Positions 1-64,000 of a DNA stretch of 64,000 bases are shown here, piece after piece. The notes under the pieces are model-generated. The model searched no databases. It was not told where the DNA came from and worked only from the letters and a program-made list of their open reading frames with translations. Position numbers and translations under genes: made by a program. The stretch's first letter is position 1, and each line of letters begins with the position of its first letter. The DNA comes from Kozakia baliensis (GTDB lineage: Bacteria; Pseudomonadota; Alphaproteobacteria; Acetobacterales; Acetobacteraceae), in the NCBI RefSeq assembly GCF_001787335.1, contig NZ_CP014674.1:2336501-2400500 (forward strand). The letters run 5' to 3'.

Positions 1-295
1 CGGAAATCAGGATAACCGGAAGATTTTCAGCATAAGCGCCGCCGATGGCGTTCATGGCGGAGATCGCACCCACGCTGAACGTCACCACCGCTGCCGCCGC
101 ACCGTGCGCACGAGCATAGCCTTCGGCGCTGAAACCGCAGTTCAGCTCGTTACAGCAGTAGATCTGCTCCATATCTTTGTTGAGTAGAAGTTGGTCGAGC
201 AGGACGAGGTTGTAATCGCCCGCTACAGCGAAGTGATGCTTCAAACCGATTTGGGCTAGGCGTTCCGCCAAATACATACCGACAGTGTAAGCCAT
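1..295 (-). CDS. pdc: Pyruvate decarboxylase, N-terminal part (gene runs off the window)
   Basis: This is the first 98 residues of a thiamine-diphosphate-dependent pyruvate decarboxylase, the cytoplasmic enzyme converting pyruvate to acetaldehyde and CO2. The translation begins [20 protein letters not shown] and continues through [32 protein letters not shown] and [20 protein letters not shown], which I recognise as the Pyr domain of acetic acid bacterial PDC. Glu50 in NELNCG is the residue expected to activate the thiamine ring. The ATG at 293-295 has a strong AGGAGG ribosome site (about 303-308 on the plus strand). The gene is divergent from a LysR regulator, which suggests but does not prove control by it. 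The remaining roughly 460 residues lie outside the window. Confidence 0.95.
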
Positions 296-350
296 GCTGA
301 AATCCTCCTGGATGTCTTGCGCGGCACCATGCGCCTTCCCACGAAGGAGG

Positions 351-393
351 TCCAATATATGCTTCCTCACTTTACCATATATGCTTTATATGG
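351..393. promoter_or_regulatory. Candidate LysR operator between pdc and the regulator
   Basis: The 101-bp divergent gap holds a perfect inverted repeat, CCATATA-N5-TATATGG (375-393), ending 3 bp before the regulator ATG. A second ATATATGCTT-like element lies 23 bp upstream (355-364), about two helical turns away. LysR proteins usually bind paired imperfect dyads in such gaps and often repress themselves. The placement would block the regulator start and flank the pdc promoter. This is inferred from sequence only. Confidence 0.45.
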
Positions 394-396
394 ATA

Positions 397-1305
397 ATGG
401 ATCTAAGACATCTCCGTTACTTCGTAGCCGTTGCCGATCAGCGCAGCTTCACGCGCGCGGCTGAAACATTGCATATCGAGCAGCCGCCACTGAGCCAGCA
501 GATCAAAGCGCAGGAAAGAGAACTCGGCGTTCAGCTTTTCATCCGCTCCCGCCAAGGCGCAACGCTAACGGAAACCGGCGTTCAATTGCTGGAGCAAGCA
601 CGTTCCATTTTGGCGATGGAGAGACAATTCCACTCCCTTGCCCGCGGTTTGGCCAGAGGCGAGCAGGGGCGCTTGCGTGTCGGTATGGCGGGGGCCGTTT
701 CGCTGTTGCCGCTGATTCCTCGCGCGCTGCGCACTTTCCGCGAAAAATGGCCCGACATCATTGTGACATTGGAGGAAAGCAACACACCCGCCCTTTGCGA
801 GGCCCTCCGCGAGCGCCGGGTGGATATCGCCATCGTTCGGCCGCCCGCGCCGGACCCGACGATTTTCCTTCATCCGCTGCTCGACGAAAGCACGGTGATC
901 GCCCTGCCCAAGGGCCATGCGCAATCTTCCCGCCATGGCCTGCACTTGCGGGATATCGCCCAGGAGCCATTCATTATCTTCGAGCGCGAACTCGGCCCTG
1001 GCTTTTATGACGCCATTATCGCCGCCTGCCAGAAAGCCGGTTTTACGCCGCACCTGGGTCAATCCGCGCCTCAGATCACCGCAACGATCCCGATGGTGGC
1101 GGCAGGCATGGGCGTTTCCATCGTTCCGGCCTATTTGCACCAAATCCATGCGGAAGGCGCGACGTTCCATCCCATTATCGGGCCAGCCCCGCGCGCCACC
1201 ATCTCGCTGGCTTCACGAACGCCGACCCTTTCCGGCCCCACCGCCAATTTTCACGCGGTGCTGCGCGAACTCGTCGCTTCGGAAGAAGATTCTGGAGGAT
1301 TTTGA
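397..1305 (+). CDS. LysR-family transcriptional regulator
   Basis: A 302-residue DNA-binding regulator. Residues 1-60 form the winged helix-turn-helix (MDLRHLRYFVAVADQRSFTR, AAETLHIEQPPLSQQIKAQE), followed by a linker helix and a two-lobed effector domain from about residue 90. The N-terminus resembles the BenM/CatM-like branch that controls aromatic or small-acid metabolism, but the effector cannot be deduced. The length is typical of the family. The gene is divergent from pdc, so acetaldehyde or pyruvate metabolism is a reasonable guess at its target. Its last 55 bp overlap the 3' end of the convergent MscS-type gene, so both C-termini are encoded by the same DNA on opposite strands. Confidence 0.92.
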   Translation: MDLRHLRYFVAVADQRSFTRAAETLHIEQPPLSQQIKAQERELGVQLFIRSRQGATLTETGVQLLEQARSILAMERQFHSLARGLARGEQGRLRVGMAGAVSLLPLIPRALRTFREKWPDIIVTLEESNTPALCEALRERRVDIAIVRPPAPDPTIFLHPLLDESTVIALPKGHAQSSRHGLHLRDIAQEPFIIFERELGPGFYDAIIAACQKAGFTPHLGQSAPQITATIPMVAAGMGVSIVPAYLHQIHAEGATFHPIIGPAPRATISLASRTPTLSGPTANFHAVLRELVASEEDSGGF

Positions 1306-3641
1306 GCCGGAGGCTGCGGCGCTTCGGATGGGACACCATCCTGGACGAGGTGAAACGGCACACCAGGGGGCGTCGTGTAATAGGAAGTGCCCGTATAGAA
1401 TTTGATCCCGGCGGCGGCGAACGGATTGGCGATACGGCGGTAGAACTCGCGCTGCACCTTCCATTTCATCATCGGCGCGGTGCGGATCGTGCCGAGAATG
1501 GTGGCCCCGCCGCTATCGCTCTTATCAACGCCCAGATCGTTGAAGTCAGAGAAGATCATCGAACCGAAAACATCGTCTTTGCGCATCTCGGTCACGGCAT
1601 TCGCCATAATGTCGATCACGCGTGAGAAATCTTCCGAAAGATCGACCTGCTGGCGCACGATCACCTGGTTATAACCACGCGCCGTATTGGCAATGGAGGA
1701 GACGGACGAGAACGGGATGATGTGAAGATCTCCGTTGATGTCGCGCAACTTTACAGTGCGGATCGAAAGATTTTCCACGGTGCCGGAAACGCCGCCGGTG
1801 GTGACCCAATCGCCGACCTGAATGGCGTCTTCCACCAGCATGAAGAAGCCGGTGATGAAATCCTTAACCAAGCTTTGCGAGCCGAAAGCGATCGCCGCCC
1901 CCAAAATTCCCGCACCCGTCAACAACGGCGCAACGTTGATGCCGATTTGAGAAAGCGTCGTCACCGTCACGACGATCACGATAATCGCCAACAACACCGT
2001 GCGCATAATCGGTAGAACGGTGCGCAGCCGCGTGGCGCGCAAAGCCTGATCCGCGCTTTCGAAACGCGTCAATTGGCGATTGAGCAGATCGTTCGCGACT
2101 TCCCAAACCCCGATCGCCACAGTCACGGCGACGATCATCGTAATCGCCGCACCGAGAAGATGACTTCCCAGCGTGTTGCGTAGGAAGAAATTGACGGTCG
2201 GCAATCCCCAGGCCTCGGTAATGGCCAACAGGGTTAGAAAGACGAGCGTGCCCGTAAGGGTGGCGCGTGCGAAGGGATAATACCGGTCCGCCCGTTTTTG
2301 CAGTTCCGGCATTTTCACGGCGAGTTCAGGACTGATGCGGAAAAACCGGTCTTGCCAGCCATAAGCAAGCACCGCGATCAGACGAGAAGCGATTAGGATG
2401 CCGACTGTGATGCCGGTCGTATCCAAAATCCACATATAGCCGCCACGCAGATGCGCCGCCCAGACGATCCAGAGCGAGATGTCGAAAAACAACGCGGGCA
2501 CCCACCAGAGGCGTGCGACGGCCCCAACAAACACCCAGAACGGACGATCTTGCAAGGATTGCGGTTGAAGCGCCCGCGCCACGATATGACGGAAGCGCCA
2601 GATGAAGGCGGCGATCAGAACATGCTCGACCAACACCACGGCGCGAATCATCGCCTCGGTTCCCCGCGAGGAAAGATCGAACTCCTCTCCCAACACCGAC
2701 AAACAAATGACGACGGACGGCGCGGCGACCAGGAAATTCCACCAGCGTGTCAGAAGGCGTGCTGTGCGATCACCCGCAGGCAATAGGCGAATGGTCGGCG
2801 ACCGCGGCGCCAAAGCCGTTTCGACGAGAAGATAAAGCCCGCGCGCGATCGAATAAGCCTCAGCAAGCGTCAGGGTGACGACCGTCGCGCGGTCGCTCCA
2901 AGGCAGCAGCCATGTCGCAAGATAGACCACGGCCAGGAAACCCAGCACGGGAAGTGCCTTGAGCAGAAAATGCCCGATGACGTAGGGAACGCGAGAGAGA
3001 AAACGCAGCGTCTCGATTTGGCGACGCTGATCGTTCGCACGCGTCTGCCGGGTGCCGTCATTCGGCAGGGGTGCCGCAGCTTCCGTTTTATCGTCGGCAA
3101 TAACCCGCCCACGCTCCTGCGTTTGCGCGCGTTCCGTCAACCGGACCAGCGGCCCCCGCAAAAGCAACACCAAGCCACGCTCGACGCCCAGCCCGATGGC
3201 GATGACGATCAACGCACCGGAAAAGGCGTCGAACATGGCCTGCCTGGCTTTGGGGTCCGCGAACTGCACATGGGCCCAATGCCCCACAATGCCGAGATCG
3301 CTGAACAACGCCAGGAAGTTATGCCCATAGCTCGATGCTTCCTGGCGCAGGCTGGAAACACCTTTGCCGATATCCTGATCGACCTTGACCGGCGGACCGC
3401 CTTTAGCGCCGCTTGCGGGCTTTTCATCGGTCTTCATCGGCACGCCGCGCGCCATAAGCGACAAGGTGTGCGAGAAGGCCTCGCGCTGTTTGGGATCGTT
3501 CAGAACATTGAGAAGCTGCTGCGCTTCCTGCTTGGAAAGCGGCGGCGCACCGTCAGACGCACTCTCCGCAGCCCATGAAGGCGCGGAAAAGAGGAGAAGA
3601 AAAACGGTCAAACCCGCCAGAAAGCCTTGTGCCGCGCGCAT
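1251..3641 (-). CDS. Large MscS-type mechanosensitive channel
   Basis: About 796 residues of an inner-membrane tension-gated channel. A signal peptide (MRAAQGFLAGLTVFLLLFSA) supports the ATG at 3639-3641 over an upstream in-frame Met at 3689. A periplasmic segment (LSKQEAQQLLNVLNDPKQRE) precedes numerous membrane helices. The conserved MscS pore and beta-domain are obvious near the C-terminus: GINVAPLLTGAGILGAAIAF, GSQSLVKDFITGFFMLVEDA, and VGDWVTTGGVSGTVENLSIR. The Gly/Ala-rich pore helix and the QSLVKDF hinge are intact. The long multi-helix N-terminus resembles the YbiO/YbdG-type large MscS proteins rather than minimal MscS. The gene stands alone and overlaps the upstream LysR gene tail to tail by 55 bp. 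Confidence 0.92.
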   Translation of the reverse strand: MRAAQGFLAGLTVFLLLFSAPSWAAESASDGAPPLSKQEAQQLLNVLNDPKQREAFSHTLSLMARGVPMKTDEKPASGAKGGPPVKVDQDIGKGVSSLRQEASSYGHNFLALFSDLGIVGHWAHVQFADPKARQAMFDAFSGALIVIAIGLGVERGLVLLLRGPLVRLTERAQTQERGRVIADDKTEAAAPLPNDGTRQTRANDQRRQIETLRFLSRVPYVIGHFLLKALPVLGFLAVVYLATWLLPWSDRATVVTLTLAEAYSIARGLYLLVETALAPRSPTIRLLPAGDRTARLLTRWWNFLVAAPSVVICLSVLGEEFDLSSRGTEAMIRAVVLVEHVLIAAFIWRFRHIVARALQPQSLQDRPFWVFVGAVARLWWVPALFFDISLWIVWAAHLRGGYMWILDTTGITVGILIASRLIAVLAYGWQDRFFRISPELAVKMPELQKRADRYYPFARATLTGTLVFLTLLAITEAWGLPTVNFFLRNTLGSHLLGAAITMIVAVTVAIGVWEVANDLLNRQLTRFESADQALRATRLRTVLPIMRTVLLAIIVIVVTVTTLSQIGINVAPLLTGAGILGAAIAFGSQSLVKDFITGFFMLVEDAIQVGDWVTTGGVSGTVENLSIRTVKLRDINGDLHIIPFSSVSSIANTARGYNQVIVRQQVDLSEDFSRVIDIMANAVTEMRKDDVFGSMIFSDFNDLGVDKSDSGGATILGTIRTAPMMKWKVQREFYRRIANPFAAAGIKFYTGTSYYTTPPGVPFHLVQDGVPSEAPQPPAQNPPESSSEATSSRSTA

Positions 3642-3861
3642 GATTGCGCCCTGGCGAGGATGTTGCGCCGACCGTTGAACCGAAAACATCGTTAAGTTGC
3701 TTCTTCCTGTTGTGCGTGGCTTGGAAAGCCAGGATCATGTGCAAGGGTATTTTCCAGGCAGGGCGGTGCGGGGCAAGTTACTTCTTAAAGTATGTTTCCG
3801 CCTCACCTCACCATTCGTCATGATATCGGGCAGCGGGAAAACATACCCGCTGCCTCTGCGC
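3642..3861. other. Intergenic region with one hairpin
   Basis: This gap holds the presumed promoter of the MscS-type gene near 3642-3740 and an 8-bp perfect hairpin, GCAGCGGG-N8-CCCGCTGC, at 3830-3853. The hairpin starts 8 bp past the stop of the LysR remnant on the minus strand. It has no T-run, so it is at best a degenerate terminator left from that gene. I see no coding sequence here. Confidence 0.5.
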
Positions 3862-4143
3862 TCACTTCGTTTCCACAGGAAAAGGCTGCTTTTTAACGGC
3901 GCATTGTAGCCATTCGATAAATGCCGTGACGTGCGCTGTCGGGTCGGGTCGGATCGGGGGCGTATAGGCATAGATCGAGCCGAGAACGGCGTGCCAGCGC
4001 GGCGCGATCCGCACGATTTGGCTGGCGATCTCAGGCTTATCCAAAAGGAAATCGGGAAGAATGGAAACACCGATCCCGGCGAGTACCACATCCAGAATGG
4101 CGTTCGTCGGATCAAGTTCGATACAGGGTTGGAAAGCGGGTAT
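3862..4143 (-). pseudogene. LysR-family regulator remnant (C-terminal effector domain only)
   Basis: The minus strand encodes IPAFQPCIELDPTNAILDVV then LAGIGVSILPDFLLDKPEIA and a normal LysR-like tail (SIYAYTPPIRPDPTAHVTAF, then IEWLQCA) before a stop at 3862. This corresponds to the last third of a LysR protein: the GIGVSILPDFL segment is the usual end of the effector domain. No helix-turn-helix or first effector lobe exists upstream, because that space is the divergent SDR gene at 4281. Neighbouring frames above 4143 show only ambiguous similarity. I read this as a truncated regulator left when the SDR region was rearranged. An open frame extends to 4248 but its N-terminal part is not recognisable. 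Confidence 0.7.
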
Positions 4144-4280
4144 GCCCGATATAAGGCAGCCGCTTCGCCTCGCATTATGCTGGGTTCCGTCGATTCGATC
4201 GTTCGGACGGAAACGGTGATTGCGCTCGGCAACGAACCGAGGCGCCAAACGCTAAGCTCGTGCTAGAGCGGAGCGAAATC

Positions 4281-5066
4281 ATGAGCGGAACACCATTTCC
4301 CTGGGCCCTCGTCACCGGTGCTTCAAGCGGGCTGGGGGTGGAGTTCGCCCGCGCCTTGGCGGAAAAGCGCATCAATCTCGTTCTTGCCGCACGGCGGGAC
4401 GGGCCGATGCACGAACTGGCGGAAGAACTTCGCCAACGTCACGGGGTAGAAGTGGAAGTGGAAGCCATCGACCTCTCCGAACCCGGTAGCGCCGCACAAC
4501 TGCTCAAGCGCCTCGACAGTCGGGGATTAGCGCCGAGCATTTTGATCAATAATGCTGCCTTCGGCTTCAGCGGGGATTTCATTGCGGAGGACTCCGCCAA
4601 ATTGCGCGCGATGTTGCAGCTCGATATCGTCACCCTCACCGAACTAACGCAGCTTTTCGCCCAGCGCATGATGGCGCAGGGCAGCGGGTCCATTCTTCTG
4701 GTCGCAAGCCTCGCCGGATTTCAGCCCATTCCCTATATGGCCGCCTACTCCGCCGCGACGGCTTATATTCTCTCGCTTGGCGAAGCCTTGAACGTCGAAC
4801 TCGGCCCGAACGTGAAAGTCAGCGTGTTGTGCCCTGGCTTGATGGAGACGGAGTTTTTGAATGTGGCCGGTTACACCATTCCTAGCCCCATGATCATGCG
4901 CCGCACGATGCTGAGCCCGACAGATGTCGCGCACCAGGGCTTGCGAGCCCTGGCCCGAAACAAACCAAGCTTCGTGGCGGGAAAGGTCAACCGCATCGCC
5001 GCGTTCGGCAATCGGTTTTCCACCCGCCACCTGCAAGCGCGGATCGCCGCCAGAACGGCACGATGA
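4281..5066 (+). CDS. Short-chain dehydrogenase/reductase with Lys replaced by Thr
   Basis: A 261-residue Rossmann-fold protein. The cofactor motif TGASSGLG is at residues 12-19, NNAA at 90-93, the catalytic Ser at 143 (VASLAG) and Tyr at 156. The YxxxK signature reads Y156-SAA-T160, so the catalytic Lys that positions the nicotinamide ribose is Thr (codon acg). I chose the ATG at 4281, preceded by GGAGCGAAATC, over an in-frame ATG at 4260. The family resembles DltE/YqjQ-like SDRs acting on unknown carbonyl or alcohol substrates. Activity is doubtful unless another residue compensates. It is divergent from the LysR remnant, possibly its former regulator, and convergent with the WD40 gene. Confidence 0.88.
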   Translation: MSGTPFPWALVTGASSGLGVEFARALAEKRINLVLAARRDGPMHELAEELRQRHGVEVEVEAIDLSEPGSAAQLLKRLDSRGLAPSILINNAAFGFSGDFIAEDSAKLRAMLQLDIVTLTELTQLFAQRMMAQGSGSILLVASLAGFQPIPYMAAYSAATAYILSLGEALNVELGPNVKVSVLCPGLMETEFLNVAGYTIPSPMIMRRTMLSPTDVAHQGLRALARNKPSFVAGKVNRIAAFGNRFSTRHLQARIAARTAR

Positions 5067-5076
5067 TCGCGGGCGT

Positions 5077-6111
5077 CTAGTCCGCTTTGGAGAGATCGAG
5101 AGCGGCGATAACGCCGTCTTCCGTGCCGAACACCATGGCTCCGCCCTGCGGCGTGAAAGCAACGCTAGTCACCCTGCCGCGTCCGCCCATGCACATCGGC
5201 AAGACGCGTTCCGAACTCGTCTCGGCAAGCAAGACCGTGCCGTCCTCGAAACCTGCGGCAATGACATCCTGCTTGGGATGGGCTTTGACGAAAGAGCAAA
5301 ACACGCCCGGTAGTCGCGCCAACTCCGCTGGCGGCTTACCCATCGGGCCGCCACCGAAGAACGGCCACATTACGATGGCGTCCGCTCCCGAAGTCGCCAA
5401 CCAGCGACCGTTGCGCGTGAAATCCAGAGACGCCACCTGTTTGGGATAACCGCTCATGCGCATGTTGTGGCCGTCCGACAAGCGCCAGCCGTGCAGGTCA
5501 TTTTCCTGCATGGTCGTGACCAGCGCTTCGCCGCCCGGATGAATGGCAACGCCAGTATGGCTACCCTTCCAGGCCAGACCACGCACGGAATCGATCTTCG
5601 CCTGCACGAACCACATCGATGCGCCGTTATAATGCGATGCCGCGATGCGCTTGCCTTTCGCATCGAACACGATGCCCGTTACGGTGGAGGGATGTTCCAG
5701 CGTTTTTAGGGTTTTCTCGCCCGAGGCGTCGCGTAGCTCCAGACCCTTGCCGACCGAGAAGGCGATATGGCTCGTCGTGGTCGTAACGCATTCCACCCAA
5801 CGACGTCCGCGATGGAGTTCAGTCGTTTCACCGTTCGCGCTCGTGCGCACGAGGCGATTATCCTCCCCGCCACTGACGAAGCCGGACGATCCCGCGTCCG
5901 GCGCAAGGCAAAGCACCGCGCCGTCATGCGCTTCCACGCGCTGCCAGGCTTCCGGCTGACGCAGAACGGCCATGGGAATGAGATAAATCTCACCGTCCAC
6001 CGTGCCGATGGCGAAGGTTTGGCCGTCGCGCGCGCAGGCTACGGCGGAAATCGGGGCTTCGATACGGCGCTCCGCGCCGCGCGAGGCCAGAAGTTCGACC
6101 GTGCCGCTCAT
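5077..6111 (-). CDS. WD40-repeat beta-propeller protein
   Basis: A 344-residue cytoplasmic protein without a signal peptide, built from repeated blade-like segments such as ISAVACARDGQTFAIGTVDG, AHDGAVLCLAPDAGSSGFVS, QVASLDFTRNGRWLATSGAD and RVTSVAFTPQGGAMVFGTED. These match the WD40 pattern, six to seven blades by eye. Such proteins are scaffolds. The ATG overlaps the stop of the upstream CobW gene by one base (TAATG), so the two are almost certainly co-translated. The pairing suggests a role with the metal-handling GTPase, for example in client or metal delivery, but no catalytic residue is evident. Its partner is inferred from context only. Confidence 0.85.
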   Translation of the reverse strand: MSGTVELLASRGAERRIEAPISAVACARDGQTFAIGTVDGEIYLIPMAVLRQPEAWQRVEAHDGAVLCLAPDAGSSGFVSGGEDNRLVRTSANGETTELHRGRRWVECVTTTTSHIAFSVGKGLELRDASGEKTLKTLEHPSTVTGIVFDAKGKRIAASHYNGASMWFVQAKIDSVRGLAWKGSHTGVAIHPGGEALVTTMQENDLHGWRLSDGHNMRMSGYPKQVASLDFTRNGRWLATSGADAIVMWPFFGGGPMGKPPAELARLPGVFCSFVKAHPKQDVIAAGFEDGTVLLAETSSERVLPMCMGGRGRVTSVAFTPQGGAMVFGTEDGVIAALDLSKAD

Positions 6112-7073
6112 TATGCGCGGCAGCTTTCGAAACCGCGACGTAACTGGGGCCGGTTGAGATTCTTACCGATAAAGACGATCCGAGAGGTGCGGCTTTCGCC
6201 CTCTTTCCATGGGCCGATATAATCGCCATCCGCCATCATGTGCACGGCCTGAAAAGCGAAACGGTCGTTCTGACCTTGGAAATTCAAGATGCCCTTGGAG
6301 CGCAGAATGTCCGCGCCCTGCTCTTGCAGGATCGCGCCGATCCAGGCCTGGAAGCGCGCTTCGTCCAGCGGCTCCTCCACGGCGAAGGACATGCTGGTGA
6401 CGCCCTCTTCATGGCTGTGTTCGCTATTTTCCAGGAAATCCGGCATAGTGGCGAGCGCACGCTTGAGGTCGAACCCGCCACGATCGAGGATATCGCTCAT
6501 CGCGACATTGCTGTGGCTGACCGGATGGATTTGCACGCTCGCGTTGATCTTATGGATGCGGGCTTCGATTTCCTTGAGTTTCTCTGCATCCACGAGATCG
6601 GTTTTGTTCAACACGATCACATCGGCGAAGGCGATCTGATTGATTGCTTCGTGGCTTTCTTCCAGCGTCTGCAAGATGTTATAGGCATCCACGACGGTCA
6701 CGACCGCATCCAGCCGCGCTTTTTCGCGCAAATTCTCATCCACGAAAAAGGTTTGGGCCACGGGCGCAGGATCGGCGAGGCCGGTAGTTTCGACGATGAT
6801 GCCGTCGAATTTGTTGCGGCGGCGCAGGAGGCTACCGAGGATGCGAATAAGATCGCCGCGCACGGTGCAGCAGATGCAGCCATTGTTGGTTTCGAATACT
6901 TCCTCGTCGGCATCCACGACGAGATCGCCGTCCACGCCCAATTCGCCGAATTCATTGACCAGCACCGCGTATTTGCGGCCATGTTCGGCGGAGAGGATAT
7001 GATTGAGCAAGGTGGTCTTGCCGGCTCCCAGGAAGCCGGTCAGCACCGTGACGGGAACTTTGCTCTCGGACAT
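6111..7073 (-). CDS. CobW/COG0523-family metal-chaperone GTPase
   Basis: A 320-residue G3E-family GTPase. It has the P-loop GFLGAGKT (residues 13-20), the metal-binding GCICCT motif (Cys66, Cys68, Cys69), VETTGLADP, and the base-recognition NKTD. Family members insert or supply zinc, cobalt or nickel to target proteins using GTP. A short His segment (SEHSHEEG) in the C-terminal half could add metal affinity. The ATG at 7071-7073 follows CCGGAGTGCGT; an in-frame upstream Met at 7121 lies inside the preceding gene and is less likely. The gene follows the O-antigen-ligase-like gene by 16 bp and overlaps the WD40 gene. The metal is unknown; I saw no clear Zur box. Confidence 0.93.
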   Translation of the reverse strand: MSESKVPVTVLTGFLGAGKTTLLNHILSAEHGRKYAVLVNEFGELGVDGDLVVDADEEVFETNNGCICCTVRGDLIRILGSLLRRRNKFDGIIVETTGLADPAPVAQTFFVDENLREKARLDAVVTVVDAYNILQTLEESHEAINQIAFADVIVLNKTDLVDAEKLKEIEARIHKINASVQIHPVSHSNVAMSDILDRGGFDLKRALATMPDFLENSEHSHEEGVTSMSFAVEEPLDEARFQAWIGAILQEQGADILRSKGILNFQGQNDRFAFQAVHMMADGDYIGPWKEGESRTSRIVFIGKNLNRPQLRRGFESCRA

Positions 7074-7089
7074 ACGCACTCCGGTATTT

Positions 7090-8391
7090 TCAATCGATTT
7101 TCGAACTTGGTTTGTCTGCATATAGGCTCGGCGGCGTGCGCCGAACAGAGGCGGCCTCGGCGAGCCCTACGCCCAGCAGAAGGAACGCCCAGCCGCCGAG
7201 CGGCAGATTGAGCAGATCGCTGCTGGAGGCGATCGGCCATTCATGCACGAAAATGGCGGCGAACAGGCCGATGCGCCATGCCCGATGCGCGCCCTCACGC
7301 GGCCAAAGCGCCGCGAGCCATGCCACGACCATGGCGATGAACAATACCAATCCCGGTAAGCCGGAATTGGTGAGCGCCTGAAGGTAATGGTTGTGCGCAT
7401 GTTGCACGCACACCATCGCGCCGCCGCCATCCGGCAAGGAATTGAACCAGGATAGGCCATGGAAAAAGCGCGGATCGCGGCAGCCGTGGCGGAAAGCGTC
7501 GTAGCCCATACCCGTAATAGGGTGCGCGCGGGCCATAACGAGCGCACGGGTGAAGATCGCGCCATAAGGCGATTGCCCGAAATGAGCGAGTTGATGTTCG
7601 GCCAGCAACACGAGATGGCGGAAGCTGCCGGGAGAGAAGATGCGCGCCAGAAGCACGAGCACGGGAAGCGCTGCGGCAGCCGCCCAGGCTGCGGAACGCA
7701 TCGGGCGGTAGAGAAATGCGCATAGGGCGATGCCGAGCAGGGTAAGCGCCATAGGAATACGCTGGCCCGCCAGAACCATGATGGCGACCGCACCGATGGC
7801 CAAACCGCTCATCGCGAAAAAGGAGCCACGCCCTGCCCGCTTTGCCGCCCAAGCGCAGCCGAGCATCAAACTGGGCAACAATAGGCGCGAGAGCGGCGCG
7901 GCGGCGCGGGGATGCGCGTAAGGGCCCGTCAGAGTGCCGTCAGGGAAGCGCGGAATACCGAACAGATTGTAGCCGAACACCGCCTGCACCAGGATTTGCA
8001 GGGAGATATAGAGACAGCATCCGACGAGCAGGGCCGCCATCCATTGCCGTGGCCGAGCGTCGCGCAGCGTCCAGTTTTGCAGGGCGGCCGCCATGAGGGG
8101 GAAACGCACGGCCAGCAGCGCCTGGCCGAACGCATTGCCGCCGCCGATGCCGACTCCGGGAATGGAGCAGAAGCTTTGCCACCCCCACCAAAGCAGGGCG
8201 ATCCGCACCCAGGGCAGGCGCGCCCAGCCCCAACCCAGCCCGCAGGCGGAACGCGCCAGCAACCCGACCGCCAGCACATCCATCATGATTTCGGACATGA
8301 TGCGCACATGAGTCAAAAACAGCGGAAGCAGCAGGGTAGCGGCCAAGCCGATCCGATCGAGCGCCAACGGCAAGGGGGACGTCGTTTTCAT
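7090..8391 (-). CDS. O-antigen ligase-like polytopic membrane protein
   Basis: About 433 residues with roughly ten to twelve membrane helices and the Wzy_C/O-antigen-ligase signature region: AHPITGMGYDAFRHGCRDPR and, later, VCVQHAHNHYLQALTNSGLP. The HAHNHYLQ motif in the large periplasmic loop is characteristic of enzymes that transfer polysaccharide to lipid A core or extend exopolysaccharide. Start choice is uncertain: the ATG at 8389-8391 (MKTTSPLPLALDRIG) is preferred, with another at 8439, and neither has a strong ribosome site. It is the first gene of a three-gene minus-strand unit with CobW and WD40, an unexpected combination. Substrate unknown. Confidence 0.85.
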   Translation of the reverse strand: MKTTSPLPLALDRIGLAATLLLPLFLTHVRIMSEIMMDVLAVGLLARSACGLGWGWARLPWVRIALLWWGWQSFCSIPGVGIGGGNAFGQALLAVRFPLMAAALQNWTLRDARPRQWMAALLVGCCLYISLQILVQAVFGYNLFGIPRFPDGTLTGPYAHPRAAAPLSRLLLPSLMLGCAWAAKRAGRGSFFAMSGLAIGAVAIMVLAGQRIPMALTLLGIALCAFLYRPMRSAAWAAAAALPVLVLLARIFSPGSFRHLVLLAEHQLAHFGQSPYGAIFTRALVMARAHPITGMGYDAFRHGCRDPRFFHGLSWFNSLPDGGGAMVCVQHAHNHYLQALTNSGLPGLVLFIAMVVAWLAALWPREGAHRAWRIGLFAAIFVHEWPIASSSDLLNLPLGGWAFLLLGVGLAEAASVRRTPPSLYADKPSSKID

Positions 8392-8521
8392 GACCCATGC
8401 TGATGAGCCAGCGCGCGCTCGCGTGCAAGAGGCGGGCATGGCGCGGCCTTAACGAATCCTCGCGCAACATTTAGCGTCGCTGTTCGTAATAGAACGCAAC
8501 GCATCAATCCTGGAGAGAGTT

Positions 8522-9514
8522 ATGGCGACCGACAAGATTTCCATACGCGGCATCGACACGCCCGTTTCCCGCATCGCGCTCGGCACCTGGGCGATCGGCG
8601 GCTGGATGTGGGGCGGCCCGGATGACGACAACGCCATCAAGACCATCCATCGGGCATTGGACGAAGGCATCAACTTCATCGATACCGCGCCAGTTTATGG
8701 TTTCGGCCATAGCGAGGAAGTTATCGGTCGTGCGCTCGAAGGCGGACGTCGCGAGAAAGTCGTGCTGGCGACCAAGCTGGGCTTGGCCTGGACGGACGAT
8801 CAGAAGGTTTATCGTGACAGCCGCCCGGAACGGGTACGCAAGGAAGTCGAGGACTCGCTCAAGCGTTTAAAGACCGATTATCTCGATCTGGAACAGGTTC
8901 ACTGGCCGGACGGCAAGACGCCCGTGGAGGACACGGCGGCGGAGTTGGAAAAGCTGCGCCAGGAAGGAAAGATCCGTGCGATCGGAGTGAGCAATTTCTC
9001 TGTCGCAAATATGGACGAATTCGCCAAAAACGCGCCGTTGAGCACGATTCAGCCGCCTTACAATCTGTTCGAACGTGTGACGACGGAGCGCGACATTCTG
9101 CCCTATGCCAAAACGCATGACGCGGTGGTGCTGGCCTATGGCCCACTCTGCCGCGGCTTGCTGGCAGGCAAGATGAACAAGGACACGACTTTCCCCAAGG
9201 ACGATCTGCGCAGCGGCGATCCGAAATTCCAGAGGCCGAAATTCGAGCATTATCTGGCGGCTGTCGAGGATCTGAAGAAGATCGCGGAAAAGCACGGCAA
9301 GAATATTCTCGCCCTGGCCATTCGATGGGTTTTGGATCAAGGACCGACGGTGGCGCTTTGGGGCGCACGCAAGCCTGCGCAGATCGACGGCATTTCGGAG
9401 GCGTTCGGTTGGTCGCTCAGCGCCGAGGACAAGCGCGAGATCGGCGCCATTCTCAACCGGCACGTCCCCGACTCGATCGAACCGGATTTCATGGCACCCC
9501 CGCAACGGGACTGA
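8522..9514 (+). CDS. Aldo-keto reductase
   Basis: A 330-residue NAD(P)H-dependent aldehyde/ketone reductase with a TIM-barrel fold. The catalytic tetrad is complete: Asp54, Tyr59 (DTAPVYGFG), Lys85 (ATKLG) and His127 (QVHWPDG). The cofactor-binding end (VALWGARKPAQIDGISEAFG) is present. It resembles the AKR11 (YhdN/GSP69-like) group, which in Gluconobacter reduces small aldehydes and sugars. The ATG has a good ribosome site (GGAGAGAGTT). It sits alone behind an 82-bp gap containing a small repeat, GTTC-N6-GAAC. Physiological substrate cannot be read from sequence. Confidence 0.93.
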   Translation: MATDKISIRGIDTPVSRIALGTWAIGGWMWGGPDDDNAIKTIHRALDEGINFIDTAPVYGFGHSEEVIGRALEGGRREKVVLATKLGLAWTDDQKVYRDSRPERVRKEVEDSLKRLKTDYLDLEQVHWPDGKTPVEDTAAELEKLRQEGKIRAIGVSNFSVANMDEFAKNAPLSTIQPPYNLFERVTTERDILPYAKTHDAVVLAYGPLCRGLLAGKMNKDTTFPKDDLRSGDPKFQRPKFEHYLAAVEDLKKIAEKHGKNILALAIRWVLDQGPTVALWGARKPAQIDGISEAFGWSLSAEDKREIGAILNRHVPDSIEPDFMAPPQRD

Positions 9515-9593
9515 GGCGAGGAGGGAACGAATTTCGATGCGGGAAGTTAGACACCCGCATCACGTTCCTCTTTGGATGAAAAGGAATAATCTT

Positions 9594-10058
9594 ATGCGTT
9601 CGTTTACTCGCCGTGCTTTTGCCGCTTCCACGTTCGTTGCGGCGGTTGCCGCAACCGGTGTTGCGTCTCCGGCGGTGGCAGCTCCCGATGCGCTCGGCAC
9701 CCCTGTAGGCCGCATTACGCTTACGGCTAAATCGGCGGATGTCGGCATCGGCTATACGTGGGGCGACGGCACATTGACCTATGGTCATCGCACCTATCAT
9801 TTCAAGGTGTCGGGCGGCAACATTGCAGCCGTCGGTTATTCTAAGCTGGAAGCGACAGGCACTGTCTATAACCTGAAGAATCTGCACGATTTCGATGGCG
9901 GTTATGGCGCGCTGAACGGCGATGCCACGCTGGATCGCGGGATTGGCGGCGCTGTGCTGAGCAACAGCAACGGCGTGAAAATCAAGTTCACCTCTGCCAC
10001 GCGCGGCGCACATCTGGCGGCTGGCGGGCAAGGTCTGTCCTTCAAGCTGGCGGAGTAA
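9594..10058 (+). CDS. Small exported protein, possible Tat signal
   Basis: A 154-residue protein starting MRSFTRRAFAASTFVAAVAA and ending its leader at SPAVAAPDAL. The SFTRRAF segment resembles a twin-arginine signal, so export folded by Tat is possible, though Sec cannot be excluded. The mature part (GYTWGDGTLTYGHRTYHFKV, SGGNIAAVGYSKLEATGTVY) is Gly- and beta-rich with no catalytic motif I recognise. Similar proteins of unknown function occur in other Alphaproteobacteria as far as I recall. I chose the ATG at 9594 because AAGGAATAATCTT precedes it. It is monocistronic with a clear terminator 25 bp downstream. Confidence 0.75.
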   Translation: MRSFTRRAFAASTFVAAVAATGVASPAVAAPDALGTPVGRITLTAKSADVGIGYTWGDGTLTYGHRTYHFKVSGGNIAAVGYSKLEATGTVYNLKNLHDFDGGYGALNGDATLDRGIGGAVLSNSNGVKIKFTSATRGAHLAAGGQGLSFKLAE

Positions 10059-10081
10059 TCCGCACTTCCCGATCGGGAGAG

Positions 10082-10110
10082 AAAGGCGGTGCGTTTGCGC
10101 CGCCTTTTTT
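10082..10110 (+). terminator. Rho-independent terminator
   Basis: The stem AAGGCGGTGC / GCGCCGCCTT, a 10-bp arm with one G-U pair and a 4-base loop, is followed by a T-run. It lies 25 bp after the small exported-protein gene and before the convergent Nramp-related gene. Confidence 0.85.
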
Positions 10111-10122
10111 ATGGGCGCGACA

Positions 10123-11406
10123 TCAGAAACTGGTGGCGATCATTGCGATGACGATGACGGCCATGACGATAGTCGCCAGCCAGCCGAACAGCCACAACGC
10201 ACCGCGCACGGCGAAAGCGCCCATGATATCCGCGCGCGAGACCAGCAGCATCATGATCGCCATAACCGGCACGGCGGTGATGCCGTTGACGACCGCGCTC
10301 CAATAAAGCGCGCGGATCGGGTTGATTGGCGTGAAATTCAGGATCATGCCGATCAGCGTGGCCAGAACTAGAACGAGATAGAAAGCTTGGGCCTCCTTGG
10401 GGCGGCGGCCCAGTCCCATAGGCCATTGCCGCATTTCGCCCACTGCGTACGCCGCCGAACCAGTCAGAACCGGCACAGCTAAAAGACCGGTCCCGAGAAT
10501 GCCGAGCGCGAACACACCTTCGGCGAAGCGCCCAGCGATCGGGCGCAGGGCTTGAGCGGCTTGGGCGGAAGTTTCGATATTCACGATGCCGCTTCGGTGC
10601 AGCGTGGAGGCAGCGGTAATGATGATCGCCAACGCCACGAGATTGGAAAAGGCCATACCGACCAGCGTGTCGATCTCGATACGCCATAAAGCGCGTTTTC
10701 CCTGCCAGGGAGCGTCCACCAAATCCGTTCGTTGTGGGTAAACGCGCATGTCCTCAGCCTCTTCAGAGGCCTGCCAGAAGAACAGATAAGGGCTGATGGT
10801 GGTGCCGAAAATCGCGACGATGGCGATAAGAATATCGCGCCCGTGGATGCTACGCGGCCACACGAGACCGGATAGCACATCCACCCAATCCACATGCACG
10901 ATCGCCAGCACGCCGAAATAGGCGAAAAGAGCCAAGGTCAGCCATTTCAGAACGGCAACGTAGCGTGTATATTCCAAGAAAAGCTGCATGCCGATGCAGA
11001 TTGCGGCCATCAGCATGACATAGAGAATATGCGACGCTGGCAGGAGCAGCGACAGGGCGTCGGCCATCGCGCCGAGATTGATGATATTGGCGATGAGAAG
11101 CATCAATACCACGACGGAAAGCAGCCAAGGCGGATAATGTCTGCGCAACGCTTCGGCGATACCGTGGCCGGTGGTGCGCCCGATGCGAGCGCTGACGATC
11201 TGGATCGCGACCATGAGCGGATAAGATAGCAGCATGGTCCAGTTCAGCGCGTTACCATAGGCCGCGCCGATTTGTGCGTAGGTTGCAATGCCGCTCGGAT
11301 CGTCATCCGAAGCGCCGGTGATTAGCCCCGGCCCCAGCACCCGAAAAAGACGCGGGCGACTTGGGCCAATGACAGAGCTTGGCTCCTCCGGATCGTTCGC
11401 GTTCAC
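10123..11406 (-). CDS. Nramp-related divalent metal transporter with non-canonical metal site
   Basis: A 427-residue inner-membrane protein with about eleven helices. Helix 1 carries GPGLITGASDDDPSGIATY, the Nramp DPGN region in its DDPSG variant. Helix 6 reads FGTTISPYLFFWQASEEAED where classical MntH/Nramp has the metal-coordinating Met-Pro-His. The thiolate ligand that favours Mn/Fe is therefore absent, as in Nramp-related Mg or Al transporters, so the substrate may not be manganese. The start is a GTG at 11404-11406 overlapping the bioA stop (GTGA), so the gene is translationally coupled to bioA, an odd pairing for metal transport. A ribosome-like AGGCG lies upstream. Confidence 0.88.
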   Translation of the reverse strand: MNANDPEEPSSVIGPSRPRLFRVLGPGLITGASDDDPSGIATYAQIGAAYGNALNWTMLLSYPLMVAIQIVSARIGRTTGHGIAEALRRHYPPWLLSVVVLMLLIANIINLGAMADALSLLLPASHILYVMLMAAICIGMQLFLEYTRYVAVLKWLTLALFAYFGVLAIVHVDWVDVLSGLVWPRSIHGRDILIAIVAIFGTTISPYLFFWQASEEAEDMRVYPQRTDLVDAPWQGKRALWRIEIDTLVGMAFSNLVALAIIITAASTLHRSGIVNIETSAQAAQALRPIAGRFAEGVFALGILGTGLLAVPVLTGSAAYAVGEMRQWPMGLGRRPKEAQAFYLVLVLATLIGMILNFTPINPIRALYWSAVVNGITAVPVMAIMMLLVSRADIMGAFAVRGALWLFGWLATIVMAVIVIAMIATSF

Positions 11407-12662
11407 CGGAAAGCGCCTGCCGCAAGCACGTTATGGACAGCCCCAGTCAGATGCGAGAGTTCCGCCGATGTCATGGTGAAAGCGGGCGTCAGATAGACGA
11501 TATTGCGGAACGGACGCACCCAGACCTCCTCCTCCACCAGCGCCGCTTTCAGGCGGTTCATATCGCGGATTTCATCAAGTTCGACGACGCCGATCGCGCC
11601 GAGCACCCGTACATCCCGCACGCCGGAAACGCCCCGGCAAACCGCCAGTTCCGCCGCCAGTTGCGCCGAGATCGCGGCGACCTGTTCCAGCCTCGGTTCA
11701 CGTTCGAACAAATCGAGCGAGGCGCAGGCCGCCGAACAAGCCAGAGGATTGGCCATGAAAGTCGGGCCATGCATGAGCGCGTGCATGGGGGAGTCGGAAA
11801 GGAAGGCATCGAACACATGCTTGCGCGCCACTGTGGCGGCCAGGGCCATGGTACCGCCCGTCAGCGCTTTGGAAAGGGTCACGATATCCGGCACAATCCG
11901 CGCCTGTTCATAGGCGAACATTGTGCCGGTACGCCCGAAGCCGGTGAAGATTTCATCCAAGATCAGCAAGACATCGTGTTTATCCGCCAATTCGCGAATC
12001 CGGCGCAGCACTTCCGGCGAATGAAACAGCATACCGCCCGCCCCTTGCACCAACGGCTCCATGACAATGGCCGCGATTTCGTGGCGATGGGCGGCAAGGG
12101 TTTCGTCAAGCGCTTTGAAGCTTGCGTCGTCGCGTGGGAGATCGGCAATGATCTGCTCGGGCAGAGCGCCCGCGAACATGCTGTGCATGCCTTCGTCCGG
12201 GTCGCAAATCGCCATGGTGGCGATGGTGTCACCATGATAGCCGCCGCGAAACGCCAAGAGACGCGTGCGCCCGCGCTGGCCTTTGTTAAGCCAGTATTGA
12301 ACGGCCATTTTCAATGCGACTTCGACGGCGACGGAGCCGGAATCGGTGAAGAAAACGCGTTCCAGATCGCCGGGCAACAGGGCGCATAGCCGCTCGGCCA
12401 GTTCCAACGCCGGGCGATGGACGAGGCCGCCGAACATGACGTGCGGCATGGCGATGAGTTGAGCGCTGACGCGGTCGCGGATATGGGGATGGTTATAACC
12501 GTGGCAGGCCGTCCACCAGGAAGCGATGCCGTCGGTCAAGGTGCGACCATCTTCCAGATCGATCGTGCAGCCCTTCGTCCGCCGCGCGATCAGAGGCGCG
12601 GGCGTCGTTTGCATTTGCGTATAAGGTAGCCAGATATGCGACAAGCCGCGATTGTCGGCCAT
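11403..12662 (-). CDS. bioA: Adenosylmethionine-8-amino-7-oxononanoate aminotransferase
   Basis: A 419-residue PLP enzyme (fold type I, class III aminotransferase) converting KAPA to DAPA in biotin synthesis using SAM as amino donor. Typical BioA features are HIWLPYTQMQ near the N-terminus, GIASWWTACHGYNHP, Asp236 in LILDEIFTGFGRTG and the PLP Lys265 in LSKALTGGT. The ATG at 12660-12662 is chosen; a TTG directly upstream is also spaced for the GGAG site. The gene runs opposite to the other biotin genes, separated from them by the Hint-domain gene, and overlaps the Nramp-related gene by 4 bp. Confidence 0.96.
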   Translation of the reverse strand: MADNRGLSHIWLPYTQMQTTPAPLIARRTKGCTIDLEDGRTLTDGIASWWTACHGYNHPHIRDRVSAQLIAMPHVMFGGLVHRPALELAERLCALLPGDLERVFFTDSGSVAVEVALKMAVQYWLNKGQRGRTRLLAFRGGYHGDTIATMAICDPDEGMHSMFAGALPEQIIADLPRDDASFKALDETLAAHRHEIAAIVMEPLVQGAGGMLFHSPEVLRRIRELADKHDVLLILDEIFTGFGRTGTMFAYEQARIVPDIVTLSKALTGGTMALAATVARKHVFDAFLSDSPMHALMHGPTFMANPLACSAACASLDLFEREPRLEQVAAISAQLAAELAVCRGVSGVRDVRVLGAIGVVELDEIRDMNRLKAALVEEEVWVRPFRNIVYLTPAFTMTSAELSHLTGAVHNVLAAGAFR

Positions 12663-12898
12663 CAATACGTCTCCACCATGCCAGAGAAGAATTTCATAAG
12701 AACTTTCTATTTAAAAGCCAGCAGAGGCCAAGGCCATGAACGAGAGGGCATCATTCATTTTTTCCTTGTGTTGGCTTTTTTCTGACTTATCTAGCTATGC
12801 CATCCGCACGAAACCGGAAACAAGCGGCGAAACCCCGACTTGAGGATGTTCGCGAAACGCCAGTTTGGAGCTTGGAAAAATGCCCGAAGGAGGAGACG
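12663..12898. promoter_or_regulatory. Divergent promoter region, bioA / Hint gene
   Basis: This 236-bp gap separates bioA from the Hint-domain gene. It holds an 8-bp inverted repeat with arms AAAAGCCA (12713-12720) and TGGCTTTT (12772-12779) separated by 51 bp. A weak CTTATCTAGCTATG element near 12784 resembles half of the alphaproteobacterial BioR box but does not match it. A 35-codon frame (12735-12842) is possible but unsupported. No clear BirA operator is visible. Confidence 0.4.
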
Positions 12899-14632
12899 AT
12901 GTCGGCGCACGGCGCACGCTATAGCCTGCATCACGGGGTCGCGACGGTGCATAGTTCCGGCGACCTATCCAGCCTTGCGGATATGAGCGACGTTCAACGG
13001 CTCGTCATCGCCAAAACCGACGAAACGCCTGAGGGTGACCCTGTTATCGTTCATGTGCAGGGCGCATTTTCCCATCAAACCGTTTTGCCCTCCCTGCTCA
13101 TACAGAAGGGCGCGACCGCCCATATCGGCGGTGGCCCGTTCGGGCTGGAAATGGTCAATAATTTAAACGTCGATGGCGGCGCACTGGAAATAGCCGGGGA
13201 TTTCATGGACGGGCAACCGTTCAGTCAGATCAATGTCGGGCCGAACGGCGGCGCGATCCGACTGGCGGAGCGCGGTTTTTCCCTAAGCGCCTTTGCCGGG
13301 CCGATCCGTTTCGTGGATGCTCATGGGCGAGTGACGAACCATATTCCAAAAAACTTCGTCATGGATTTTCTCGAAACGCCGGAAATTTCGACCGTTTACG
13401 ATCCACGCAATAATACGACGATTGTTGGGGATGGCCAGCGGCAGGATGCCCGCACGTTCGAGCGGCAGCTTTCCGTCAAAGGAGATCCGTTCAACTTGAA
13501 GAATACCGGCGGTTATCTCCGCCAGGACCGGATTTACGCGAAATCCTTCACACCTTTGGACGCCCGTGACGATGTGCTGACCTGCTTTCTGCCCGGCGTC
13601 ATGATCGAAACGCCCAACGGCGATGTCGCAGTCGAAACACTCCAAATCGGCGACGGTGTGACCACTTACGAAAACGGGCAACGGCATGAACGCCCGATCG
13701 TCTGGATCGGCAAAAGGAACGTGACCGTTCGGACGGAATTGTTCGACGATGAGGCGGGCTACCCGGTGCGCGTGCTGAAAGACGCCCTCGCCCCTGGGCT
13801 TCCCCATAAAGACTTGCTCATCACCTCCGAACATTGTGTGGTTTTCGACGAGAAATTCATCCCGATCCGTATGTTGGTGAACAATAAGAGCATCTTCTAC
13901 GATCGCTCGATCGTGCATTACACATATTACCATATCGAGACGGACGAACACGCGATCATCCGCGCCGATGGCGTATTGAGCGAGAGTTATCTGGATACGG
14001 GAAACCGCGCGTCCTTCCGTGATGCCGCCAGCCATAGCAATATCGTTCAGCTTTTCGCTCAACCCAAAAGCTGGCAGACGGACGCCGCAGCAACGTTGAC
14101 GGTCGAGCGGGCAGTCGTCGAGCCGATTTTTCGCCAAATCGAAGAGCGCGCCGAGGCCATGAACCTTCTGGCGGTAGCTTCGGGACAGGAACTGACCGAT
14201 GACTCCGATCTGCATCTTCTGACGGAAACGGGGCGCGTCCTACGCAAGACACGGGAGGCGAACGGTCGCGCCATGTTCATGGTGCCTTCGGATGTCAGAG
14301 CCGTGAAAATTATATCTCGCACAAGTCGCCCTTCCCGAACGATCGGACCTTTCGTGGATGACCGGCGGGAACTGGGCGTGCTCGTCGGCACAATCAGCCT
14401 GTTCGATTCCAACATTACCCGCATCATCGACGCGCATCTGAAGCAAGAGGCGGTTCCGGGCTGGAGCCGACCCGATGGCAAGACCCAACGTTGGACGACC
14501 GGCTGCGCGGAACTTCCGCTAGGCGAGCGTCAACCGGGAAGCATCGGCTTGCTTGCCATCGAGATTTTAGCGGGCGGGCCGTATTTCGTGAAAACCGACG
14601 TCGAAGGCCAAGAAACACCGATCACGGCGTGA
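12899..14632 (+). CDS. Hint-domain (Hedgehog/intein-like) protein
   Basis: A 577-residue protein with two parts. Residues 1-228 are Gly/Asp-rich and beta-like (NNLNVDGGALEIAGDFMDGQ) with no signal peptide. From Cys229 it is a Hint_2 domain: LTCFLPGVMIETPNGDVAVE with the Cys nucleophile, the block-B motif Thr309-Ser-Glu-His312, and the typical tail YYHIETDEHAIIRADGVLSE then SYLDTGNRASF. Such domains cleave the peptide bond before Cys. The last 130 residues have no recognisable domain. I chose the ATG at 12899 because AAGGAGG lies just upstream; the frame is open 102 bp further. It interrupts the biotin locus, but its own role is unknown. Confidence 0.88.
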   Translation: MSAHGARYSLHHGVATVHSSGDLSSLADMSDVQRLVIAKTDETPEGDPVIVHVQGAFSHQTVLPSLLIQKGATAHIGGGPFGLEMVNNLNVDGGALEIAGDFMDGQPFSQINVGPNGGAIRLAERGFSLSAFAGPIRFVDAHGRVTNHIPKNFVMDFLETPEISTVYDPRNNTTIVGDGQRQDARTFERQLSVKGDPFNLKNTGGYLRQDRIYAKSFTPLDARDDVLTCFLPGVMIETPNGDVAVETLQIGDGVTTYENGQRHERPIVWIGKRNVTVRTELFDDEAGYPVRVLKDALAPGLPHKDLLITSEHCVVFDEKFIPIRMLVNNKSIFYDRSIVHYTYYHIETDEHAIIRADGVLSESYLDTGNRASFRDAASHSNIVQLFAQPKSWQTDAAATLTVERAVVEPIFRQIEERAEAMNLLAVASGQELTDDSDLHLLTETGRVLRKTREANGRAMFMVPSDVRAVKIISRTSRPSRTIGPFVDDRRELGVLVGTISLFDSNITRIIDAHLKQEAVPGWSRPDGKTQRWTTGCAELPLGERQPGSIGLLAIEILAGGPYFVKTDVEGQETPITA

Positions 14633-14719
14633 TGCGGTTCTTTTTTACGGCTGAGTTCCGGCAATGAAAACGGCCCGTCATTGACAACGCCCTGAAACAA
14701 GCGGCAGGGGATTTCCTTC

Positions 14720-15904
14720 ATGACGCGTTTCGACCATTATTTTCAGCAAGCCCTGGAGGATCTCACCGCACGGGGCCTACGCCGATCGCTGCGCCCCCTC
14801 TCCGGGCGAGTTGGGAATTTCCATCGGGGTGGCGCGCCTCTCTTGGATTTTTCCTCAAACGATTATCTCGGACTGGCTTTTCATCCCATATTGCGCGACC
14901 GCGCGGCGGATTGGGCGCAGCGCTATGGTGCGGGTGCGCGCGCGTCACGCCTCGTCAGCGGTACGTTGGAGGCCCATCGGCAAGTCGAGGAGAAGCTGGC
15001 GCACTTCAAACAAACGGAAGCGGCATTGATCTTCGCTTCCGGCTGGCAAGCCAACGCCGCCATCGTGCCCGCGCTGCTAGGTCTTTCCAAAACCCAGACC
15101 GGCCATCCCGCTTTAGTGTTCACGGACCGTCTCAATCACGCCAGCCTGCATCACGGCTGCGCGGCGGCGGGCGTGCATCAGATTCGTTTCCGGCACAATG
15201 ATCTGGCGCATTTGGAAGAACAGCTCGTGCGCCGGGCCGACCTGCCGGGACTGCGCTTCATTCTGACGGAAAGCGTGTTTTCCATGGATGGAGACCGTGC
15301 CGATATTGCCGCGTTGCAGGCGCTGGCGGATCGCTACAACGCGTTCCTTTACCTCGACGAAGCGCATGCAACCGGCGTTTTGGGGCCGGAGGGGCGCGGA
15401 TTGTCCTGCGGGCTCGGTGTCGATCTGGTTATGGGCACGTTCAGTAAGGCGCTGGGCGGTATGGGCGCTTATGTCGCAGGCTCGCGCGCCTTATGCGATT
15501 GGTTGGTGAATGTCTGTTCAGGCTTCATCTACAGCACGGCACCCTCCCCGCCGATGTTGGGCGCAATGGATGCGGCGCTCGATATCGTGCCCGGCATGGA
15601 TGCCGAACGCGCCGCGCTGCAGGCACGCGCTCAATTCTTACGCGTCAAGTTGCATGAGGATGGGTGGGAAACCGGGCCTTCCTCCACCCAGATCGTGCCG
15701 GTTATGATCGGAGAAACGCAGCGGGCCTTGGCCATCGCCACGGCGCTGGAAGCGCGTGGGATGTTGGCGATCGCCATCCGTCCGCCGACCGTGCCGCAAG
15801 GTGGCGCGCGACTGCGGCTGGCGCTGAACGCCACGCATCATGAATCCGATATCGAAAAGCTGGTGCAAAACATCGCCGCCGTTTCGCGGGAGACTATTTC
15901 TTGA
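14720..15904 (+). CDS. bioF: 8-amino-7-oxononanoate synthase
   Basis: A 394-residue PLP enzyme of the alpha-oxoamine synthase family that condenses pimeloyl-ACP/CoA with alanine to KAPA, the first committed ring-assembly step of biotin. Recognisable segments are DFSSNDYLGLAFHP, ASRLVSGTLEAHRQVE, ESVFSMDGDRADI, YLDEAHATGVLGPEGRG and the PLP Lys243 in TFSKALGGMGAY. Length is normal. It is the first gene of bioF / bioH-like / bioCD; its stop overlaps the next TTG start (TTGA). Confidence 0.96.
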   Translation: MTRFDHYFQQALEDLTARGLRRSLRPLSGRVGNFHRGGAPLLDFSSNDYLGLAFHPILRDRAADWAQRYGAGARASRLVSGTLEAHRQVEEKLAHFKQTEAALIFASGWQANAAIVPALLGLSKTQTGHPALVFTDRLNHASLHHGCAAAGVHQIRFRHNDLAHLEEQLVRRADLPGLRFILTESVFSMDGDRADIAALQALADRYNAFLYLDEAHATGVLGPEGRGLSCGLGVDLVMGTFSKALGGMGAYVAGSRALCDWLVNVCSGFIYSTAPSPPMLGAMDAALDIVPGMDAERAALQARAQFLRVKLHEDGWETGPSSTQIVPVMIGETQRALAIATALEARGMLAIAIRPPTVPQGGARLRLALNATHHESDIEKLVQNIAAVSRETIS

Positions 15905-16536
15905 AATTCGTTTTCGTGCATGGCTGGAGTTTCGACCGCCGTTTTTGGTATCCGTTAGTGGCCGAATTGGCGTGCCCCGAAGCTATTTTGCTAGAAATGG
16001 GCTATTTCGGCGCACCACCGCAGCTTGATTTACCCAATGAGCCTTACATCGCTATCGGCCATTCCGCTGGCTTTCTTTGGCTACTGGGCCAGGATTTGCG
16101 CCATTGCCAAGGATTGGTCGCGCTGAACGGCTTCGCGCGCTTCGCCAAAGGTGCGGATTTCCCCGATGGCGTGCCAGCACGCCAACTCGCACGCATGTCG
16201 AGCCGACTTTCCCAAAGCCCAAATGGCGTTATTGCGGATTTTCATGCGCTTTGCCGCCCGGATATCGGCTGGACGGGCACGCCCAATATCGAGCGCCTGA
16301 CGCTGGGACTGAACCGATTGCAGAATGACGATTTCCGCAGAGAAGCTGCCCGTTGGGGTGATCGCCTCGCATGGCTTTCCGGGGCGGACGATCCACTCTT
16401 GCTGCCCGAGGTGGCGCGGGCCAGCTTTCCGGCGGAAAGCTACGGCAAATTCGTAACGGGCGGCCATCTGCTCCCCATTGCGCAACCGATCCATTGCGCG
16501 ACCTTCATTGCCGCCGCACTGGATCGCCTGGCGTGA
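15901..16536 (+). CDS. BioH/BioG-like pimeloyl-ACP methyl ester esterase (predicted)
   Basis: A 211-residue alpha/beta hydrolase. It begins MKFVFVHGWSFDRRFWYPL and carries the nucleophile Ser55 in GHSAG, Asp163 in SGADDP and His189 in TGGHLLPI, a complete triad. Its place between bioF and bioC indicates the gatekeeper that removes the methyl group from pimeloyl-ACP methyl ester so that BioF can use it. Overall similarity to E. coli BioH is low, and the GWSFDRRFW start recalls BioG (DUF452). The start is TTG at 15901, overlapping the bioF stop. Assignment rests on fold, triad and context. Confidence 0.85.
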   Translation: MKFVFVHGWSFDRRFWYPLVAELACPEAILLEMGYFGAPPQLDLPNEPYIAIGHSAGFLWLLGQDLRHCQGLVALNGFARFAKGADFPDGVPARQLARMSSRLSQSPNGVIADFHALCRPDIGWTGTPNIERLTLGLNRLQNDDFRREAARWGDRLAWLSGADDPLLLPEVARASFPAESYGKFVTGGHLLPIAQPIHCATFIAAALDRLA

Positions 16537-17903
16537 CGGAGCGGAAGAAGGCCGTCGCGGCGCGCTTCGACAGCGCACATGATTATGACGCCGCGGCGCG
16601 CATCCAAAAACGATGCGTCGAGATCTTGGCGCGGAAAATCGCGCTAACCTACGCGCAGACCCCACCCCGCCATATTTTGGAATTCGGTTGCGGCACCGGC
16701 GCGCTGACGGAAGCACTTTCCCAACTTTTCCCCGAGGCGGAGATCGAAGCGATCGATTTATCGCCGCACATGATCGCGCGGGCGCAGGCGCGCGTCCCAT
16801 CAGCGCGTTTTGCGATAATGGATGCGGAGCGCCCCCAACTGTCGCGCTCCTACGACCTGATTTGCTCCAGCCTCTGTCTGCAATGGTTTACGGATCGCGC
16901 TCAAGGGTTGGCGCGTCTATCCCGCCACGTTGCGCCGGGTGGGCGCATGATGATCGGGACTTTAGCCGAACGAAGCTTTCAGGAATGGCGCGCAGCCTGT
17001 GCGGCCGCGCGTGTTCCCTGCCAGTTCCCGGATTATCCGCCCTTGAGCGAACTGGAACGGGAGTGGCCCCCTTGTGGGCATGGTGTGTGGGAGCAGCAGG
17101 CGCTGATCGATCAACCGGGAGATTCGCACGGTTTCTTGCGCGATCTCAAACGAATTGGAGCCGATTTGCCGAAGGCGGATGCGCAACGGCAAAATTCAGC
17201 CTCTCTCCGCCGGGTTATGCGCCGGTTCGATCAAGGAGAACGACGTGTGACATACGATATTGCGTTCGGTTCTTTTCAAAAACCGCGTGGCGTTTTCGTG
17301 ACCGGAACCGATACGGGCATCGGGAAAACGCTGGTCAGCGCCATTCTGACACGCGCCTGGGATGCTTTTTATTGGAAGCCGCTTCAAACCGGGCTTGCGG
17401 ATGAAGCCGGAGATACGCCGACCGTCGCTCATCTGACTCAAGCGCCATCACAGAAAATCCTGCCGCCTGCTTATGCTTTGCAAGCCCCCCTTGCGCCGTG
17501 GGAGGCCGCACAGCGCGAAGGCGTGACGATCGCGCCAAATCGTTTGGCCCTGCCTGATGTATCGCCGCTCGTCGTCGAAGGTGCGGGCGGCTTGATGGTG
17601 CCGGTAACCGCGCAAATATCGATGATCGATTTGATTGCCGATTACGGCTTGCCGGTGGTGCTCGTGGCGCGCAGCGGCCTCGGCACGATCAATCATACTT
17701 TGCTGAGCCTGGAAGCCTTACGCACGCGCGATATTGCCGTCGCGGGCGTGGTGCTGAGCGGGCCGCTCAATCCTGGCAATCGGGCAGCGATCGAAACTTT
17801 CGGCAAGGTGAAGATCCTCGCTGAAATTCCACATCTGGACACAATCGACGCTGCGAGCGTTGCGACGTTGGCGGCCGATATACCGCGCCTCGAAACTCTT
17901 TAG
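16533..17903 (+). CDS. bioCD: Bifunctional BioC-BioD fusion (malonyl-ACP methyltransferase / dethiobiotin synthetase)
   Basis: One 456-residue frame joins two biotin enzymes. Residues 1-250 are BioC: the SAM-binding ILEFGCGTGALTE (residues 48-60), the DLSPHMI acidic loop and CSSLCLQWF. BioC methylates malonyl-ACP to disguise it for fatty-acid synthesis. Residues 252-456 are BioD: the P-loop GTDTGIGKT (258-266), YWKPLQTG and VVEGAGGLMVPV, closing the ureido ring of dethiobiotin with ATP. The linker is only a few residues. The start is a GTG at 16533 overlapping the previous stop (GTGA). An internal AAGGAG (17233-17238) lies 8 bp before an in-frame GTG (17247), so free BioD of 218 residues could also be made. 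Confidence 0.93.
   Translation: MTERKKAVAARFDSAHDYDAAARIQKRCVEILARKIALTYAQTPPRHILEFGCGTGALTEALSQLFPEAEIEAIDLSPHMIARAQARVPSARFAIMDAERPQLSRSYDLICSSLCLQWFTDRAQGLARLSRHVAPGGRMMIGTLAERSFQEWRAACAAARVPCQFPDYPPLSELEREWPPCGHGVWEQQALIDQPGDSHGFLRDLKRIGADLPKADAQRQNSASLRRVMRRFDQGERRVTYDIAFGSFQKPRGVFVTGTDTGIGKTLVSAILTRAWDAFYWKPLQTGLADEAGDTPTVAHLTQAPSQKILPPAYALQAPLAPWEAAQREGVTIAPNRLALPDVSPLVVEGAGGLMVPVTAQISMIDLIADYGLPVVLVARSGLGTINHTLLSLEALRTRDIAVAGVVLSGPLNPGNRAAIETFGKVKILAEIPHLDTIDAASVATLAADIPRLETL
17233..17249 (+). promoter_or_regulatory. Internal ribosome site and GTG within bioCD
   Basis: AAGGAG at 17233-17238, 8 bp spacing, then an in-frame GTG at 17247. Initiation here would give BioD with a 13-residue leader before its first strand. 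It falls in the codons for the last BioC strand (GERRVTYDIAFGSF). It may be a relic of a former separate bioD start. Confidence 0.45.
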
Positions 17904-18718
17904 TTCTTTTCTGCGTCGCGCATGGCCCGGCGATGGCCGCTCGTGCCTATCCAGGTCAATAACGGCAGGGTCAGACGTAAAAGACCGGGCGCGAGCATAC
18001 AGAATCGGGCAAAAAGCCCATCGATGGCAGGAAAAAAACGCTCGGCCTTGGGTTTGCGGATCAGCGACATGACCGCCTGAGCGACCGCTTCGGGCGGCAC
18101 TGGATGGCTAACGAAATTCAACACCGAGCCGCCGCCCGCCATTTCACGCTTGAGCATGTCGGTCGCGACCGCGCCGGGGAAGATCGACATCACCCGCACG
18201 CCGAGCGGGCGCATTTCCTGGTCGAGCGAAAGCGCGAAATTGCGCAATCCGGCTTTTGTCGCTGCATAGACGCTGCTGCCCGCCAACGGCATCGCCGCCG
18301 CCATGGAATTGACGAACACGATACGCCCACCCTTCTGCACACGACAAAGCAGATGCGACGTGAGCAACATGGGCGCGTTCAGATTGACGGCGACCTGATG
18401 CAGCATGTCATCCGTCCCGAGCGAGGCCACTTTCGCCGGGAAAATCAGCCCCGCGCAATGAAGCAGCACACGAACGGGCGCTTCCAATTCGATGATGGAT
18501 TCCGCTGCTTTTCGAATATCGTCCGGAAGTGAGAGATCGCACGGAATATGAGCGATCTGCGCCTGGTAGGCGGGTTCGAGTTCAGGCGCTTTGCGTGAAA
18601 GCGCCACGACACGATAGCCTTCTTGCACCAATATCGCCGCAAGCACGCGCCCAATGCCGCCAGAGGCACCGGTCAGAATGGCAAGCGGGCGTGAGGAAGA
18701 AGAGAACTCTGGATTCAT
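17900..18718 (-). CDS. Short-chain dehydrogenase/reductase
   Basis: A 272-residue SDR with an intact active site: TGASGGIG (16-23), Ser138 (FVNSMAA), Tyr151 and Lys155 (VYAATKAG). The usual NNAG is HCAG. The C-terminal 60 residues are hydrophobic (LAPGLLRLTLPLLTWIG), suggesting membrane association. The stop codon overlaps the bioCD stop on the other strand by 4 bp, so transcription of both is strictly convergent. Substrate is unknown. Nothing ties it to biotin beyond position. Confidence 0.9.
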   Translation of the reverse strand: MNPEFSSSSRPLAILTGASGGIGRVLAAILVQEGYRVVALSRKAPELEPAYQAQIAHIPCDLSLPDDIRKAAESIIELEAPVRVLLHCAGLIFPAKVASLGTDDMLHQVAVNLNAPMLLTSHLLCRVQKGGRIVFVNSMAAAMPLAGSSVYAATKAGLRNFALSLDQEMRPLGVRVMSIFPGAVATDMLKREMAGGGSVLNFVSHPVPPEAVAQAVMSLIRKPKAERFFPAIDGLFARFCMLAPGLLRLTLPLLTWIGTSGHRRAMRDAEKN

Positions 18719-18816
18719 TCAGAAAAAAATCGCCTTCGGTCGGGAAATTGCGCTTAGCGTTTCGCCATAGCATGTTCAAAGAAACTTTTTGTTAAAAACC
18801 GAAGAAAATCATGAAT

Positions 18817-18837
18817 GAGGCGCGATGGTCGCGCCTC
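18817..18837 (-). terminator. Hairpin after the small coiled-coil gene
   Basis: A perfect 9-bp stem, GAGGCGCGA-N3-TCGCGCCTC, begins 11 bp past the stop of the minus-strand gene at 18848. A moderately T-rich stretch follows on that strand. It is probably a rho-independent terminator. Confidence 0.65.
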
Positions 18838-18847
18838 GTGAAATCAA

Positions 18848-19276
18848 TCAATTTCCATTCAGGAAGTTGTTGAAATCGCCTCGGGTTTTGTTCGCCAGAT
18901 TATTGACGCGCTGGCGCTGGTCGCTCGGCGCATTCCGCCATTTGTTGAGTTGCTCGGACTGCTTTTGCTTCCAAGACGTCAGCTTATTCTGTTCGTTTTG
19001 CATCTGCTTGGCGATGCGCTCTTTCTCGTTCGCCGGGGCGTTTTCATATTTGTTGCGCAGGTTATCGATACGCTGCTGACGCGCTTGCTGCTCCGCTTGG
19101 CTTTTCTGCTGCCAGTTGCGTGCACGGTCGTTCAGACAATTTTCGCGTTGCGAAAGACGATCGATAGCATCCGTTCCGGATTTGGATGTATTGCAGTTCG
19201 TGGTCTGCGCATGGGCGGCAGAAAAACCGCAAAGAGTGGAAACAACCAATACCGGCAAAAGACGCGTCTTGAACAT
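18848..19276 (-). CDS. Exported Gln/Asn-rich coiled-coil protein, unknown function
   Basis: A 142-residue protein with a signal peptide (MFKTRLLPVLVVSTLCGFSA ... AHAQ). The mature part is highly charged and Gln/Asn-rich with long helical stretches (NWQQKSQAEQQARQQRIDNL, KERIAKQMQNEQNKLTSWKQ), which should form a periplasmic coiled coil. Two Cys residues (NCNTSKSG, ENCLNDR) could form a disulphide. I recognise no family. It has its own ribosome site (AGGAATT) and a terminator-like hairpin. The neighbouring glycosyltransferase is on the same strand 34 bp upstream, so co-transcription is possible. Confidence 0.75.
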   Translation of the reverse strand: MFKTRLLPVLVVSTLCGFSAAHAQTTNCNTSKSGTDAIDRLSQRENCLNDRARNWQQKSQAEQQARQQRIDNLRNKYENAPANEKERIAKQMQNEQNKLTSWKQKQSEQLNKWRNAPSDQRQRVNNLANKTRGDFNNFLNGN

Positions 19277-19310
19277 AATTCCTCACATGAGAATTTCGGA
19301 TACGGGGGTG

Positions 19311-20417
19311 CTAACGCTCACATTGTGGCATGGATGCGGCTTTTTTCTTTTTTGTAACGCTCAGAACACGTTGTTTTTGCAAAAAATCCCGCGCGGGGCC
19401 GACATCGAATTGCCTGGCTTGCACCAATCCGCGCGCCGCCATGTCGGCACGAAACGCGCGATCGGAAATCATTTTGAGCATGGCTTCCTCCAGCACGCCG
19501 GGCGCATCCGGCAAGGCGAGAAGTGCTGCATCGCCCACGACTTCGGGCAAACCGCCTTTCGGCGAGGAAATTACGGCGGCGCCACTGGCCATGGCTTCGA
19601 GCGCCGTTAAGCCGAACGGCTCGGGCCAACGGCTTGGCACCACGACGATAGAAGCCGAGGCCATCGTCTCCAGCACTTGGGCATGCATCTGATAGCCGCA
19701 AAGCGTAATGCCAAGACCTGTAGCCTGGGCTTCCAGCCGATCCACGAAATTCGTGCGTGGAGAATTGAAGCGGAACCGGTCCGCGCCGATCATGACCGCA
19801 TGCCAATCCGGCGCTCGATCGGCGATCGCGCTCCATGCGCGAACGAAAGCATCCGCGCCCTTATCGGCCACCATACGCCCGACGAACAGCATAACGCGCG
19901 CACGCTGGGTCGGCGGTTTCGGCAGCGATGCGAGATCCAGACAATTGGGCATGACCGTGATCGGTTGATCGTCGAGATCGTCCAGAAAACGGCGGCGCAA
20001 CCAATGCGAGACGGTAAAGACGCGCATCTGTTGAAGCAGCGCCTGCCGTTGGCGGGGCGTGCGGGCGCCGTTCATATCCTGTGGGTCGTTATGCAGGATC
20101 AGATTGACGGGAATACCCGCTCCAGCAAGCGCCGAGGCCAGCGCGGGCCGGTTATGCACTTCGATCAGATCGGGTTTGACACGCCGAATGATACGTTGGC
20201 ACCCGACACGATAACGCGCGCCATCGCGCATCCAGCGCCAGAAGCCGCCCGGCTCGCTGACCGGCATGAATTGCCCACCGGGCAAAGGATTCCCTTCGAT
20301 CGCAGTGCCGACGATGATATCTTCGGGTTGCGCCAATCGGGAAACGAGAAGGGAAATCGCCCCGGCGCGGTCAGGTGCGTATCCTTCCCGTCGCGGCAAA
20401 ATCGTCAGAACCTGCAT
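19311..20417 (-). CDS. Glycosyltransferase family 4
   Basis: A 368-residue GT-B enzyme. The N-terminal acceptor domain includes VKPDLIEVHNRPALASALAG. The C-terminal domain has MLFVGRMVADKGADAFVRAW and the donor-binding E-x7-E motif in EPFGLTALEAMASGAAVIS, standard for retaining GT4 enzymes. It should add a sugar to a polysaccharide or lipid on the cytoplasmic face; donor and acceptor are unknown. The gene starts 6 bp after the NUDIX gene, so the two are likely one operon. The C-terminus ends in a basic KKKKAAS stretch. Confidence 0.9.
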   Translation of the reverse strand: MQVLTILPRREGYAPDRAGAISLLVSRLAQPEDIIVGTAIEGNPLPGGQFMPVSEPGGFWRWMRDGARYRVGCQRIIRRVKPDLIEVHNRPALASALAGAGIPVNLILHNDPQDMNGARTPRQRQALLQQMRVFTVSHWLRRRFLDDLDDQPITVMPNCLDLASLPKPPTQRARVMLFVGRMVADKGADAFVRAWSAIADRAPDWHAVMIGADRFRFNSPRTNFVDRLEAQATGLGITLCGYQMHAQVLETMASASIVVVPSRWPEPFGLTALEAMASGAAVISSPKGGLPEVVGDAALLALPDAPGVLEEAMLKMISDRAFRADMAARGLVQARQFDVGPARDFLQKQRVLSVTKKKKAASMPQCER

Positions 20418-20423
20418 GATGGG

Positions 20424-21053
20424 TCAGTCGTAATCCGCGGGAAGATCGGGGTGATCGTGATGGTCGAACATGCGCCGCAACTGCTCCGGCAAAAGGCGAC
20501 CAAGGGATAGGTCGTCCGGCAATTCCTCTCGCGAGAACCAGCCCACTTCCGATGTTTCCATACTGGCCGAAGGCGTTCCACCCGTGAGATCGCAGACATA
20601 GAACATCTTGGCGCAACTGAATACATCCGGCGGATGGCCTTGGCGCGTTCGGTCCCACACCGCGGCGAGTTTGCGAATGCGCGCGAGATATCCGCTTTCC
20701 TCACGCACCTCCTTGAGCGCGTTCTCCGCCGTGGTGAAATTGATGTCCGCCCAGCCACCAGGCAGCGTCCAGCGATCCTGATCGATGGTTTCGCGCACCA
20801 TCAGGATGCGGTCTTGGGAATCGAACACAGCGGCGCGCACGTCGATCTTAGGGGTGGCATAGCCTTTTTCCCTGGCGAAAAGCGCTTCGATCTGTTCAGG
20901 CGATCCCGCGCCCAGGGCTGCGATCATTTTCCCAGCCAAAAGGCGCAATTGCTCATAGCGCTCCAGATCGTAGGGATTTTGACAATATGTCAGCCCGTTT
21001 TGCGCGATGGCCTGCGCTTCCCGCGTCCAGGTCAGCCATTGCGGTTCCGTCAT
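20424..21053 (-). CDS. NUDIX hydrolase with N-terminal helical domain
   Basis: A 209-residue protein of the Nudix_N/ADP-ribose-pyrophosphatase-like type. Residues 1-65 are the helical N-terminal domain (LTWTREAQAIAQNGLTYCQN). The NUDIX box begins at Gly100: the catalytic KEVREESGY helix (114-122) keeps Glu115, Glu118 and Glu119. The first conserved Glu of GX5E is Phe106 and the Arg of REUXEE is Lys114. Metal binding should persist but activity may be altered. The start at ATG 21051-21053 is chosen over an in-frame ATG at 21146. Likely substrates are NDP-sugars or ADP-ribose, consistent with the coupled glycosyltransferase. Confidence 0.85.
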   Translation of the reverse strand: MTEPQWLTWTREAQAIAQNGLTYCQNPYDLERYEQLRLLAGKMIAALGAGSPEQIEALFAREKGYATPKIDVRAAVFDSQDRILMVRETIDQDRWTLPGGWADINFTTAENALKEVREESGYLARIRKLAAVWDRTRQGHPPDVFSCAKMFYVCDLTGGTPSASMETSEVGWFSREELPDDLSLGRLLPEQLRRMFDHHDHPDLPADYD

Positions 21054-21214
21054 GTTCGTGCCCTTCATCATCGCCTCGCACCATAGGCGGCCCGACGATG
21101 CAAAAAAACTCTCCGTGCCGGGCATTGCATGGTTTGAACCCATCAAAAAGAATTTCCTTCGGCTTCATCGGCGCGTTTCTGAACCGGAACCGATCGAAAA
21201 GCTTGAGTCAGGGC

Positions 21215-21244
21215 GTTCTTTGCCCCACATGGCAAAGTAAGAAC
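21215..21244 (+). promoter_or_regulatory. Inverted repeat in the mtnA leader
   Basis: GTTC-CTTTGCC-like arms pair around CCACAT: the inner stem is CTTTGCC / GGCAAAG and the outer GTTC / GAAC is separated by a small bulge. It ends 22 bp before the mtnA GTG. It could be a leader hairpin or protein operator. No known riboswitch pattern fits. Confidence 0.35.
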
Positions 21245-21266
21245 TCCTTCACAACGGAACGCTCTC

Positions 21267-22382
<1,116 letters not shown>

Positions 22383-22419
22383 CCCCGGAGGTGCGCTCGT
22401 TCCTATCTCGTCCTGAACA

Positions 22420-22436
22420 ACGGGAGCGAATCCCGT
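22420..22436 (+). terminator. Weak hairpin between mtnA and the lipoprotein gene
   Basis: ACGGGA-GCGAA-TCCCGT followed by TTGT. The short stem and weak T-run make it at most a partial terminator, or part of the next gene's leader. Confidence 0.3.
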
Positions 22437-22462
22437 TTGTCCACAAGGAGTTGAGATACGAC

Positions 22463-23407
22463 ATGGGCGCCGCCTCGCGTATGACGCCATGGACCTTGGT
22501 CCATATCGATTCGAAGAACCTTGCCGCTTTTTGCGGCGCCCTCGTTCTTTCAGCCTGCGCTCAAAAACCGCACCCCTCCGTGCAACCGACGCAAACGCCC
22601 GTAGCGCAATATGCGAGCGGGCGTGTTGGGCCGGTTGGGTACGACAGCCACGTGCCGGATTTCGCGACTCGGAATTTCGAGCCATTCAACCGTCAGGATG
22701 TGGCGGCGATCGCACTGCGCGAATGGCGCATGTTCGACAGCCCCGTCAATGACGACGATCCGGAACTGAGACCGGATGCGAATTCTCCCGCTTTGAAACC
22801 CGAGCGCATTCCAGGCCTCTGGCAACGCGTTGGCGAATATTGGTGGATCGGGCAAGACCCGTATGAAACCGAAGTGTCATGGACCGGCAAGCAGGATGGC
22901 CAGGGACAATCCTTCGCCGCCGATCATGATGGACGATATGCGTGGTCGGCGGCGTTCATTTCCTACGTCATGCGGGTTGCCGGGGCGAACGATCGTTTCC
23001 CCTACTCGCCCAACCACTCGACCTACATCAACGCCGCCGCTTCGGGTCAGGCGAGCGGCCTGCGCGCGCAAAACCCCGCGACCTATATTCCCAAGTTGGG
23101 TGATCTTCTATGCGTCGGGCGTGGCAAGAGCAAAAGCGTGACGTACAGCATGCTGCCGACTTCCTACGGTTTCCCAGCGCATTGCGGCATCGTCGTCGCC
23201 ACGAACCAGAACGCCGCGCCGTTCGGGCATGAGTTGAGCATTGTCGGCGGAAACGTGGACGATGCGGTGACGCTCACCCACGTTCCGACGGACGCCAACG
23301 GCGCGTTGGCCGATTCCAGCGGCCGGTTCTACGATTCGCGCTATCCCTGGTGCGCCGTTTTGCAGGTGCTCTACGATGCGGATCAGGAACCGGATAGCGG
23401 GGGCTGA
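22463..23407 (+). CDS. DUF2272 lipoprotein
   Basis: About 314 residues. A hydrophobic leader ends in the lipobox LSAC (AFCGALVLSACAQK), so it should be a lipoprotein. The body matches DUF2272: FNRQDVAAIALREWRMFD, RVGEYWWIG and the block DHDGRYAWSAAFISYVMRVA. It continues with PAHCGIVVA; the conserved Trp/Ser and His resemble NlpC/CHAP-type amidase folds, which would point to peptidoglycan, but this is inference. The ATG at 22463 has AAGGAG 12 bp upstream, a long spacing; ATG 22481 is an alternative. The stop abuts the convergent rhodanese gene. Confidence 0.8.
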   Translation: MGAASRMTPWTLVHIDSKNLAAFCGALVLSACAQKPHPSVQPTQTPVAQYASGRVGPVGYDSHVPDFATRNFEPFNRQDVAAIALREWRMFDSPVNDDDPELRPDANSPALKPERIPGLWQRVGEYWWIGQDPYETEVSWTGKQDGQGQSFAADHDGRYAWSAAFISYVMRVAGANDRFPYSPNHSTYINAAASGQASGLRAQNPATYIPKLGDLLCVGRGKSKSVTYSMLPTSYGFPAHCGIVVATNQNAAPFGHELSIVGGNVDDAVTLTHVPTDANGALADSSGRFYDSRYPWCAVLQVLYDADQEPDSGG

Positions 23408-23809
23408 TCAACCCGGTTTACGTGTAGGAAGGCCTTCTTTCTGCCAACCGCAGACGTGACCGCGCGCACCGGTGGAGTCCGGCGGGCCTTCATAACCCTC
23501 GACGATATTGATGCTCGTCTCATATCCGAGGTCTTCCGCCAGTTCAGCCGTCGCTTGCGAGCGCGCGCCGGAGCGGCACAGGAAATAGATCGGCGTTTTC
23601 TGATCGGGCACGGCTTCGCGCAGCGTTTTAGCAAAGATATTGGCGCTGTAAGGGTCCCATGTGATGGCCAGCGTATGGCGACCCAGGGTTGAGAGATCGG
23701 GAAGGCCCACGCTTGCCCATTCCGGCGGCGTGCGCACATCGATCAACACGGCGCTCGGATCGCGCTCCAAGGCTTCCCAGGCTTTACGCGCGGAGATACT
23801 GCCAACCAT
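23408..23809 (-). CDS. Single-domain rhodanese
   Basis: A 133-residue sulfurtransferase-fold protein. The N-terminal ISARKAWEALERDPSAVLID, VRTPPEWASVG motif and active loop FLCRSGARSQATAE carry the persulfide-forming Cys. It could transfer sulfane sulfur to cyanide or to a biosynthetic acceptor. It is cytoplasmic with no signal peptide. It is divergent from the cysteine synthase gene across a 75-bp gap, so shared sulfur-dependent control is plausible. The C-terminal Cys (HVCGWQKEG) is a second possible sulfur carrier. Ribosome site GAGGAAAATCGACG. Confidence 0.93.
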   Translation of the reverse strand: MVGSISARKAWEALERDPSAVLIDVRTPPEWASVGLPDLSTLGRHTLAITWDPYSANIFAKTLREAVPDQKTPIYFLCRSGARSQATAELAEDLGYETSINIVEGYEGPPDSTGARGHVCGWQKEGLPTRKPG

Positions 23810-23884
23810 CGTCGATTTTCCTCGTTCAACTTCTTAGCTGGAACGTTAAACTCCTAATCAACATACGCATAGGATGGATTTACC

Positions 23885-24931
23885 ATGACACACCCGCATC
23901 CCGACGCCACACCCCCCGCCATCGCCGGTTGGACCTCGATTTCAGATGGCATGGTTGGCGCAATCGGCGGCACGCCGCTGATTCGCCTGCATAAAGCATC
24001 GGAAGCAACGGGATGTGAGATTCTCGGTAAGGCCGAGTTCATGAATCCCGGCGGCTCGGTGAAGGACCGCGCGGCGCTCGCCATCATTACCGACGCCGAG
24101 GATCGTGGCGTGCTCAAACCGGGCGGCACGATCGTGGAAGGCACGGCGGGCAATACCGGCATCGGGCTGACGCTGGTAGCCAAGGCGCGCGGTTATAACA
24201 CCGTCATCGTCATGCCCGAGACGCAAAGCCGCGAGAAGATCGAGTTCCTGCGCATGATCGGCGCGGATTTGAAGCTCGTTCCCGCCAAACCGTTCCGCGA
24301 TCCGGGCAATTACGTGCACGTTTCTCGCCGTTTGGCGGAAGAAACCGGCGCGGTCTGGGCCAACCAATTCGACAATCTGGCCAATCGCGAAGGGCACCGT
24401 CACACCACAGCCCTGGAAATCTGGACGCAAACGGAAGGCAAGGTGGATGCGTTCACTTGCTCCTGCGGCACGGGTGGCACGTTGGCAGGCGTAGCGTTGG
24501 GCCTGAGCGATCTGGCGGAGCGTGCAGAACGCAAACGACCGGAAATCATCCTGGCCGATCCGGAAGGTTCGGGTCTCTATGGCTGGGTGAAGAATGGCGA
24601 CCTCAGCATCCAAGGCAGTTCGATTACGGAAGGCATCGGCCAATCGCGCGTGACGGCCAATCTGGAAGGTGTCACGATTGACGATGCCGAGCGTATCCCC
24701 GATCCGGAAGCGCTGGAGCAGATATTCTCGCTGCAATCGGAGGAAGGGATTTCAATCGGTGGATCGGCGGGCATCAATGTCGCCGCGGCCATTCGCGTGG
24801 CCAAGCGCCTCGGTCCGGGGCATACCATCGTGACGATTCTCTGCGATGGCGGCGCGCGTTATCAATCCAAAATCTTCAACCCCGAATTCCTTGAGGCCAA
24901 AGGCTTGCCGACACCGCCCTGGCTCGCCTGA
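23885..24931 (+). CDS. Cysteine synthase (O-acetylserine sulfhydrylase family)
   Basis: A 348-residue fold-type II PLP enzyme. It has IGGTPLIRLHKASE, the PLP Lys60 in NPGGSVKDRAA, the substrate loop EGTAGNTGIG, and the phosphate-binding CGTGGTLAG. The reaction is O-acetylserine plus sulfide to cysteine. A 20-residue N-terminal extension and the C-terminal QSKIFNPEFLEAKGLPTPPW place it in the proteobacterial CysK-like group sometimes annotated cysteine synthase A. I leave the symbol blank because cystathionine-beta-synthase-like members are close relatives. Ribosome site AGGATGGATTTACC. Confidence 0.92.
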   Translation: MTHPHPDATPPAIAGWTSISDGMVGAIGGTPLIRLHKASEATGCEILGKAEFMNPGGSVKDRAALAIITDAEDRGVLKPGGTIVEGTAGNTGIGLTLVAKARGYNTVIVMPETQSREKIEFLRMIGADLKLVPAKPFRDPGNYVHVSRRLAEETGAVWANQFDNLANREGHRHTTALEIWTQTEGKVDAFTCSCGTGGTLAGVALGLSDLAERAERKRPEIILADPEGSGLYGWVKNGDLSIQGSSITEGIGQSRVTANLEGVTIDDAERIPDPEALEQIFSLQSEEGISIGGSAGINVAAAIRVAKRLGPGHTIVTILCDGGARYQSKIFNPEFLEAKGLPTPPWLA

Positions 24932-24987
24932 GCCAGGATATCTGAGACAGAGCGTTCCAAGTTGCAACGGAGTGCAACAGCCTCTGT
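24919..24987 (+). promoter_or_regulatory. Hairpin and nested inverted repeat between cysteine synthase and response regulator
   Basis: Two structures occur. A 7-bp perfect hairpin CTGGCTC-N4-GAGCCAG (24919-24936) spans the cysteine synthase stop codon. Then a nested dyad follows: ACAGAG (24947) with CTCTGT (24982), enclosing GTTGCA-N6-TGCAAC (24961-24978). No T-run follows, so the second looks more like an operator than a terminator, plausibly for autoregulation by the response regulator 34 bp downstream. Confidence 0.45.
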
Positions 24988-25020
24988 TCAGCTATGAGAA
25001 ATCGGGTCATTGTTACAATT

Positions 25021-25740
25021 ATGGACCCGATGCCTCATCTTCTGATCGTCGATGACGATCGTGAAATCCGCGAACTTCTCTCGCGTTTTCTCGAACGTAA
25101 TCATTTCCGCGTCACGGCGGCGCGGGATGGGCGCGAAGCGCGCCGCGCCTGGACGGCGGGGCATTACCAATTGGTGGTGCTCGACCTCATGCTGCCGGAT
25201 GAAAGCGGCCTCGACGTCGCACGCTGGCTGCGCAGCCAGGACAATGTGCCGATCATCATGCTCACCGCCATGAGCGACGAGACGGACCGGATTATCGGAT
25301 TGGAATTCGGCGCGGACGACTATGTCGCCAAGCCGTTCAACCCGCGTGAATTGCTGGCGCGCATTCGCGCCGTGCTGCGCCGCACGACGGAAATCGCCGA
25401 AAAACGGCAGACGGGCGAGGCGCGTCAAATTCGCTTTTCAGGCTGGACGCTGGAACCGAGCCGCCGCCGCCTGCTCAACCCAGATGGCGCGGAAGTACCG
25501 CTGACGGGTGGCGAATACGATCTCCTGGTCGCATTGCTGGACCGCGCCAACCGCGTTCTGACGCGCGACATGCTGTTGGAACTGTTGCGTGGCCGTCAGG
25601 CAGGGCCGTTCGATCGGGCGATCGACGTGGCGGTCAGCCGCCTGCGTCGCAAATTGGAAGATGATGGCCGCAACGCGCAGGTGATCAAAACGGTGCGCGG
25701 TGGCGGTTACGTCCTCGCATCGGAGGTGGAGCGCATCTGA
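25021..25740 (+). CDS. OmpR-family response regulator
   Basis: A 239-residue two-component regulator. The receiver domain (2-115) has the acidic pocket VDDD, phospho-acceptor Asp55 in VVLDLMLPD, the Thr in MLTAMS and Lys in AKPFNP. The winged-helix DNA-binding domain (about 140-235) ends IDVAVSRLRRKLEDDGRNAQ, then IKTVRGGGYVLA. I prefer ATG 25021 because MDPMPHLLIVDDDREIRELL matches the family start; ATG 24994 would add nine residues. Neither has a strong ribosome site. The stop overlaps the kinase CTG start (CTGA). Confidence 0.92.
   Translation: MDPMPHLLIVDDDREIRELLSRFLERNHFRVTAARDGREARRAWTAGHYQLVVLDLMLPDESGLDVARWLRSQDNVPIIMLTAMSDETDRIIGLEFGADDYVAKPFNPRELLARIRAVLRRTTEIAEKRQTGEARQIRFSGWTLEPSRRRLLNPDGAEVPLTGGEYDLLVALLDRANRVLTRDMLLELLRGRQAGPFDRAIDVAVSRLRRKLEDDGRNAQVIKTVRGGGYVLASEVERI
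25722..25739 (+). promoter_or_regulatory. Strong ribosome site with a CTG start codon
   Basis: GGAGGTGGA (25722-25730), six bases, then CTG (25737-25739). It decides the histidine-kinase start: between the upstream in-frame stop (25662) and the first membrane helix there is no ATG, GTG or TTG. Confidence 0.7.
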
Positions 25741-27293
25741 ACTTCCTACGCCGCTTTTCAGTCTGGCCACGCTCGCTTCGCGGGCGCACCAGCCTTCTGC
25801 TGATCGTCGGGCTTTGCATTGTCCAAGCCGCCGGATTGATGATCCATGCGCTCGATCATCTCGACATCGCCGAACGCGCCGAACTGCACGAAAACGAGCA
25901 TCGCGCTTTTTCGATCTACCGCTCCATCGTCGAAACGCCGAAGGAATTGCGGCACGATGCGCTGGACGATATCAGCATCCCGTCGAACTTCGATGTCTCG
26001 TTTTCCGCGCACCCCGACACGCGTTATCCAAGCATCCCGATTCCTGTGCCATTGGCGATCCTGAACAGCATAGCGCACGGGCCGCCGCACCGACCGAATG
26101 ATATACCGCCTTTTCCTCCCCATGAGGACGGAGGCCTTGAAGGCGAGCATTTCGAACATCCCGGCGAGCCACCTCTCGGCGGTCTCGGTCCTGCCGGCCC
26201 TTTTCCAGGTTCTGGGCCGTCGGACGATCGCCGGATGATTCCTGGCGAGTTGCCGCCGCTCCTGCATATGTCGATGCTGCCACCCAAGCTGTATCCCCAT
26301 CGCATCGTGTTCAGCCATCAGCCGAACTCGCGGCGTTATGCCATGTCCTTGCTTCTTCCGGACGAGCAATCCTGGGTGGTCTTGGATTTTCGGGTTCCTC
26401 CACCCAATCCTTTCGGATCGCCGACTTTCATCATCTCCTTCTTGTTGATGACGGTGTGCGGCGGCGCGCTGATTCTTTGGGGAACGCAGCGTTTGATCGC
26501 CCCGGTTTCCACCTTGGCCAATGCGGCTGAGGCGCTCGGTCGCGATGTTCATGCGCCTCCCCTGCCGGAGAAAGGCCCCACTGAAATTCGGCGTTCCGCC
26601 CTGGCATTCAACACCATGGCCGCGCGCATCCGCCGTTTCGTCAGCGACCGAACATTGATGCTGACGGCAATCGGCCATGACCTGCGCACGCCGATCACGC
26701 GCCTGAAATTGCGAGCGGAATTCATCGAGGACGATGAATTGCGGGAAAAATTTCTGGCTGATCTCGATGAAATGGAGAACATGGTCGCGGCGACGCTCGC
26801 TTTCGGGCGCGATAGTTCATCGCGCGAGCCGATGGTGTCGCTCGAACTCAATGCGCTTTTGCAGACCATCGCCGACGAAGCGACGGAGAGCCGCCCCGAT
26901 CTGGCTGACGATATCGCTTTCGATCCACCAGAGAAGCCGGTGCGCATCAAGGCGCGTTCCTTGGCGTTAAAACGGGCGCTCACCAATCTGGTCATGAACG
27001 CACTCAAATACGGCAACTCCGCCCATATCACGCTCACGCCACCGACCGCCAATGGGCGCGAGCGTTATGTCCGCGTCGTGATCGAAGACCATGGGCCGGG
27101 TTTACCGCCCGAAGATTTGGAGCGGATGTTCGAACCGTTCGTCCGCGCCGAAACCAGCCGCAATCGCGAAACGGGCGGAACGGGGCTTGGCTTGGCCATC
27201 GCGCGCTCCATTATTCGCGCGCAAGGCGGAGATGTGCATTTACGAAACCGGGCCGAGGGCGGGCTTCGTGCGGTGGTGACCCTTCTGGTTTGA
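25737..27293 (+). CDS. Sensor histidine kinase (EnvZ-like), CTG start
   Basis: A 518-residue inner-membrane kinase. A first helix (RTSLLLIVGLCIVQAAGLMI) precedes a sensor region that carries a Pro/Gly/His-rich stretch (PPHRPNDIPPFPPHEDGGLE). A second helix (PTFIISFLLMTVCGGALILW) is followed by HAMP, the phospho-acceptor His314 in IGHDLRTPITRL, the N-box NLVMNALKYG, and G-boxes DHGPGLPPEDL and GGTGLGLAIA. Starting at ATG 25836 would delete the first helix, so the CTG at 25737 is the best start. Signal unknown. It ends 2 bp from the convergent HbpS/GlcG-like gene, which recalls heme-sensing kinases with an HbpS accessory protein. Confidence 0.92.
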   Translation: MNFLRRFSVWPRSLRGRTSLLLIVGLCIVQAAGLMIHALDHLDIAERAELHENEHRAFSIYRSIVETPKELRHDALDDISIPSNFDVSFSAHPDTRYPSIPIPVPLAILNSIAHGPPHRPNDIPPFPPHEDGGLEGEHFEHPGEPPLGGLGPAGPFPGSGPSDDRRMIPGELPPLLHMSMLPPKLYPHRIVFSHQPNSRRYAMSLLLPDEQSWVVLDFRVPPPNPFGSPTFIISFLLMTVCGGALILWGTQRLIAPVSTLANAAEALGRDVHAPPLPEKGPTEIRRSALAFNTMAARIRRFVSDRTLMLTAIGHDLRTPITRLKLRAEFIEDDELREKFLADLDEMENMVAATLAFGRDSSSREPMVSLELNALLQTIADEATESRPDLADDIAFDPPEKPVRIKARSLALKRALTNLVMNALKYGNSAHITLTPPTANGRERYVRVVIEDHGPGLPPEDLERMFEPFVRAETSRNRETGGTGLGLAIARSIIRAQGGDVHLRNRAEGGLRAVVTLLV

Positions 27294-27295
27294 AC

Positions 27296-27802
27296 TCAGT
27301 GGAATGTGGACTGCCATTTCTTGACGGCGGCTAGCGCGCAGGCTTCGTCCTTATCGCCTCCCGGCGCGCCGGAAACGCCAATGCCGCCGATCACCGTGCG
27401 GTCGGCTTTCCGTAGCGTCACACCGCCTGGAATGAACAGGACTTCCGGCACCGTATTGAGCGCGCCGTTCGCCGGGCCGGATAATTTCGCCTCGATCAGG
27501 GCGCTGGTCGTGTCCTTATTGAAAGCCTGCCCATAGGAGAAAGCCGTATAGGCTTTGCGATAGGATACCGAGAGAGACTGAAGCGGCACGGTATCTCCCT
27601 TGATGATGACCTGCTCGTGGCCAGACGGATCGACGACCGCAGCCGTGACGGACCATCCCTGCTTCGCACAGTTCCGCACGGCATCGGTCGCCAATTGCGT
27701 TGCCGTTTCCCAATCGAGCTTTTGGGAGGTGACCAGATGTTGGGCCGATGCACTCCCGGTTGCGGCCATCATCGCACCCAAGCCAATCATTATCCGTTTC
27801 AC
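27296..27802 (-). CDS. Exported HbpS/GlcG-family protein
   Basis: A 168-residue protein with a signal peptide ([20 protein letters not shown]) and the GlcG/HbpS (DUF336) domain: [50 protein letters not shown] and [20 protein letters not shown]. Family members bind heme or degradation products, and in Streptomyces HbpS modulates the SenS-SenR two-component system. Its position tail-to-tail with a sensor kinase makes a sensory link worth considering but unproven. No enzyme activity is predicted. It has its own promoter upstream near 27803-27870. Confidence 0.9.
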
Positions 27803-27884
27803 GCCAGTCTCCCCTCTTTATGACGTTTTAAGAATGTCATGCGAATCTTGCGGCAGGCATGACAATCGCGCGATGAGGGGGGCA

Positions 27885-28208
27885 ATGGCTTTCGTTATTT
27901 ATATTGCGGCAGGCTTTGCCGAAATCGCCGGTTGTTTCGCTTTCTGGATCTGGCTGCGATCGGGGCGCTCCGGGCTTTGGGCTTTCCCAGGCATGGCATC
28001 GCTCGCACTGTTCGCATTTTTGCTGACACGCGTGGATTCCGACAGTGCTGGCCGAGCCTATGCAGCGTATGGCGGCGTCTATATCACCACTTCGCTCTTA
28101 TGGATGCGTCTCGTCGAGGGGCGCACGCCGGATCGGTGGGAAATATTTGGCGCGGCCATTTGCCTCGGCGGCGCAGCGCTGATCTTGTTCGCGCCACGCT
28201 CGACATAG
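27885..28208 (+). CDS. UPF0060 (YnfA-like) small membrane protein
   Basis: A 107-residue four-helix inner-membrane protein: [60 protein letters not shown] and the last helix [17 protein letters not shown]. It matches UPF0060/YnfA, related to small multidrug-resistance transporters but without demonstrated transport in most species. ATG 27885 follows GAGGGGGG, better than ATG 27873. It is followed by another small membrane-protein gene. Confidence 0.93.
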
Positions 28209-28260
28209 GCGCGAGCTTTTGCCATTGGATAAGTCAACTTTCCCCGGGTCCGAGATTTCC

Positions 28261-28839
28261 TTGCTACAACGTATTTATCAGCGCACGCTCGCGCTTTCGG
28301 CTTCGCCCTATGCTGCCTGGTGGCTGTTCGCCGTCGCCTTCGCCGAGGCATCGTTCTTTCCGCTGCCGGTCGATCTGCTACTGATCCCCATGGTGCTGGC
28401 GCGGCGCGATCGTGCGTGGACCCTGGCGACCATCTGCACGCTCGGCAGCGTGATAGGCGGGATTTTGGGCTGGGTAATCGGCGCGTTCCTGCTTCAATAT
28501 GTCGCGCTGCCCATCATTCATTTCTATCATGCGGAACAGACGCTTGCGAATTTGCAAGCTAGGTTCGTCCAATATGGCGTCATGATCATTTTGGTGAAGG
28601 GATTGACGCCCATCCCTTACAAAATCGTCACAATCGCCGCCGGAGCCGCGCATTTTCCGATCATGCCGTTTATCCTGGCCAGCGCTGTCACGCGGGGAGC
28701 ACGTTTTTTCCTCGTGGCGGGGCTGCTGAGAATTTTCGGTGCGCCGATTCAGGACTTTATCGAACGCCGCTTGACACTTGTCATGACGGGGTTCCTGATT
28801 CTGGTTGTTGCCGGGGTTGCGGCTTTGAAATTTTTATAG
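28261..28839 (+). CDS. YqaA/DedA-type (VTT domain) membrane protein
   Basis: An inner-membrane protein of about 192 residues with the VTT fold: FAEASFFPLPVDLLLIPMVL, re-entrant segments, and the conserved VKGLTPIPYKIVTIAAGAAH. The YqaA branch of DedA proteins is implicated in envelope integrity and lipid scrambling. I start at TTG 28261 (MLQRIYQRTLALSASPYAAW), as family members begin at this point; a TTG at 28219 would add 14 residues. Neither has a strong ribosome site. Confidence 0.88.
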   Translation: MLQRIYQRTLALSASPYAAWWLFAVAFAEASFFPLPVDLLLIPMVLARRDRAWTLATICTLGSVIGGILGWVIGAFLLQYVALPIIHFYHAEQTLANLQARFVQYGVMIILVKGLTPIPYKIVTIAAGAAHFPIMPFILASAVTRGARFFLVAGLLRIFGAPIQDFIERRLTLVMTGFLILVVAGVAALKFL

Positions 28840-28857
28840 TTTTCCAAGGAGGTCCAC

Positions 28858-29853
28858 ATGCCTAATCAAATCGCCGTCGTAACCGGTGCGGGCGCGGGCA
28901 TCGGGCGCGCGACTGTGCGCATGCTGGCCTCTTTCGGCTTCGATATCGCGCTCCTCGGCCGCAACGAAGAACGCCTGGCCGATGCGGTGGCGGAACTTTC
29001 GGGCAAGCAAATCCGGCTTTTAGCCATCCCCGTCGATGTATCGAACGCCGAGATGGTCAAGGCGGCCGCCGAACGTGTGGAAAGCGAGCTCGGCGCGATC
29101 ACCGTTTGGGTCAACGCCGCCGGGCTGAGCGCCATCGGCCCAGTTCTCTCGCTCGATTCCGATACGATCCAGCGTGTGACGGAAGTGACGTATCTCGGCA
29201 GCGTCTATGGTACCCAAGCCGCGCTGGCCTGCATGCGGCGGCGCGGCACGGGCACGATCGTCAATCTTGGGCTATCCCACGCCCTGCGCGGCCTGCCTTT
29301 GCAGAGTATCGTCGCAGGCGCGCATGCTGCATTGACGGCATTTTGCGATAGCGTGCGACCGGAAATTCGGAGCCTGTCCGACCGCATCGACCTGACCGTC
29401 GTGCATCTGCCCTCCATCAACACACCGCGCCTCGGCTGGAGCCGTAACAAAACGGGACATTCGCTGAAGCCGTTTGGCAAAATCTACGAACCGGAAGTGG
29501 CGGCCCATGCCATCACCCAGGCGGTTTTCGGCCATCATCGCGAGATTTGGGTGGGAGCGAGCAATATCCTACCGAATGTGATTTCGAGCATCGCACCGGG
29601 TCTGCGCGAAAAATTCATGGCGAAATATGGCTTCAAACGGCAATTCGACAGCGCGCCTTACGAGGAAGTTCAGGATAGCTTCGAAAGCAGCGTCCCAGGC
29701 GCCTTCGCCGCGCATGGTCCTTATGAGGCCATTCCATATCGTGAAAAGGGCCGTAACGCCCTGATGCTGACCAAGCCTTTACGCGTGGGTCTGGTGGTTG
29801 GGCTGAGCGTCCTGACCTTTCTGCTGACCCGGAAGAAAAAGCACCGCGCCTGA
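28858..29853 (+). CDS. SDR-like protein without catalytic residues, membrane-anchored
   Basis: A 331-residue protein. The nucleotide-binding TGAGAGIG (9-16) is intact, but at the active site the expected Tyr is Val152, the Lys His156 and the Ser position is Leu139 (VNLGLSHALRGLPLQSIVAG). By alignment all three catalytic residues are gone. The C-terminal part (residues 190-300) is conserved-looking, and a last helix (LRVGLVVGLSVLTFLLT) followed by RKKKHRA should anchor it in the membrane. A strong AAGGAGG site suggests it is well expressed. It may be a cofactor-binding pseudoenzyme. Confidence 0.85.
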   Translation: MPNQIAVVTGAGAGIGRATVRMLASFGFDIALLGRNEERLADAVAELSGKQIRLLAIPVDVSNAEMVKAAAERVESELGAITVWVNAAGLSAIGPVLSLDSDTIQRVTEVTYLGSVYGTQAALACMRRRGTGTIVNLGLSHALRGLPLQSIVAGAHAALTAFCDSVRPEIRSLSDRIDLTVVHLPSINTPRLGWSRNKTGHSLKPFGKIYEPEVAAHAITQAVFGHHREIWVGASNILPNVISSIAPGLREKFMAKYGFKRQFDSAPYEEVQDSFESSVPGAFAAHGPYEAIPYREKGRNALMLTKPLRVGLVVGLSVLTFLLTRKKKHRA

Positions 29854-29870
29854 AGCGCAGTTCCGTCGCA

Positions 29871-30263
29871 TCAACTCGGCTTGCGCGCCGCGTCCGGCGT
29901 GGAATGCACGATGGCGCGATGGCGTTGCAAGCCTTTGAGCAGCGTTTCCACATCCGGCGGTGCGAACACCACCCCGACCGGCCCATAGGCAGGATGTTGA
30001 AACGCCAAGGTCGAACCTTCCGTCAAGGTATCGATCTGTAAAGCCCAATTCGTGCGATAGACAGACGTAAACTGCACACCTTCTATCGGCGGCGGTGTCT
30101 GCTTTTCCACCAAGGCTTGGCGCACCCGCCCCAAACTGGCGATGAGTTGCGATAGCTGATCCGCGTTGAGGTTGATGGAGCCGTCGATCCCGCTTCCTTC
30201 CAGGAAACGCAAAGTCGCGCCCGTTCCATCGTCATTCAACGAAACCTGCATACGTGGGCTCAT
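29871..30263 (-). CDS. Hypothetical protein, 130 residues
   Basis: A small soluble protein without signal peptide or membrane helix: MSPRMQVSLNDDGTGATLRF, SINLNADQLSQLIASLGRVR, then LQIDTLTEGSTLAFQHPAYG. It looks alpha/beta with no motif I can name. The start at ATG 30261-30263 has a good site (GGGGAGCGAAGCG). It follows ispE by 49 bp on the same strand and may be the last gene of TPR-ispE. It is convergent with the SDR-like gene. Confidence 0.7.
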   Translation of the reverse strand: MSPRMQVSLNDDGTGATLRFLEGSGIDGSINLNADQLSQLIASLGRVRQALVEKQTPPPIEGVQFTSVYRTNWALQIDTLTEGSTLAFQHPAYGPVGVVFAPPDVETLLKGLQRHRAIVHSTPDAARKPS

Positions 30264-30312
30264 CGCTTCGCTCCCCGCGTCGGTAAAGATTACCCGCGCA
30301 ATGATCTCCGCA

Positions 30313-31197
30313 TCAAATGGACGCGGAATTGTGCAACGGGCCAGCAGCCGCCCACCATTCCGAACGTGACAAGATACGTGCGGCATCCTGCGCCGCCGCC
30401 TCATTGTCGAAAAGTCCGAAACAGGTTGCCCCTGAACCGCTCATACGCGCAAAGCCGCATCCCGGCTGCGCTTCCAGGGCATTCAAAACTTCGCCAATCA
30501 CCGGATAGAGCGAGATAGCCGGACCTTGCAGATCGTTGGACGTCTGGCGCAGATCAGCGATCATAGCGCCAAAATCATCCCAGCACCGCGGTAGATCGGG
30601 CGATGGGCGGAAATCCGCGCCCGATTCCCGCCATGCCTTGAAAATCGCAGGCGTGGGCACGGCGGTGCCGGGATTGACGAGTAGCATCGCCACAGGGGGC
30701 AGGCTTGGCGCGGGCTTCAGAATTTCTCCGATCCCCAGCATCCGAGCGGGTTCCTGCGCCAGACAAACCGGCACATCCGCCCCGAGCCGAGCGGCCAACG
30801 GTGCTAGGTCGATCTCCGGCAACGCCCACGCCTGCGCGATCAGGCGTAGCGCACAAGCAGCATCGGCGGAACCGCCACCGATGCCCGATGCAACCGGCAG
30901 ATTTTTGGTAAGTGTCACATGGAGTGGCGCGAGTTGCGCCGAGGCGGGCGCATGTTCACGCAACGCTGCCGCCGCGCGTAGCACGAGATTATCGCTTTCC
31001 GCCCGAAGCCCTTCGCCAAAAGGCCCCTCGATGCTCAGCGTGACGTCGCCCGGCTTTCCGCTTTTCGTTTCCAGCGCCAATTCATCGGCCGTATCGGCGA
31101 AAACTGCCAAACTATCGAGTTCATGATAGCCGTTCGGGCGGCGACCGGTGATATGGAGAAACAAATTGATTTTGGCGTGAGCACGCGCGCGCGTCAT
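30313..31197 (-). CDS. ispE: 4-diphosphocytidyl-2-C-methyl-D-erythritol kinase
   Basis: A 294-residue GHMP kinase phosphorylating CDP-ME in the MEP isoprenoid pathway, which also feeds hopanoid synthesis. Conserved parts are the N-terminal AHAKINLFLHITGRRPNGYH with Lys9, the ATP-binding PVASGIGGGSADA (101-113), Asp141 in LGADVPVCL, and the C-terminal MSGSGATCFGLF. Length normal. It starts 9 bp after the TPR gene and shares its transcript. Confidence 0.96.
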   Translation of the reverse strand: MTRARAHAKINLFLHITGRRPNGYHELDSLAVFADTADELALETKSGKPGDVTLSIEGPFGEGLRAESDNLVLRAAAALREHAPASAQLAPLHVTLTKNLPVASGIGGGSADAACALRLIAQAWALPEIDLAPLAARLGADVPVCLAQEPARMLGIGEILKPAPSLPPVAMLLVNPGTAVPTPAIFKAWRESGADFRPSPDLPRCWDDFGAMIADLRQTSNDLQGPAISLYPVIGEVLNALEAQPGCGFARMSGSGATCFGLFDNEAAAQDAARILSRSEWWAAAGPLHNSASI

Positions 31198-31206
31198 CGG
31201 AATTCT

Positions 31207-32958
31207 CTATTTTGAGGCGGGAATAGGGTGGCCGCGCATGATGGCCAGATCGGGGCCATGCGCCAAAGCCGCTTCGATCAATGTGCGCGTCTCGGGTTCG
31301 GGTTTGTCGTTGAGCGCCTGGTTCCATTGATCCCGCGCTTCCAACTGCCGCCCTTCGTACCAATAAGCGACGCCGAGATGGTATGCGATTTCAGGATCGC
31401 TGGGCGCGGCGTTAGCGGAAGAAAGCAGGAGCGGGAGCGCGCCTTGCAGATCGCCTTGCTGTTTGAGCAGTGCCCAGGCGTAACTATCGCGAATTTCGGG
31501 ATCGTCCGGCGCGACTTCAACCGCGCGTTTGAGCAATTCCAGAGCCCGTTTGGGTTGTTCGTCATGCTCGACGGCGGAGTAGCCAGCATAATTGAGCAAC
31601 ATCGGTTCGCGCGGCGCCAGCGCCAGGGCGCGGTCGAGGTCGGCCTGCGCCTTGTCGCGCTGATGAAGGTGATCGTAAGCAATGGCGCGGCCCAGGAGCA
31701 GCGGCCAGACGCGCGCCTGCATCACGCTGATATGGGAAATCGCCCGCGTGAAGGTGGTGACCGCCGCGTCGGACTGGCCAAGCTGATCCTGCGTGACCGC
31801 CAGTTCGTTCAAGACATCCGGATTGTTGGGATCGGCGGCGGCCACACGTTGCAGGGCGCGCAATGCCGCCTGGAGATCGTGACGCTGCAAGGCGATTTGC
31901 GCTTGGGTATGATCGGAGAGCGGAGCGAGCGGATCGTCCGCCGAAACACCTTCCAGCACAGCCTGCGCGGCATCGAGTTGCTTATCGGTGCGCAACTCCT
32001 CGCCCAACAGAATTTTAGCCAGGGTCAGATCGGGTTGTAGCCAAAGAGCCTGCCGCAACATCAGAATGTTGAACTGGCGCATCTCTTTGGCCTGGCTGTC
32101 GTCGGTCGCATCGTGAACCGGCACTTCGCCGAGCAGTGCGGACAGCCCGACATAGAACGAAGCCGCGCCTTGCTGCGGTGTAAGTGGCGGGGCTTTCGGG
32201 GATAGGCGCAGGCGGGAAGAAACCAATTGAAACGCAGGCAACGCATCGCCCAGGCTATGCAATTCACGTTCCGCTTCCGCGCGCTTCCCTTGCCGCGCCA
32301 GCCAATTTGCATGCTCGTAGGTGATCATAACGCGCAGGATCGGGGGCGTCAGTTCAAGATGAGCACGCGCCTGCGCGAAAAGAGATGATGCGCGCCCATC
32401 GTTCAACGCTGTAGCGATCCGCGCTGCTTGCAACGCATTCAACGAACCCATGATGTCGTGCCGGGTTTCGGCTTGCAGCCGCCCCAGCGCGAGATGCCCC
32501 TGCCCCGCGCCATAAAGGCTCCAGGCACGCAGGCTCGGGCCGGCGATGTTCAAAAAACCACCGGAGACCGGGCTGGGCGTGTAATACCCGACGGCCTTCA
32601 GCCATTGCCGGTCGTGCAATGCCGCATTGCCGAGAATCAGCTTAGCTAGATTTTCCTTCGGCAGAAGCGCCGCGAGCTGCGCCGCACGGGCGGCGGCTTC
32701 CGGCCCGGAATCCATCGCGGCGTAGCGCATGGCCATGGCGATGAAGGCAGGCTCCTTCAAACCGTGCTGGATGGCGGCGGAAAGGGCGATGTCCGCATCG
32801 GCAATATTGTTGCGCTGCATGGAGACGATGCCGCCTAACAGATCGCCGCTCAGAGAATACGGCAAATCCGGCTCGGCATGCGCCATAGGCGCGCAGAGCA
32901 TGACGGGAAAACAGGCCACCAAGAAACGTTTGGCCAAGGAGCGCTTGGTTTGCATCAT
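31207..32958 (-). CDS. Exported TPR-repeat protein
   Basis: A protein of about 583 residues with a signal peptide (MMQTKRSLAKRFLVACFPVM ... AHAEPD). From about residue 40 it consists of helical repeats; clear TPR units include ALQRVAAADPNNPDVLNELA, DKAQADLDRALALAPREPML and LELLKRAVEVAPDDPEIRDS. It should be a periplasmic or outer-membrane-associated scaffold. Partners are unknown. The frame is open far upstream (to 33324), but the leader peptide and divergent gene support starts at 32955 or 32958. It is co-directional with ispE, a pairing I have seen in related genomes but cannot verify here. Confidence 0.88.
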   Translation of the reverse strand: MMQTKRSLAKRFLVACFPVMLCAPMAHAEPDLPYSLSGDLLGGIVSMQRNNIADADIALSAAIQHGLKEPAFIAMAMRYAAMDSGPEAAARAAQLAALLPKENLAKLILGNAALHDRQWLKAVGYYTPSPVSGGFLNIAGPSLRAWSLYGAGQGHLALGRLQAETRHDIMGSLNALQAARIATALNDGRASSLFAQARAHLELTPPILRVMITYEHANWLARQGKRAEAERELHSLGDALPAFQLVSSRLRLSPKAPPLTPQQGAASFYVGLSALLGEVPVHDATDDSQAKEMRQFNILMLRQALWLQPDLTLAKILLGEELRTDKQLDAAQAVLEGVSADDPLAPLSDHTQAQIALQRHDLQAALRALQRVAAADPNNPDVLNELAVTQDQLGQSDAAVTTFTRAISHISVMQARVWPLLLGRAIAYDHLHQRDKAQADLDRALALAPREPMLLNYAGYSAVEHDEQPKRALELLKRAVEVAPDDPEIRDSYAWALLKQQGDLQGALPLLLSSANAAPSDPEIAYHLGVAYWYEGRQLEARDQWNQALNDKPEPETRTLIEAALAHGPDLAIMRGHPIPASK

Positions 32959-33006
32959 GGCCCAACTTAAACTGTTCCGAACCAGAGACCAAACCGATGT
33001 GAGGCG

Positions 33007-33807
33007 ATGCCCCAGATTCTGACCGATTCCATGACGAGCGAAGCCCTGGCCCTCCTGCGTTTGTATCAGGATTGGGGCGTGGATTGCGCACTCGACGAAT
33101 CGCCTGTGGATCGAATGGCGGAGCCGCCGCCCATCCCGCGCGCTTTTTCGCGTAAAGCCACGCGCCCTGCCGCTACGGCTTCCAAGCCCGCCGCCTCGCC
33201 CATCGTCGCAACGCAAGCAAGCCTGACGCAAGCACAAGATCTGGCCGCTCTGGCGCGCTCCCTGCCCGATCTGCCGGGTTGCACATTGGCGCGTACCGCG
33301 ACTCATACGCTCCTTCCCATTCATGTCGAAGGCGCGGCTTTGATGCTGATCGGGGAAACGCCCGATGCCGATGAAGACCGCTCCGGCCTTCTTTTCGCCG
33401 GGCCGAGCGGCCAGTTGCTGGATCGCATGTTCGCCAGCATCGGCTTATCGCGTGAGACGATGTCGCAAGCGCCCGCCCTACCGTGGCGTCCGCCCGGCGG
33501 GCGCGACGTCACCCTGGTGGAAATGCGCGCCTGCCGTCCTGTTCTTCATCGCGCTATTGCCCTGTGCCGCCCGCAGCGCCTCATCACGCTCGGCGCGACA
33601 CCGACACGCCTCCTGCTAGGAGAAGACAGCGTTTTGACGCGCGTGCGCGGACGTTGGGCCGAGTCGACGCTGGAAGATGGCACTGTGCTTCCTGTCTTGC
33701 CGATGCGCCATCCGCTACAACTTCCCGCGAGCGCCACGGCCCGCCGCGACGCCTGGCGAGACTTACTTTTACTGGCCGAAACCTTGGCTCCATCCGGGGC
33801 ATCATGA
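33007..33807 (+). CDS. Uracil-DNA glycosylase superfamily protein, divergent motifs
   Basis: A 266-residue protein of the family 4/5-like UDG group. It has GCTLARTATHTLLP, the motif-A-like LIGETPDADEDRSGLLFAGP with SGQLLDRMFASIGL, LPWRPPGGR, and a terminal RHPLQL. Classical members have GE-x-PG, an Asn before the PP loop, and HPS/HPA-Y. Here these are GETPD, missing Asn, and HPLQ. Of the four iron-sulfur Cys typical of family 4, at most two remain. It may have shifted function, though this pattern could be normal in acetic acid bacteria. Start ATG 33007 behind GAGGCG; ATG 33031 is possible. Confidence 0.8.
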   Translation: MPQILTDSMTSEALALLRLYQDWGVDCALDESPVDRMAEPPPIPRAFSRKATRPAATASKPAASPIVATQASLTQAQDLAALARSLPDLPGCTLARTATHTLLPIHVEGAALMLIGETPDADEDRSGLLFAGPSGQLLDRMFASIGLSRETMSQAPALPWRPPGGRDVTLVEMRACRPVLHRAIALCRPQRLITLGATPTRLLLGEDSVLTRVRGRWAESTLEDGTVLPVLPMRHPLQLPASATARRDAWRDLLLLAETLAPSGAS

Positions 33808-33980
33808 AGCATCGGGATTCGAACGATAAAAAATCGCAAAAAAATTCAAAAAAACGCTTGAATTCCGCGACATACCCCTGGCGCTTTTTTAGATAATTAC
33901 TTACGATAGCGAACTCCTTTGGACTGAGCGTTGCGCCAAACTTGCTTTTTGTCGCGCGAACGGCTACTTGCCCTCGGACC
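33808..33980. other. Gap with helically phased A-tracts
   Basis: Three A-tracts begin exactly 10 bp apart: A6 at 33828, A7 at 33838 and A7 at 33848. Such phasing gives intrinsic DNA curvature. The stretch lies about 130 bp upstream of the lytic transglycosylase start, where it could act as an upstream promoter element or bind nucleoid proteins. A GCGCTTTTTTAG run follows at about 33882-33893. I see no gene here. Confidence 0.7.
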
Positions 33981-35954
33981 ATGCGAGGAATTTCCTATTT
34001 CACGCCCAGCAATAGCGCCCGAGCGGTTTTGCTCAGTGCTATGCTTTTGGCGGGCGCGACTTTAACGCCTTTGCGTGCGCAAGGCCTTAAATCGGCAGAC
34101 TCCGCTACGAACCGTGAGAATACCCAAAACGAGGAAACCGCGTTTGCGGTGCCGCGTCAGCCTTCTTATCGCGATCCATCCAATGGCCTGCCACACCCTC
34201 TCTCCGCCGCCGATGTCGCGGCATTACGCGATATTTTCCGCGCCCAAAGGGCTGGCGATTTCGAAAGCGCCGCCGCCCGCACCAAAACCGTGCATGACGA
34301 TGTGCTGCTTGGCGATGTTCTGGCCGATCGTTATCTCAACCCGGCCTATCACCCCCAACCGGCGCAACTGCAACTTTGGCTAAAAACCTACCCGACCTTG
34401 GCCGACGCCAGCGCGCTACACGCATTGCTGATCAATATCAGCCCTAAAGGTAGCGTTCCGCCGGCAAGCTTCCCTTCTCCTTTAACGCCAAGCGTCATGG
34501 CGGCGCCGACCATGGAGGATATCGACCCTCTGGCACACGCGATTTCACGTAATCCGCTGCTAGACAAGACCGTCAACGAGCGTGTTTCGTGGGGTGTCAA
34601 AGGTGCACAGAGCGCCATCCGGCTGATCGACGCTACTCCAGGCATGACGCCGCTCTATAGTGCTCAGCTCCATGCCGAAATCGCTTTGAACATGTTGAGC
34701 ACCGGAGAAAGCGATTTCGCATTTGAAACCGGGCGGCGTGGATTCGAACGGTCTGACAAGAAATTGGGCTTTGCGGCTTATGTCGCGGGACTGGGAGCAT
34801 GGCGCGGTGGCAAACCTGCCGAAGCCTTGCCATTTTTCGAGAGCGCTTCACGTGCAGCCTTGACGCCGCCGCCTCTGCGGGCCGCTGCCGCCTTCTGGGC
34901 AGCGCGGGCGCAAAAAAAGCTGGGCGAACCCGGCCTGGCGGCCTCCTGGCTTCATCGCGCCGCCGCATCGACGGGCACGTTCTACGGTATTCTCGCGCAG
35001 CAGGCGCTGGGCGCTCACCGCGCTGGCGAGCATGAAGCAGCCGGCATTTTCACGGCAGACGATGAGTTGGCGACGTACGACCCCATTCCAGTCATGGGTG
35101 AGATCGATGTGGACGCCGTCGAGGCCACGCCGCAGGGCCGCCGCCTGTTCGCTCTGCTGCAAATCGGCGAAGGAGCCCGCGCCGAAGCATTGCTCCGCCG
35201 CATGTGGCCCGACATCATGAACGACAACGCCTTGTGCCATTCGGTGCAACTGGTGGCCGCCGCCGCTGGAATGCATGACTTGTCCGAGCAAATCGCCACC
35301 ATTCTCGCCGCGCGGGACGGGCGACCGGCGCATGTCACCGGCTTTCCGGTGCCGCACCTCACCCCTCGCCACGGCTTCCGCATGGACCCGGCGCTGATTT
35401 ACGCGCTGGCGCGCCTGGAATCGAATTTTGATCCCCACGCCTCCTCCGGCGCAGGCGCCCATGGCCTGATGCAAATCCGCCCTCTGACGGCCAGCTTCGT
35501 CACCGGGCCTAAGCCGAGCTTCGACTCCCATGGCGTGGCCATTATCAACGTGCCGCCCGATATGATTGGCCGCCTGCACAACCCGGCCGTCAATCTGGAG
35601 ATCGGCCAGCTTTACGTGATGTATCTGGCCTCCCTCTCCGAACATGCCGACGAAGCCCCGAGCGGCGGCGATCTCGTGCGGATGCTGGCTTCCTACAATG
35701 CCGGTCCTGGGGCGATCGCCCATTGGGAAGGCGCGGCGAAGGACGATGCTCCGGCGCGTGATCCGCTCCTTTATATGGAGACACTGCCGAACGCCGAAAC
35801 GCGCGATTACGTGCATCACGCCTTCACGTACTTATGGATCTATGCCGATAAGTTCGGGCTTCCGGCCCCGTCATTGCACGCGTTGGCCCACGCTGAGTGG
35901 CCACGTTTCGCCGATGAGCGCGCCCTGGCTTCGGAACGGGTAACGTTCCACTAA
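33981..35954 (+). CDS. Soluble lytic transglycosylase (SLT family)
   Basis: A periplasmic murein-cleaving enzyme of about 657 residues. A signal region (SARAVLLSAMLLAGATLTPL-R-AQ) is followed by a long alpha-superhelical, TPR-like section (residues 80-420) and a C-terminal SLT domain with catalytic Glu480 in YALARLESNFDPHASS, GAHGLMQIRPLTA and MLASYNAGPGAIAHWEG. It should cleave the MurNAc-GlcNAc bond to 1,6-anhydro products. ATG 33981 is used; an upstream TTG at 33942 is possible and neither has a good ribosome site. Confidence 0.94.
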   Translation: MRGISYFTPSNSARAVLLSAMLLAGATLTPLRAQGLKSADSATNRENTQNEETAFAVPRQPSYRDPSNGLPHPLSAADVAALRDIFRAQRAGDFESAAARTKTVHDDVLLGDVLADRYLNPAYHPQPAQLQLWLKTYPTLADASALHALLINISPKGSVPPASFPSPLTPSVMAAPTMEDIDPLAHAISRNPLLDKTVNERVSWGVKGAQSAIRLIDATPGMTPLYSAQLHAEIALNMLSTGESDFAFETGRRGFERSDKKLGFAAYVAGLGAWRGGKPAEALPFFESASRAALTPPPLRAAAAFWAARAQKKLGEPGLAASWLHRAAASTGTFYGILAQQALGAHRAGEHEAAGIFTADDELATYDPIPVMGEIDVDAVEATPQGRRLFALLQIGEGARAEALLRRMWPDIMNDNALCHSVQLVAAAAGMHDLSEQIATILAARDGRPAHVTGFPVPHLTPRHGFRMDPALIYALARLESNFDPHASSGAGAHGLMQIRPLTASFVTGPKPSFDSHGVAIINVPPDMIGRLHNPAVNLEIGQLYVMYLASLSEHADEAPSGGDLVRMLASYNAGPGAIAHWEGAAKDDAPARDPLLYMETLPNAETRDYVHHAFTYLWIYADKFGLPAPSLHALAHAEWPRFADERALASERVTFH

Positions 35955-35963
35955 TCTGCCTCC

Positions 35964-36002
35964 TTTCTTCCCTCGGGGCCTCAATCGTCCCAAAGGAAGA
36001 AA
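35964..36002. terminator. Possible bidirectional terminator-like repeat
   Basis: Perfect 8-bp arms TTTCTTCC and GGAAGAAA are separated by 23 bp, between two convergent genes. The long loop makes it a weak candidate. Confidence 0.3.
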
Positions 36003-36014
36003 AACAGATTTTCC

Positions 36015-37307
36015 TTAATTTTCCGCTAATACCTGACGGCTGGCCCGCACCCGCAGAACGCGGCGTTGTTCCATTTCCAGCACTTCGAACAGCCACCCGC
36101 CGAAAACCACCTTGTCCCCCACCGCTGGCACACGTCGCAGCAGCGCCAGGATCGCCCCGCCCAGCGTATGGTAACTGCCTTGCGCGGGCAGGTCGGGCAG
36201 ATCGAGCAAAGCGCGCACTTCGTCCGCCGGCATGAAGCCATCCAGAACATATTCGTCGTTCCGTGTGGCGTTCTGGTGCACGGGCGCGTTCTGATCGGCG
36301 TTTTCATCGCCGACGATAGCTTCGAAGATATCGGATGGTGTGACGATTCCTTCGAATGAACCATACTCATCCAGCACGAAGGCAATCCCCATACGCACGC
36401 CACGCATACGCTCGATCATATCCTGCGCCGTCAAGCTGTCCGGCACCACGAGGGGCTGACGCAGGGCTGCCTCGATGGAAATTGGTAGTCCTTGCAGCAG
36501 GCGGTCCATCAGATCTTTCGCCAGAATGACGCCTACCGGATGATCCACATCGCCTTCGCAGACCAAAATGCGCGTATAGGTCGATTGCCGAAGCTTGGCG
36601 ATCAACGCTTCCCGACTGGCATGGCGATCCACCCAAAAAATCTCGTTTCGGGGCGTCATGATGGCGCGAACCGGGCGATCGGCCAAACGCAATAACCGCT
36701 CGATCATTACGCGCTCGCCCGTCTCCAACACGCCGGCCTGTGCGCCTTCCACCAGCATGGCGCGGAGTTCTTCCTCCGTGATGGCCGCACGCGTGAGGCC
36801 GCCGACGCCCATGAGGCGCAGCACGAGAGACGAGGTCTTGCTCAATAGCCAAACGACCGGACGCGCCACATTCGCAAGCGCCGTCAGCGGCAAGGACAGA
36901 CGCGCCGCAATACGTTCGGGCTGCTGCAAAGCAATCTGCTTGGGCACCAATTCACCGAACACCAACATGACGAAGGTGATCACCAGCACCACCACGACAA
37001 TCGAGAGATCGCTGGCGATGGGCTTCAATACCGAGATACGGGCGATGATTTCCGTCAGATTTTCTTCAATACGGCTACCGCCGAACGCACCTTCGAGAAT
37101 CGATACCAGCGTCATGCCGATCTGAACGGTCGGCAGGAAAGCCTGAGGTTGATCCGCCAGGCGGAGCGCGCGATCGGCGCCCCGCACTCCCTGCTTGACC
37201 AAGGCGGCCAACCTGGGCCGCTTGGCGGAAATGAGAGCCATCTCTCCCATCGCGAACACGCCGTTGAGCACGATAAGAAGACAGATAACGAGAATGGGAG
37301 TGAGCAT
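36015..37307 (-). CDS. CorC/HlyC-family membrane protein (DUF21-CBS pair)
   Basis: A 430-residue protein. The DUF21 membrane domain (MLTPILVICLLIVLNGVFAM ... VFGELVPKQIALQQPERIAA) is followed by two CBS domains (from about residue 205: RAIMTPRNEIFWVDRHASRE and IAFVLDEYGSFEGIVTPSDI) and a C-terminal CorC_HlyC domain. Family members are linked to magnesium/cobalt efflux and membrane integrity; the haemolysin label in databases is historical. It is monocistronic and convergent with the transglycosylase gene. Confidence 0.94.
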   Translation of the reverse strand: MLTPILVICLLIVLNGVFAMGEMALISAKRPRLAALVKQGVRGADRALRLADQPQAFLPTVQIGMTLVSILEGAFGGSRIEENLTEIIARISVLKPIASDLSIVVVVLVITFVMLVFGELVPKQIALQQPERIAARLSLPLTALANVARPVVWLLSKTSSLVLRLMGVGGLTRAAITEEELRAMLVEGAQAGVLETGERVMIERLLRLADRPVRAIMTPRNEIFWVDRHASREALIAKLRQSTYTRILVCEGDVDHPVGVILAKDLMDRLLQGLPISIEAALRQPLVVPDSLTAQDMIERMRGVRMGIAFVLDEYGSFEGIVTPSDIFEAIVGDENADQNAPVHQNATRNDEYVLDGFMPADEVRALLDLPDLPAQGSYHTLGGAILALLRRVPAVGDKVVFGGWLFEVLEMEQRRVLRVRASRQVLAEN

Positions 37308-37387
37308 TGGCCTATTAGACGAAATGAGAACGAAAGAATGATCTACCCGATTTATCGGAGAGATGCGCGTGATCGGCGTTTAAAACG

Positions 37388-37419
37388 AAAAAAGGCGAGC
37401 ACGCTTATGCGTACCCGCC
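37388..37419 (-). terminator. Rho-independent terminator after hpnH
   Basis: On the minus strand the stem GGCGGGTACGC / GCGTGCTCGCC (11 bp, two G-U pairs, loop ATAA) is followed by TTTTTTCG. It lies 33 bp past the hpnH stop. Confidence 0.9.
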
Positions 37420-37451
37420 CTTCCGTTAGACGACTAGACTGATGATAAAAA

Positions 37452-38642
37452 TCAATCTGCCGCGTCGGCGATCTCCGCCTGCGGTTTGGACTCTGTTTTA
37501 TGCACGCGCACGCGCGGTCCACGTGAAGGCTTGCGGGAAGAGATTTCGGCCATCTGATCGGCGACCTGCTTCTCATATTTATATTCAGCCGGACGCTGGT
37601 TCGCGAGAGAGATCTCCGGCACCATCGGCTTCTCGGTTTCCGGCCCGAACAACGCAACCTTGGCAATGTGCCAGGGGCGCTTGACCGCATCCATAACGGC
37701 CGTGGACTCATAACCGGAATGAACCATGCAATCGGCGCATTTTTCATACGCGCCGGTGCCGTACTGATCCCAGGCCGTGTCGTCCATTAATTCCTTGAAG
37801 GATTTGGCGTAGCCTTCACCCAGCAAGTAGCATGGGCGCTGCCAACCGAAGACCGTACGCAGCGGCTTGCCCCACGGCGTGCAATGGTAGTTCTCGTTAC
37901 CCGCCAGGAAGTTGAGGAACAGTGGCGACTGCGTGAAGCGCCATTTCTTGCCTTTGCCATAACGGAAAATATCACGGAAAAGCTGCTTGGTTTTCTGACG
38001 GTTCAGGAAGTGCTCCTGATCCGGGGCGCGCTCATAGGCATAGCCCGGCGCGGTCATCACGCCATCGACGCCCATCGCCATCACTTCATCGAAGAACGCC
38101 GCAACACGCTTGGGATCGGCCCCATCGAACAGCGTGCAGTTGATGGAAACGCGGAAGCCGCGCTCTTTCGCCTTGCGGATAGCGGCCACGGCGCGGTCGT
38201 ACACGCCTTCCTGACAGACCGACGAATCGTGCATCTGCGGATCGCCATCGAGGTGGACGTCCCAAGAGAAGAACGGCGAAGGCTCGTAATCGTCCAGCTT
38301 CTTTTCCAGAAGCAGCCCGTTCGTGCACAGATACACATATTTTTTACGAGCGATCAAACCTTTGACGATCTGCGGCATTTCTTTATGCAGCAGCGGCTCG
38401 CCACCCGCGATGGCGATAACCGGCGCGCCGCATTCGGCATCGGCGTCAAGGCACTCTTGCAGGCTGAGGCGTTGGTTCAGAATCTGAGCCGGGTAGTCGA
38501 TCTTGCCGCAACCGGCACAGGCGAGGTTACAGCGGAACAGCGGCTCCAACATGAGGACAAGCGGATAGCGCTTGCGTTTCATGAGGTGCTGCTTGACCAC
38601 GTAGCGTCCGACACGGACGGCCTGCATCAATGGAACGGCCAT
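37452..38642 (-). CDS. hpnH: Adenosyl-hopene transferase HpnH (radical SAM)
   Basis: A 396-residue radical SAM enzyme that attaches the 5'-deoxyadenosyl group to diploptene, the first step of bacteriohopanepolyol side-chain extension. The cluster motif is Cys38-xxx-Cys42-xx-Cys45 (RCNLACAGCGK). Other family segments are IAGGEPLLHKEMPQIV, SWDVHLDGDPQMHD and APGYAYERAPDQEHFL. It has a Lys/Arg-rich tail (EISSRKPSRGPRVRVHKTES). It is divergent from the hpnM-I-J-K unit across 486 bp and ends at a strong terminator. Confidence 0.97.
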   Translation of the reverse strand: MAVPLMQAVRVGRYVVKQHLMKRKRYPLVLMLEPLFRCNLACAGCGKIDYPAQILNQRLSLQECLDADAECGAPVIAIAGGEPLLHKEMPQIVKGLIARKKYVYLCTNGLLLEKKLDDYEPSPFFSWDVHLDGDPQMHDSSVCQEGVYDRAVAAIRKAKERGFRVSINCTLFDGADPKRVAAFFDEVMAMGVDGVMTAPGYAYERAPDQEHFLNRQKTKQLFRDIFRYGKGKKWRFTQSPLFLNFLAGNENYHCTPWGKPLRTVFGWQRPCYLLGEGYAKSFKELMDDTAWDQYGTGAYEKCADCMVHSGYESTAVMDAVKRPWHIAKVALFGPETEKPMVPEISLANQRPAEYKYEKQVADQMAEISSRKPSRGPRVRVHKTESKPQAEIADAAD

Positions 38643-39128
38643 GTATTCTCTGCTCCTGCACCGGACAGGCCATCACGTCGCTTTCAGTAAAAAAGGACGG
38701 ATGCCGACTCGGCGTCAAACAATAAGGACCCGTTAGATCAAGTCAGGAAATCGACTGCCAGAACTATACTGGCGCGAGAATAACAAACGACGCAAACGGG
38801 TCGATAGAGTCCGGCCTATACACCGAGGCTAATGTCAGTCTCAACGCCTCATACGTTTACGCACGCCCACTGTTGCAATTTAGTGACATATCTAACGCTT
38901 TTTTAAGCTGAAACATCTTGCAACATATCACGAACGGGCGTCATTCGCCCTTCATGAACTGTCCTGGGCTAGAAATTCACGCGAGTTGGAGCGTTATATC
39001 CCCTGCACGCCGACTCGAAACACACCGAGATGGCGTTTTCCTGACGGATGCCCTCTTGGCGCCACTTCATCTAAACCTAACGATGGCGGCATAAGGGACG
39101 GACGCAGGTTTTTGAATAAGGACGCAGC
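38643..39128. promoter_or_regulatory. Divergent promoter region, hpnH / hpnM
   Basis: A 486-bp gap without a credible gene on either strand. It must hold promoters for both hopanoid units. Visible elements are a GGGCG-TCATT-CGCCC hairpin (38936-38950) flanked by GAAC/GAAC, two TTGCAA elements about 55 bp apart (near 38874 and 38928), and a T-run near 38898-38904. No known riboswitch or regulator box is evident. Confidence 0.5.
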
Positions 39129-39809
39129 ATGACGATGAATTACGGCACCGCGCGACATAACTCCAAGCGCACGAAAAGCGCCAGAGCGGTCTTGAAAACC
39201 ATTGCCCTATTGTCCGGCGCTGCTGTCATGGCACCGGCTGCGCTCTCCCTGCCCGCCGCCGCGCAGGCGCAAACAGGCGCGGTCGCGCCGATCAACGCGC
39301 TTTACGGCGCTTTGGGGCGGATTCAGGCACAAAATAGCGGTTCAGCCCAGGCACGCGCCCAAATTATCGGCCCGGTGGTCGATCAGGTGTTCGATCTTCC
39401 GACGGTTCTGCACAATTCCGTCGGTATGCGCTACGCCAGCCTGTCACCCGACGAACAACAAAAATTGCTCACCGCTTTCCGTCAGTTCACGGTGGCGCGT
39501 TACGTGTCCAGCTTCAAACCGGGAACCGGCGCTCAGTTCTCCGTCGCCCCGACGACCCGCCCCGCTCCGCTGGGTGGCGGGCAGATCGTGGACACCAAGA
39601 TCGGTTCTTCCTCGGATAACGGCACTGCCATCGATTACGTCATGAAATCGGCATCCGGCAGCTATCGTATCGTGGACGTGTTGTTGAACGGCCATATCAG
39701 TCAGGTTGCGGCGCAGCGCGCAGATTTCTGTTCCACGCTTTCCAGGGGTGGCGTCGATGGGCTGGTCGCATTACTAAACCGCAAAACCCAGGCTTTCATG
39801 AACGACTGA
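39129..39809 (+). CDS. hpnM: HpnM, MlaC/Ttg2D-like exported protein
   Basis: A 226-residue protein with an N-terminal export signal (ARAVLKTIALLSGAAVMAPA ... AAAQAQ) and an MlaC-type domain: NALYGALGRIQAQNS, YASLSPDEQQKLLTAFRQFT, and SGSYRIVDVLLNGHISQVAA. In other organisms HpnM is encoded with hopanoid genes and resembles periplasmic lipid-shuttle proteins, so it may move hopanoids to the outer membrane. Its enzymatic involvement is not established. Ribosome site AAGGACGCAGC. Confidence 0.92.
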   Translation: MTMNYGTARHNSKRTKSARAVLKTIALLSGAAVMAPAALSLPAAAQAQTGAVAPINALYGALGRIQAQNSGSAQARAQIIGPVVDQVFDLPTVLHNSVGMRYASLSPDEQQKLLTAFRQFTVARYVSSFKPGTGAQFSVAPTTRPAPLGGGQIVDTKIGSSSDNGTAIDYVMKSASGSYRIVDVLLNGHISQVAAQRADFCSTLSRGGVDGLVALLNRKTQAFMND

Positions 39810-39871
39810 TACATGCCCGATGTCGAGCGCCTTTCTCGCGCCCTCTTCTCACTCAATAGTTCGGATCTGCC

Positions 39872-41053
39872 GTGCTTGCTGCGCTGACTTGGCTTGGCTT
39901 CGCCACAGCTGGCGTCGCCATGGCGGGCTGTGTGCAGTCGGTCGTCGGTGCTTCGCTCATCGGACTTTTCCGGCGAAACGAACAGGTGCTTCATTCCCAT
40001 TCGTATACGAATGAGGCCCTCGCTCCGGTGACGGTGCTCAAACCGTTGCACGGGGACGAACCCTTATTGAAAGAGGCGCTCGAAAGTTTCTGCGTTCAGG
40101 ACTATCCTGAATATCAGATCGTTTTCGGCGTTCAGCGCTTAGACGATCCGGCGATCGCCTATGTTCGGGATTTACAGCAACGCTACCCGGAGCGCGATCT
40201 GGAGTTGGTCGTCAATATCGCCCAACACGGTACCAATCGCAAAGTCGGCAATTTGATCAATATGTTCGCCAAAGCACGGCATGACATATTGATCGTCTCC
40301 GATTCCGACATTCATGTGGAGCCGCAATATCTGCGCGACGTCGTCGAGACGTTGGCGGAACCGAAAACGGGTCTTGTCACGACCCTTTATGCCGGGCTCC
40401 CGGCATCCACCAGCTTGGTGCGGCAGCTTTGCGCCTGCCAGATCAATCAGAATTTCATGCCCGGCGTCATGATGTCGCGTTTGTTGGGCCGCCGCGACTG
40501 CCTTGGCGCCACCATGGCGTTGACGCGCGAGACGCTCACGCGCGTCGGCGGATTGGAGGTGTTGGCCGATCATGTGGCGGATGACGCCATCCTCGGCCAG
40601 CGCGTGCGGGCGTTAGGGTTGAATGTGGAACTCGCCCCCTGCATGACCTGGACCACGGTGGCGGAGACTACCTTCAATGAAATGATGGAACACGAACTGC
40701 GCTGGGGCCGGACGGTGAAAAATCTGGAACCAGTCGGTTACGGGCTTTCTTCCATCCAGCTTCCACTGTTCTGGGCGACGGTCACGCTCATCTGTTGCTG
40801 GCCGATGCACTGGGCCTGGATGTTTTTTCTAGGCGTTTGGATCGTGCGCGCGCTGGCAGCGCTTGGAATCGACGCGGCTTTGGGGCGTCTCAATCTGTTC
40901 GTTCTGCCATTATTACCGATCCGTGAATGGCTTTCCGCCGCGGTGATGGTCGGCAGTGCGCGGGGGCAACGCGTTGAATGGCGCGGGCAGACACTCCATA
41001 TCAAACGACCGTCCACTATGACATCTCATCAACCGCTCGAACCTGGCGATTAG
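39872..41053 (+). CDS. hpnI: Hopanoid glycosyltransferase HpnI
   Basis: A 393-residue GT2 membrane enzyme that adds N-acetylglucosamine to bacteriohopanetetrol. Domains: an N-terminal helix, the GT2 core with VTVLKPLHGDEPLLKEALES, the DxD-like SDSDIHVEPQYL, CLGATMALTRETL and the acceptor-site DDAILGQRVR with EHELRWGRTVKNL, then C-terminal helices. It is similar to ceramide glucosyltransferases. The start is GTG 39872. It lies between hpnM and hpnJ in one unit. Confidence 0.93.
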   Translation: MLAALTWLGFATAGVAMAGCVQSVVGASLIGLFRRNEQVLHSHSYTNEALAPVTVLKPLHGDEPLLKEALESFCVQDYPEYQIVFGVQRLDDPAIAYVRDLQQRYPERDLELVVNIAQHGTNRKVGNLINMFAKARHDILIVSDSDIHVEPQYLRDVVETLAEPKTGLVTTLYAGLPASTSLVRQLCACQINQNFMPGVMMSRLLGRRDCLGATMALTRETLTRVGGLEVLADHVADDAILGQRVRALGLNVELAPCMTWTTVAETTFNEMMEHELRWGRTVKNLEPVGYGLSSIQLPLFWATVTLICCWPMHWAWMFFLGVWIVRALAALGIDAALGRLNLFVLPLLPIREWLSAAVMVGSARGQRVEWRGQTLHIKRPSTMTSHQPLEPGD

Positions 41054-41161
41054 ACTTTTCATGCTTTCAGCCCCATATGCAGGGCTTCATCCGGTTCAGC
41101 ACCTAAATTCGGCTTTTCAGTCGCATGACCGAAGAGCGCTAGTTTCGAGGATCGTTCTTTC

Positions 41162-42586
41162 ATGATGCGCACGCTTTTCCTCCAGCCTCCCTCTTTCGAT
41201 GGTTTCGATGGCGGCGCAGGTTCGCGCTATCAGGCCAAGCGTGAAATCAGGTCCTTCTGGTTTCCCACTTGGTTGGCTCAGCCTGCCGCCATGGTGGACG
41301 GTTCTCGCCTGATCGACGCCCCACCAGCGCGGATGGGGATGGAGCCGATTCTCGAGGACGTCAAAAATCGCGATCTGGTCGTGATGCATACCTCCACCCC
41401 GTCCTTCGCATCGGACGTGCGCGTGGCTCAGATGCTGAAGGACGCCAACCCGAATCTGAAGATCGGCATGGTCGGCGCGAAAGTGGCCGTTCAACCTGAT
41501 GAGAGTATGGCAAAGGGCGGCCCGATCGACTTCGTGGCGCGTAACGAGTTCGATTTCACCATCAAGGAAATTGCCGAAGGCCGCGACTTCAAGGATGTGG
41601 ACGGCATTACGTGGCGCAACAGTAATGGCGTCGTGACCGCCAACCGAGACCGCGCCATGATCGAGGACATGGACAGCCTGCCCTTCGTCACCGAGGTCTA
41701 TAAGCGCGACCTCAAGATCGAAGATTACTTCATCGGCTATCTGATGCATCCGTATATCTCGATCTATACGGGACGTGGCTGCAAATCGCGCTGCACTTTC
41801 TGCCTGTGGCCGCAGACGGTCGGCGGGCACCGCTACCGCACGCGCAGCCCCGAGCACGTCGCCGCCGAAATCCGCCTTGCCAAGCAGTATTTCCCGCAAG
41901 TGAAGGAGTTCATGTTCGACGACGACACCTTCACCGACGATTTGCCCCGCGCCGAAGCCATTGCGCGCGAGATGGGCAAGCTGGGCGTGACGTGGTCGTG
42001 CAACGCCAAGGCGAACGTGCCTTATGAAACGCTGAAGATCATGAAGGAAAACGGCCTGCGTCTGTTGCTGGTCGGTTATGAGAGCGGCAACCAGCAGATT
42101 CTTCATAACATCAAAAAGGGTATGCGCGTCGAAGTGGCGAAGGAGTTCACGAAGAACTGCCACAAGCTCGGCATCAAGATTCATGGCACCTTCATCGTCG
42201 GGCTGCCGGGCGAGACGAAAGAAACCATTCAGGAGACCATACAGTTCGCGCGGGAAATCAACCCGCACACGCTGCAGGTTTCCCTGGCCGCGCCGTATCC
42301 CGGCACGTTCCTGCATAAGCAGGCCACGGAAAACGGCTGGTTCAACGAAGCCGAGGCGGAACTGATCGACGAGAACGGCGTGCAGATCGCACCGCTGCAC
42401 TACCCGCATCTATCGCATACGGAAATCTTTGATTCGGTGGAGGAATTCTACCGCAAATTCTATTTCCGCGCGCCGAAGATCGCCTCCATCGTCAACGAAA
42501 TGGTGCGCAGCCCGCAGATGATGAAGCGCCGTCTACGCGAAGGTGTGGAATTCTTCCAGTTCCTCAAGGACCGTCACGCGGCGTAA
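41162..42586 (+). CDS. hpnJ: HpnJ, B12-dependent radical SAM enzyme
   Basis: A 474-residue protein. Its N-terminal cobalamin-binding domain (SFDGFDGGAGSRYQAKREIR, GMVGAKVAVQPDES) precedes the radical SAM core with Cys207-xxx-Cys211-xx-Cys214 (GRGCKSRCTFCLWPQ). Other segments are FMFDDDTFTDDLPRAEAIAR and GTFIVGLPGETKETIQETIQ. HpnJ is required for the cyclitol-ether head group, contracting the glucosamine ring after HpnK. ATG 41162 or 41165 may be used. Confidence 0.95.
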   Translation: MMRTLFLQPPSFDGFDGGAGSRYQAKREIRSFWFPTWLAQPAAMVDGSRLIDAPPARMGMEPILEDVKNRDLVVMHTSTPSFASDVRVAQMLKDANPNLKIGMVGAKVAVQPDESMAKGGPIDFVARNEFDFTIKEIAEGRDFKDVDGITWRNSNGVVTANRDRAMIEDMDSLPFVTEVYKRDLKIEDYFIGYLMHPYISIYTGRGCKSRCTFCLWPQTVGGHRYRTRSPEHVAAEIRLAKQYFPQVKEFMFDDDTFTDDLPRAEAIAREMGKLGVTWSCNAKANVPYETLKIMKENGLRLLLVGYESGNQQILHNIKKGMRVEVAKEFTKNCHKLGIKIHGTFIVGLPGETKETIQETIQFAREINPHTLQVSLAAPYPGTFLHKQATENGWFNEAEAELIDENGVQIAPLHYPHLSHTEIFDSVEEFYRKFYFRAPKIASIVNEMVRSPQMMKRRLREGVEFFQFLKDRHAA

Positions 42587-42592
42587 TTTTCC

Positions 42593-43447
42593 ATGCGCCA
42601 ATTGATCGTCTCGGCCGATGATTTCGGCATGAGCGAGGAAGTGAATGAGGCCATCGAGATCGCGCATCGCGATGGCCTTCTTTCCACAGCAAGTCTGATG
42701 GTGGCAGGCCCGGCCAGCGCCGATGCGGTGCGGCGGGCCAAGCGTCTGCCGAACCTGCGCGTCGGGCTACATCTTGTCGTTATCGAAGGTGAAACCACGC
42801 TTCCAGGCGCAGCTATTTCGTCCATCGCGACGCCGGATAATCAGTTCGGCACCAGCCAACTTGGCCTTGGAATCGAATATTTTTTCCGTCCATCGGCGCG
42901 GCGTGCCTTACGGCGCGAGATTGAGGCGCAGTTTCGCGCCTTCAAGGCGTCCGGTCTTTCGCTGGATCATGCCAATGCACATAAACACATGCATTTGCAC
43001 CCAACGGTCGGGCGCTTTCTGATCGAATCCGGGTTGCGTCATGGATTACGGCATGTGCGCACGCCGTTGGAACCGCCTGAGCCGATCAAAGCGGTGGAAC
43101 TTCATTTCGACAGTCTCGGAGATGCCGCGTTGCGACGTTGGTGCGGAGTTCTGCGCCATCAGATTCGCAAAGCGGGCATGACGACGAACGATTGGTGCTT
43201 CGGCATCGCCTGGAGCGGGCATATGTCCGCCGGGCGCGTCGCTGGATTGGCGGAAAATCTGCCGTCGGGTCTTTCCGAAATTTACTTTCACCCGGCGACC
43301 GCCAAAAACGCGCATCTTCAGGCTTTAATGCCGGATTACGATCATGTCGGAGAACTCGATGCGTTGGTCAGCCCGTTATTTCGCAATGCCGTAAAGCGCG
43401 GAAACGTAGAATTGGTCGGGTGGGATGGCGCACCGGTGCGCACCTGA
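42593..43447 (+). CDS. hpnK: HpnK, YdjC-like hopanoid deacetylase
   Basis: A 284-residue metal-dependent deacetylase fold. LIVSADDFGMSEEVNEAIEI gives the Asp-Asp pair and LDHANAHKHMHLHPTV supplies the His ligands. HpnK removes the acetyl group from the GlcNAc-hopanoid made by HpnI, giving glucosaminyl-BHT. It starts 6 bp after hpnJ and ends the hopanoid unit before a bidirectional terminator. Confidence 0.94.
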   Translation: MRQLIVSADDFGMSEEVNEAIEIAHRDGLLSTASLMVAGPASADAVRRAKRLPNLRVGLHLVVIEGETTLPGAAISSIATPDNQFGTSQLGLGIEYFFRPSARRALRREIEAQFRAFKASGLSLDHANAHKHMHLHPTVGRFLIESGLRHGLRHVRTPLEPPEPIKAVELHFDSLGDAALRRWCGVLRHQIRKAGMTTNDWCFGIAWSGHMSAGRVAGLAENLPSGLSEIYFHPATAKNAHLQALMPDYDHVGELDALVSPLFRNAVKRGNVELVGWDGAPVRT

Positions 43448-43483
43448 ACATCTTGAGACCGTGTAAATTTTTCGACCAATATA

Positions 43484-43511
43484 AAAAAGGAGGCTTCAAG
43501 GCCTCCTTTTT
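43484..43511. terminator. Bidirectional terminator between hpnK and trxA
   Basis: AAAAAGGAGGC-N6-GCCTCCTTTTT is an 11-bp perfect stem with T-runs on both strands, serving hpnK (plus) and trxA (minus). Confidence 0.93.
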
Positions 43512-43520
43512 CGTCTGTGC

Positions 43521-43847
43521 TCAGATCGTGGATTCGACCCAGGCTTTCAGTTGGCTCTTGGGCAGAGCGCCCGTTTTCTGTGCAACCGGCTGGCCGTTCT
43601 TAAAGACGATCAGGGTCGGGATGCTGCGCACGCCATAGCGGGTCGGCGCGTCCGGGTTTTCGTCGATATTGACCTTCGCAACCTTAACGCGGCCTTGATA
43701 TTCCTTGCCGATTTCATCCAGCGCCGGAGCGATCATTTTGCAGGGACCGCACCATTCCGCCCAGAAATCCACCAGAACCGGGCCTTCGGCCTTGAGAACG
43801 TCCGTTTCGAAATTGCCGTCAGTCACGGCCACCGTGTTCGCGCTCAT
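43521..43847 (-). CDS. trxA: Thioredoxin
   Basis: A 108-residue classical thioredoxin with the active-site Trp-Cys-Gly-Pro-Cys at 32-36 ([16 protein letters not shown]), [20 protein letters not shown] containing the cis-Pro, and a C-terminal amphipathic helix. It reduces disulphides in cytoplasmic enzymes such as ribonucleotide reductase. In many Alphaproteobacteria trxA follows addB-addA directly; here a two-gene plus-strand pair lies between them. Confidence 0.97.
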
Positions 43848-44024
43848 CTCGCACTCCTACTTGTGATCGTCGCGTGCGCGTCGATCGGAGTTCGACATAT
43901 CAGCCGTCCTGACCTGTGGTTCAAGAGGCGAGCGCCAACTCATCGTCTTATTCGAGATTGCAACGAACAACGTTCATGAGGCGTAGTATTTCTGTTTTGT
44001 GCGTCCCGCTCATAGGAGGTTCGT

Positions 44025-44951
44025 TTGCGTTCGTCAGCGATTGTCATCTGCCTTACCTGCGCCTGCCTAGCGGTTGGAGGTGTTTCCGGTTCATTTGGAT
44101 TTACGGCGTATGCGGCTTCTGGCACCGGTTTCATCCCGCTAACATCTTCTACCGAGAAAACACGACTTCCCGGCAAGGTGATTTTCTCTCAGCTCGTTAC
44201 GCCCAGCCTGGAAGTTGCCCAGCAATTTTATGGAAAGCTTTTCGGCTGGCAGTTTCAACATGTGCCGAGCCGTGGCGCACGTTATGCGGAGATCATGCTG
44301 AACGGCCATCCGATTGCGAGTGTCGTGGAACGCGCCATTCCGCCTGGAATTCATGACGTGCCGTTCTGGATGCCTTTCATCGCCACTTCCGACGTGGATG
44401 CGCTGGCCAGAAAAGCGCAAAATGGCGGCGGGAAAATATTGTTCAAACCGCGCGATATTCCCGGCTTGGGACGCGAGACGGTCGTAGCCGATCCGCAGGG
44501 CGGCTTATTCGCTGCATTGACGACGCCAAGCGGCGACCCGGCGGATGAGACCACGCCGCCCGGCGGATGGATTTGGAGCACGTTGCTGACGCCCGATCCA
44601 CAGGACGCGGGAAATTTCTACCAATCCCTTTTCGGCTACGAAACCGCCCCCGCGCCGGACTCCGGCGACAATGCCCATCTCATTGCGGCCTCGCAGGATT
44701 ACGCCCGCGCCAGCATCAATCCGTTGCCACCGCATATGCCGCCCAATGCGCCTGCGCGTTGGATACGTTTTCTACGTGTGGAAAATGTGGGAGCTGCGGC
44801 GGAAACGGCGACCTCGCTCGGGGGAAAAATATTGGTCGAACCTCATATCGATCGTGATGGAGCTTTAATCGCGGTTCTGGCCGATCCGGCGGGAGCCGTT
44901 TTCGGTATTCTGGAATGGCACGATCAAGCGCCGGAAGGAGAGCCGAAATGA
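44025..44951 (+). CDS. Exported two-domain VOC (glyoxalase-fold) protein
   Basis: A 308-residue protein starting at TTG 44025 with a strong AGGAGG (44014-44019) five bases before it. An N-terminal signal (MRSSAIVICLTCACLAVGGV) predicts export, unusual for VOC proteins. Two VOC domains follow: VIFSQLVTPSLEVAQQFYGK with LFGWQF, and WIWSTLLTPDPQDAGNFYQS with LFGYET. They resemble the glyoxalase/bleomycin-resistance-like domains of putative hydroxylases. No substrate can be assigned. It overlaps the next gene (ATGA). Confidence 0.85.
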   Translation: MRSSAIVICLTCACLAVGGVSGSFGFTAYAASGTGFIPLTSSTEKTRLPGKVIFSQLVTPSLEVAQQFYGKLFGWQFQHVPSRGARYAEIMLNGHPIASVVERAIPPGIHDVPFWMPFIATSDVDALARKAQNGGGKILFKPRDIPGLGRETVVADPQGGLFAALTTPSGDPADETTPPGGWIWSTLLTPDPQDAGNFYQSLFGYETAPAPDSGDNAHLIAASQDYARASINPLPPHMPPNAPARWIRFLRVENVGAAAETATSLGGKILVEPHIDRDGALIAVLADPAGAVFGILEWHDQAPEGEPK

Positions 44952-45361
44952 AATATCGGTTGACGAAATGGGCCTTGCTCGGCGCGGTGGGGTTGATGCT
45001 GTCCGGCTGTGCGGGCGGATATTACGATGATTATGGCGGCGGGTATTACGGCTATGATGGCGGCTGGGGCGGCGGCGGATGGGGGCCTGGCTATACGGTC
45101 GGGCCCTATTATGGCGGTGGCCGATGGCGCGACGGCCCGGCCTGGCGCGGCGGATGGCGTGGCAATCCGGGGCGTTTCAGGGGGCCAGGGGGCGTGCCGC
45201 CCATCCCTGGTGGACGCGGACCGGGCGGTTTCCACGGCGGCGGACCCGGTGGTGGCTTTCACGGAGGCGGCGGCCCTGGCGGTGGCAGACCGGGTAGTGG
45301 ACCTGGAGGCGGCGGCTTCCATGGAGGCGGCCACGGCGGAGGACCGGGCGGCCGTCACTAA
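44948..45361 (+). CDS. Gly/His-rich lipoprotein
   Basis: A 137-residue lipoprotein: the lipobox LSGC gives a lipidated Cys21 (LLGAVGLMLSGCAGGYYDDY). The mature chain is very low complexity, first Gly/Tyr/Trp repeats (GGWGGGGWGPGYTVGPYYGG), then Arg-Gly, then repeats of the GGGFHGGG type ending at GGRH. Such His-spaced Gly repeats can bind metal or RNA-like polyanions, but no function is known. It is coupled to the VOC gene by ATGA with GGAAGGAG upstream. Its stop overlaps the addA stop on the other strand. Confidence 0.85.
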   Translation: MKYRLTKWALLGAVGLMLSGCAGGYYDDYGGGYYGYDGGWGGGGWGPGYTVGPYYGGGRWRDGPAWRGGWRGNPGRFRGPGGVPPIPGGRGPGGFHGGGPGGGFHGGGGPGGGRPGSGPGGGGFHGGGHGGGPGGRH

Positions 45362-48300
45362 CTTTCGAAGCGGCCGGGGGCGTAGCGATCAAGCTGCGCC
45401 TCCTCCAGCAAGGTGATGCGTGGGCCTTCGGTCCACACCAAACTGCATTCGATGCGATGCGTGGGGTAGATTTGGCGCAATACCGCCGCATAGGCCGCCA
45501 TCTGACGCAGATAGGCGATGGGCGTTGCCTGATCTTCCGCAGGCGGATGCTGATTGGTCTTGTAATCGCATAAATAAACCGTGCTATCGGTGACGCGCAG
45601 GCGATCCACTTGCCCGACGATCACCGATCCTGCCGCAACGCCAGTGATCGGCTGTTCAGCGCGGCTTCCCGGCTCGAACAAGGGCCGTAGCGCCGGATGT
45701 TCCAGCACCCCCATAACCTGCTGCGCTAAACGGCTGATTTCCTGACTATCGAGATGATAGGAAGGACGCGCCAGCCAACTTTCCGCCAGTTCGACGCGTA
45801 TGGATTGCGGACGGTCGGGCAGCCATTGCAAAAGACGATGGATCAGCGTGCCGCGCCGTAACGCGCGTTCGCGATTGCCGATGCGGCCCGCCAACAAGTC
45901 GAGCGGGGAGCGCGCGGGCGGCGTTGCCCCAAAGGATACGCCTTCTGGACGGCTTGGCGCCAACGGGCGCGTCAGCGCCAGTTCGACGGGCGGCGGCAAT
46001 GCGCGCCAGTCCGGGGCCTGCCCGAACTCCGGCGGAAGCGGCTTGGATTCCATAATCGAAACCGGAGCCTTAACGGGCTTGGAGACGGCGCAGGCCTCCT
46101 CAAGAACGAGCCTTTCGCCTTCCCATCCGCCCTCGAACGGCACCGATTGCGCTTCCAAAGCCGAGAAACCGGCTTGGCACATGGCATACCAGCTATCGGC
46201 GGAGATGCTCTTCCCACTCTCCCAACCGCAGATCACCAGCCAATCGCTGGCACGGGTGAGCGCGACGTAAAGCAGCCGATTGCGCTCCGCCTGCGCCGCC
46301 TCCATTTCCGCCGCTGCCAGCTTTTCCGTCAGCGGGCAGGCCAGCCCCTTCCCAGGCGACCAAATCGGCAGTTCGACGCCATCCGTTTTCGCCCAAAGTA
46401 GGCGCGTATCTTGCCGGAGCACGCTCGTCATATCCGGCAACACGACCAAGCGCGCCTGTAAGCCTTTGGAGCCATGCACTGTCATGATGCGCACGGCATC
46501 GGCAGCGGCTTCCGGCTCGCGCTTTACCGTCGCTTCGCTGGCACGCAGCCAGTTCAGGAAGCCCTGCATGGAAGGCGGATGCAGCGCTTCATACTGCAAC
46601 GCGGCCGCCAGAAGATCGTCCGTCGGTTCGGCGGCTTCGGGACCGAGGCGACGCAGCAGGCGCGCGCGGCCACCTTGATTGCCGAGCGCATCCGCCAAAA
46701 GTTGATACGGTGTGGCGAAGTCGATGCGTCGATAGAGCGCGGACAACATGCGCCATGCCGCCGCCCAATCGGGGCGCTCGTCATAACGGTCGCGCAGTTC
46801 GGTCCAGAGCGGGCGGTCACCGCGATCCATCGCCAACGCCATGAGGGAATCGTCGCTCAGCCCGCCCAAAGGCGAGGTCAGCACGGAGGCCAGGGTAAGG
46901 TCGTCTTGCGGCAGAAGCAGCGCCTCGCACAACGCCACGAGATCTTGCACGGCGAGCTGGTCCGTCAGGCCGACGCGCACGAGTGTCGCCACTTCGACGC
47001 CATGCCCTTTCAAGGCGCGGATCAGCGCACGCAGGAACGGAGACCGTTTGGGCACCAGCACCAGCACATCACCCGCGCGCAAAGGCGCTTGCCCTTCCTG
47101 CGGCGGTTTGCCGATCTGGGCGGCGATCCAGCGGGCAAGTTCATCGGCCAAGCGTTGCGGCGGGCTGCTTTGCCCGGCATTGCCGCTCGGCGCATCCCAT
47201 GGATCGGGCGCCTCCCCCTTCTCGCCTTTAGGCACGAGCGGCCAAAGCTCGACGCGCCCGCCCTCGGCGGGGCGGGCGGAACGGTGATGCGGCAGCGCTT
47301 CGCCGGAGCCAGGTTCGCGCAAGCCCCGCGCGGCGTTTTCCTGCTCGAATACCGCATCCACAAGATGAAGCACCGGGCGGACGGAACGGAACGACACGTT
47401 CAACCCCGGATCGCGCCATTGCTGCTCGCCCTCACGCACCATACGCTGGAAACGTAGACGCCATTCGTGAAAACCCTGCGGGTCCGCCCCTTGGAAGGCA
47501 TAGATCGATTGTTTGAAATCGCCCACGGCGAACACGGTGCGCGGGCGGCCCTGCATGTCTCGCGCACCCTCGCCCGCGAAGAACTCCTCCGTCAACGCGC
47601 CAGCAATTTCCCATTGGGTGGAGGACGTGTCCTGCACTTCGTCCAGCAACAAATGATCGATGCCGCCATCGAGCTTATACAGTACCCAAGCCGCACCGGG
47701 GTCGCGCAGCAAGTCACGCGTGGAGGCGATGAGATCGTCATAATCCACCAAGCCCCGCTCCGCCTTATCGCGCGCGTAACGCGTAAGGGTGGGCGCGGCG
47801 AGTGCGAACAGGGCGAGATTGAGCGCCAGCAGCCGCTGCACGGCGATTTGACCCTCAATCTCGATCAAGCGTTCCGCCTCACGCTCCAAAGTGTCCATGA
47901 TATATGGACGGTCTTTGGCGATGGGCGCTTTGACGAAAGAGCGCGCGGAGCGGGGCTTGCCGTCCGTTTTCGTCAGCAGCGCATCGCGCCAGGTTTGCGG
48001 GTTACGCTCTTTCGCCGGGCGGGAAAGCCAATCGAGCATGGCCGTGACATTCGCCTGCATGGCGGCCGTGCCGTTATCCAACGCCTCGCGCAGCACTTCG
48101 CGCAGCTTATCTTCCACCGGAGGTGCGACGAAACGCGTTTGAAGGTCATTAATGGTTTCGTCGCTTGCGCCGAGCACTTTGGCGTAGGCTCGCGCGATGC
48201 GTTCGGGCTGGATTTGCCAACGTTCGAAAACGGGCAATAGGCGTGACGATTTATCGCGCAGGGCGCGGATGCGTTGAAGATATTCGTCCAGCCCGACTTG

Positions 48301-48897
48301 GCCTGCCAAGAGATTCAGTCGCGCCTGCATCTCCGGTTGGGACTGCGCCTCGCCTAGCGATTGCTCGATGGCTTGGCTGAGAGCCAGATTGGCATCCGTA
48401 TCTTCCAACAAAGTAAAATGCGGGTTGATCGAGGCTTCGAGCGGGAAGCGCCGCAGGAGCGATTGGCAGAAGGCATGAATCGTGCCGATGCGCATGCCGC
48501 CGGGGAGATCCAGCACTTTGACGAACAAGGCCCGCGCCGCGTGGCGGGCTTCTTCCGTCGTGGGGACACCCAGCGCGTCCAGTTCTTTGTTCAGATCGAA
48601 ATCGGAAAGCGACACCCAGCGGCCGAGCCGATCTTGCAGGCGGTTCGCCATTTCCGCCGCGGCGGCCTTGGTGAAAGTCAGACACTGAATACGCGCGGGT
48701 TCGGAACCCGGCAGCAAGATCGGCGCGCCGGTTTCAGGATCGGCGGCTTCGATCGGCAACATCAGGCGCAAAAGCCGATCGATTAGCAGTTTGGTCTTGC
48801 CGCTTCCCGCCGAGGCGGAGACAAACACCGAAGCGCGCGGGTCCGACGCCTGGCGTTGCGTTTCATTGGCCGAGACGATGGCGTTGGAGGCGCTCAT
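45358..48897 (-). CDS. addA: AddA helicase-nuclease subunit
   Basis: A 1179-residue UvrD-type helicase with C-terminal nuclease, half of the AddAB complex that resects double-strand breaks for RecA. Motifs: Walker A SASAGSGKTKLL (27-38), LLLDEVQDTSSTQWEI (Walker B), VGDFKQSIYAFQGADP, TVHGSKGLQARLVVLPDM, and the nuclease block GQVDRLR ... VYLCDYKTNQ. The start (ATG 48895-48897) overlaps the addB stop (ATGA). A much longer open frame (to 49680) is coincidental reading into addB. Confidence 0.96.
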   Translation of the reverse strand: MSASNAIVSANETQRQASDPRASVFVSASAGSGKTKLLIDRLLRLMLPIEAADPETGAPILLPGSEPARIQCLTFTKAAAAEMANRLQDRLGRWVSLSDFDLNKELDALGVPTTEEARHAARALFVKVLDLPGGMRIGTIHAFCQSLLRRFPLEASINPHFTLLEDTDANLALSQAIEQSLGEAQSQPEMQARLNLLAGQVGLDEYLQRIRALRDKSSRLLPVFERWQIQPERIARAYAKVLGASDETINDLQTRFVAPPVEDKLREVLREALDNGTAAMQANVTAMLDWLSRPAKERNPQTWRDALLTKTDGKPRSARSFVKAPIAKDRPYIMDTLEREAERLIEIEGQIAVQRLLALNLALFALAAPTLTRYARDKAERGLVDYDDLIASTRDLLRDPGAAWVLYKLDGGIDHLLLDEVQDTSSTQWEIAGALTEEFFAGEGARDMQGRPRTVFAVGDFKQSIYAFQGADPQGFHEWRLRFQRMVREGEQQWRDPGLNVSFRSVRPVLHLVDAVFEQENAARGLREPGSGEALPHHRSARPAEGGRVELWPLVPKGEKGEAPDPWDAPSGNAGQSSPPQRLADELARWIAAQIGKPPQEGQAPLRAGDVLVLVPKRSPFLRALIRALKGHGVEVATLVRVGLTDQLAVQDLVALCEALLLPQDDLTLASVLTSPLGGLSDDSLMALAMDRGDRPLWTELRDRYDERPDWAAAWRMLSALYRRIDFATPYQLLADALGNQGGRARLLRRLGPEAAEPTDDLLAAALQYEALHPPSMQGFLNWLRASEATVKREPEAAADAVRIMTVHGSKGLQARLVVLPDMTSVLRQDTRLLWAKTDGVELPIWSPGKGLACPLTEKLAAAEMEAAQAERNRLLYVALTRASDWLVICGWESGKSISADSWYAMCQAGFSALEAQSVPFEGGWEGERLVLEEACAVSKPVKAPVSIMESKPLPPEFGQAPDWRALPPPVELALTRPLAPSRPEGVSFGATPPARSPLDLLAGRIGNRERALRRGTLIHRLLQWLPDRPQSIRVELAESWLARPSYHLDSQEISRLAQQVMGVLEHPALRPLFEPGSRAEQPITGVAAGSVIVGQVDRLRVTDSTVYLCDYKTNQHPPAEDQATPIAYLRQMAAYAAVLRQIYPTHRIECSLVWTEGPRITLLEEAQLDRYAPGRFES

Positions 48898-51866
48898 TCC
48901 CCGCCCTCCTCGCGCGCGACGCTCCATTCCGGCACGCGGGCCAGTTGTGCGTAATCGGTATAGCGCGGGGCTTTGTCCGGGTGCGGATGGGAGCGGTAGG
49001 GCGTTTGTTCCTGATCGAATTGTTCGATACGGCGGCGCAGATGCGTTAAGGAGCGTTCGACCAGGTCCGGTAAATCCTCGGCTTTCTTCGGCACTTCCAG
49101 TTCCTGGCCTTTTTCCTGATCGCCGGTCAGCCGCCAATAAAGCAGCGATACCGTTTCCGCAGGCGGTAGATCGGCGAATGCGTCCTGAGCGAGCATCACC
49201 GCTTCCAACACAAGCTGAGAACTCCAACCTTGCTGCACGTCCATCTGGCTCGGCAGGGTGCCCGTTTTGTAGTCGATGATCGTAGCCTTGCCTTCCGCGT
49301 TCAGTTCGATGCGGTCTGCGCGCGCGCGGAGACGGAACGGCCCGGCAGGCACGTTTAGGGTGAGATCGCCCTTCACTTCCACTTTCATCGATTGCGGGCG
49401 TTCCCGCTCCGCCTCGCGTTCCGCCACCCATTCCGCAATGCGTGACAGGCGAGGACGCCACCAAGCCTCCAAAGCCGGGCGTAATTTTCGTTCGGAGAGC
49501 GCGCGGTGCAGGCTGGAATTGAGCGAGGCTGCATCCAGGCGACCGGATTGCAGCCAATGATCCAGACCGGCATGGACGATCACGCCGATATCCGAGCGGT
49601 CCGCCGCTTCTTCCAAAGGCGGCAGAGCGCGCAATTTCAGGATATGGCGCGCATAGATCGCATAAGGATCGCGCAGCCATGTTTCGATTTCCGTGACGGA
49701 AAGCCGGCGCGGGCGGCGTTTGACGGGCGGGCGCGGCTCCGGCGCGGCGACAGGACGGGCGGGGCCGTTAGGCTGATCGACGCGCGTTTGCCATAACAAT
49801 GCCGGATGCGACGGCAATACCTGCCTGCGCCCGCCCAACAGCGCGTTCAACCGCACCAACCAACGCGCCGGAACTGAGGGTGCGCCTTCCCGGCGTGCCG
49901 CGCTGGAGAGCACGACTTCCGGCGCGGAGAGCATCGCGGTGGTGAAATCATGTGCCGCGACCCCGATCAGCCGTTCCGGCGAGGGCAGCCCGGCGCGGGT
50001 GCGCATCGGGCGGCTTAGCCAGGGGCCAGGATCGGTGGCGGGGGGCCAAATGCCTTCGTTCAGGCCACCAAGGACCACGAGATCGGCGAATTGCAGACGC
50101 GCTTCGAGAACGCCCAGGATCGACACGCGCGGATGCAGCGCCTCGCCATCGCGCCCCTGCAGAACGCGCTGGCCGAACACCATTTGCCCGGACATGGAGG
50201 AAAGCAGAAAGGCGGGAAGTTGCGTGATCTCTTGCGGCGGAAGGATATCGGTAAAGGCGATCAACCCCGCCATATGGCGCGCCAGGGCATGGCCTTCCGC
50301 TCCGAGCCAGAGACGCTCCGCGCCAGGTTGTTCGTCCGTCGTGGCCAGGGCTTCGGCCGATTGCACTAGCGCCGTGAGCAGATCGGGCAACGTGCCTTTT
50401 CGCTTCGCCCTCACAGGGGCCAGCGCTTCTTCCAGGCGATTGAGGAATCCATCCAGCGGCTCCGGGCGGTCGGGACGATCCGCGCTTTCCGCCTCCGCCC
50501 TGTCTTCTCCGCCTTGCGCGCCAAGCGCATCGCGCAGGCCCGCCATACCCGGCGGTGGCGCAGGCCCGCGCAGCACCACGCGCTCCAAGCGGCGGGCGCT
50601 GGCGCGGCAATTGCCCGGTGTTGTGCCGAGCGCCGTCAGCGGGTGTTTGAGCAAGGCCAGCAGCGATACCGGCGTAAGATCGTTCGCCGCCGCTTCGGCC
50701 AAGAGACGCAGGAACACGGCGGCGGGCGTAAGCGCTAACGCCTCGCCCGCGCTATCGTCCGCCACGATGCCGTAACGCAGCAATTCCGTAGCCACACGGC
50801 GCGCCAGAGCGCGATCGGGCGTAACCAGCGCCACTTCCCGCCCCGGAATACGGATGCCGTCACGCAGGATCATGGCAATAGTGGCGGCTTCCTGCTGCTG
50901 GTCCGCCGCATCCAGCCGCGTCAGACCGTCCAGCTTGAACGGCGCATGGTCCTGGCCCCAATCGGACAGACCTTCCGCCGGAAGCATGGCGCGGCTAATG
51001 AAAGATGCGCGCTCCTTCAGCACATTGCGCGAAAGCCCATCCTCCCAGATTTCCAGTTCGGCGCGCTTCACGCCCAGATCGACCAGCAAGCGGCGCAAAC
51101 CGGCTTGCGGGTGGCTATCGGGCAAATGCTCCCACACTTCCTCCGGCAATGACAGATCGACGCCGGGCAGCACCACGCAGCCTTGAGGCGCGTCCATCAC
51201 CGCGCGCAGAACGGCGCAGACCGAGGCCATGCCATCCGAAAAACCCACGGCCCAAAGCGGGGTTTGCGGCGGCGAATCCTTCCAGGCCAGAGCTTGGGCG
51301 CGCAGCAGCGCGACCTGACGCCCCACCGGATTCATCAATTCCTGCTCTTCCAGCCAAAGGGGCCAGGCTTGGGTGACGATTTCCAGGAATTGCAGCGTTT
51401 GGTGCCAATGAGCGGCGAAGCGCGGCTCGGCGGCATGAGGGAGTTTTTCGTGCAGATCGACGCCGACGCGTTCGGCATCGTCCATCAGTTCCGCCAGGGC
51501 GCGGGCCAAGGGCCAGGCTTGGTCGATCGTCGGCGCGGTGCTGAACGCGCCATCGGCTCTAAGCACCATCGCCGCGAGCGTCGCCATACGGCGGGCGGGT
51601 TCGACAGCGGGAGGCAGTTTCAATGCTTCCGCGCCGGAGACGGCCAATTCGTCCTCATCCACATCGCCCACCGGCACGATGCGGGGCAGCAGCGCAGCCT
51701 CACCGTCAAGCTGGCGCAAGAACGCTTCCATCAGGCTACGCGCCGCACGCCGTCCCGGCACGACGATCAGCCCGCTTTCATCATGCGTAAGCCCTGGCCC
51801 TTCGAGCCAGCGCTGGGCGATGGCGTCCAGAAACGGTTGGTCGTTGGGGATGGTGACGATGCTCAT
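48894..51866 (-). CDS. addB: AddB subunit of the double-strand-break repair nuclease
   Basis: A 990-residue partner of AddA. It is helicase-like but without a functional Walker A. The C-terminal nuclease motif is ADRIELNAEGKATIIDYKTG with a downstream Gln (WSSQLVLEAV). No Cys cluster brackets the nuclease, so the iron-sulfur staple of the Bacillus type is absent, as far as I recall a normal trait in Alphaproteobacteria. ATG 51864-51866 overlaps the tsaE stop (ATGA). Confidence 0.94.
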   Translation of the reverse strand: MSIVTIPNDQPFLDAIAQRWLEGPGLTHDESGLIVVPGRRAARSLMEAFLRQLDGEAALLPRIVPVGDVDEDELAVSGAEALKLPPAVEPARRMATLAAMVLRADGAFSTAPTIDQAWPLARALAELMDDAERVGVDLHEKLPHAAEPRFAAHWHQTLQFLEIVTQAWPLWLEEQELMNPVGRQVALLRAQALAWKDSPPQTPLWAVGFSDGMASVCAVLRAVMDAPQGCVVLPGVDLSLPEEVWEHLPDSHPQAGLRRLLVDLGVKRAELEIWEDGLSRNVLKERASFISRAMLPAEGLSDWGQDHAPFKLDGLTRLDAADQQQEAATIAMILRDGIRIPGREVALVTPDRALARRVATELLRYGIVADDSAGEALALTPAAVFLRLLAEAAANDLTPVSLLALLKHPLTALGTTPGNCRASARRLERVVLRGPAPPPGMAGLRDALGAQGGEDRAEAESADRPDRPEPLDGFLNRLEEALAPVRAKRKGTLPDLLTALVQSAEALATTDEQPGAERLWLGAEGHALARHMAGLIAFTDILPPQEITQLPAFLLSSMSGQMVFGQRVLQGRDGEALHPRVSILGVLEARLQFADLVVLGGLNEGIWPPATDPGPWLSRPMRTRAGLPSPERLIGVAAHDFTTAMLSAPEVVLSSAARREGAPSVPARWLVRLNALLGGRRQVLPSHPALLWQTRVDQPNGPARPVAAPEPRPPVKRRPRRLSVTEIETWLRDPYAIYARHILKLRALPPLEEAADRSDIGVIVHAGLDHWLQSGRLDAASLNSSLHRALSERKLRPALEAWWRPRLSRIAEWVAEREAERERPQSMKVEVKGDLTLNVPAGPFRLRARADRIELNAEGKATIIDYKTGTLPSQMDVQQGWSSQLVLEAVMLAQDAFADLPPAETVSLLYWRLTGDQEKGQELEVPKKAEDLPDLVERSLTHLRRRIEQFDQEQTPYRSHPHPDKAPRYTDYAQLARVPEWSVAREEGGE

Positions 51867-52294
51867 AGCCGCCCTTCCCAACCGCGCCATTGCACAATGC
51901 GCGCCTCATCGGTCGCGCCGTGCGAAAGCGTGAGGTGCAGCGCGTTTCGAGGCAATTCCTCCCCTGCGCGCTCGGGCCATTCCACCAGCATGATGCCGTC
52001 CTGCAAATCTTCCCAACCGAGTTCGTATAGCGCATCCGGCCCGTCAACCCGCCACAAATCGAAATGCGCCACCTGCCCGCGCAGCGTGTCGTAAAGCTGC
52101 ACGAGAGAAAATGTCGGGCTTGGGACATCCAACGCCGGATCGCCCGCAAAAGCGCGCAGAAAAGCACGCGCGAACACGCTTTTACCCACCCCCATTTCAC
52201 CGCTTAGCGCAATGGTGTCACCCGGTTGCGCAAGGGCTGCGATGCGCTGGGCAAAGGCTTCAGTAGCAGATTGGTTGGGAAGATGGTGGGGCAT
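51863..52294 (-). CDS. tsaE: TsaE, tRNA t6A modification ATPase
   Basis: A 143-residue P-loop ATPase (SGEMGVGKSVFARAF; P-loop 32-39) that drives the TsaB-TsaC-TsaD cycle for N6-threonylcarbamoyladenosine in tRNA. Typical parts are VPSPTFSLVQLYD and VEWPERAGEELPRNALHLTL. It is first in tsaE-addB-addA. In several relatives two sugar-kinase/nucleotidyltransferase genes lie between tsaE and addB; here they are directly joined. Confidence 0.95.
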   Translation of the reverse strand: MPHHLPNQSATEAFAQRIAALAQPGDTIALSGEMGVGKSVFARAFLRAFAGDPALDVPSPTFSLVQLYDTLRGQVAHFDLWRVDGPDALYELGWEDLQDGIMLVEWPERAGEELPRNALHLTLSHGATDEARIVQWRGWEGRL

Positions 52295-52574
52295 ATTTAG
52301 ATGCTTTCAACACTATCTGCCTGCAAAAGGAAGTAGCCCGCTCAATACCACGAGCATATTTTCTTTTTTTCTTGAAATTTTCGATGAAATTTTTCTTATT
52401 TACTTTTAAAAATTTGTTTTGATTAACAAAATTAAAAATTACGCTCGTGCCCGTGCCGATCCCTGACTATCATTCCAAGTCATATTCCACCTCGCACTCA
52501 GATAATAAAAATCAATGCTATGATAACGCCCAGAATACGAATTTACATATTATATATATTGATTATTTATTAAA
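52295..52574. other. AT-rich intergenic region
   Basis: Two strongly AT-rich blocks (52356-52440 and 52500-52574) are separated by a more balanced segment. Repeats include two GAAATTTT copies 12 bp apart and a near-palindrome around TTTGTTTTGATTAACAAA. No gene or known motif is visible. It is upstream of tsaE-addB-addA and presumably contains its promoter. The composition contrasts with the surrounding GC-rich DNA. Confidence 0.65.
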
Positions 52575-53213
52575 TCACCCCCGATAAGTCGGCAGCGCTA
52601 ACCCCTTCCAAATCGCTACCCCCCGCAATCCGAACCCCAATGCGAACGCCACCAAAGCCGCGAATAAATCCGCTGCCCCACAGGTGGTGAGGAGGACGTA
52701 GCTTCCGGCAGCGAGAGCAGCGGCGGTAACGTAGAGCTCGGGGCGGATGACGATAGAGGGTACGCCTGCGAGCACATCCCGGAAGATGCCGCCCATGCAG
52801 GCGGTTACGACGCCCATGATGGCAGCGGGAAGCCAGGGGATGCCATAGGCCAACGCCTTGGCCGCGCCGTAAACGCCATAGGCCGCAAGGCCGATGCCAT
52901 CGAACCAATCAATCGCGCGATCCGGCCAGAAAATGCGGGGTGTGAACCAGACCAGCAACGCCATGATGAGGCAGACGGCAATAGGCGTGGTGGCGTGCAT
53001 CCAGAATACGGGCGCGCCGATCAGTAAATCGCGCACCGTGCCGCCACCAACGCCGGTGATGGCGGCGAAGAAGGCGAAGGTCAGCAGGGTTTGGCGCGCT
53101 TTGGCCGCCACCAGCGCGCCGGAGAGTGCGAACACTGCCGTGCCCGCGAGGTCTAGGTTGGGCAAGGCGGACATATAGAAGGCGTGGATGCCCGCCAGAT
53201 GGTCCGAGATCAT
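52575..53213 (-). CDS. UPF0126 / TRIC-fold membrane protein (proposed glycine transporter)
   Basis: A 212-residue inner-membrane protein with an internal duplication: LDLAGTAVFALSGALVAAKA with GVGGGTVRDLLIGAPVFWMH, and WFDGIGLAAYGVYGAAKALA with CMGGIFRDVLAGVPSIV. Each half is a three-helix TRIC-like unit. Pfam now describes this family as a glycine transporter on riboswitch context; the channel fold is also known. Its ATG overlaps the threonine-aldolase stop (ATGA), which fits a glycine link. Confidence 0.9.
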   Translation of the reverse strand: MISDHLAGIHAFYMSALPNLDLAGTAVFALSGALVAAKARQTLLTFAFFAAITGVGGGTVRDLLIGAPVFWMHATTPIAVCLIMALLVWFTPRIFWPDRAIDWFDGIGLAAYGVYGAAKALAYGIPWLPAAIMGVVTACMGGIFRDVLAGVPSIVIRPELYVTAAALAAGSYVLLTTCGAADLFAALVAFALGFGLRGVAIWKGLALPTYRG

Positions 53214-54235
53214 GCAGTGCAGGCGGCAATATCCGCCGCCAGGGCGTCCACGCGCGCCGGGTCGGCGTCCCACGCGAACATAAAGCGCGCACCACCGCCA
53301 ATGAAGGTATAGAAGCGCCAGCCGCGGTCCCGCAGGGCGATCAGGACGGGTTCGGGCGCGCGCAGGAACACGGCGTTGGCTTCTGCCGGGAACATCAATT
53401 CGATATCGGGCAGGCCCGCTACTTCCGCGGCCAGCCGCGCGGCGCAAGCATTGGCGTGCGCGCCGTTGCGCAGCCACGCGCCGGTTTCCAGCAGGCCGAT
53501 CCAAGGGGCGGCGAGAAAGCGCATTTTGGAGGCGAGTTGTCCGGCTTGTTTGCAGCGGTAATCGAAGCCTTCCGCCAAGGTGCGGTCGAAGAACAGGATC
53601 GCCTCACCCACCGCCATGCCGTTTTTGGTGCCACCGAAGCAGAGCACGTCCACACCCGCTTGCCATGTCATTTCCGCAGGCGTGCAGCCCAGGGCGGCGC
53701 AGGCATTGGCGAAGCGCGCGCCATCCATATGCAGTCGCAGGCCAAGTTGGCGGCAAATAGCCGAGATCTCGCGGATTTCGTCGAGCGAATAGACTTCGCC
53801 GGTCTCGGTGGGCTGGGTAATCGTCACCGCGCGGGGCTTAGGGTAGTGGATATCGGCGCGGCAGGTGGCCAGGGCACGGATATCGGCGGGCGTCAGCTTG
53901 GCGTTATCAGTGCGGGCGACCAGGAGTTTGGAGCCGTTGGAGAAGAATTCCGGTGCGCCGCATTCATCGGTTTCGACATGCGCGAAGGAGGAGCAGATCA
54001 CGCTGTTATAGGATTGGCAGAGCGCAGCTAGGGCCAGGGAGTTAGCCGCTGTGCCGTTGAAGGCGAAAAAGACTTCGCAATCCGTTTCGAACAGGCGGCG
54101 AAAGGCTTCGGCGGCGCGGGTGGTCCAGGGGTCTTCGCCATAGGCCGGGACCGAGCCTTGGTTGGCGTCTTGCATAGCCGCCCAAACCTCAGGGCAGATA
54201 CCGGCGTAATTGTCGCTTGCGAATTGCTGGGCCAC
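53210..54235 (-). CDS. Low-specificity threonine aldolase
   Basis: A 341-residue fold-type I PLP enzyme cleaving threonine (or allo-threonine) to glycine and acetaldehyde. Evidence is FASDNYAGICPEVWAAM, GTAANSLALAALC, Asp171 in LHMDGARFANA and PLP Lys204 in CFGGTKNGMAVG. It closely resembles LtaE. Coupled to the UPF0126 gene. Upstream is a highly structured 150-bp region. Acetaldehyde would join ethanol-acetic-acid metabolism. Confidence 0.94.
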   Translation of the reverse strand: MAQQFASDNYAGICPEVWAAMQDANQGSVPAYGEDPWTTRAAEAFRRLFETDCEVFFAFNGTAANSLALAALCQSYNSVICSSFAHVETDECGAPEFFSNGSKLLVARTDNAKLTPADIRALATCRADIHYPKPRAVTITQPTETGEVYSLDEIREISAICRQLGLRLHMDGARFANACAALGCTPAEMTWQAGVDVLCFGGTKNGMAVGEAILFFDRTLAEGFDYRCKQAGQLASKMRFLAAPWIGLLETGAWLRNGAHANACAARLAAEVAGLPDIELMFPAEANAVFLRAPEPVLIALRDRGWRFYTFIGGGARFMFAWDADPARVDALAADIAACTA

Positions 54236-54262
54236 GTTCGTGCTCTCCGTTCCGTTTCAAAA

Positions 54263-54419
54263 AGGCCCAAGTGCGGATCGGCGCGTGGCTCTTCCCGAAG
54301 TTGCCGGTTCTGGCCACATCCCTTCGTTTTCACGAAGGCACCACCTTGCTTGGGAGCAGGTTGGTGCCGGGTTTCGAGGCCCGGCTCTTGATGCTGGGAT
54401 TGTCCCTATCAAAGCCGGG
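54263..54419 (-). ncRNA. Candidate structured leader RNA upstream of ltaE (unidentified)
   Basis: Read on the minus strand towards ltaE, this stretch contains successive hairpins. First, GCCCGGCT / AGCCGGGC encloses TTGAT / ATCAA and GGG / CCC (54419 down to about 54378). Then GGCACCA / TGGTGCC encloses a CCTGCT / AGCAAGG stem. Then CCTTCGT-GAAA-ACGAAGG follows, a GNRA tetraloop hairpin, and finally GTGGC / GCCAC. The 3' arm AGCCGGGC can instead pair with CCCGGC downstream, giving mutually exclusive folds. I do not recognise a known riboswitch: the glycine aptamer core is not visible. It could equally be a dispersed palindromic repeat. Confidence 0.4.
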
Positions 54420-54454
54420 CATATTGCGCAATTGAGGGTGAAAAACAGAGGCGC

Positions 54455-54933
54455 TTACAGATCGAAGCGCGCACTGAGGAAAACGGCGCGCGGAACACCG
54501 ACGAAAAAGTAGCCCGAGCTTAGAAAGCCCCAATAATGGAGGTTGGTCGCGTTATCGAGTTCCGCGCGGAAGGTGACTTTATGCTGGGCGATTTGTGTGC
54601 GGTAGCTGGCGCGCAGCTTGAGTAGTGGAGAGGCCCGGGAACGGCTTGGATATGATCCGTCTGTTGGAACATGTTCTGGAAAAGCGGGATGCCTTCGATC
54701 TTCTTGCCCTGAAAATCGGGTTCCGTCTGACTGTATTTGCCGCCTTCCACCTGATCGGAGCGAATGGGCGGCAGGGTCTGGCGGGCCGACGGCTGCATAG
54801 GCAGATGGCGCGTCAGCCCCTGCCGTGAAGCGCCCGCAGTGATGTCGTGAAGGATGAATCCGATATGGAAGCGGCCTTCGAGGATGGCTTGGACGAAGTC
54901 GTATTCCGCCCAGCTTCCAGGGTTGGCATTCAT
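54455..54933 (-). pseudogene. TonB-dependent receptor remnant
   Basis: Minus-strand fragments of a siderophore-type outer-membrane receptor. One frame reads AEYDFVQAILEGRFHIGFIL, then HDITAGASRQGLTRHLPMQP and later YSQTEPDFQGKKIEGIPLFQ, typical mid-barrel sequence. A frameshift (near 54610-54640) leads into SPLLKLRASYRTQIAQHKVT, then FRAELDNATNLHYWGFLSSG and the terminal FLSARFDL at a stop (54455), the normal receptor C-terminus. The plug domain, most of the barrel and any signal peptide are missing. It is a decayed, internally deleted gene lying between GNAT and ltaE. Confidence 0.85.
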
Positions 54934-54946
54934 ATTTTTTGACGCT

Positions 54947-55495
54947 TTAGCTTTGTAAATTCTCTTGGCTTCTCTTTCTCTCGAACATCAGCGTGTCCTC
55001 CTCCATAAAGAACGTATGGGTGAGAAACGCGAAGCCAAGCTTTTGGGCGAGGCGTTTGGAAGCCTGATTGGCCGGTGCGATAATGCACACGCAGCGTTCA
55101 TATGCCGTTTGCGTGTCGAGCCAGCGCAGAGCAGCTTGCGCCCCTTCGGAGGCAAAGCCGCGCCCATGCGTCCACGAAGCCAGAACCCAGCCTGCTTCCG
55201 GCACGCCGTCGATGGAAGGCGAGAGACCGCGATGGAAGTCGCCGAAGCCGATATTGCCAATGAAGCGCCCGGTTCCCTTTTCCTCCGCCGCCCAATAGCC
55301 ATAGCCTAAAATTCCCCATAGCCCGCGATATTGCAGAAGCTTGGACCAGCTATCCTTAAGGCTTGCCGGTTTGCCGGTGGTGTATTTCGCGATGACCGGA
55401 TCGGCCCGCATGGCGGCGAAGGCTTCGAAATCGTTCTGGGTGTGAGCGCGCAAAATCATCCGTTCCGTTTCGAGAACGGGGACTGTCTCCGTCAT
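54947..55495 (-). CDS. GNAT acetyltransferase (RimJ/RimL type)
   Basis: A 182-residue acetyl-CoA-dependent N-acetyltransferase: VLETERMILRAHTQNDFEAF, FIGNIGFGDFHRG, EAGWVLASWTHGRGFASEGA (the acetyl-CoA loop) and ANQASKRLAQKLGFAFL. The RimJ/RimL class acetylates ribosomal proteins, small molecules or antibiotics; the target is unknown. It follows the PhzF gene by 10 bp and is probably in one operon with it. Confidence 0.92.
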   Translation of the reverse strand: MTETVPVLETERMILRAHTQNDFEAFAAMRADPVIAKYTTGKPASLKDSWSKLLQYRGLWGILGYGYWAAEEKGTGRFIGNIGFGDFHRGLSPSIDGVPEAGWVLASWTHGRGFASEGAQAALRWLDTQTAYERCVCIIAPANQASKRLAQKLGFAFLTHTFFMEEDTLMFERKRSQENLQS

Positions 55496-55505
55496 GCTTA
55501 ATCCT

Positions 55506-56336
55506 TCAAAGCTTCAGCGAACCGTCAATCAATGTCGTGACAGCACCGCCTACCCATATTTCACCATCCGCTTTCGTCAGGCTGATACGGCCTGCACGGC
55601 CTAACGCCGTGCCTTGGCTAGCAATATAGGAATCCGGCGCAACGCCGCTTCCCATCAGCCATTGCGCGACGGAGGCATTGAGGCTGCCCGTCACCGGGTC
55701 TTCGTGTCCATCGGAGAATGCGCGCAATTCGAACTGCGGCTCGTCATCGCCGGACTTTTCCCAGGGGCCGACCAGACCGATCTTTTGTTCGTCCAGCGCT
55801 GCGAAATCCGGTTTCGCCGCCAGCACTTCCTCGCGCGAGGACAGACGCAGGGCCAGCCAGCCGGGACCGTTATCGACCCAAGCGGAAGCCAGAATTTGTT
55901 CGGGCGTTATATGAAGCCCGGCACGGATTTTTTCCATCAATTCCGGATCGACTGGCCCGCTCCGGCACAAAGGCGGCGCGGCAAAAGCCAGTTCTCCGTT
56001 TTCACGCCGGACGCGCACCAGACCGGCGGCACATTCCTGCACCACCTCCCTGCCCTTCGGCGCACCGCCCACTTCAAGCCAAGCATGACATGTGCCGAGC
56101 GTGGGATGCCCGGCGAAAGGGAGTTCGCCATGCGGTGTGAAGATACGCACGCGATAATCCGCTTCAGGTACGGTCGGCGGCAGGAGAAAGGTCGTTTCGC
56201 TGAGATTGGTCCAATTTGCGAAGACGCTCATCTGCGCATCGTTCAGCCCTTCCGCTCCGATAACGACGGCGAGCGGATTGCCTTTCAGCGGCACGGAAGA
56301 AAAAACATCAACTTGCTTGAAGGAAAATATCGCCAT
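55506..56336 (-). CDS. PhzF-family isomerase/epimerase
   Basis: A 276-residue protein with the diaminopimelate-epimerase-like double fold. MAIFSFKQVDVFSSVPLKGN, the acid catalyst Glu in TNLSETTFLL, GELPFAGHPTLGT and HEDPVTGSLN are hallmarks. The family includes PhzF of phenazine synthesis but most members act in unknown isomerisations, so the phenazine name should not be applied. The start at ATG 56334-56336 follows GGAG. It is in a unit with GNAT. Confidence 0.92.
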   Translation of the reverse strand: MAIFSFKQVDVFSSVPLKGNPLAVVIGAEGLNDAQMSVFANWTNLSETTFLLPPTVPEADYRVRIFTPHGELPFAGHPTLGTCHAWLEVGGAPKGREVVQECAAGLVRVRRENGELAFAAPPLCRSGPVDPELMEKIRAGLHITPEQILASAWVDNGPGWLALRLSSREEVLAAKPDFAALDEQKIGLVGPWEKSGDDEPQFELRAFSDGHEDPVTGSLNASVAQWLMGSGVAPDSYIASQGTALGRAGRISLTKADGEIWVGGAVTTLIDGSLKL

Positions 56337-56416
56337 TCTCAGTGCTCCGCTCAAAGATTTTCCACCATGCTGACCGCAATCTTTCCTTGCAACGATCTCA
56401 ATCTTTCGCGGTGAGT

Positions 56417-57475
56417 CTAAAACAACAAAGCCCGCCATGCGGCCATGACGCGTTCCTTGCTGAAATCCACCGCTTTCTCTTTCGCGCGTTCGGACATTTT
56501 TTGCCGACGATCAGCATCGCTCATGAGTTCGAGTAGCGCCTCGGCCAGCGCCCAAACATCGCCCGGCGGCACAAGAAGGCCGCTTTCGCCGTCCTCGATC
56601 ACTTCCGCCGGGCCGGTCAGGCAATCGAACGCCACCATCGGCAAACCGAAGGATGCGGCTTCGAGCATCACCATAGGCAGGCCTTCGACACGCGAGGGCA
56701 CCACCATCAATCCTGTTTGCGCGAACAGCCCTTCGACGTCACTTTCCGACGGGGCGAGTTCCAGGCGACGGAAGCGCTTGGCGCGCGCGGCCAGCCCTGG
56801 TTTGTCCGGCCCATCCCCGACGATGCGAAGCCGCCAGCCTTCCGAACGCGGATCGGCCTCCACCAACGCCCAAGCTTCGACCAGCAGATCGAAACCTTTT
56901 TGCGGCACGAAGCGGCCCAACGCCAAAATCGTTTTGAGCGAAGGATCGTATGTATGGCTCGAAACCGGCGGGGCAATATTGGGGATGCAGTGCAGATTTG
57001 CGCGCGGCGCGGCTCCCGCCTCCCAGAGTTCGATGTCGCGATGCGTCAGCACCACGATATCGTTCGCCCAGCGTGCGGCGAGGCGCCGCCCCCAGCGTCT
57101 CTTGCGTTTGCCTAGATCGACGCTGAAATTGAAATGCTCCCAGACGATACAGGGAATGCCGGCCCATTTCGCCGCCGCGACGCCGTAAAGCGCGTGAGTC
57201 GCTTCCACGATCACCAGCATATCGAGGCGATGCCGCCGGATTTCGCGCACCATGCGCGCCACGAGGCGCGGCCAGGAATTGAGCAGGGAGATATGTTTGT
57301 CGAACAGGCTGGTCGTGCCGATCCGCGGGTCCAACCCAAATCGGGCCGGGCCACGGGAGAACACTTCGAACAGATGCACTTCATCGGTTTGAGCCAGATC
57401 GTTCATGACGGCGCAAGCGGCGCGTTCCGTGCCGCCATAAGCGTTGATGTGCTGAATAACGAAACCGATACGCAT
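56417..57475 (-). CDS. Glycosyltransferase family 4 (WaaG-like)
   Basis: A 352-residue GT-B enzyme: MRIGFVIQHINAYGGTERAA (acceptor side), ILALGRFVPQKGFDLLVEAW, LRIVGDGPDKPGL, and the donor motif EGLPMVMLEAASFGLPMVAF. It should transfer a sugar onto lipopolysaccharide core, exopolysaccharide or lipid, as LPS heptosyl/glucosyl transferases do. ATG 57473-57475 is used with GGGAAGC near. Monocistronic; 80 bp downstream is PhzF. Confidence 0.9.
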   Translation of the reverse strand: MRIGFVIQHINAYGGTERAACAVMNDLAQTDEVHLFEVFSRGPARFGLDPRIGTTSLFDKHISLLNSWPRLVARMVREIRRHRLDMLVIVEATHALYGVAAAKWAGIPCIVWEHFNFSVDLGKRKRRWGRRLAARWANDIVVLTHRDIELWEAGAAPRANLHCIPNIAPPVSSHTYDPSLKTILALGRFVPQKGFDLLVEAWALVEADPRSEGWRLRIVGDGPDKPGLAARAKRFRRLELAPSESDVEGLFAQTGLMVVPSRVEGLPMVMLEAASFGLPMVAFDCLTGPAEVIEDGESGLLVPPGDVWALAEALLELMSDADRRQKMSERAKEKAVDFSKERVMAAWRALLF

Positions 57476-57577
57476 ATGCTTCCCAATGCAAGGACAAGAC
57501 CTGGGCGAAAACCGTGCTTTCTGGTAGCACCCTCGGCCAGACCCGACCAGAATCCACGACCATGAGTGAGACGCGAT

Positions 57578-58600
57578 ATGATTCAAGGCCCGATTCAGAC
57601 AGATGTCGCCATCGTCGGCGCAGGACCGACGGCTCTTTTCGCGGCTTTCGAATGTGGGATGCTGAAGCTTTCCTGCGTTCTGATCGATGCGCTCGACGAA
57701 ATCGGTGGCCAATGCGCCGCGCTTTACCCGGAAAAGCCGATCTATGACATTCCGGCCCATCCCTCCATCGAAGGCGGGGCTCTGATCGCAGCGCTCGAAG
57801 CGCAGATCGCACCCTTCGATGTGCCACGCCTTCTCGGACAACGGGTAGAGGCGCTATCGGGTCATCGTGGGGCGTTCACGCTCAAAACCAGCGCGGGCGA
57901 AACCGTCCAGGCCAAGGCGATCATCATCGCCGCCGGTGCGGGTGCCTTCGGGCCGAACCGGCCGCCGCTCCACGGGCTAGAAGAATACGAGCGCAGCGGC
58001 GCGGTGCAATATTATGTGCGTCGCCGCGCGGATTTCGAAGGCAAGCGCATCGTCGTGGCCGGAGGTGGCGACTCCGCGCTAGACTGGGCGCTGTCCCTCT
58101 CGGAACTGGCGGATAAAATCTATTTGCTTCATCGTCGCGCCCGTTTCCGCGGCGCGCCTGAAACCCTGGCGCGGATCGAAGAGCAGGTCGTCGCCGGACG
58201 CATCGAGAAGATCGTGCCTTATCAGCTTCATGCGCTTCACGGCGCGGATGGCCGGTTGGAGAGCGTGGAAGTTGCGGATCTGGATGGGAACGCCCGTCAT
58301 CTCGAAGCGGACACCCTGTTGCCGTTCTACGGTCTTTCGACCGATCTCGGCCCAATCGCCAATTGGAACATCGACACGATCCGCAGCACGATCCCGGTGA
58401 CACCGTCCACGCTGGAGACGTCGCTTGCGGGCGTTTTCGCCATTGGCGACATCGCGGCTTATCCCGGCAAGCTCAAATTGATTTTGCAGGGTTTCAGCGA
58501 AGGAGCCATGGCCGCGCATGCCATTCACCCGATCGTTCATCCCGATACGGCACTTCATTTCGAGTACTCAACAAGCAAAGGCGTGCCCGCAGCATCTTGA
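57578..58600 (+). CDS. Ferredoxin--NADP+ reductase, TrxR-like type
   Basis: A 340-residue flavoprotein with two nucleotide-binding domains: VAIVGAGPTALFAAFECGML (FAD), EIGGQCAALYPEKPIYDIPA (family signature) and VVAGGGDSALDWALSLSELA (NADPH), then VFAIGDIAAYPGKLKLILQG. It lacks the CxxC pair of thioredoxin reductase, so it is the type-2 ferredoxin/flavodoxin reductase. It should supply reduced ferredoxin to radical SAM or iron-sulfur enzymes. ATG 57578 is chosen over GTG 57566. Confidence 0.93.
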   Translation: MIQGPIQTDVAIVGAGPTALFAAFECGMLKLSCVLIDALDEIGGQCAALYPEKPIYDIPAHPSIEGGALIAALEAQIAPFDVPRLLGQRVEALSGHRGAFTLKTSAGETVQAKAIIIAAGAGAFGPNRPPLHGLEEYERSGAVQYYVRRRADFEGKRIVVAGGGDSALDWALSLSELADKIYLLHRRARFRGAPETLARIEEQVVAGRIEKIVPYQLHALHGADGRLESVEVADLDGNARHLEADTLLPFYGLSTDLGPIANWNIDTIRSTIPVTPSTLETSLAGVFAIGDIAAYPGKLKLILQGFSEGAMAAHAIHPIVHPDTALHFEYSTSKGVPAAS

Positions 58601-58657
58601 GGTTATATCCGTATTCGGCTTAGGGTGCGTCATAATGCTTCAATTCCCTTGCGTTTC

Positions 58658-59779
58658 ATGAACAATTTTCAATCTCGGGCTGGAGGCTGGTTGCAGATCG
58701 ACCTCCCCGCCATCGCCGAAAACTACCGCCGCCTACGCTCACATGTCGGCAGGAACGTAAGCGTAGGCGCGGCGGTCAAAGCAGACGCGTACGGACTAGG
58801 AATCGCGCAAGTCGCGCCAGTCCTACATAACGCGGGATGTCGGCATTTCTTCGTCGCGACAGTGGATGAAGGCGTCGTGCTCCGCGAGCACATCGGTCCG
58901 GATGCAAAGATTTTTCAACTCAACGGCCCCATGCCCGGTGCGGAAAACGTGGTCTTAGCTGCCGATCTGCACCCCGTTCTCAATAGTCGCGAACAGATCG
59001 CGGGCTGGCGGCATCTTGCAAAACAACAGGGCCGTCCCCTGCCCTGCGTTCTGCAAATCGACTCTGGCATGTCACGCTTTGGACTCAGCGAAGCCGATAT
59101 CAGAGCGCTCGGCGCGGACGATGCTTTGGAAGGATTGCAGATCGAGTTGGTAATGAGCCATCTCGCTTGCGCCGACGAACCGTCTCACCCGCAAAATGCC
59201 GCCCAACTGTCGCGCTTTCGCGCGTTGCGTGCGCATCTGCCCGAAGCGTCGTCCAGCCTTGCCGCCTCAAGCGGGATTTTTCTCGGACCGGATTTCCATT
59301 TCGATCTCGTCCGCCCCGGTTATGCGCTTTACGGCGGCAACCCAGTGTTGGGCCATCCGAATCCTATGCGCAATGTCGTCACGCTTCATGCTCGCTTGAT
59401 CCAAGACCGAGTTATCGAAGCGGGAACCGCCGTAGGTTACAGCGCGCGTTTCGTGGCGCAGCGCCCCAGCCGAATCGCAACGCTCGCTATCGGCTATGCC
59501 GATGGGTTGCCACGCGCGGCGGGAGATATCGCCACCGCCATCCATCCCGCGCGTCCTGACGTCAAATTGCCGGTCATCGGTCGTGTGTCGATGGACTGCA
59601 TGGCGCTGGACGTCACCGATCTGGGCGACATGGATCTGCCGCCCGGCACATGTTTCGAACTGATCGGCACGCATCGCCCCCTGGACGATGTAGCGTCGGG
59701 GTTGGATACGATCGGATATGAACTTCTGACGTCGCTCGGGCGCCGTCATCACCGTGAATACATCGAGAGTTCTTTATGA
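58658..59779 (+). CDS. alr: Alanine racemase
   Basis: A 373-residue fold-type III PLP enzyme interconverting L- and D-alanine for peptidoglycan. Evidence is the PLP Lys41 in GAAVKADAYGLG, QIDSGMSRFG, SHLACADEP, YSARFVAQRP and the catalytic Tyr in TAVGY; RVSMDCMALDVTDL also matches. ATG 58658 (MNNFQSRAGG) is preferred to the earlier in-frame GTG/ATG; no strong ribosome site. Overlaps dadA by ATGA. Confidence 0.96.
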   Translation: MNNFQSRAGGWLQIDLPAIAENYRRLRSHVGRNVSVGAAVKADAYGLGIAQVAPVLHNAGCRHFFVATVDEGVVLREHIGPDAKIFQLNGPMPGAENVVLAADLHPVLNSREQIAGWRHLAKQQGRPLPCVLQIDSGMSRFGLSEADIRALGADDALEGLQIELVMSHLACADEPSHPQNAAQLSRFRALRAHLPEASSSLAASSGIFLGPDFHFDLVRPGYALYGGNPVLGHPNPMRNVVTLHARLIQDRVIEAGTAVGYSARFVAQRPSRIATLAIGYADGLPRAAGDIATAIHPARPDVKLPVIGRVSMDCMALDVTDLGDMDLPPGTCFELIGTHRPLDDVASGLDTIGYELLTSLGRRHHREYIESSL

Positions 59780-61035
59780 AAATCATCGTTTTGGGCGCTG
59801 GCGTCGTCGGCGTGACCACCGCCTGGTATCTGGCCGAACAGGGCCACGAAGTCGAAGTCGTGGACCGTCAGCCGGGTGTCGCGCTCGAGACGTCTTTCGC
59901 CAATGCCGGTCAGGTTTCCCCCGGCTATTCCACGCCTTGGGCCATGCCGGGCTTGCCGTTGAAGGTGGCGGGATGGATGCTGCACAAGCATAGTCCGCTT
60001 ATCATTCGAGCGGCGGCGATCAGCGTACCGATGGCGCGTTTCGTGACGCAGCTTTTGGAAAATTGCACGCACCACGCTTATGACGTCAATAAAGGCCGTA
60101 TGTTGCGCATTGCGGAATATAGCCGCGACTGCTTGGCGGAACTGCGCAACCAAACCGGTATTCATTACGATGGTAGCCAAAAGGGCCTGATCCAGCTTTT
60201 CCGCACGCAAAAGCAGATCGACCATGCGCATGAGGATATGCGCCTGTTGGGAGAGAGTGGCATCCCGCACGAATTGCTGGATGTCGATGGTATTCTCAAA
60301 CATGAGCCGGGCCTGCTTGGCGCGCGCCATCGCTTGCAAGGCGGCTTGCGTCTGCCGGGCGACGAGGCGGGCGATGCCTATCTGTTCACTAAAAACCTTG
60401 CCGCCTTGGCGGCGGAAAAAGGCGTCAAATTCCGCTTCCGCACGCGCATTGAGGCTATCGAAGCCGCCAGCGACTCGATTTATGGCGTACGCACCAGCGA
60501 AGGCCGCTTGACGGCTGATGCTTACGTTCTGGCGCTAGGCAGCTATTCGCCGCGTATGTTGGCACCGATCGAGCTTAAGCTGCCGGTCTATCCCGTGAAA
60601 GGCTATTCGCTGACCGCGCCGATCACCGATGAAAGCCGCGCACCTGTTTCGACGGTCAATGACGAAACCTACAAAGTGGCCATTACCCGCCTGGGCGACC
60701 GCATCCGCATTGGCGGCACGGCGGAACTGACCGGCTGGCGTCTGCGCCTTAGCGAGGATCGTCGTGAAACGCTTGAACTTTCTTTCAGCGAGATGTTCGG
60801 CGGCGGCGATTTGAGCCGTGCGCGTTATTGGACCGGCCTGCGCCCTTGCACGCCGGATGGCACGCCGGTTGTCGGCCCGTCTGGACGTTACGGCAATCTG
60901 TGGCTCAATACCGGCCACGGCACGCTGGGTTGGACGATGGCCGCAGGGTCCGGCAAGCTTTTGGCTGACCGCATCAGTGGACGCCGTACGGAAATTCCAG
61001 CGCTGGATCTCTCGCTGGACCGCTATACTTCCTGA
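59776..61035 (+). CDS. dadA: D-amino acid dehydrogenase
   Basis: A 419-residue FAD enzyme oxidising D-alanine and other D-amino acids to oxo acids and passing electrons to the respiratory chain. It has the FAD motif VLGAGVVGVTTAWYLAEQGH, the DadA-typical FANAGQVSPGYSTPWAMPGL, and the C-terminal GLRPCTPDGTPVVGPS and NTGHGTLGWTMAAGSG. Together with alr it forms a catabolic/recycling unit like dadX-dadA. No dedicated Lrp-like regulator is nearby. A strong terminator follows. Confidence 0.96.
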   Translation: MKIIVLGAGVVGVTTAWYLAEQGHEVEVVDRQPGVALETSFANAGQVSPGYSTPWAMPGLPLKVAGWMLHKHSPLIIRAAAISVPMARFVTQLLENCTHHAYDVNKGRMLRIAEYSRDCLAELRNQTGIHYDGSQKGLIQLFRTQKQIDHAHEDMRLLGESGIPHELLDVDGILKHEPGLLGARHRLQGGLRLPGDEAGDAYLFTKNLAALAAEKGVKFRFRTRIEAIEAASDSIYGVRTSEGRLTADAYVLALGSYSPRMLAPIELKLPVYPVKGYSLTAPITDESRAPVSTVNDETYKVAITRLGDRIRIGGTAELTGWRLRLSEDRRETLELSFSEMFGGGDLSRARYWTGLRPCTPDGTPVVGPSGRYGNLWLNTGHGTLGWTMAAGSGKLLADRISGRRTEIPALDLSLDRYTS

Positions 61036-61080
61036 TGTTTTAGGTTCCGGGCGTCTGGCCTGGAGCCTTGCCATCCATAA

Positions 61081-61116
61081 AAAAAGCCGGGAGCGGAATT
61101 TCCGCCCCCGGCTTTT
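61081..61116 (+). terminator. Rho-independent terminator after dadA
   Basis: A long stem (AAAAGCCGGG-A-GCGGAA pairs with TTCCGC-C-CCCGGCTTTT, one mismatch) ends in a T-rich run. Probably bidirectional, as the Lys/His-rich gene converges from the other side. Confidence 0.9.
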
Positions 61117-61146
61117 CTTTGCCGATTACGCCGAAACGTAATGGAA

Positions 61147-61464
61147 TCAGTTGCCCGAAGGAGCCTGATCGGCGGAAGAAGCGGCCGGAGCCTTCTTGCC
61201 GTGGTGCTTCTTGTGCTTGTGGTGGTGCTTCTTCTTCGGCGCTTCGCTCGTCGGAGCAATTGCTTCAGGAGCCGGAGCTTCTGGAGCAGTGGTCGTCGGA
61301 GCGGTCGTGCTAGGAGCAGCAGGCGCGCTCGGAGTAGCGGGCGTGCTGGGTGCTGCGGCCGGGGCATCGGTCGGAGGCGTCGTGGTTTGTGCCATCGCCG
61401 GAACAGCCGCCGACAGAGCAACGGTAGAGACGGCGGCGATCAGCCGACGGTTGAGAACGAACAT
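61147..61464 (-). CDS. Exported Pro/Ala/Thr-rich protein with Lys/His cluster
   Basis: A 105-residue exported protein: signal MFVLNRRLIAAVSTVALSAA ... AMAQ, then about 50 residues of Pro/Ala/Thr/Ser low complexity, then KKKHHHKHKKHHGKK (77-91). The basic His cluster could bind metal, heme or anionic polymers; function is unknown. The ATG (61464) follows CTGGAGCTTTTCC. A 25-bp palindrome lies 138 bp upstream. Confidence 0.8.
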   Translation of the reverse strand: MFVLNRRLIAAVSTVALSAAVPAMAQTTTPPTDAPAAAPSTPATPSAPAAPSTTAPTTTAPEAPAPEAIAPTSEAPKKKHHHKHKKHHGKKAPAASSADQAPSGN

Positions 61465-61601
61465 GGAAAAGCTCCAGGTACAAAAAAACTTTCACTGACG
61501 CCCAACGCTGCCAAAGACGCTCCTGCGGAACGCGCTTTAACTCTCGCGCATGGACAATTGTTTAATATCACGACGGCACAGACACGTCTCGTATTAAAGT
61601 T
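61465..61601. promoter_or_regulatory. Leader region of the Lys/His-rich gene
   Basis: A 137-bp region between the start codon of the Lys/His-rich gene and the palindrome. On the minus strand it includes TATTAAAC-like and TTTAATACG-like elements that could be -10 boxes. No other feature recognised. Confidence 0.35.
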
Positions 61602-61626
61602 CTGTGTTATTGGCCCGATAACACAG
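61602..61626. promoter_or_regulatory. Perfect 9-bp inverted repeat
   Basis: CTGTGTTAT-N7-ATAACACAG. No T-run follows, so a terminator is unlikely. The 25-bp dyad is typical in size for a dimeric repressor. It sits upstream of the Lys/His-rich gene; a second minus-strand promoter there would start nearby. Confidence 0.6.
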
Positions 61627-61666
61627 CCATGACGCATGTCTGCCTTAATAAGGACATTATCAAAAG

Positions 61667-61704
61667 AAAAAGCGCGCGACAGATGCCTCCGCCGCGCGCT
61701 TTTT
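61667..61704. terminator. Terminator after typA
   Basis: AAAAAGCGCGCG pairs with CGCGCGCTTTTT (12 bp, loop 14 nt). On the minus strand it follows the typA stop (61725) by 20 bp. Confidence 0.85.
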
Positions 61705-61724
61705 ATTAACAAAACGCTGGGAAA

Positions 61725-63548
<1,824 letters not shown>

Positions 63549-63710
63549 GAAGCGGTCCTGATCGGGCTTGCAGGGTCATGCCCTGCCGGATCGCATGAAA
63601 CGAAGCAGGGCCGGGTCTGACGGGTTGGCGGTGTTCTGCACAATTTCGCCCGCCGTTGCAATCAAAGGATGCCGCGCGAAGTGAATTTCACGCGGTTTGA
63701 CACGCAAATT

Positions 63711-64000
63711 TCAAGCGCGCAATGCGAACTCCGCCGCCGGGCGTGCGCCCATGCGCGTGATAATCGCACCAGCGGCCTGATTGCCCAGCGCCGCGCAATC
63801 GGCCAGATCGCGTCCTTTGGCGAGCGCCGCCAGGAAGCCTGCCGCGAAAGCGTCTCCCGCGCCCGTCGTATCCACCACCTTCACCGGCTGTGTCGGCACG
63901 TCATACCGCTGACCGCCGGAAATCACGACCGCACCTTTTTCGCTACGCGTCAAAACGACGAGCGAGGTTTCGTGCGCGGCCTGAGCAGCGGCGGCATCGA
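63711..64000 (-). CDS. PfkB-family sugar/adenosine kinase, C-terminal part
   Basis: The last 96 residues of a ribokinase-fold kinase. The signature VKVVDTTGAGDAFAAGFLAA holds the catalytic Asp of the DTTGAGD motif and the anion hole, followed by LADCAALGNQAAGAIITRMG. The stop is at 63711. The rest lies beyond the window, so the substrate (adenosine, ribose or fructose-type) cannot be decided. Upstream of typA there is a 162-bp gap in which a GCAGGG-N5-CCCTGC hairpin lies near 63580-63596. Confidence 0.93.
   Translation of the reverse strand, partial: DAAAAQAAHETSLVVLTRSEKGAVVISGGQRYDVPTQPVKVVDTTGAGDAFAAGFLAALAKGRDLADCAALGNQAAGAIITRMGARPAAEFALRA

Follow-up and report, generated by a model that had tools for sequence, protein, structure and literature searches.

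The structured region upstream of the threonine aldolase gene ltaE in Kozakia baliensis is, judged from its covariance-model match and compensatory base changes, the aptamer of a SAM-I/IV riboswitch, with SAM as the expected ligand. We put the probability at about 0.85 that this region belongs to the 5' leader of ltaE, that transcription starts near helix P1 of the aptamer, and that translation is repressed when SAM is bound. This reading draws on computed results: the identity of the aptamer, its covariation, the placement of a promoter, a covarying alternative strand, and the recurrence of the RNA before ltaE. The SAM-I/IV class is already known, and the ltaE leader is another member in a recurrent place. 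The less expected part is that, in many relatives, a sensor of the methionine pathway lies in front of a gene for glycine production.

All positions refer to the window, the whole stretch of DNA that was analysed (64,000 nucleotides). The relevant features are listed below.

54426–54431, minus strand: -35 element TTGCGC, its TTG 38 nt upstream of the P1 CATC
54406–54412, minus strand: -10 element TTGATAG, at the TA peak found 13–15 nt before P1 in relatives
54287–54399, minus strand: SAM-I/IV riboswitch aptamer (RF01725; cmscan, Rfam 15)
54390–54394, minus strand: P1 5' strand GCATC, partner GATGT at 54320–54316 (Rfam alignment and 40-leader alignment)
54366–54385, minus strand: P2 hairpin GCCGGG..CCCGGC (54385–54380 with 54371–54366), continuous and without internal loop; 5 of 6 pairs change on both sides in 40 sequences
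54340–54365, minus strand: P3 with the conserved core CCAACC..GCAAGGUGG (CCAACC/GGUGG); 7 of 8 counted pairs invariant and 1 changing on both sides in 40 sequences
54352–54355, minus strand: P3-loop strand UCCC of the pseudoknot, pairing with GGGA 54296–54293 (covariation)
54321–54338, minus strand: P4 hairpin, GNRA stem CCTTCGT-GAAA-ACGAAGG; all 5 counted pairs vary on both sides
54303–54314, minus strand: P5 hairpin GCC..GGC; 2 of 3 pairs invariant
54293–54296, minus strand: 3' strand GGGA of the pseudoknot (covariation)
54285–54289, minus strand: proposed switch strand GCCAC, able to pair either with GUGGC 54317–54313 (P1 3' end/P5) or with the start-codon GUGGC 54235–54231 (covariation, folding)
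54245–54248, minus strand: probable Shine-Dalgarno sequence GGAG, 9 nt before the start (linker analysis)
53210–54235, minus strand: ltaE, low-specificity L-threonine aldolase, GTG start (PF01212, E 1.4e-65)
52575–53168 (start provisional), minus strand: next gene, protein of the Pfam 'Glycine transporter' family (PF03458, E 7.6e-37)

Identity and conserved fold of the aptamer

RF01725, the SAM-I/IV riboswitch, is the sole match over its gathering score in the 64-kb window. The match runs from 54399 to 54287 on the minus strand, spans the full model (1–99), and scores 52.6 bits against a gathering score of 41.1 (E 9.4e-6 for the whole window and 7.4e-8 for 501 bases). The original prediction had left this region unidentified and proposed an Rfam scan; that scan gives it a class with a score over the cut-off. 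RF01725, and neither SAM-I nor SAM-IV, is the best clan match at the site; one lower-scoring overlapping match of the same clan, not named by the tool, was dropped. The glycine, cobalamin, and ZTP riboswitch models are all absent among the five Rfam matches up to E 10 in 54100–54600. These three aptamers, of which the original prediction had likewise seen no conserved core, are thus rejected.

The region has a single copy. A search of the genome with the 157-bp DNA, suggested as a check by the original prediction, returned only the region itself, and RF01725 has one match in the source genome; the region is therefore not a repeat family there. A dispersed palindromic repeat had been raised as the main alternative, which would leave the region without a role in gene regulation. 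Nothing was found in its favour. It is contradicted by these single matches, and the RNA lies in the same place before ltaE across many genera; we give this alternative virtually no chance.

The hairpins predicted on the minus strand between 54263 and 54419 are present, including the GNRA stem (54338–54321), and they are more stable than expected from shuffled sequence. The 157-nt segment folds at -66.6 kcal/mol, compared with -53.0 ± 4.2 kcal/mol for 200 dinucleotide shuffles (z -3.3), none of which was as stable. For the 113-nt aptamer alone, z is -3.1, with 2 of 200 shuffles as stable.

The aptamer structure is maintained by covariation. We scored it on a MAFFT alignment of 40 chosen leaders (A1: the window, 29 of 37 named hits, and 10 family loci), with the structure laid down by hand from the Rfam alignment and the pseudoknot. 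Helices P1 to P5 and the P3-loop pseudoknot are paired in 97.8% of cells, which none of 500 shuffles equalled. Fourteen of the 31 pairs changed on both sides, with 92 such cells against 25.6 in shuffles. When partners were slid by 1 to 3 columns as a control, only 36–51% of cells paired. This covariation in homologous leaders, a comparison that the original prediction had also proposed, shows that the structure is not due to chance.

Individual elements of the SAM-I/IV fold are likewise well preserved. P2 forms six contiguous pairs in the window and is paired in 98.7% of cells across the 40 sequences; P4 is present, with 96.9% paired, and P5 reaches 100%. The pseudoknot is paired in 91.2% of cells, and 2 of its 4 pairs change on both sides. 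In the window, the cell at pseudoknot columns 60/123 (A/C) is unpaired, and UCCC/GGGA does form. The family alignment, after removal of short hits, L086, and duplicates, retained 86 of 91 rows. For the pseudoknot test, 83 of 91 family rows could be parsed, of which 58 were distinct; they form a mean of 4.47 bp, compared with 4.04 ± 0.09 when tails were dealt anew (0 of 1000 as high), a kind of shuffle which, like those dealing letters anew, leaves sequence relatedness in.

Predicted promoter, probable leader extent, and proposed expression platform

The aptamer is preceded by a promoter of conserved position. Among 87 distinct upstream regions from 25 genera, 82 have a TTG located 35–42 nt upstream of P1; in control windows the mean count is 6 and the highest 15. 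With the same 87 regions aligned on CATC, TA peaks 13–15 nt upstream of P1. The -35 element was not flagged by a simple sigma-70 consensus scan of the window. From the conserved spacing, transcription most probably starts near 54400, rather than at 54419, and the leader extends to the ltaE start codon at 54235.

This placement bears on the switch originally proposed, in which AGCCGGGC would pair either with an upstream GCCCGGCT or with a downstream CCCGGC. Both pairings exist in the DNA: the downstream one is P2, and the upstream one is a nested palindrome (54420–54413 with 54386–54379). The exclusive fold is doubtful, since GCCCGGCT (54420–54413) sits between the -35 and -10 elements. It is probably not transcribed as part of the leader, so an exclusive fold with AGCCGGGC is most likely impossible in the mRNA, and we consider the upstream strand an unlikely switch partner. 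Competition of GCCCGGCT with P2 could still be argued from the complementarity of GGCUUUGAU to AUCAAGAGCC, which inspection by eye shows for the window and for most g85 and g9 ltaE sites, and from the upstream pairing that forms when 54419–54263 is folded alone. However, the segment lies between or on the conserved -35 and -10 positions, and the complementarity is absent by eye in g42 and g95, which keep the promoter spacing. We therefore regard such competition as very unlikely. The mutually exclusive helix that has support lies downstream, between GUGGC 54317–54313 and GCCAC 54289–54285.

Two further observations concern the DNA upstream of the promoter. The minus strand at 54433–54960 seems, by eye, to hold the C-terminal part of a TonB-dependent receptor, its reading frame broken, with an ending FVGVPRAVFLSARFDL that we take to be the C-terminal motif of such receptors; a 54-residue piece from this part had no Pfam or NCBIfam match. 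There is also a terminator-like site at 54470–54451, and such sites are expected by chance as well.

A strand that could serve as a switch follows the aptamer in many relatives. GCCAC or GCCGC is found after the pseudoknot strand, and it varies with the last base of P1 (GAUG-U/C-GG). The test of this alternative helix parsed 87 of 91 family rows, 71 of them distinct. A perfect 5-bp helix is possible in 48 of the 71 distinct rows (GUGGC/GCCAC in 27, GCGGC/GCCGC in 21), and none of 1000 dealt-anew sets was as good. Both combinations are found within each of the genera g44 and g95. The helix scored weaker on the 40 leaders of A1, whose 3' ends align poorly: 86.5% of cells were paired, 13 of 500 shuffles were as high, and for pair types 388 of 500 were. 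Formation of this helix excludes lower P1 and P5.

Energy calculations are consistent with an exchange of partners. In folds of the window leader, GCCAC pairs with the aptamer GUGGC with a probability of 0.75 when the ensemble is free; enforcing the aptamer lowers this to 0.001, and the probability of pairing with the start-codon GUGGC rises from 0.05 to 0.17. The second GUGGC arises from the start-codon context GTG GCC, shared by the window, g85, and g9. When linkers were folded alone, 8 of 10 distinct GTG-start linkers from these three sources had a minimum free energy structure in which GCCAC is paired with the start codon, L066 and L079 being the two exceptions.

The Shine-Dalgarno sequence is, on average, also more hidden than expected. 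Across 30 distinct ltaE linkers it is unpaired with an average probability of 0.24, compared with 0.45 in shuffled linkers; four linkers, L065, L067, L071 (g30), and L066 (g9), have it more open than their shuffles. In the window, it is unpaired with a probability of 0.39 and in shuffles with 0.48, a slight difference only, 36 of 100 shuffles being as low. The window start codon is largely paired in every computed state, also through UUGGGCC 54270–54264 with GGCCCAG 54233–54227, and the energy model of the window leader did not have the switch opening it. Because of this pairing in all states and the weakly hidden Shine-Dalgarno sequence, we grade a translational OFF switch at ltaE as likely only.

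From these elements we infer that SAM is bound and that binding turns ltaE off at translation. Transcription would begin a few nucleotides ahead of P1. At high SAM levels, binding of the ligand to the P1/P3 core would stabilise P1 and P5 together with the P3-loop pseudoknot. This would leave GCCAC available for the GUGGC in which the GTG start codon lies, and translation would be repressed. At low SAM levels, GCCAC would instead pair with GUGGC at the 3' end of P1 and the start of P5, and ltaE would be expressed.

The same SAM-I/IV aptamer might instead regulate transcription by way of a terminator or Rho, with no action at the start codon. At two sites of one family genome (L002 and L032, both in G076), a hairpin and a run of T come directly after the SAM-I/IV copies, so the family may also contain a platform that works on transcription. 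A transcriptional read-out could also use the TTTTT run at 54263–54259, and it would fit the predicted pairing of the window start codon in every state. Against it, the window has no terminator-like site between the aptamer and the ltaE start, which speaks against an intrinsic terminator as the read-out there, and on average ltaE linkers hide the Shine-Dalgarno sequence more than shuffled linkers do. We consider transcriptional control unlikely, and continue with translational repression as the preferred reading.

Recurrence before ltaE and other genes

SAM-I/IV riboswitches recur before ltaE within the Acetobacteraceae. RF01725 is found in 90 of 397 family genomes at E <= 0.01, and over the cut-off in 80 of 397. 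Of 94 family places, 91 were taken; G341, which lay at a contig edge, was left out, as were G139 and G324. The first gene after the RNA at these 91 sites is ltaE in 32, metA in 16, a protein of about 97 amino acids in 30, and other or unclear in 13. With metA, which encodes homoserine O-succinyltransferase, the same RNA has a classical target in the methionine pathway; one of the 16 had a PF04204 match.

The association extends beyond the family. In the best 80 of at least 583 named-genome LtaE relatives, RF01725 over the cut-off lies directly upstream of ltaE at 37 loci, which by successive twenties number 13, 18, 5, and 1. By record title, these loci are mostly from Sphingomonas and relatives (Novosphingobium, Sphingobium, Altericroceibacterium), with others in Asticcacaulis, Phenylobacterium, Pseudaquidulcibacter, Nitrospirillum, Pleomorphomonas, Acetobacter, and Gluconacetobacter. 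They also include the betaproteobacterium Uliginosibacterium, a Rhodocyclaceae MAG, and one Arthrobacter record. Among the same 80, no ltaE locus with a Pseudomonas title reaches the RF01725 cut-off. Two of the records may be mislabelled: L127 (Arthrobacter sp. TPD3018), where ltaE with the same leader sits amid Sphingomonas-type rows, and L092 (Rhodocyclaceae MAG UBA1310), whose ltaE is the closest to that of the window among the matches listed (86%).

A class-wide sample gave a different picture of the targets. RF01725 occurs in 35 of 385 genomes at 39 places, of which 28 were new loci and were read. By tblastn, ltaE follows the RNA at none of these 28 loci, four have metA, and three have what looks like metF (by eye, from the translation). 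The zero count argues against ltaE as the main target across the class. Taken with its presence at 32 of 91 and 37 of 80 sites, it makes ltaE a recurrent, not universal, target of the SAM-I/IV riboswitch.

Other genes that follow the RNA are less familiar. The protein of about 97 amino acids has a WTHxYRV-like motif and lies directly after the riboswitch in eight genera (L028:1647–1937 and a further 29 loci in the range L004 to L072). Members that were tried gave no Pfam or NCBIfam match, except that 1 of 12 had a weak Pfam match (E 0.099), and a profile found no PDB match up to E 1. It could be a SAM-regulated protein. In small class genomes of 1.3–1.4 Mb (loci L179, L183, L187, L189), the RNA precedes similar proteins of 220–225 amino acids that look by eye like outer-membrane proteins and not like a methionine gene.

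The closest solved structure to the LtaE of the window is 5vye, an L-threonine aldolase (E 2.4e-171); LtaE falls below the cut-offs of the NCBIfam threonine-aldolase models. The next gene had been proposed as a glycine transporter. Its PF03458 match bears out the family, but of 32 family ltaE sites only 12 have a homologue after ltaE (L054, with 1.2 kb of downstream sequence, is among the other 20). None of the 80 named ltaE loci has one in flanks of up to 3 kb. A glycine transporter as a conserved target is thus ruled out.

These glycine genes are the reason to weigh another ligand. The leader could carry a diverged aptamer of the SAM clan that senses glycine, S-adenosylhomocysteine, or a threonine-related compound, as the aldolase target and the transporter homologue at 12 of the 32 sites would fit. 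The ltaE leaders nevertheless have the same invariant core in A1 as leaders from other sites, metA included, metA is a gene of the methionine pathway, and the search of 54100–54600 up to E 10 returned no glycine riboswitch. A different ligand is therefore extremely unlikely in our view. The original prediction of a metabolite-sensing cis-regulatory RNA before threonine aldolase was right about the type of RNA and not about glycine, since SAM is expected.

Possible metabolic meaning and comparison with known riboswitches

A reasonable purpose for SAM control of ltaE would be the supply of glycine and one-carbon units under low SAM. Expressed ltaE would convert threonine to glycine, glycine cleavage would yield one-carbon units, and the methyl group of methionine could be remade. 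The genome has family matches for glycine decarboxylase (gcvP) and SHMT (glyA). For methylene-THF reductase it has only a sub-threshold match (23.2 bits, cut-off 24), and MetA had no match in the genome; thus, the metabolic rationale is incomplete.

To our knowledge, the methionine regulon is not generally taken to include threonine aldolase. We found no report in the open-access literature, at the level of titles and the start of abstracts, of a SAM riboswitch before threonine aldolase, and none there of a SAM riboswitch in Acetobacteraceae or of a glycine riboswitch with UPF0126. In the available text of PMC2864571, which introduced the class, the main text does not contain 'threonine', and its supplementary notes may list the link; the available text of PMC4239095, on methionine regulons of proteobacteria, does not contain 'threonine aldolase'.

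We tentatively suggest, at somewhat under even odds, that in some Alphaproteobacteria SAM directly gates the threonine-to-glycine step through a SAM-I/IV swap-strand platform, in which the GUGGC of aptamer P1/P5 mimics that of the ltaE start codon. If this is true, the SAM feedback loop takes in glycine and one-carbon supply, beyond the backbone pathway of methionine. The survey points to threonine aldolase as a gene recurrently under a SAM-I/IV riboswitch in Acetobacteraceae, Sphingomonas-type bacteria, and Caulobacterales. This offers a testable link between SAM level and the supply of glycine or one-carbon units, and a proposed GCCRC swap-strand expression platform.

Hiding of the start region has a precedent. 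In the Xanthomonas SAM-I riboswitch, as described in the available text of PMC7270179, the Shine-Dalgarno sequence and start codon are hidden with SAM bound. The X. campestris leader, which precedes the met operon, would thus resemble the ltaE leader in the read-out proposed here, but differs from it in aptamer class and target (PMC7270179).

The aptamer shares features with each of the related SAM classes. Like SAM-I (S box), it has the P4 helix and the ligand core, which the available text of PMC6890682 describes as common to both. Unlike SAM-I, it has a P2 without a kink-turn and a pseudoknot that joins the P3 loop to the 3' tail. With SAM-IV it shares P5 and this pseudoknot, which corresponds to PK-2 of PMC6890682 in the part of that paper available; it differs in that P4 is present and P2 is unsplit, with no P2a/P2b. 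An unsplit P2 with a P4 helix marks the SAM-I/IV class, and the P3-loop/tail pseudoknot beside P5 is described for SAM-IV, of which SAM-I/IV lacks only PK-1, according to the available portions of PMC6890682 and PMC2864571. The ltaE leader matches SAM-I/IV (RF01725) in its score over the cut-off, continuous P2, P4, P5, and P3-loop pseudoknot. It differs from that family in its target, which is ltaE and not a methionine gene, and in the frequent GCCRC strand past the pseudoknot, at or beyond the end of the Rfam model.
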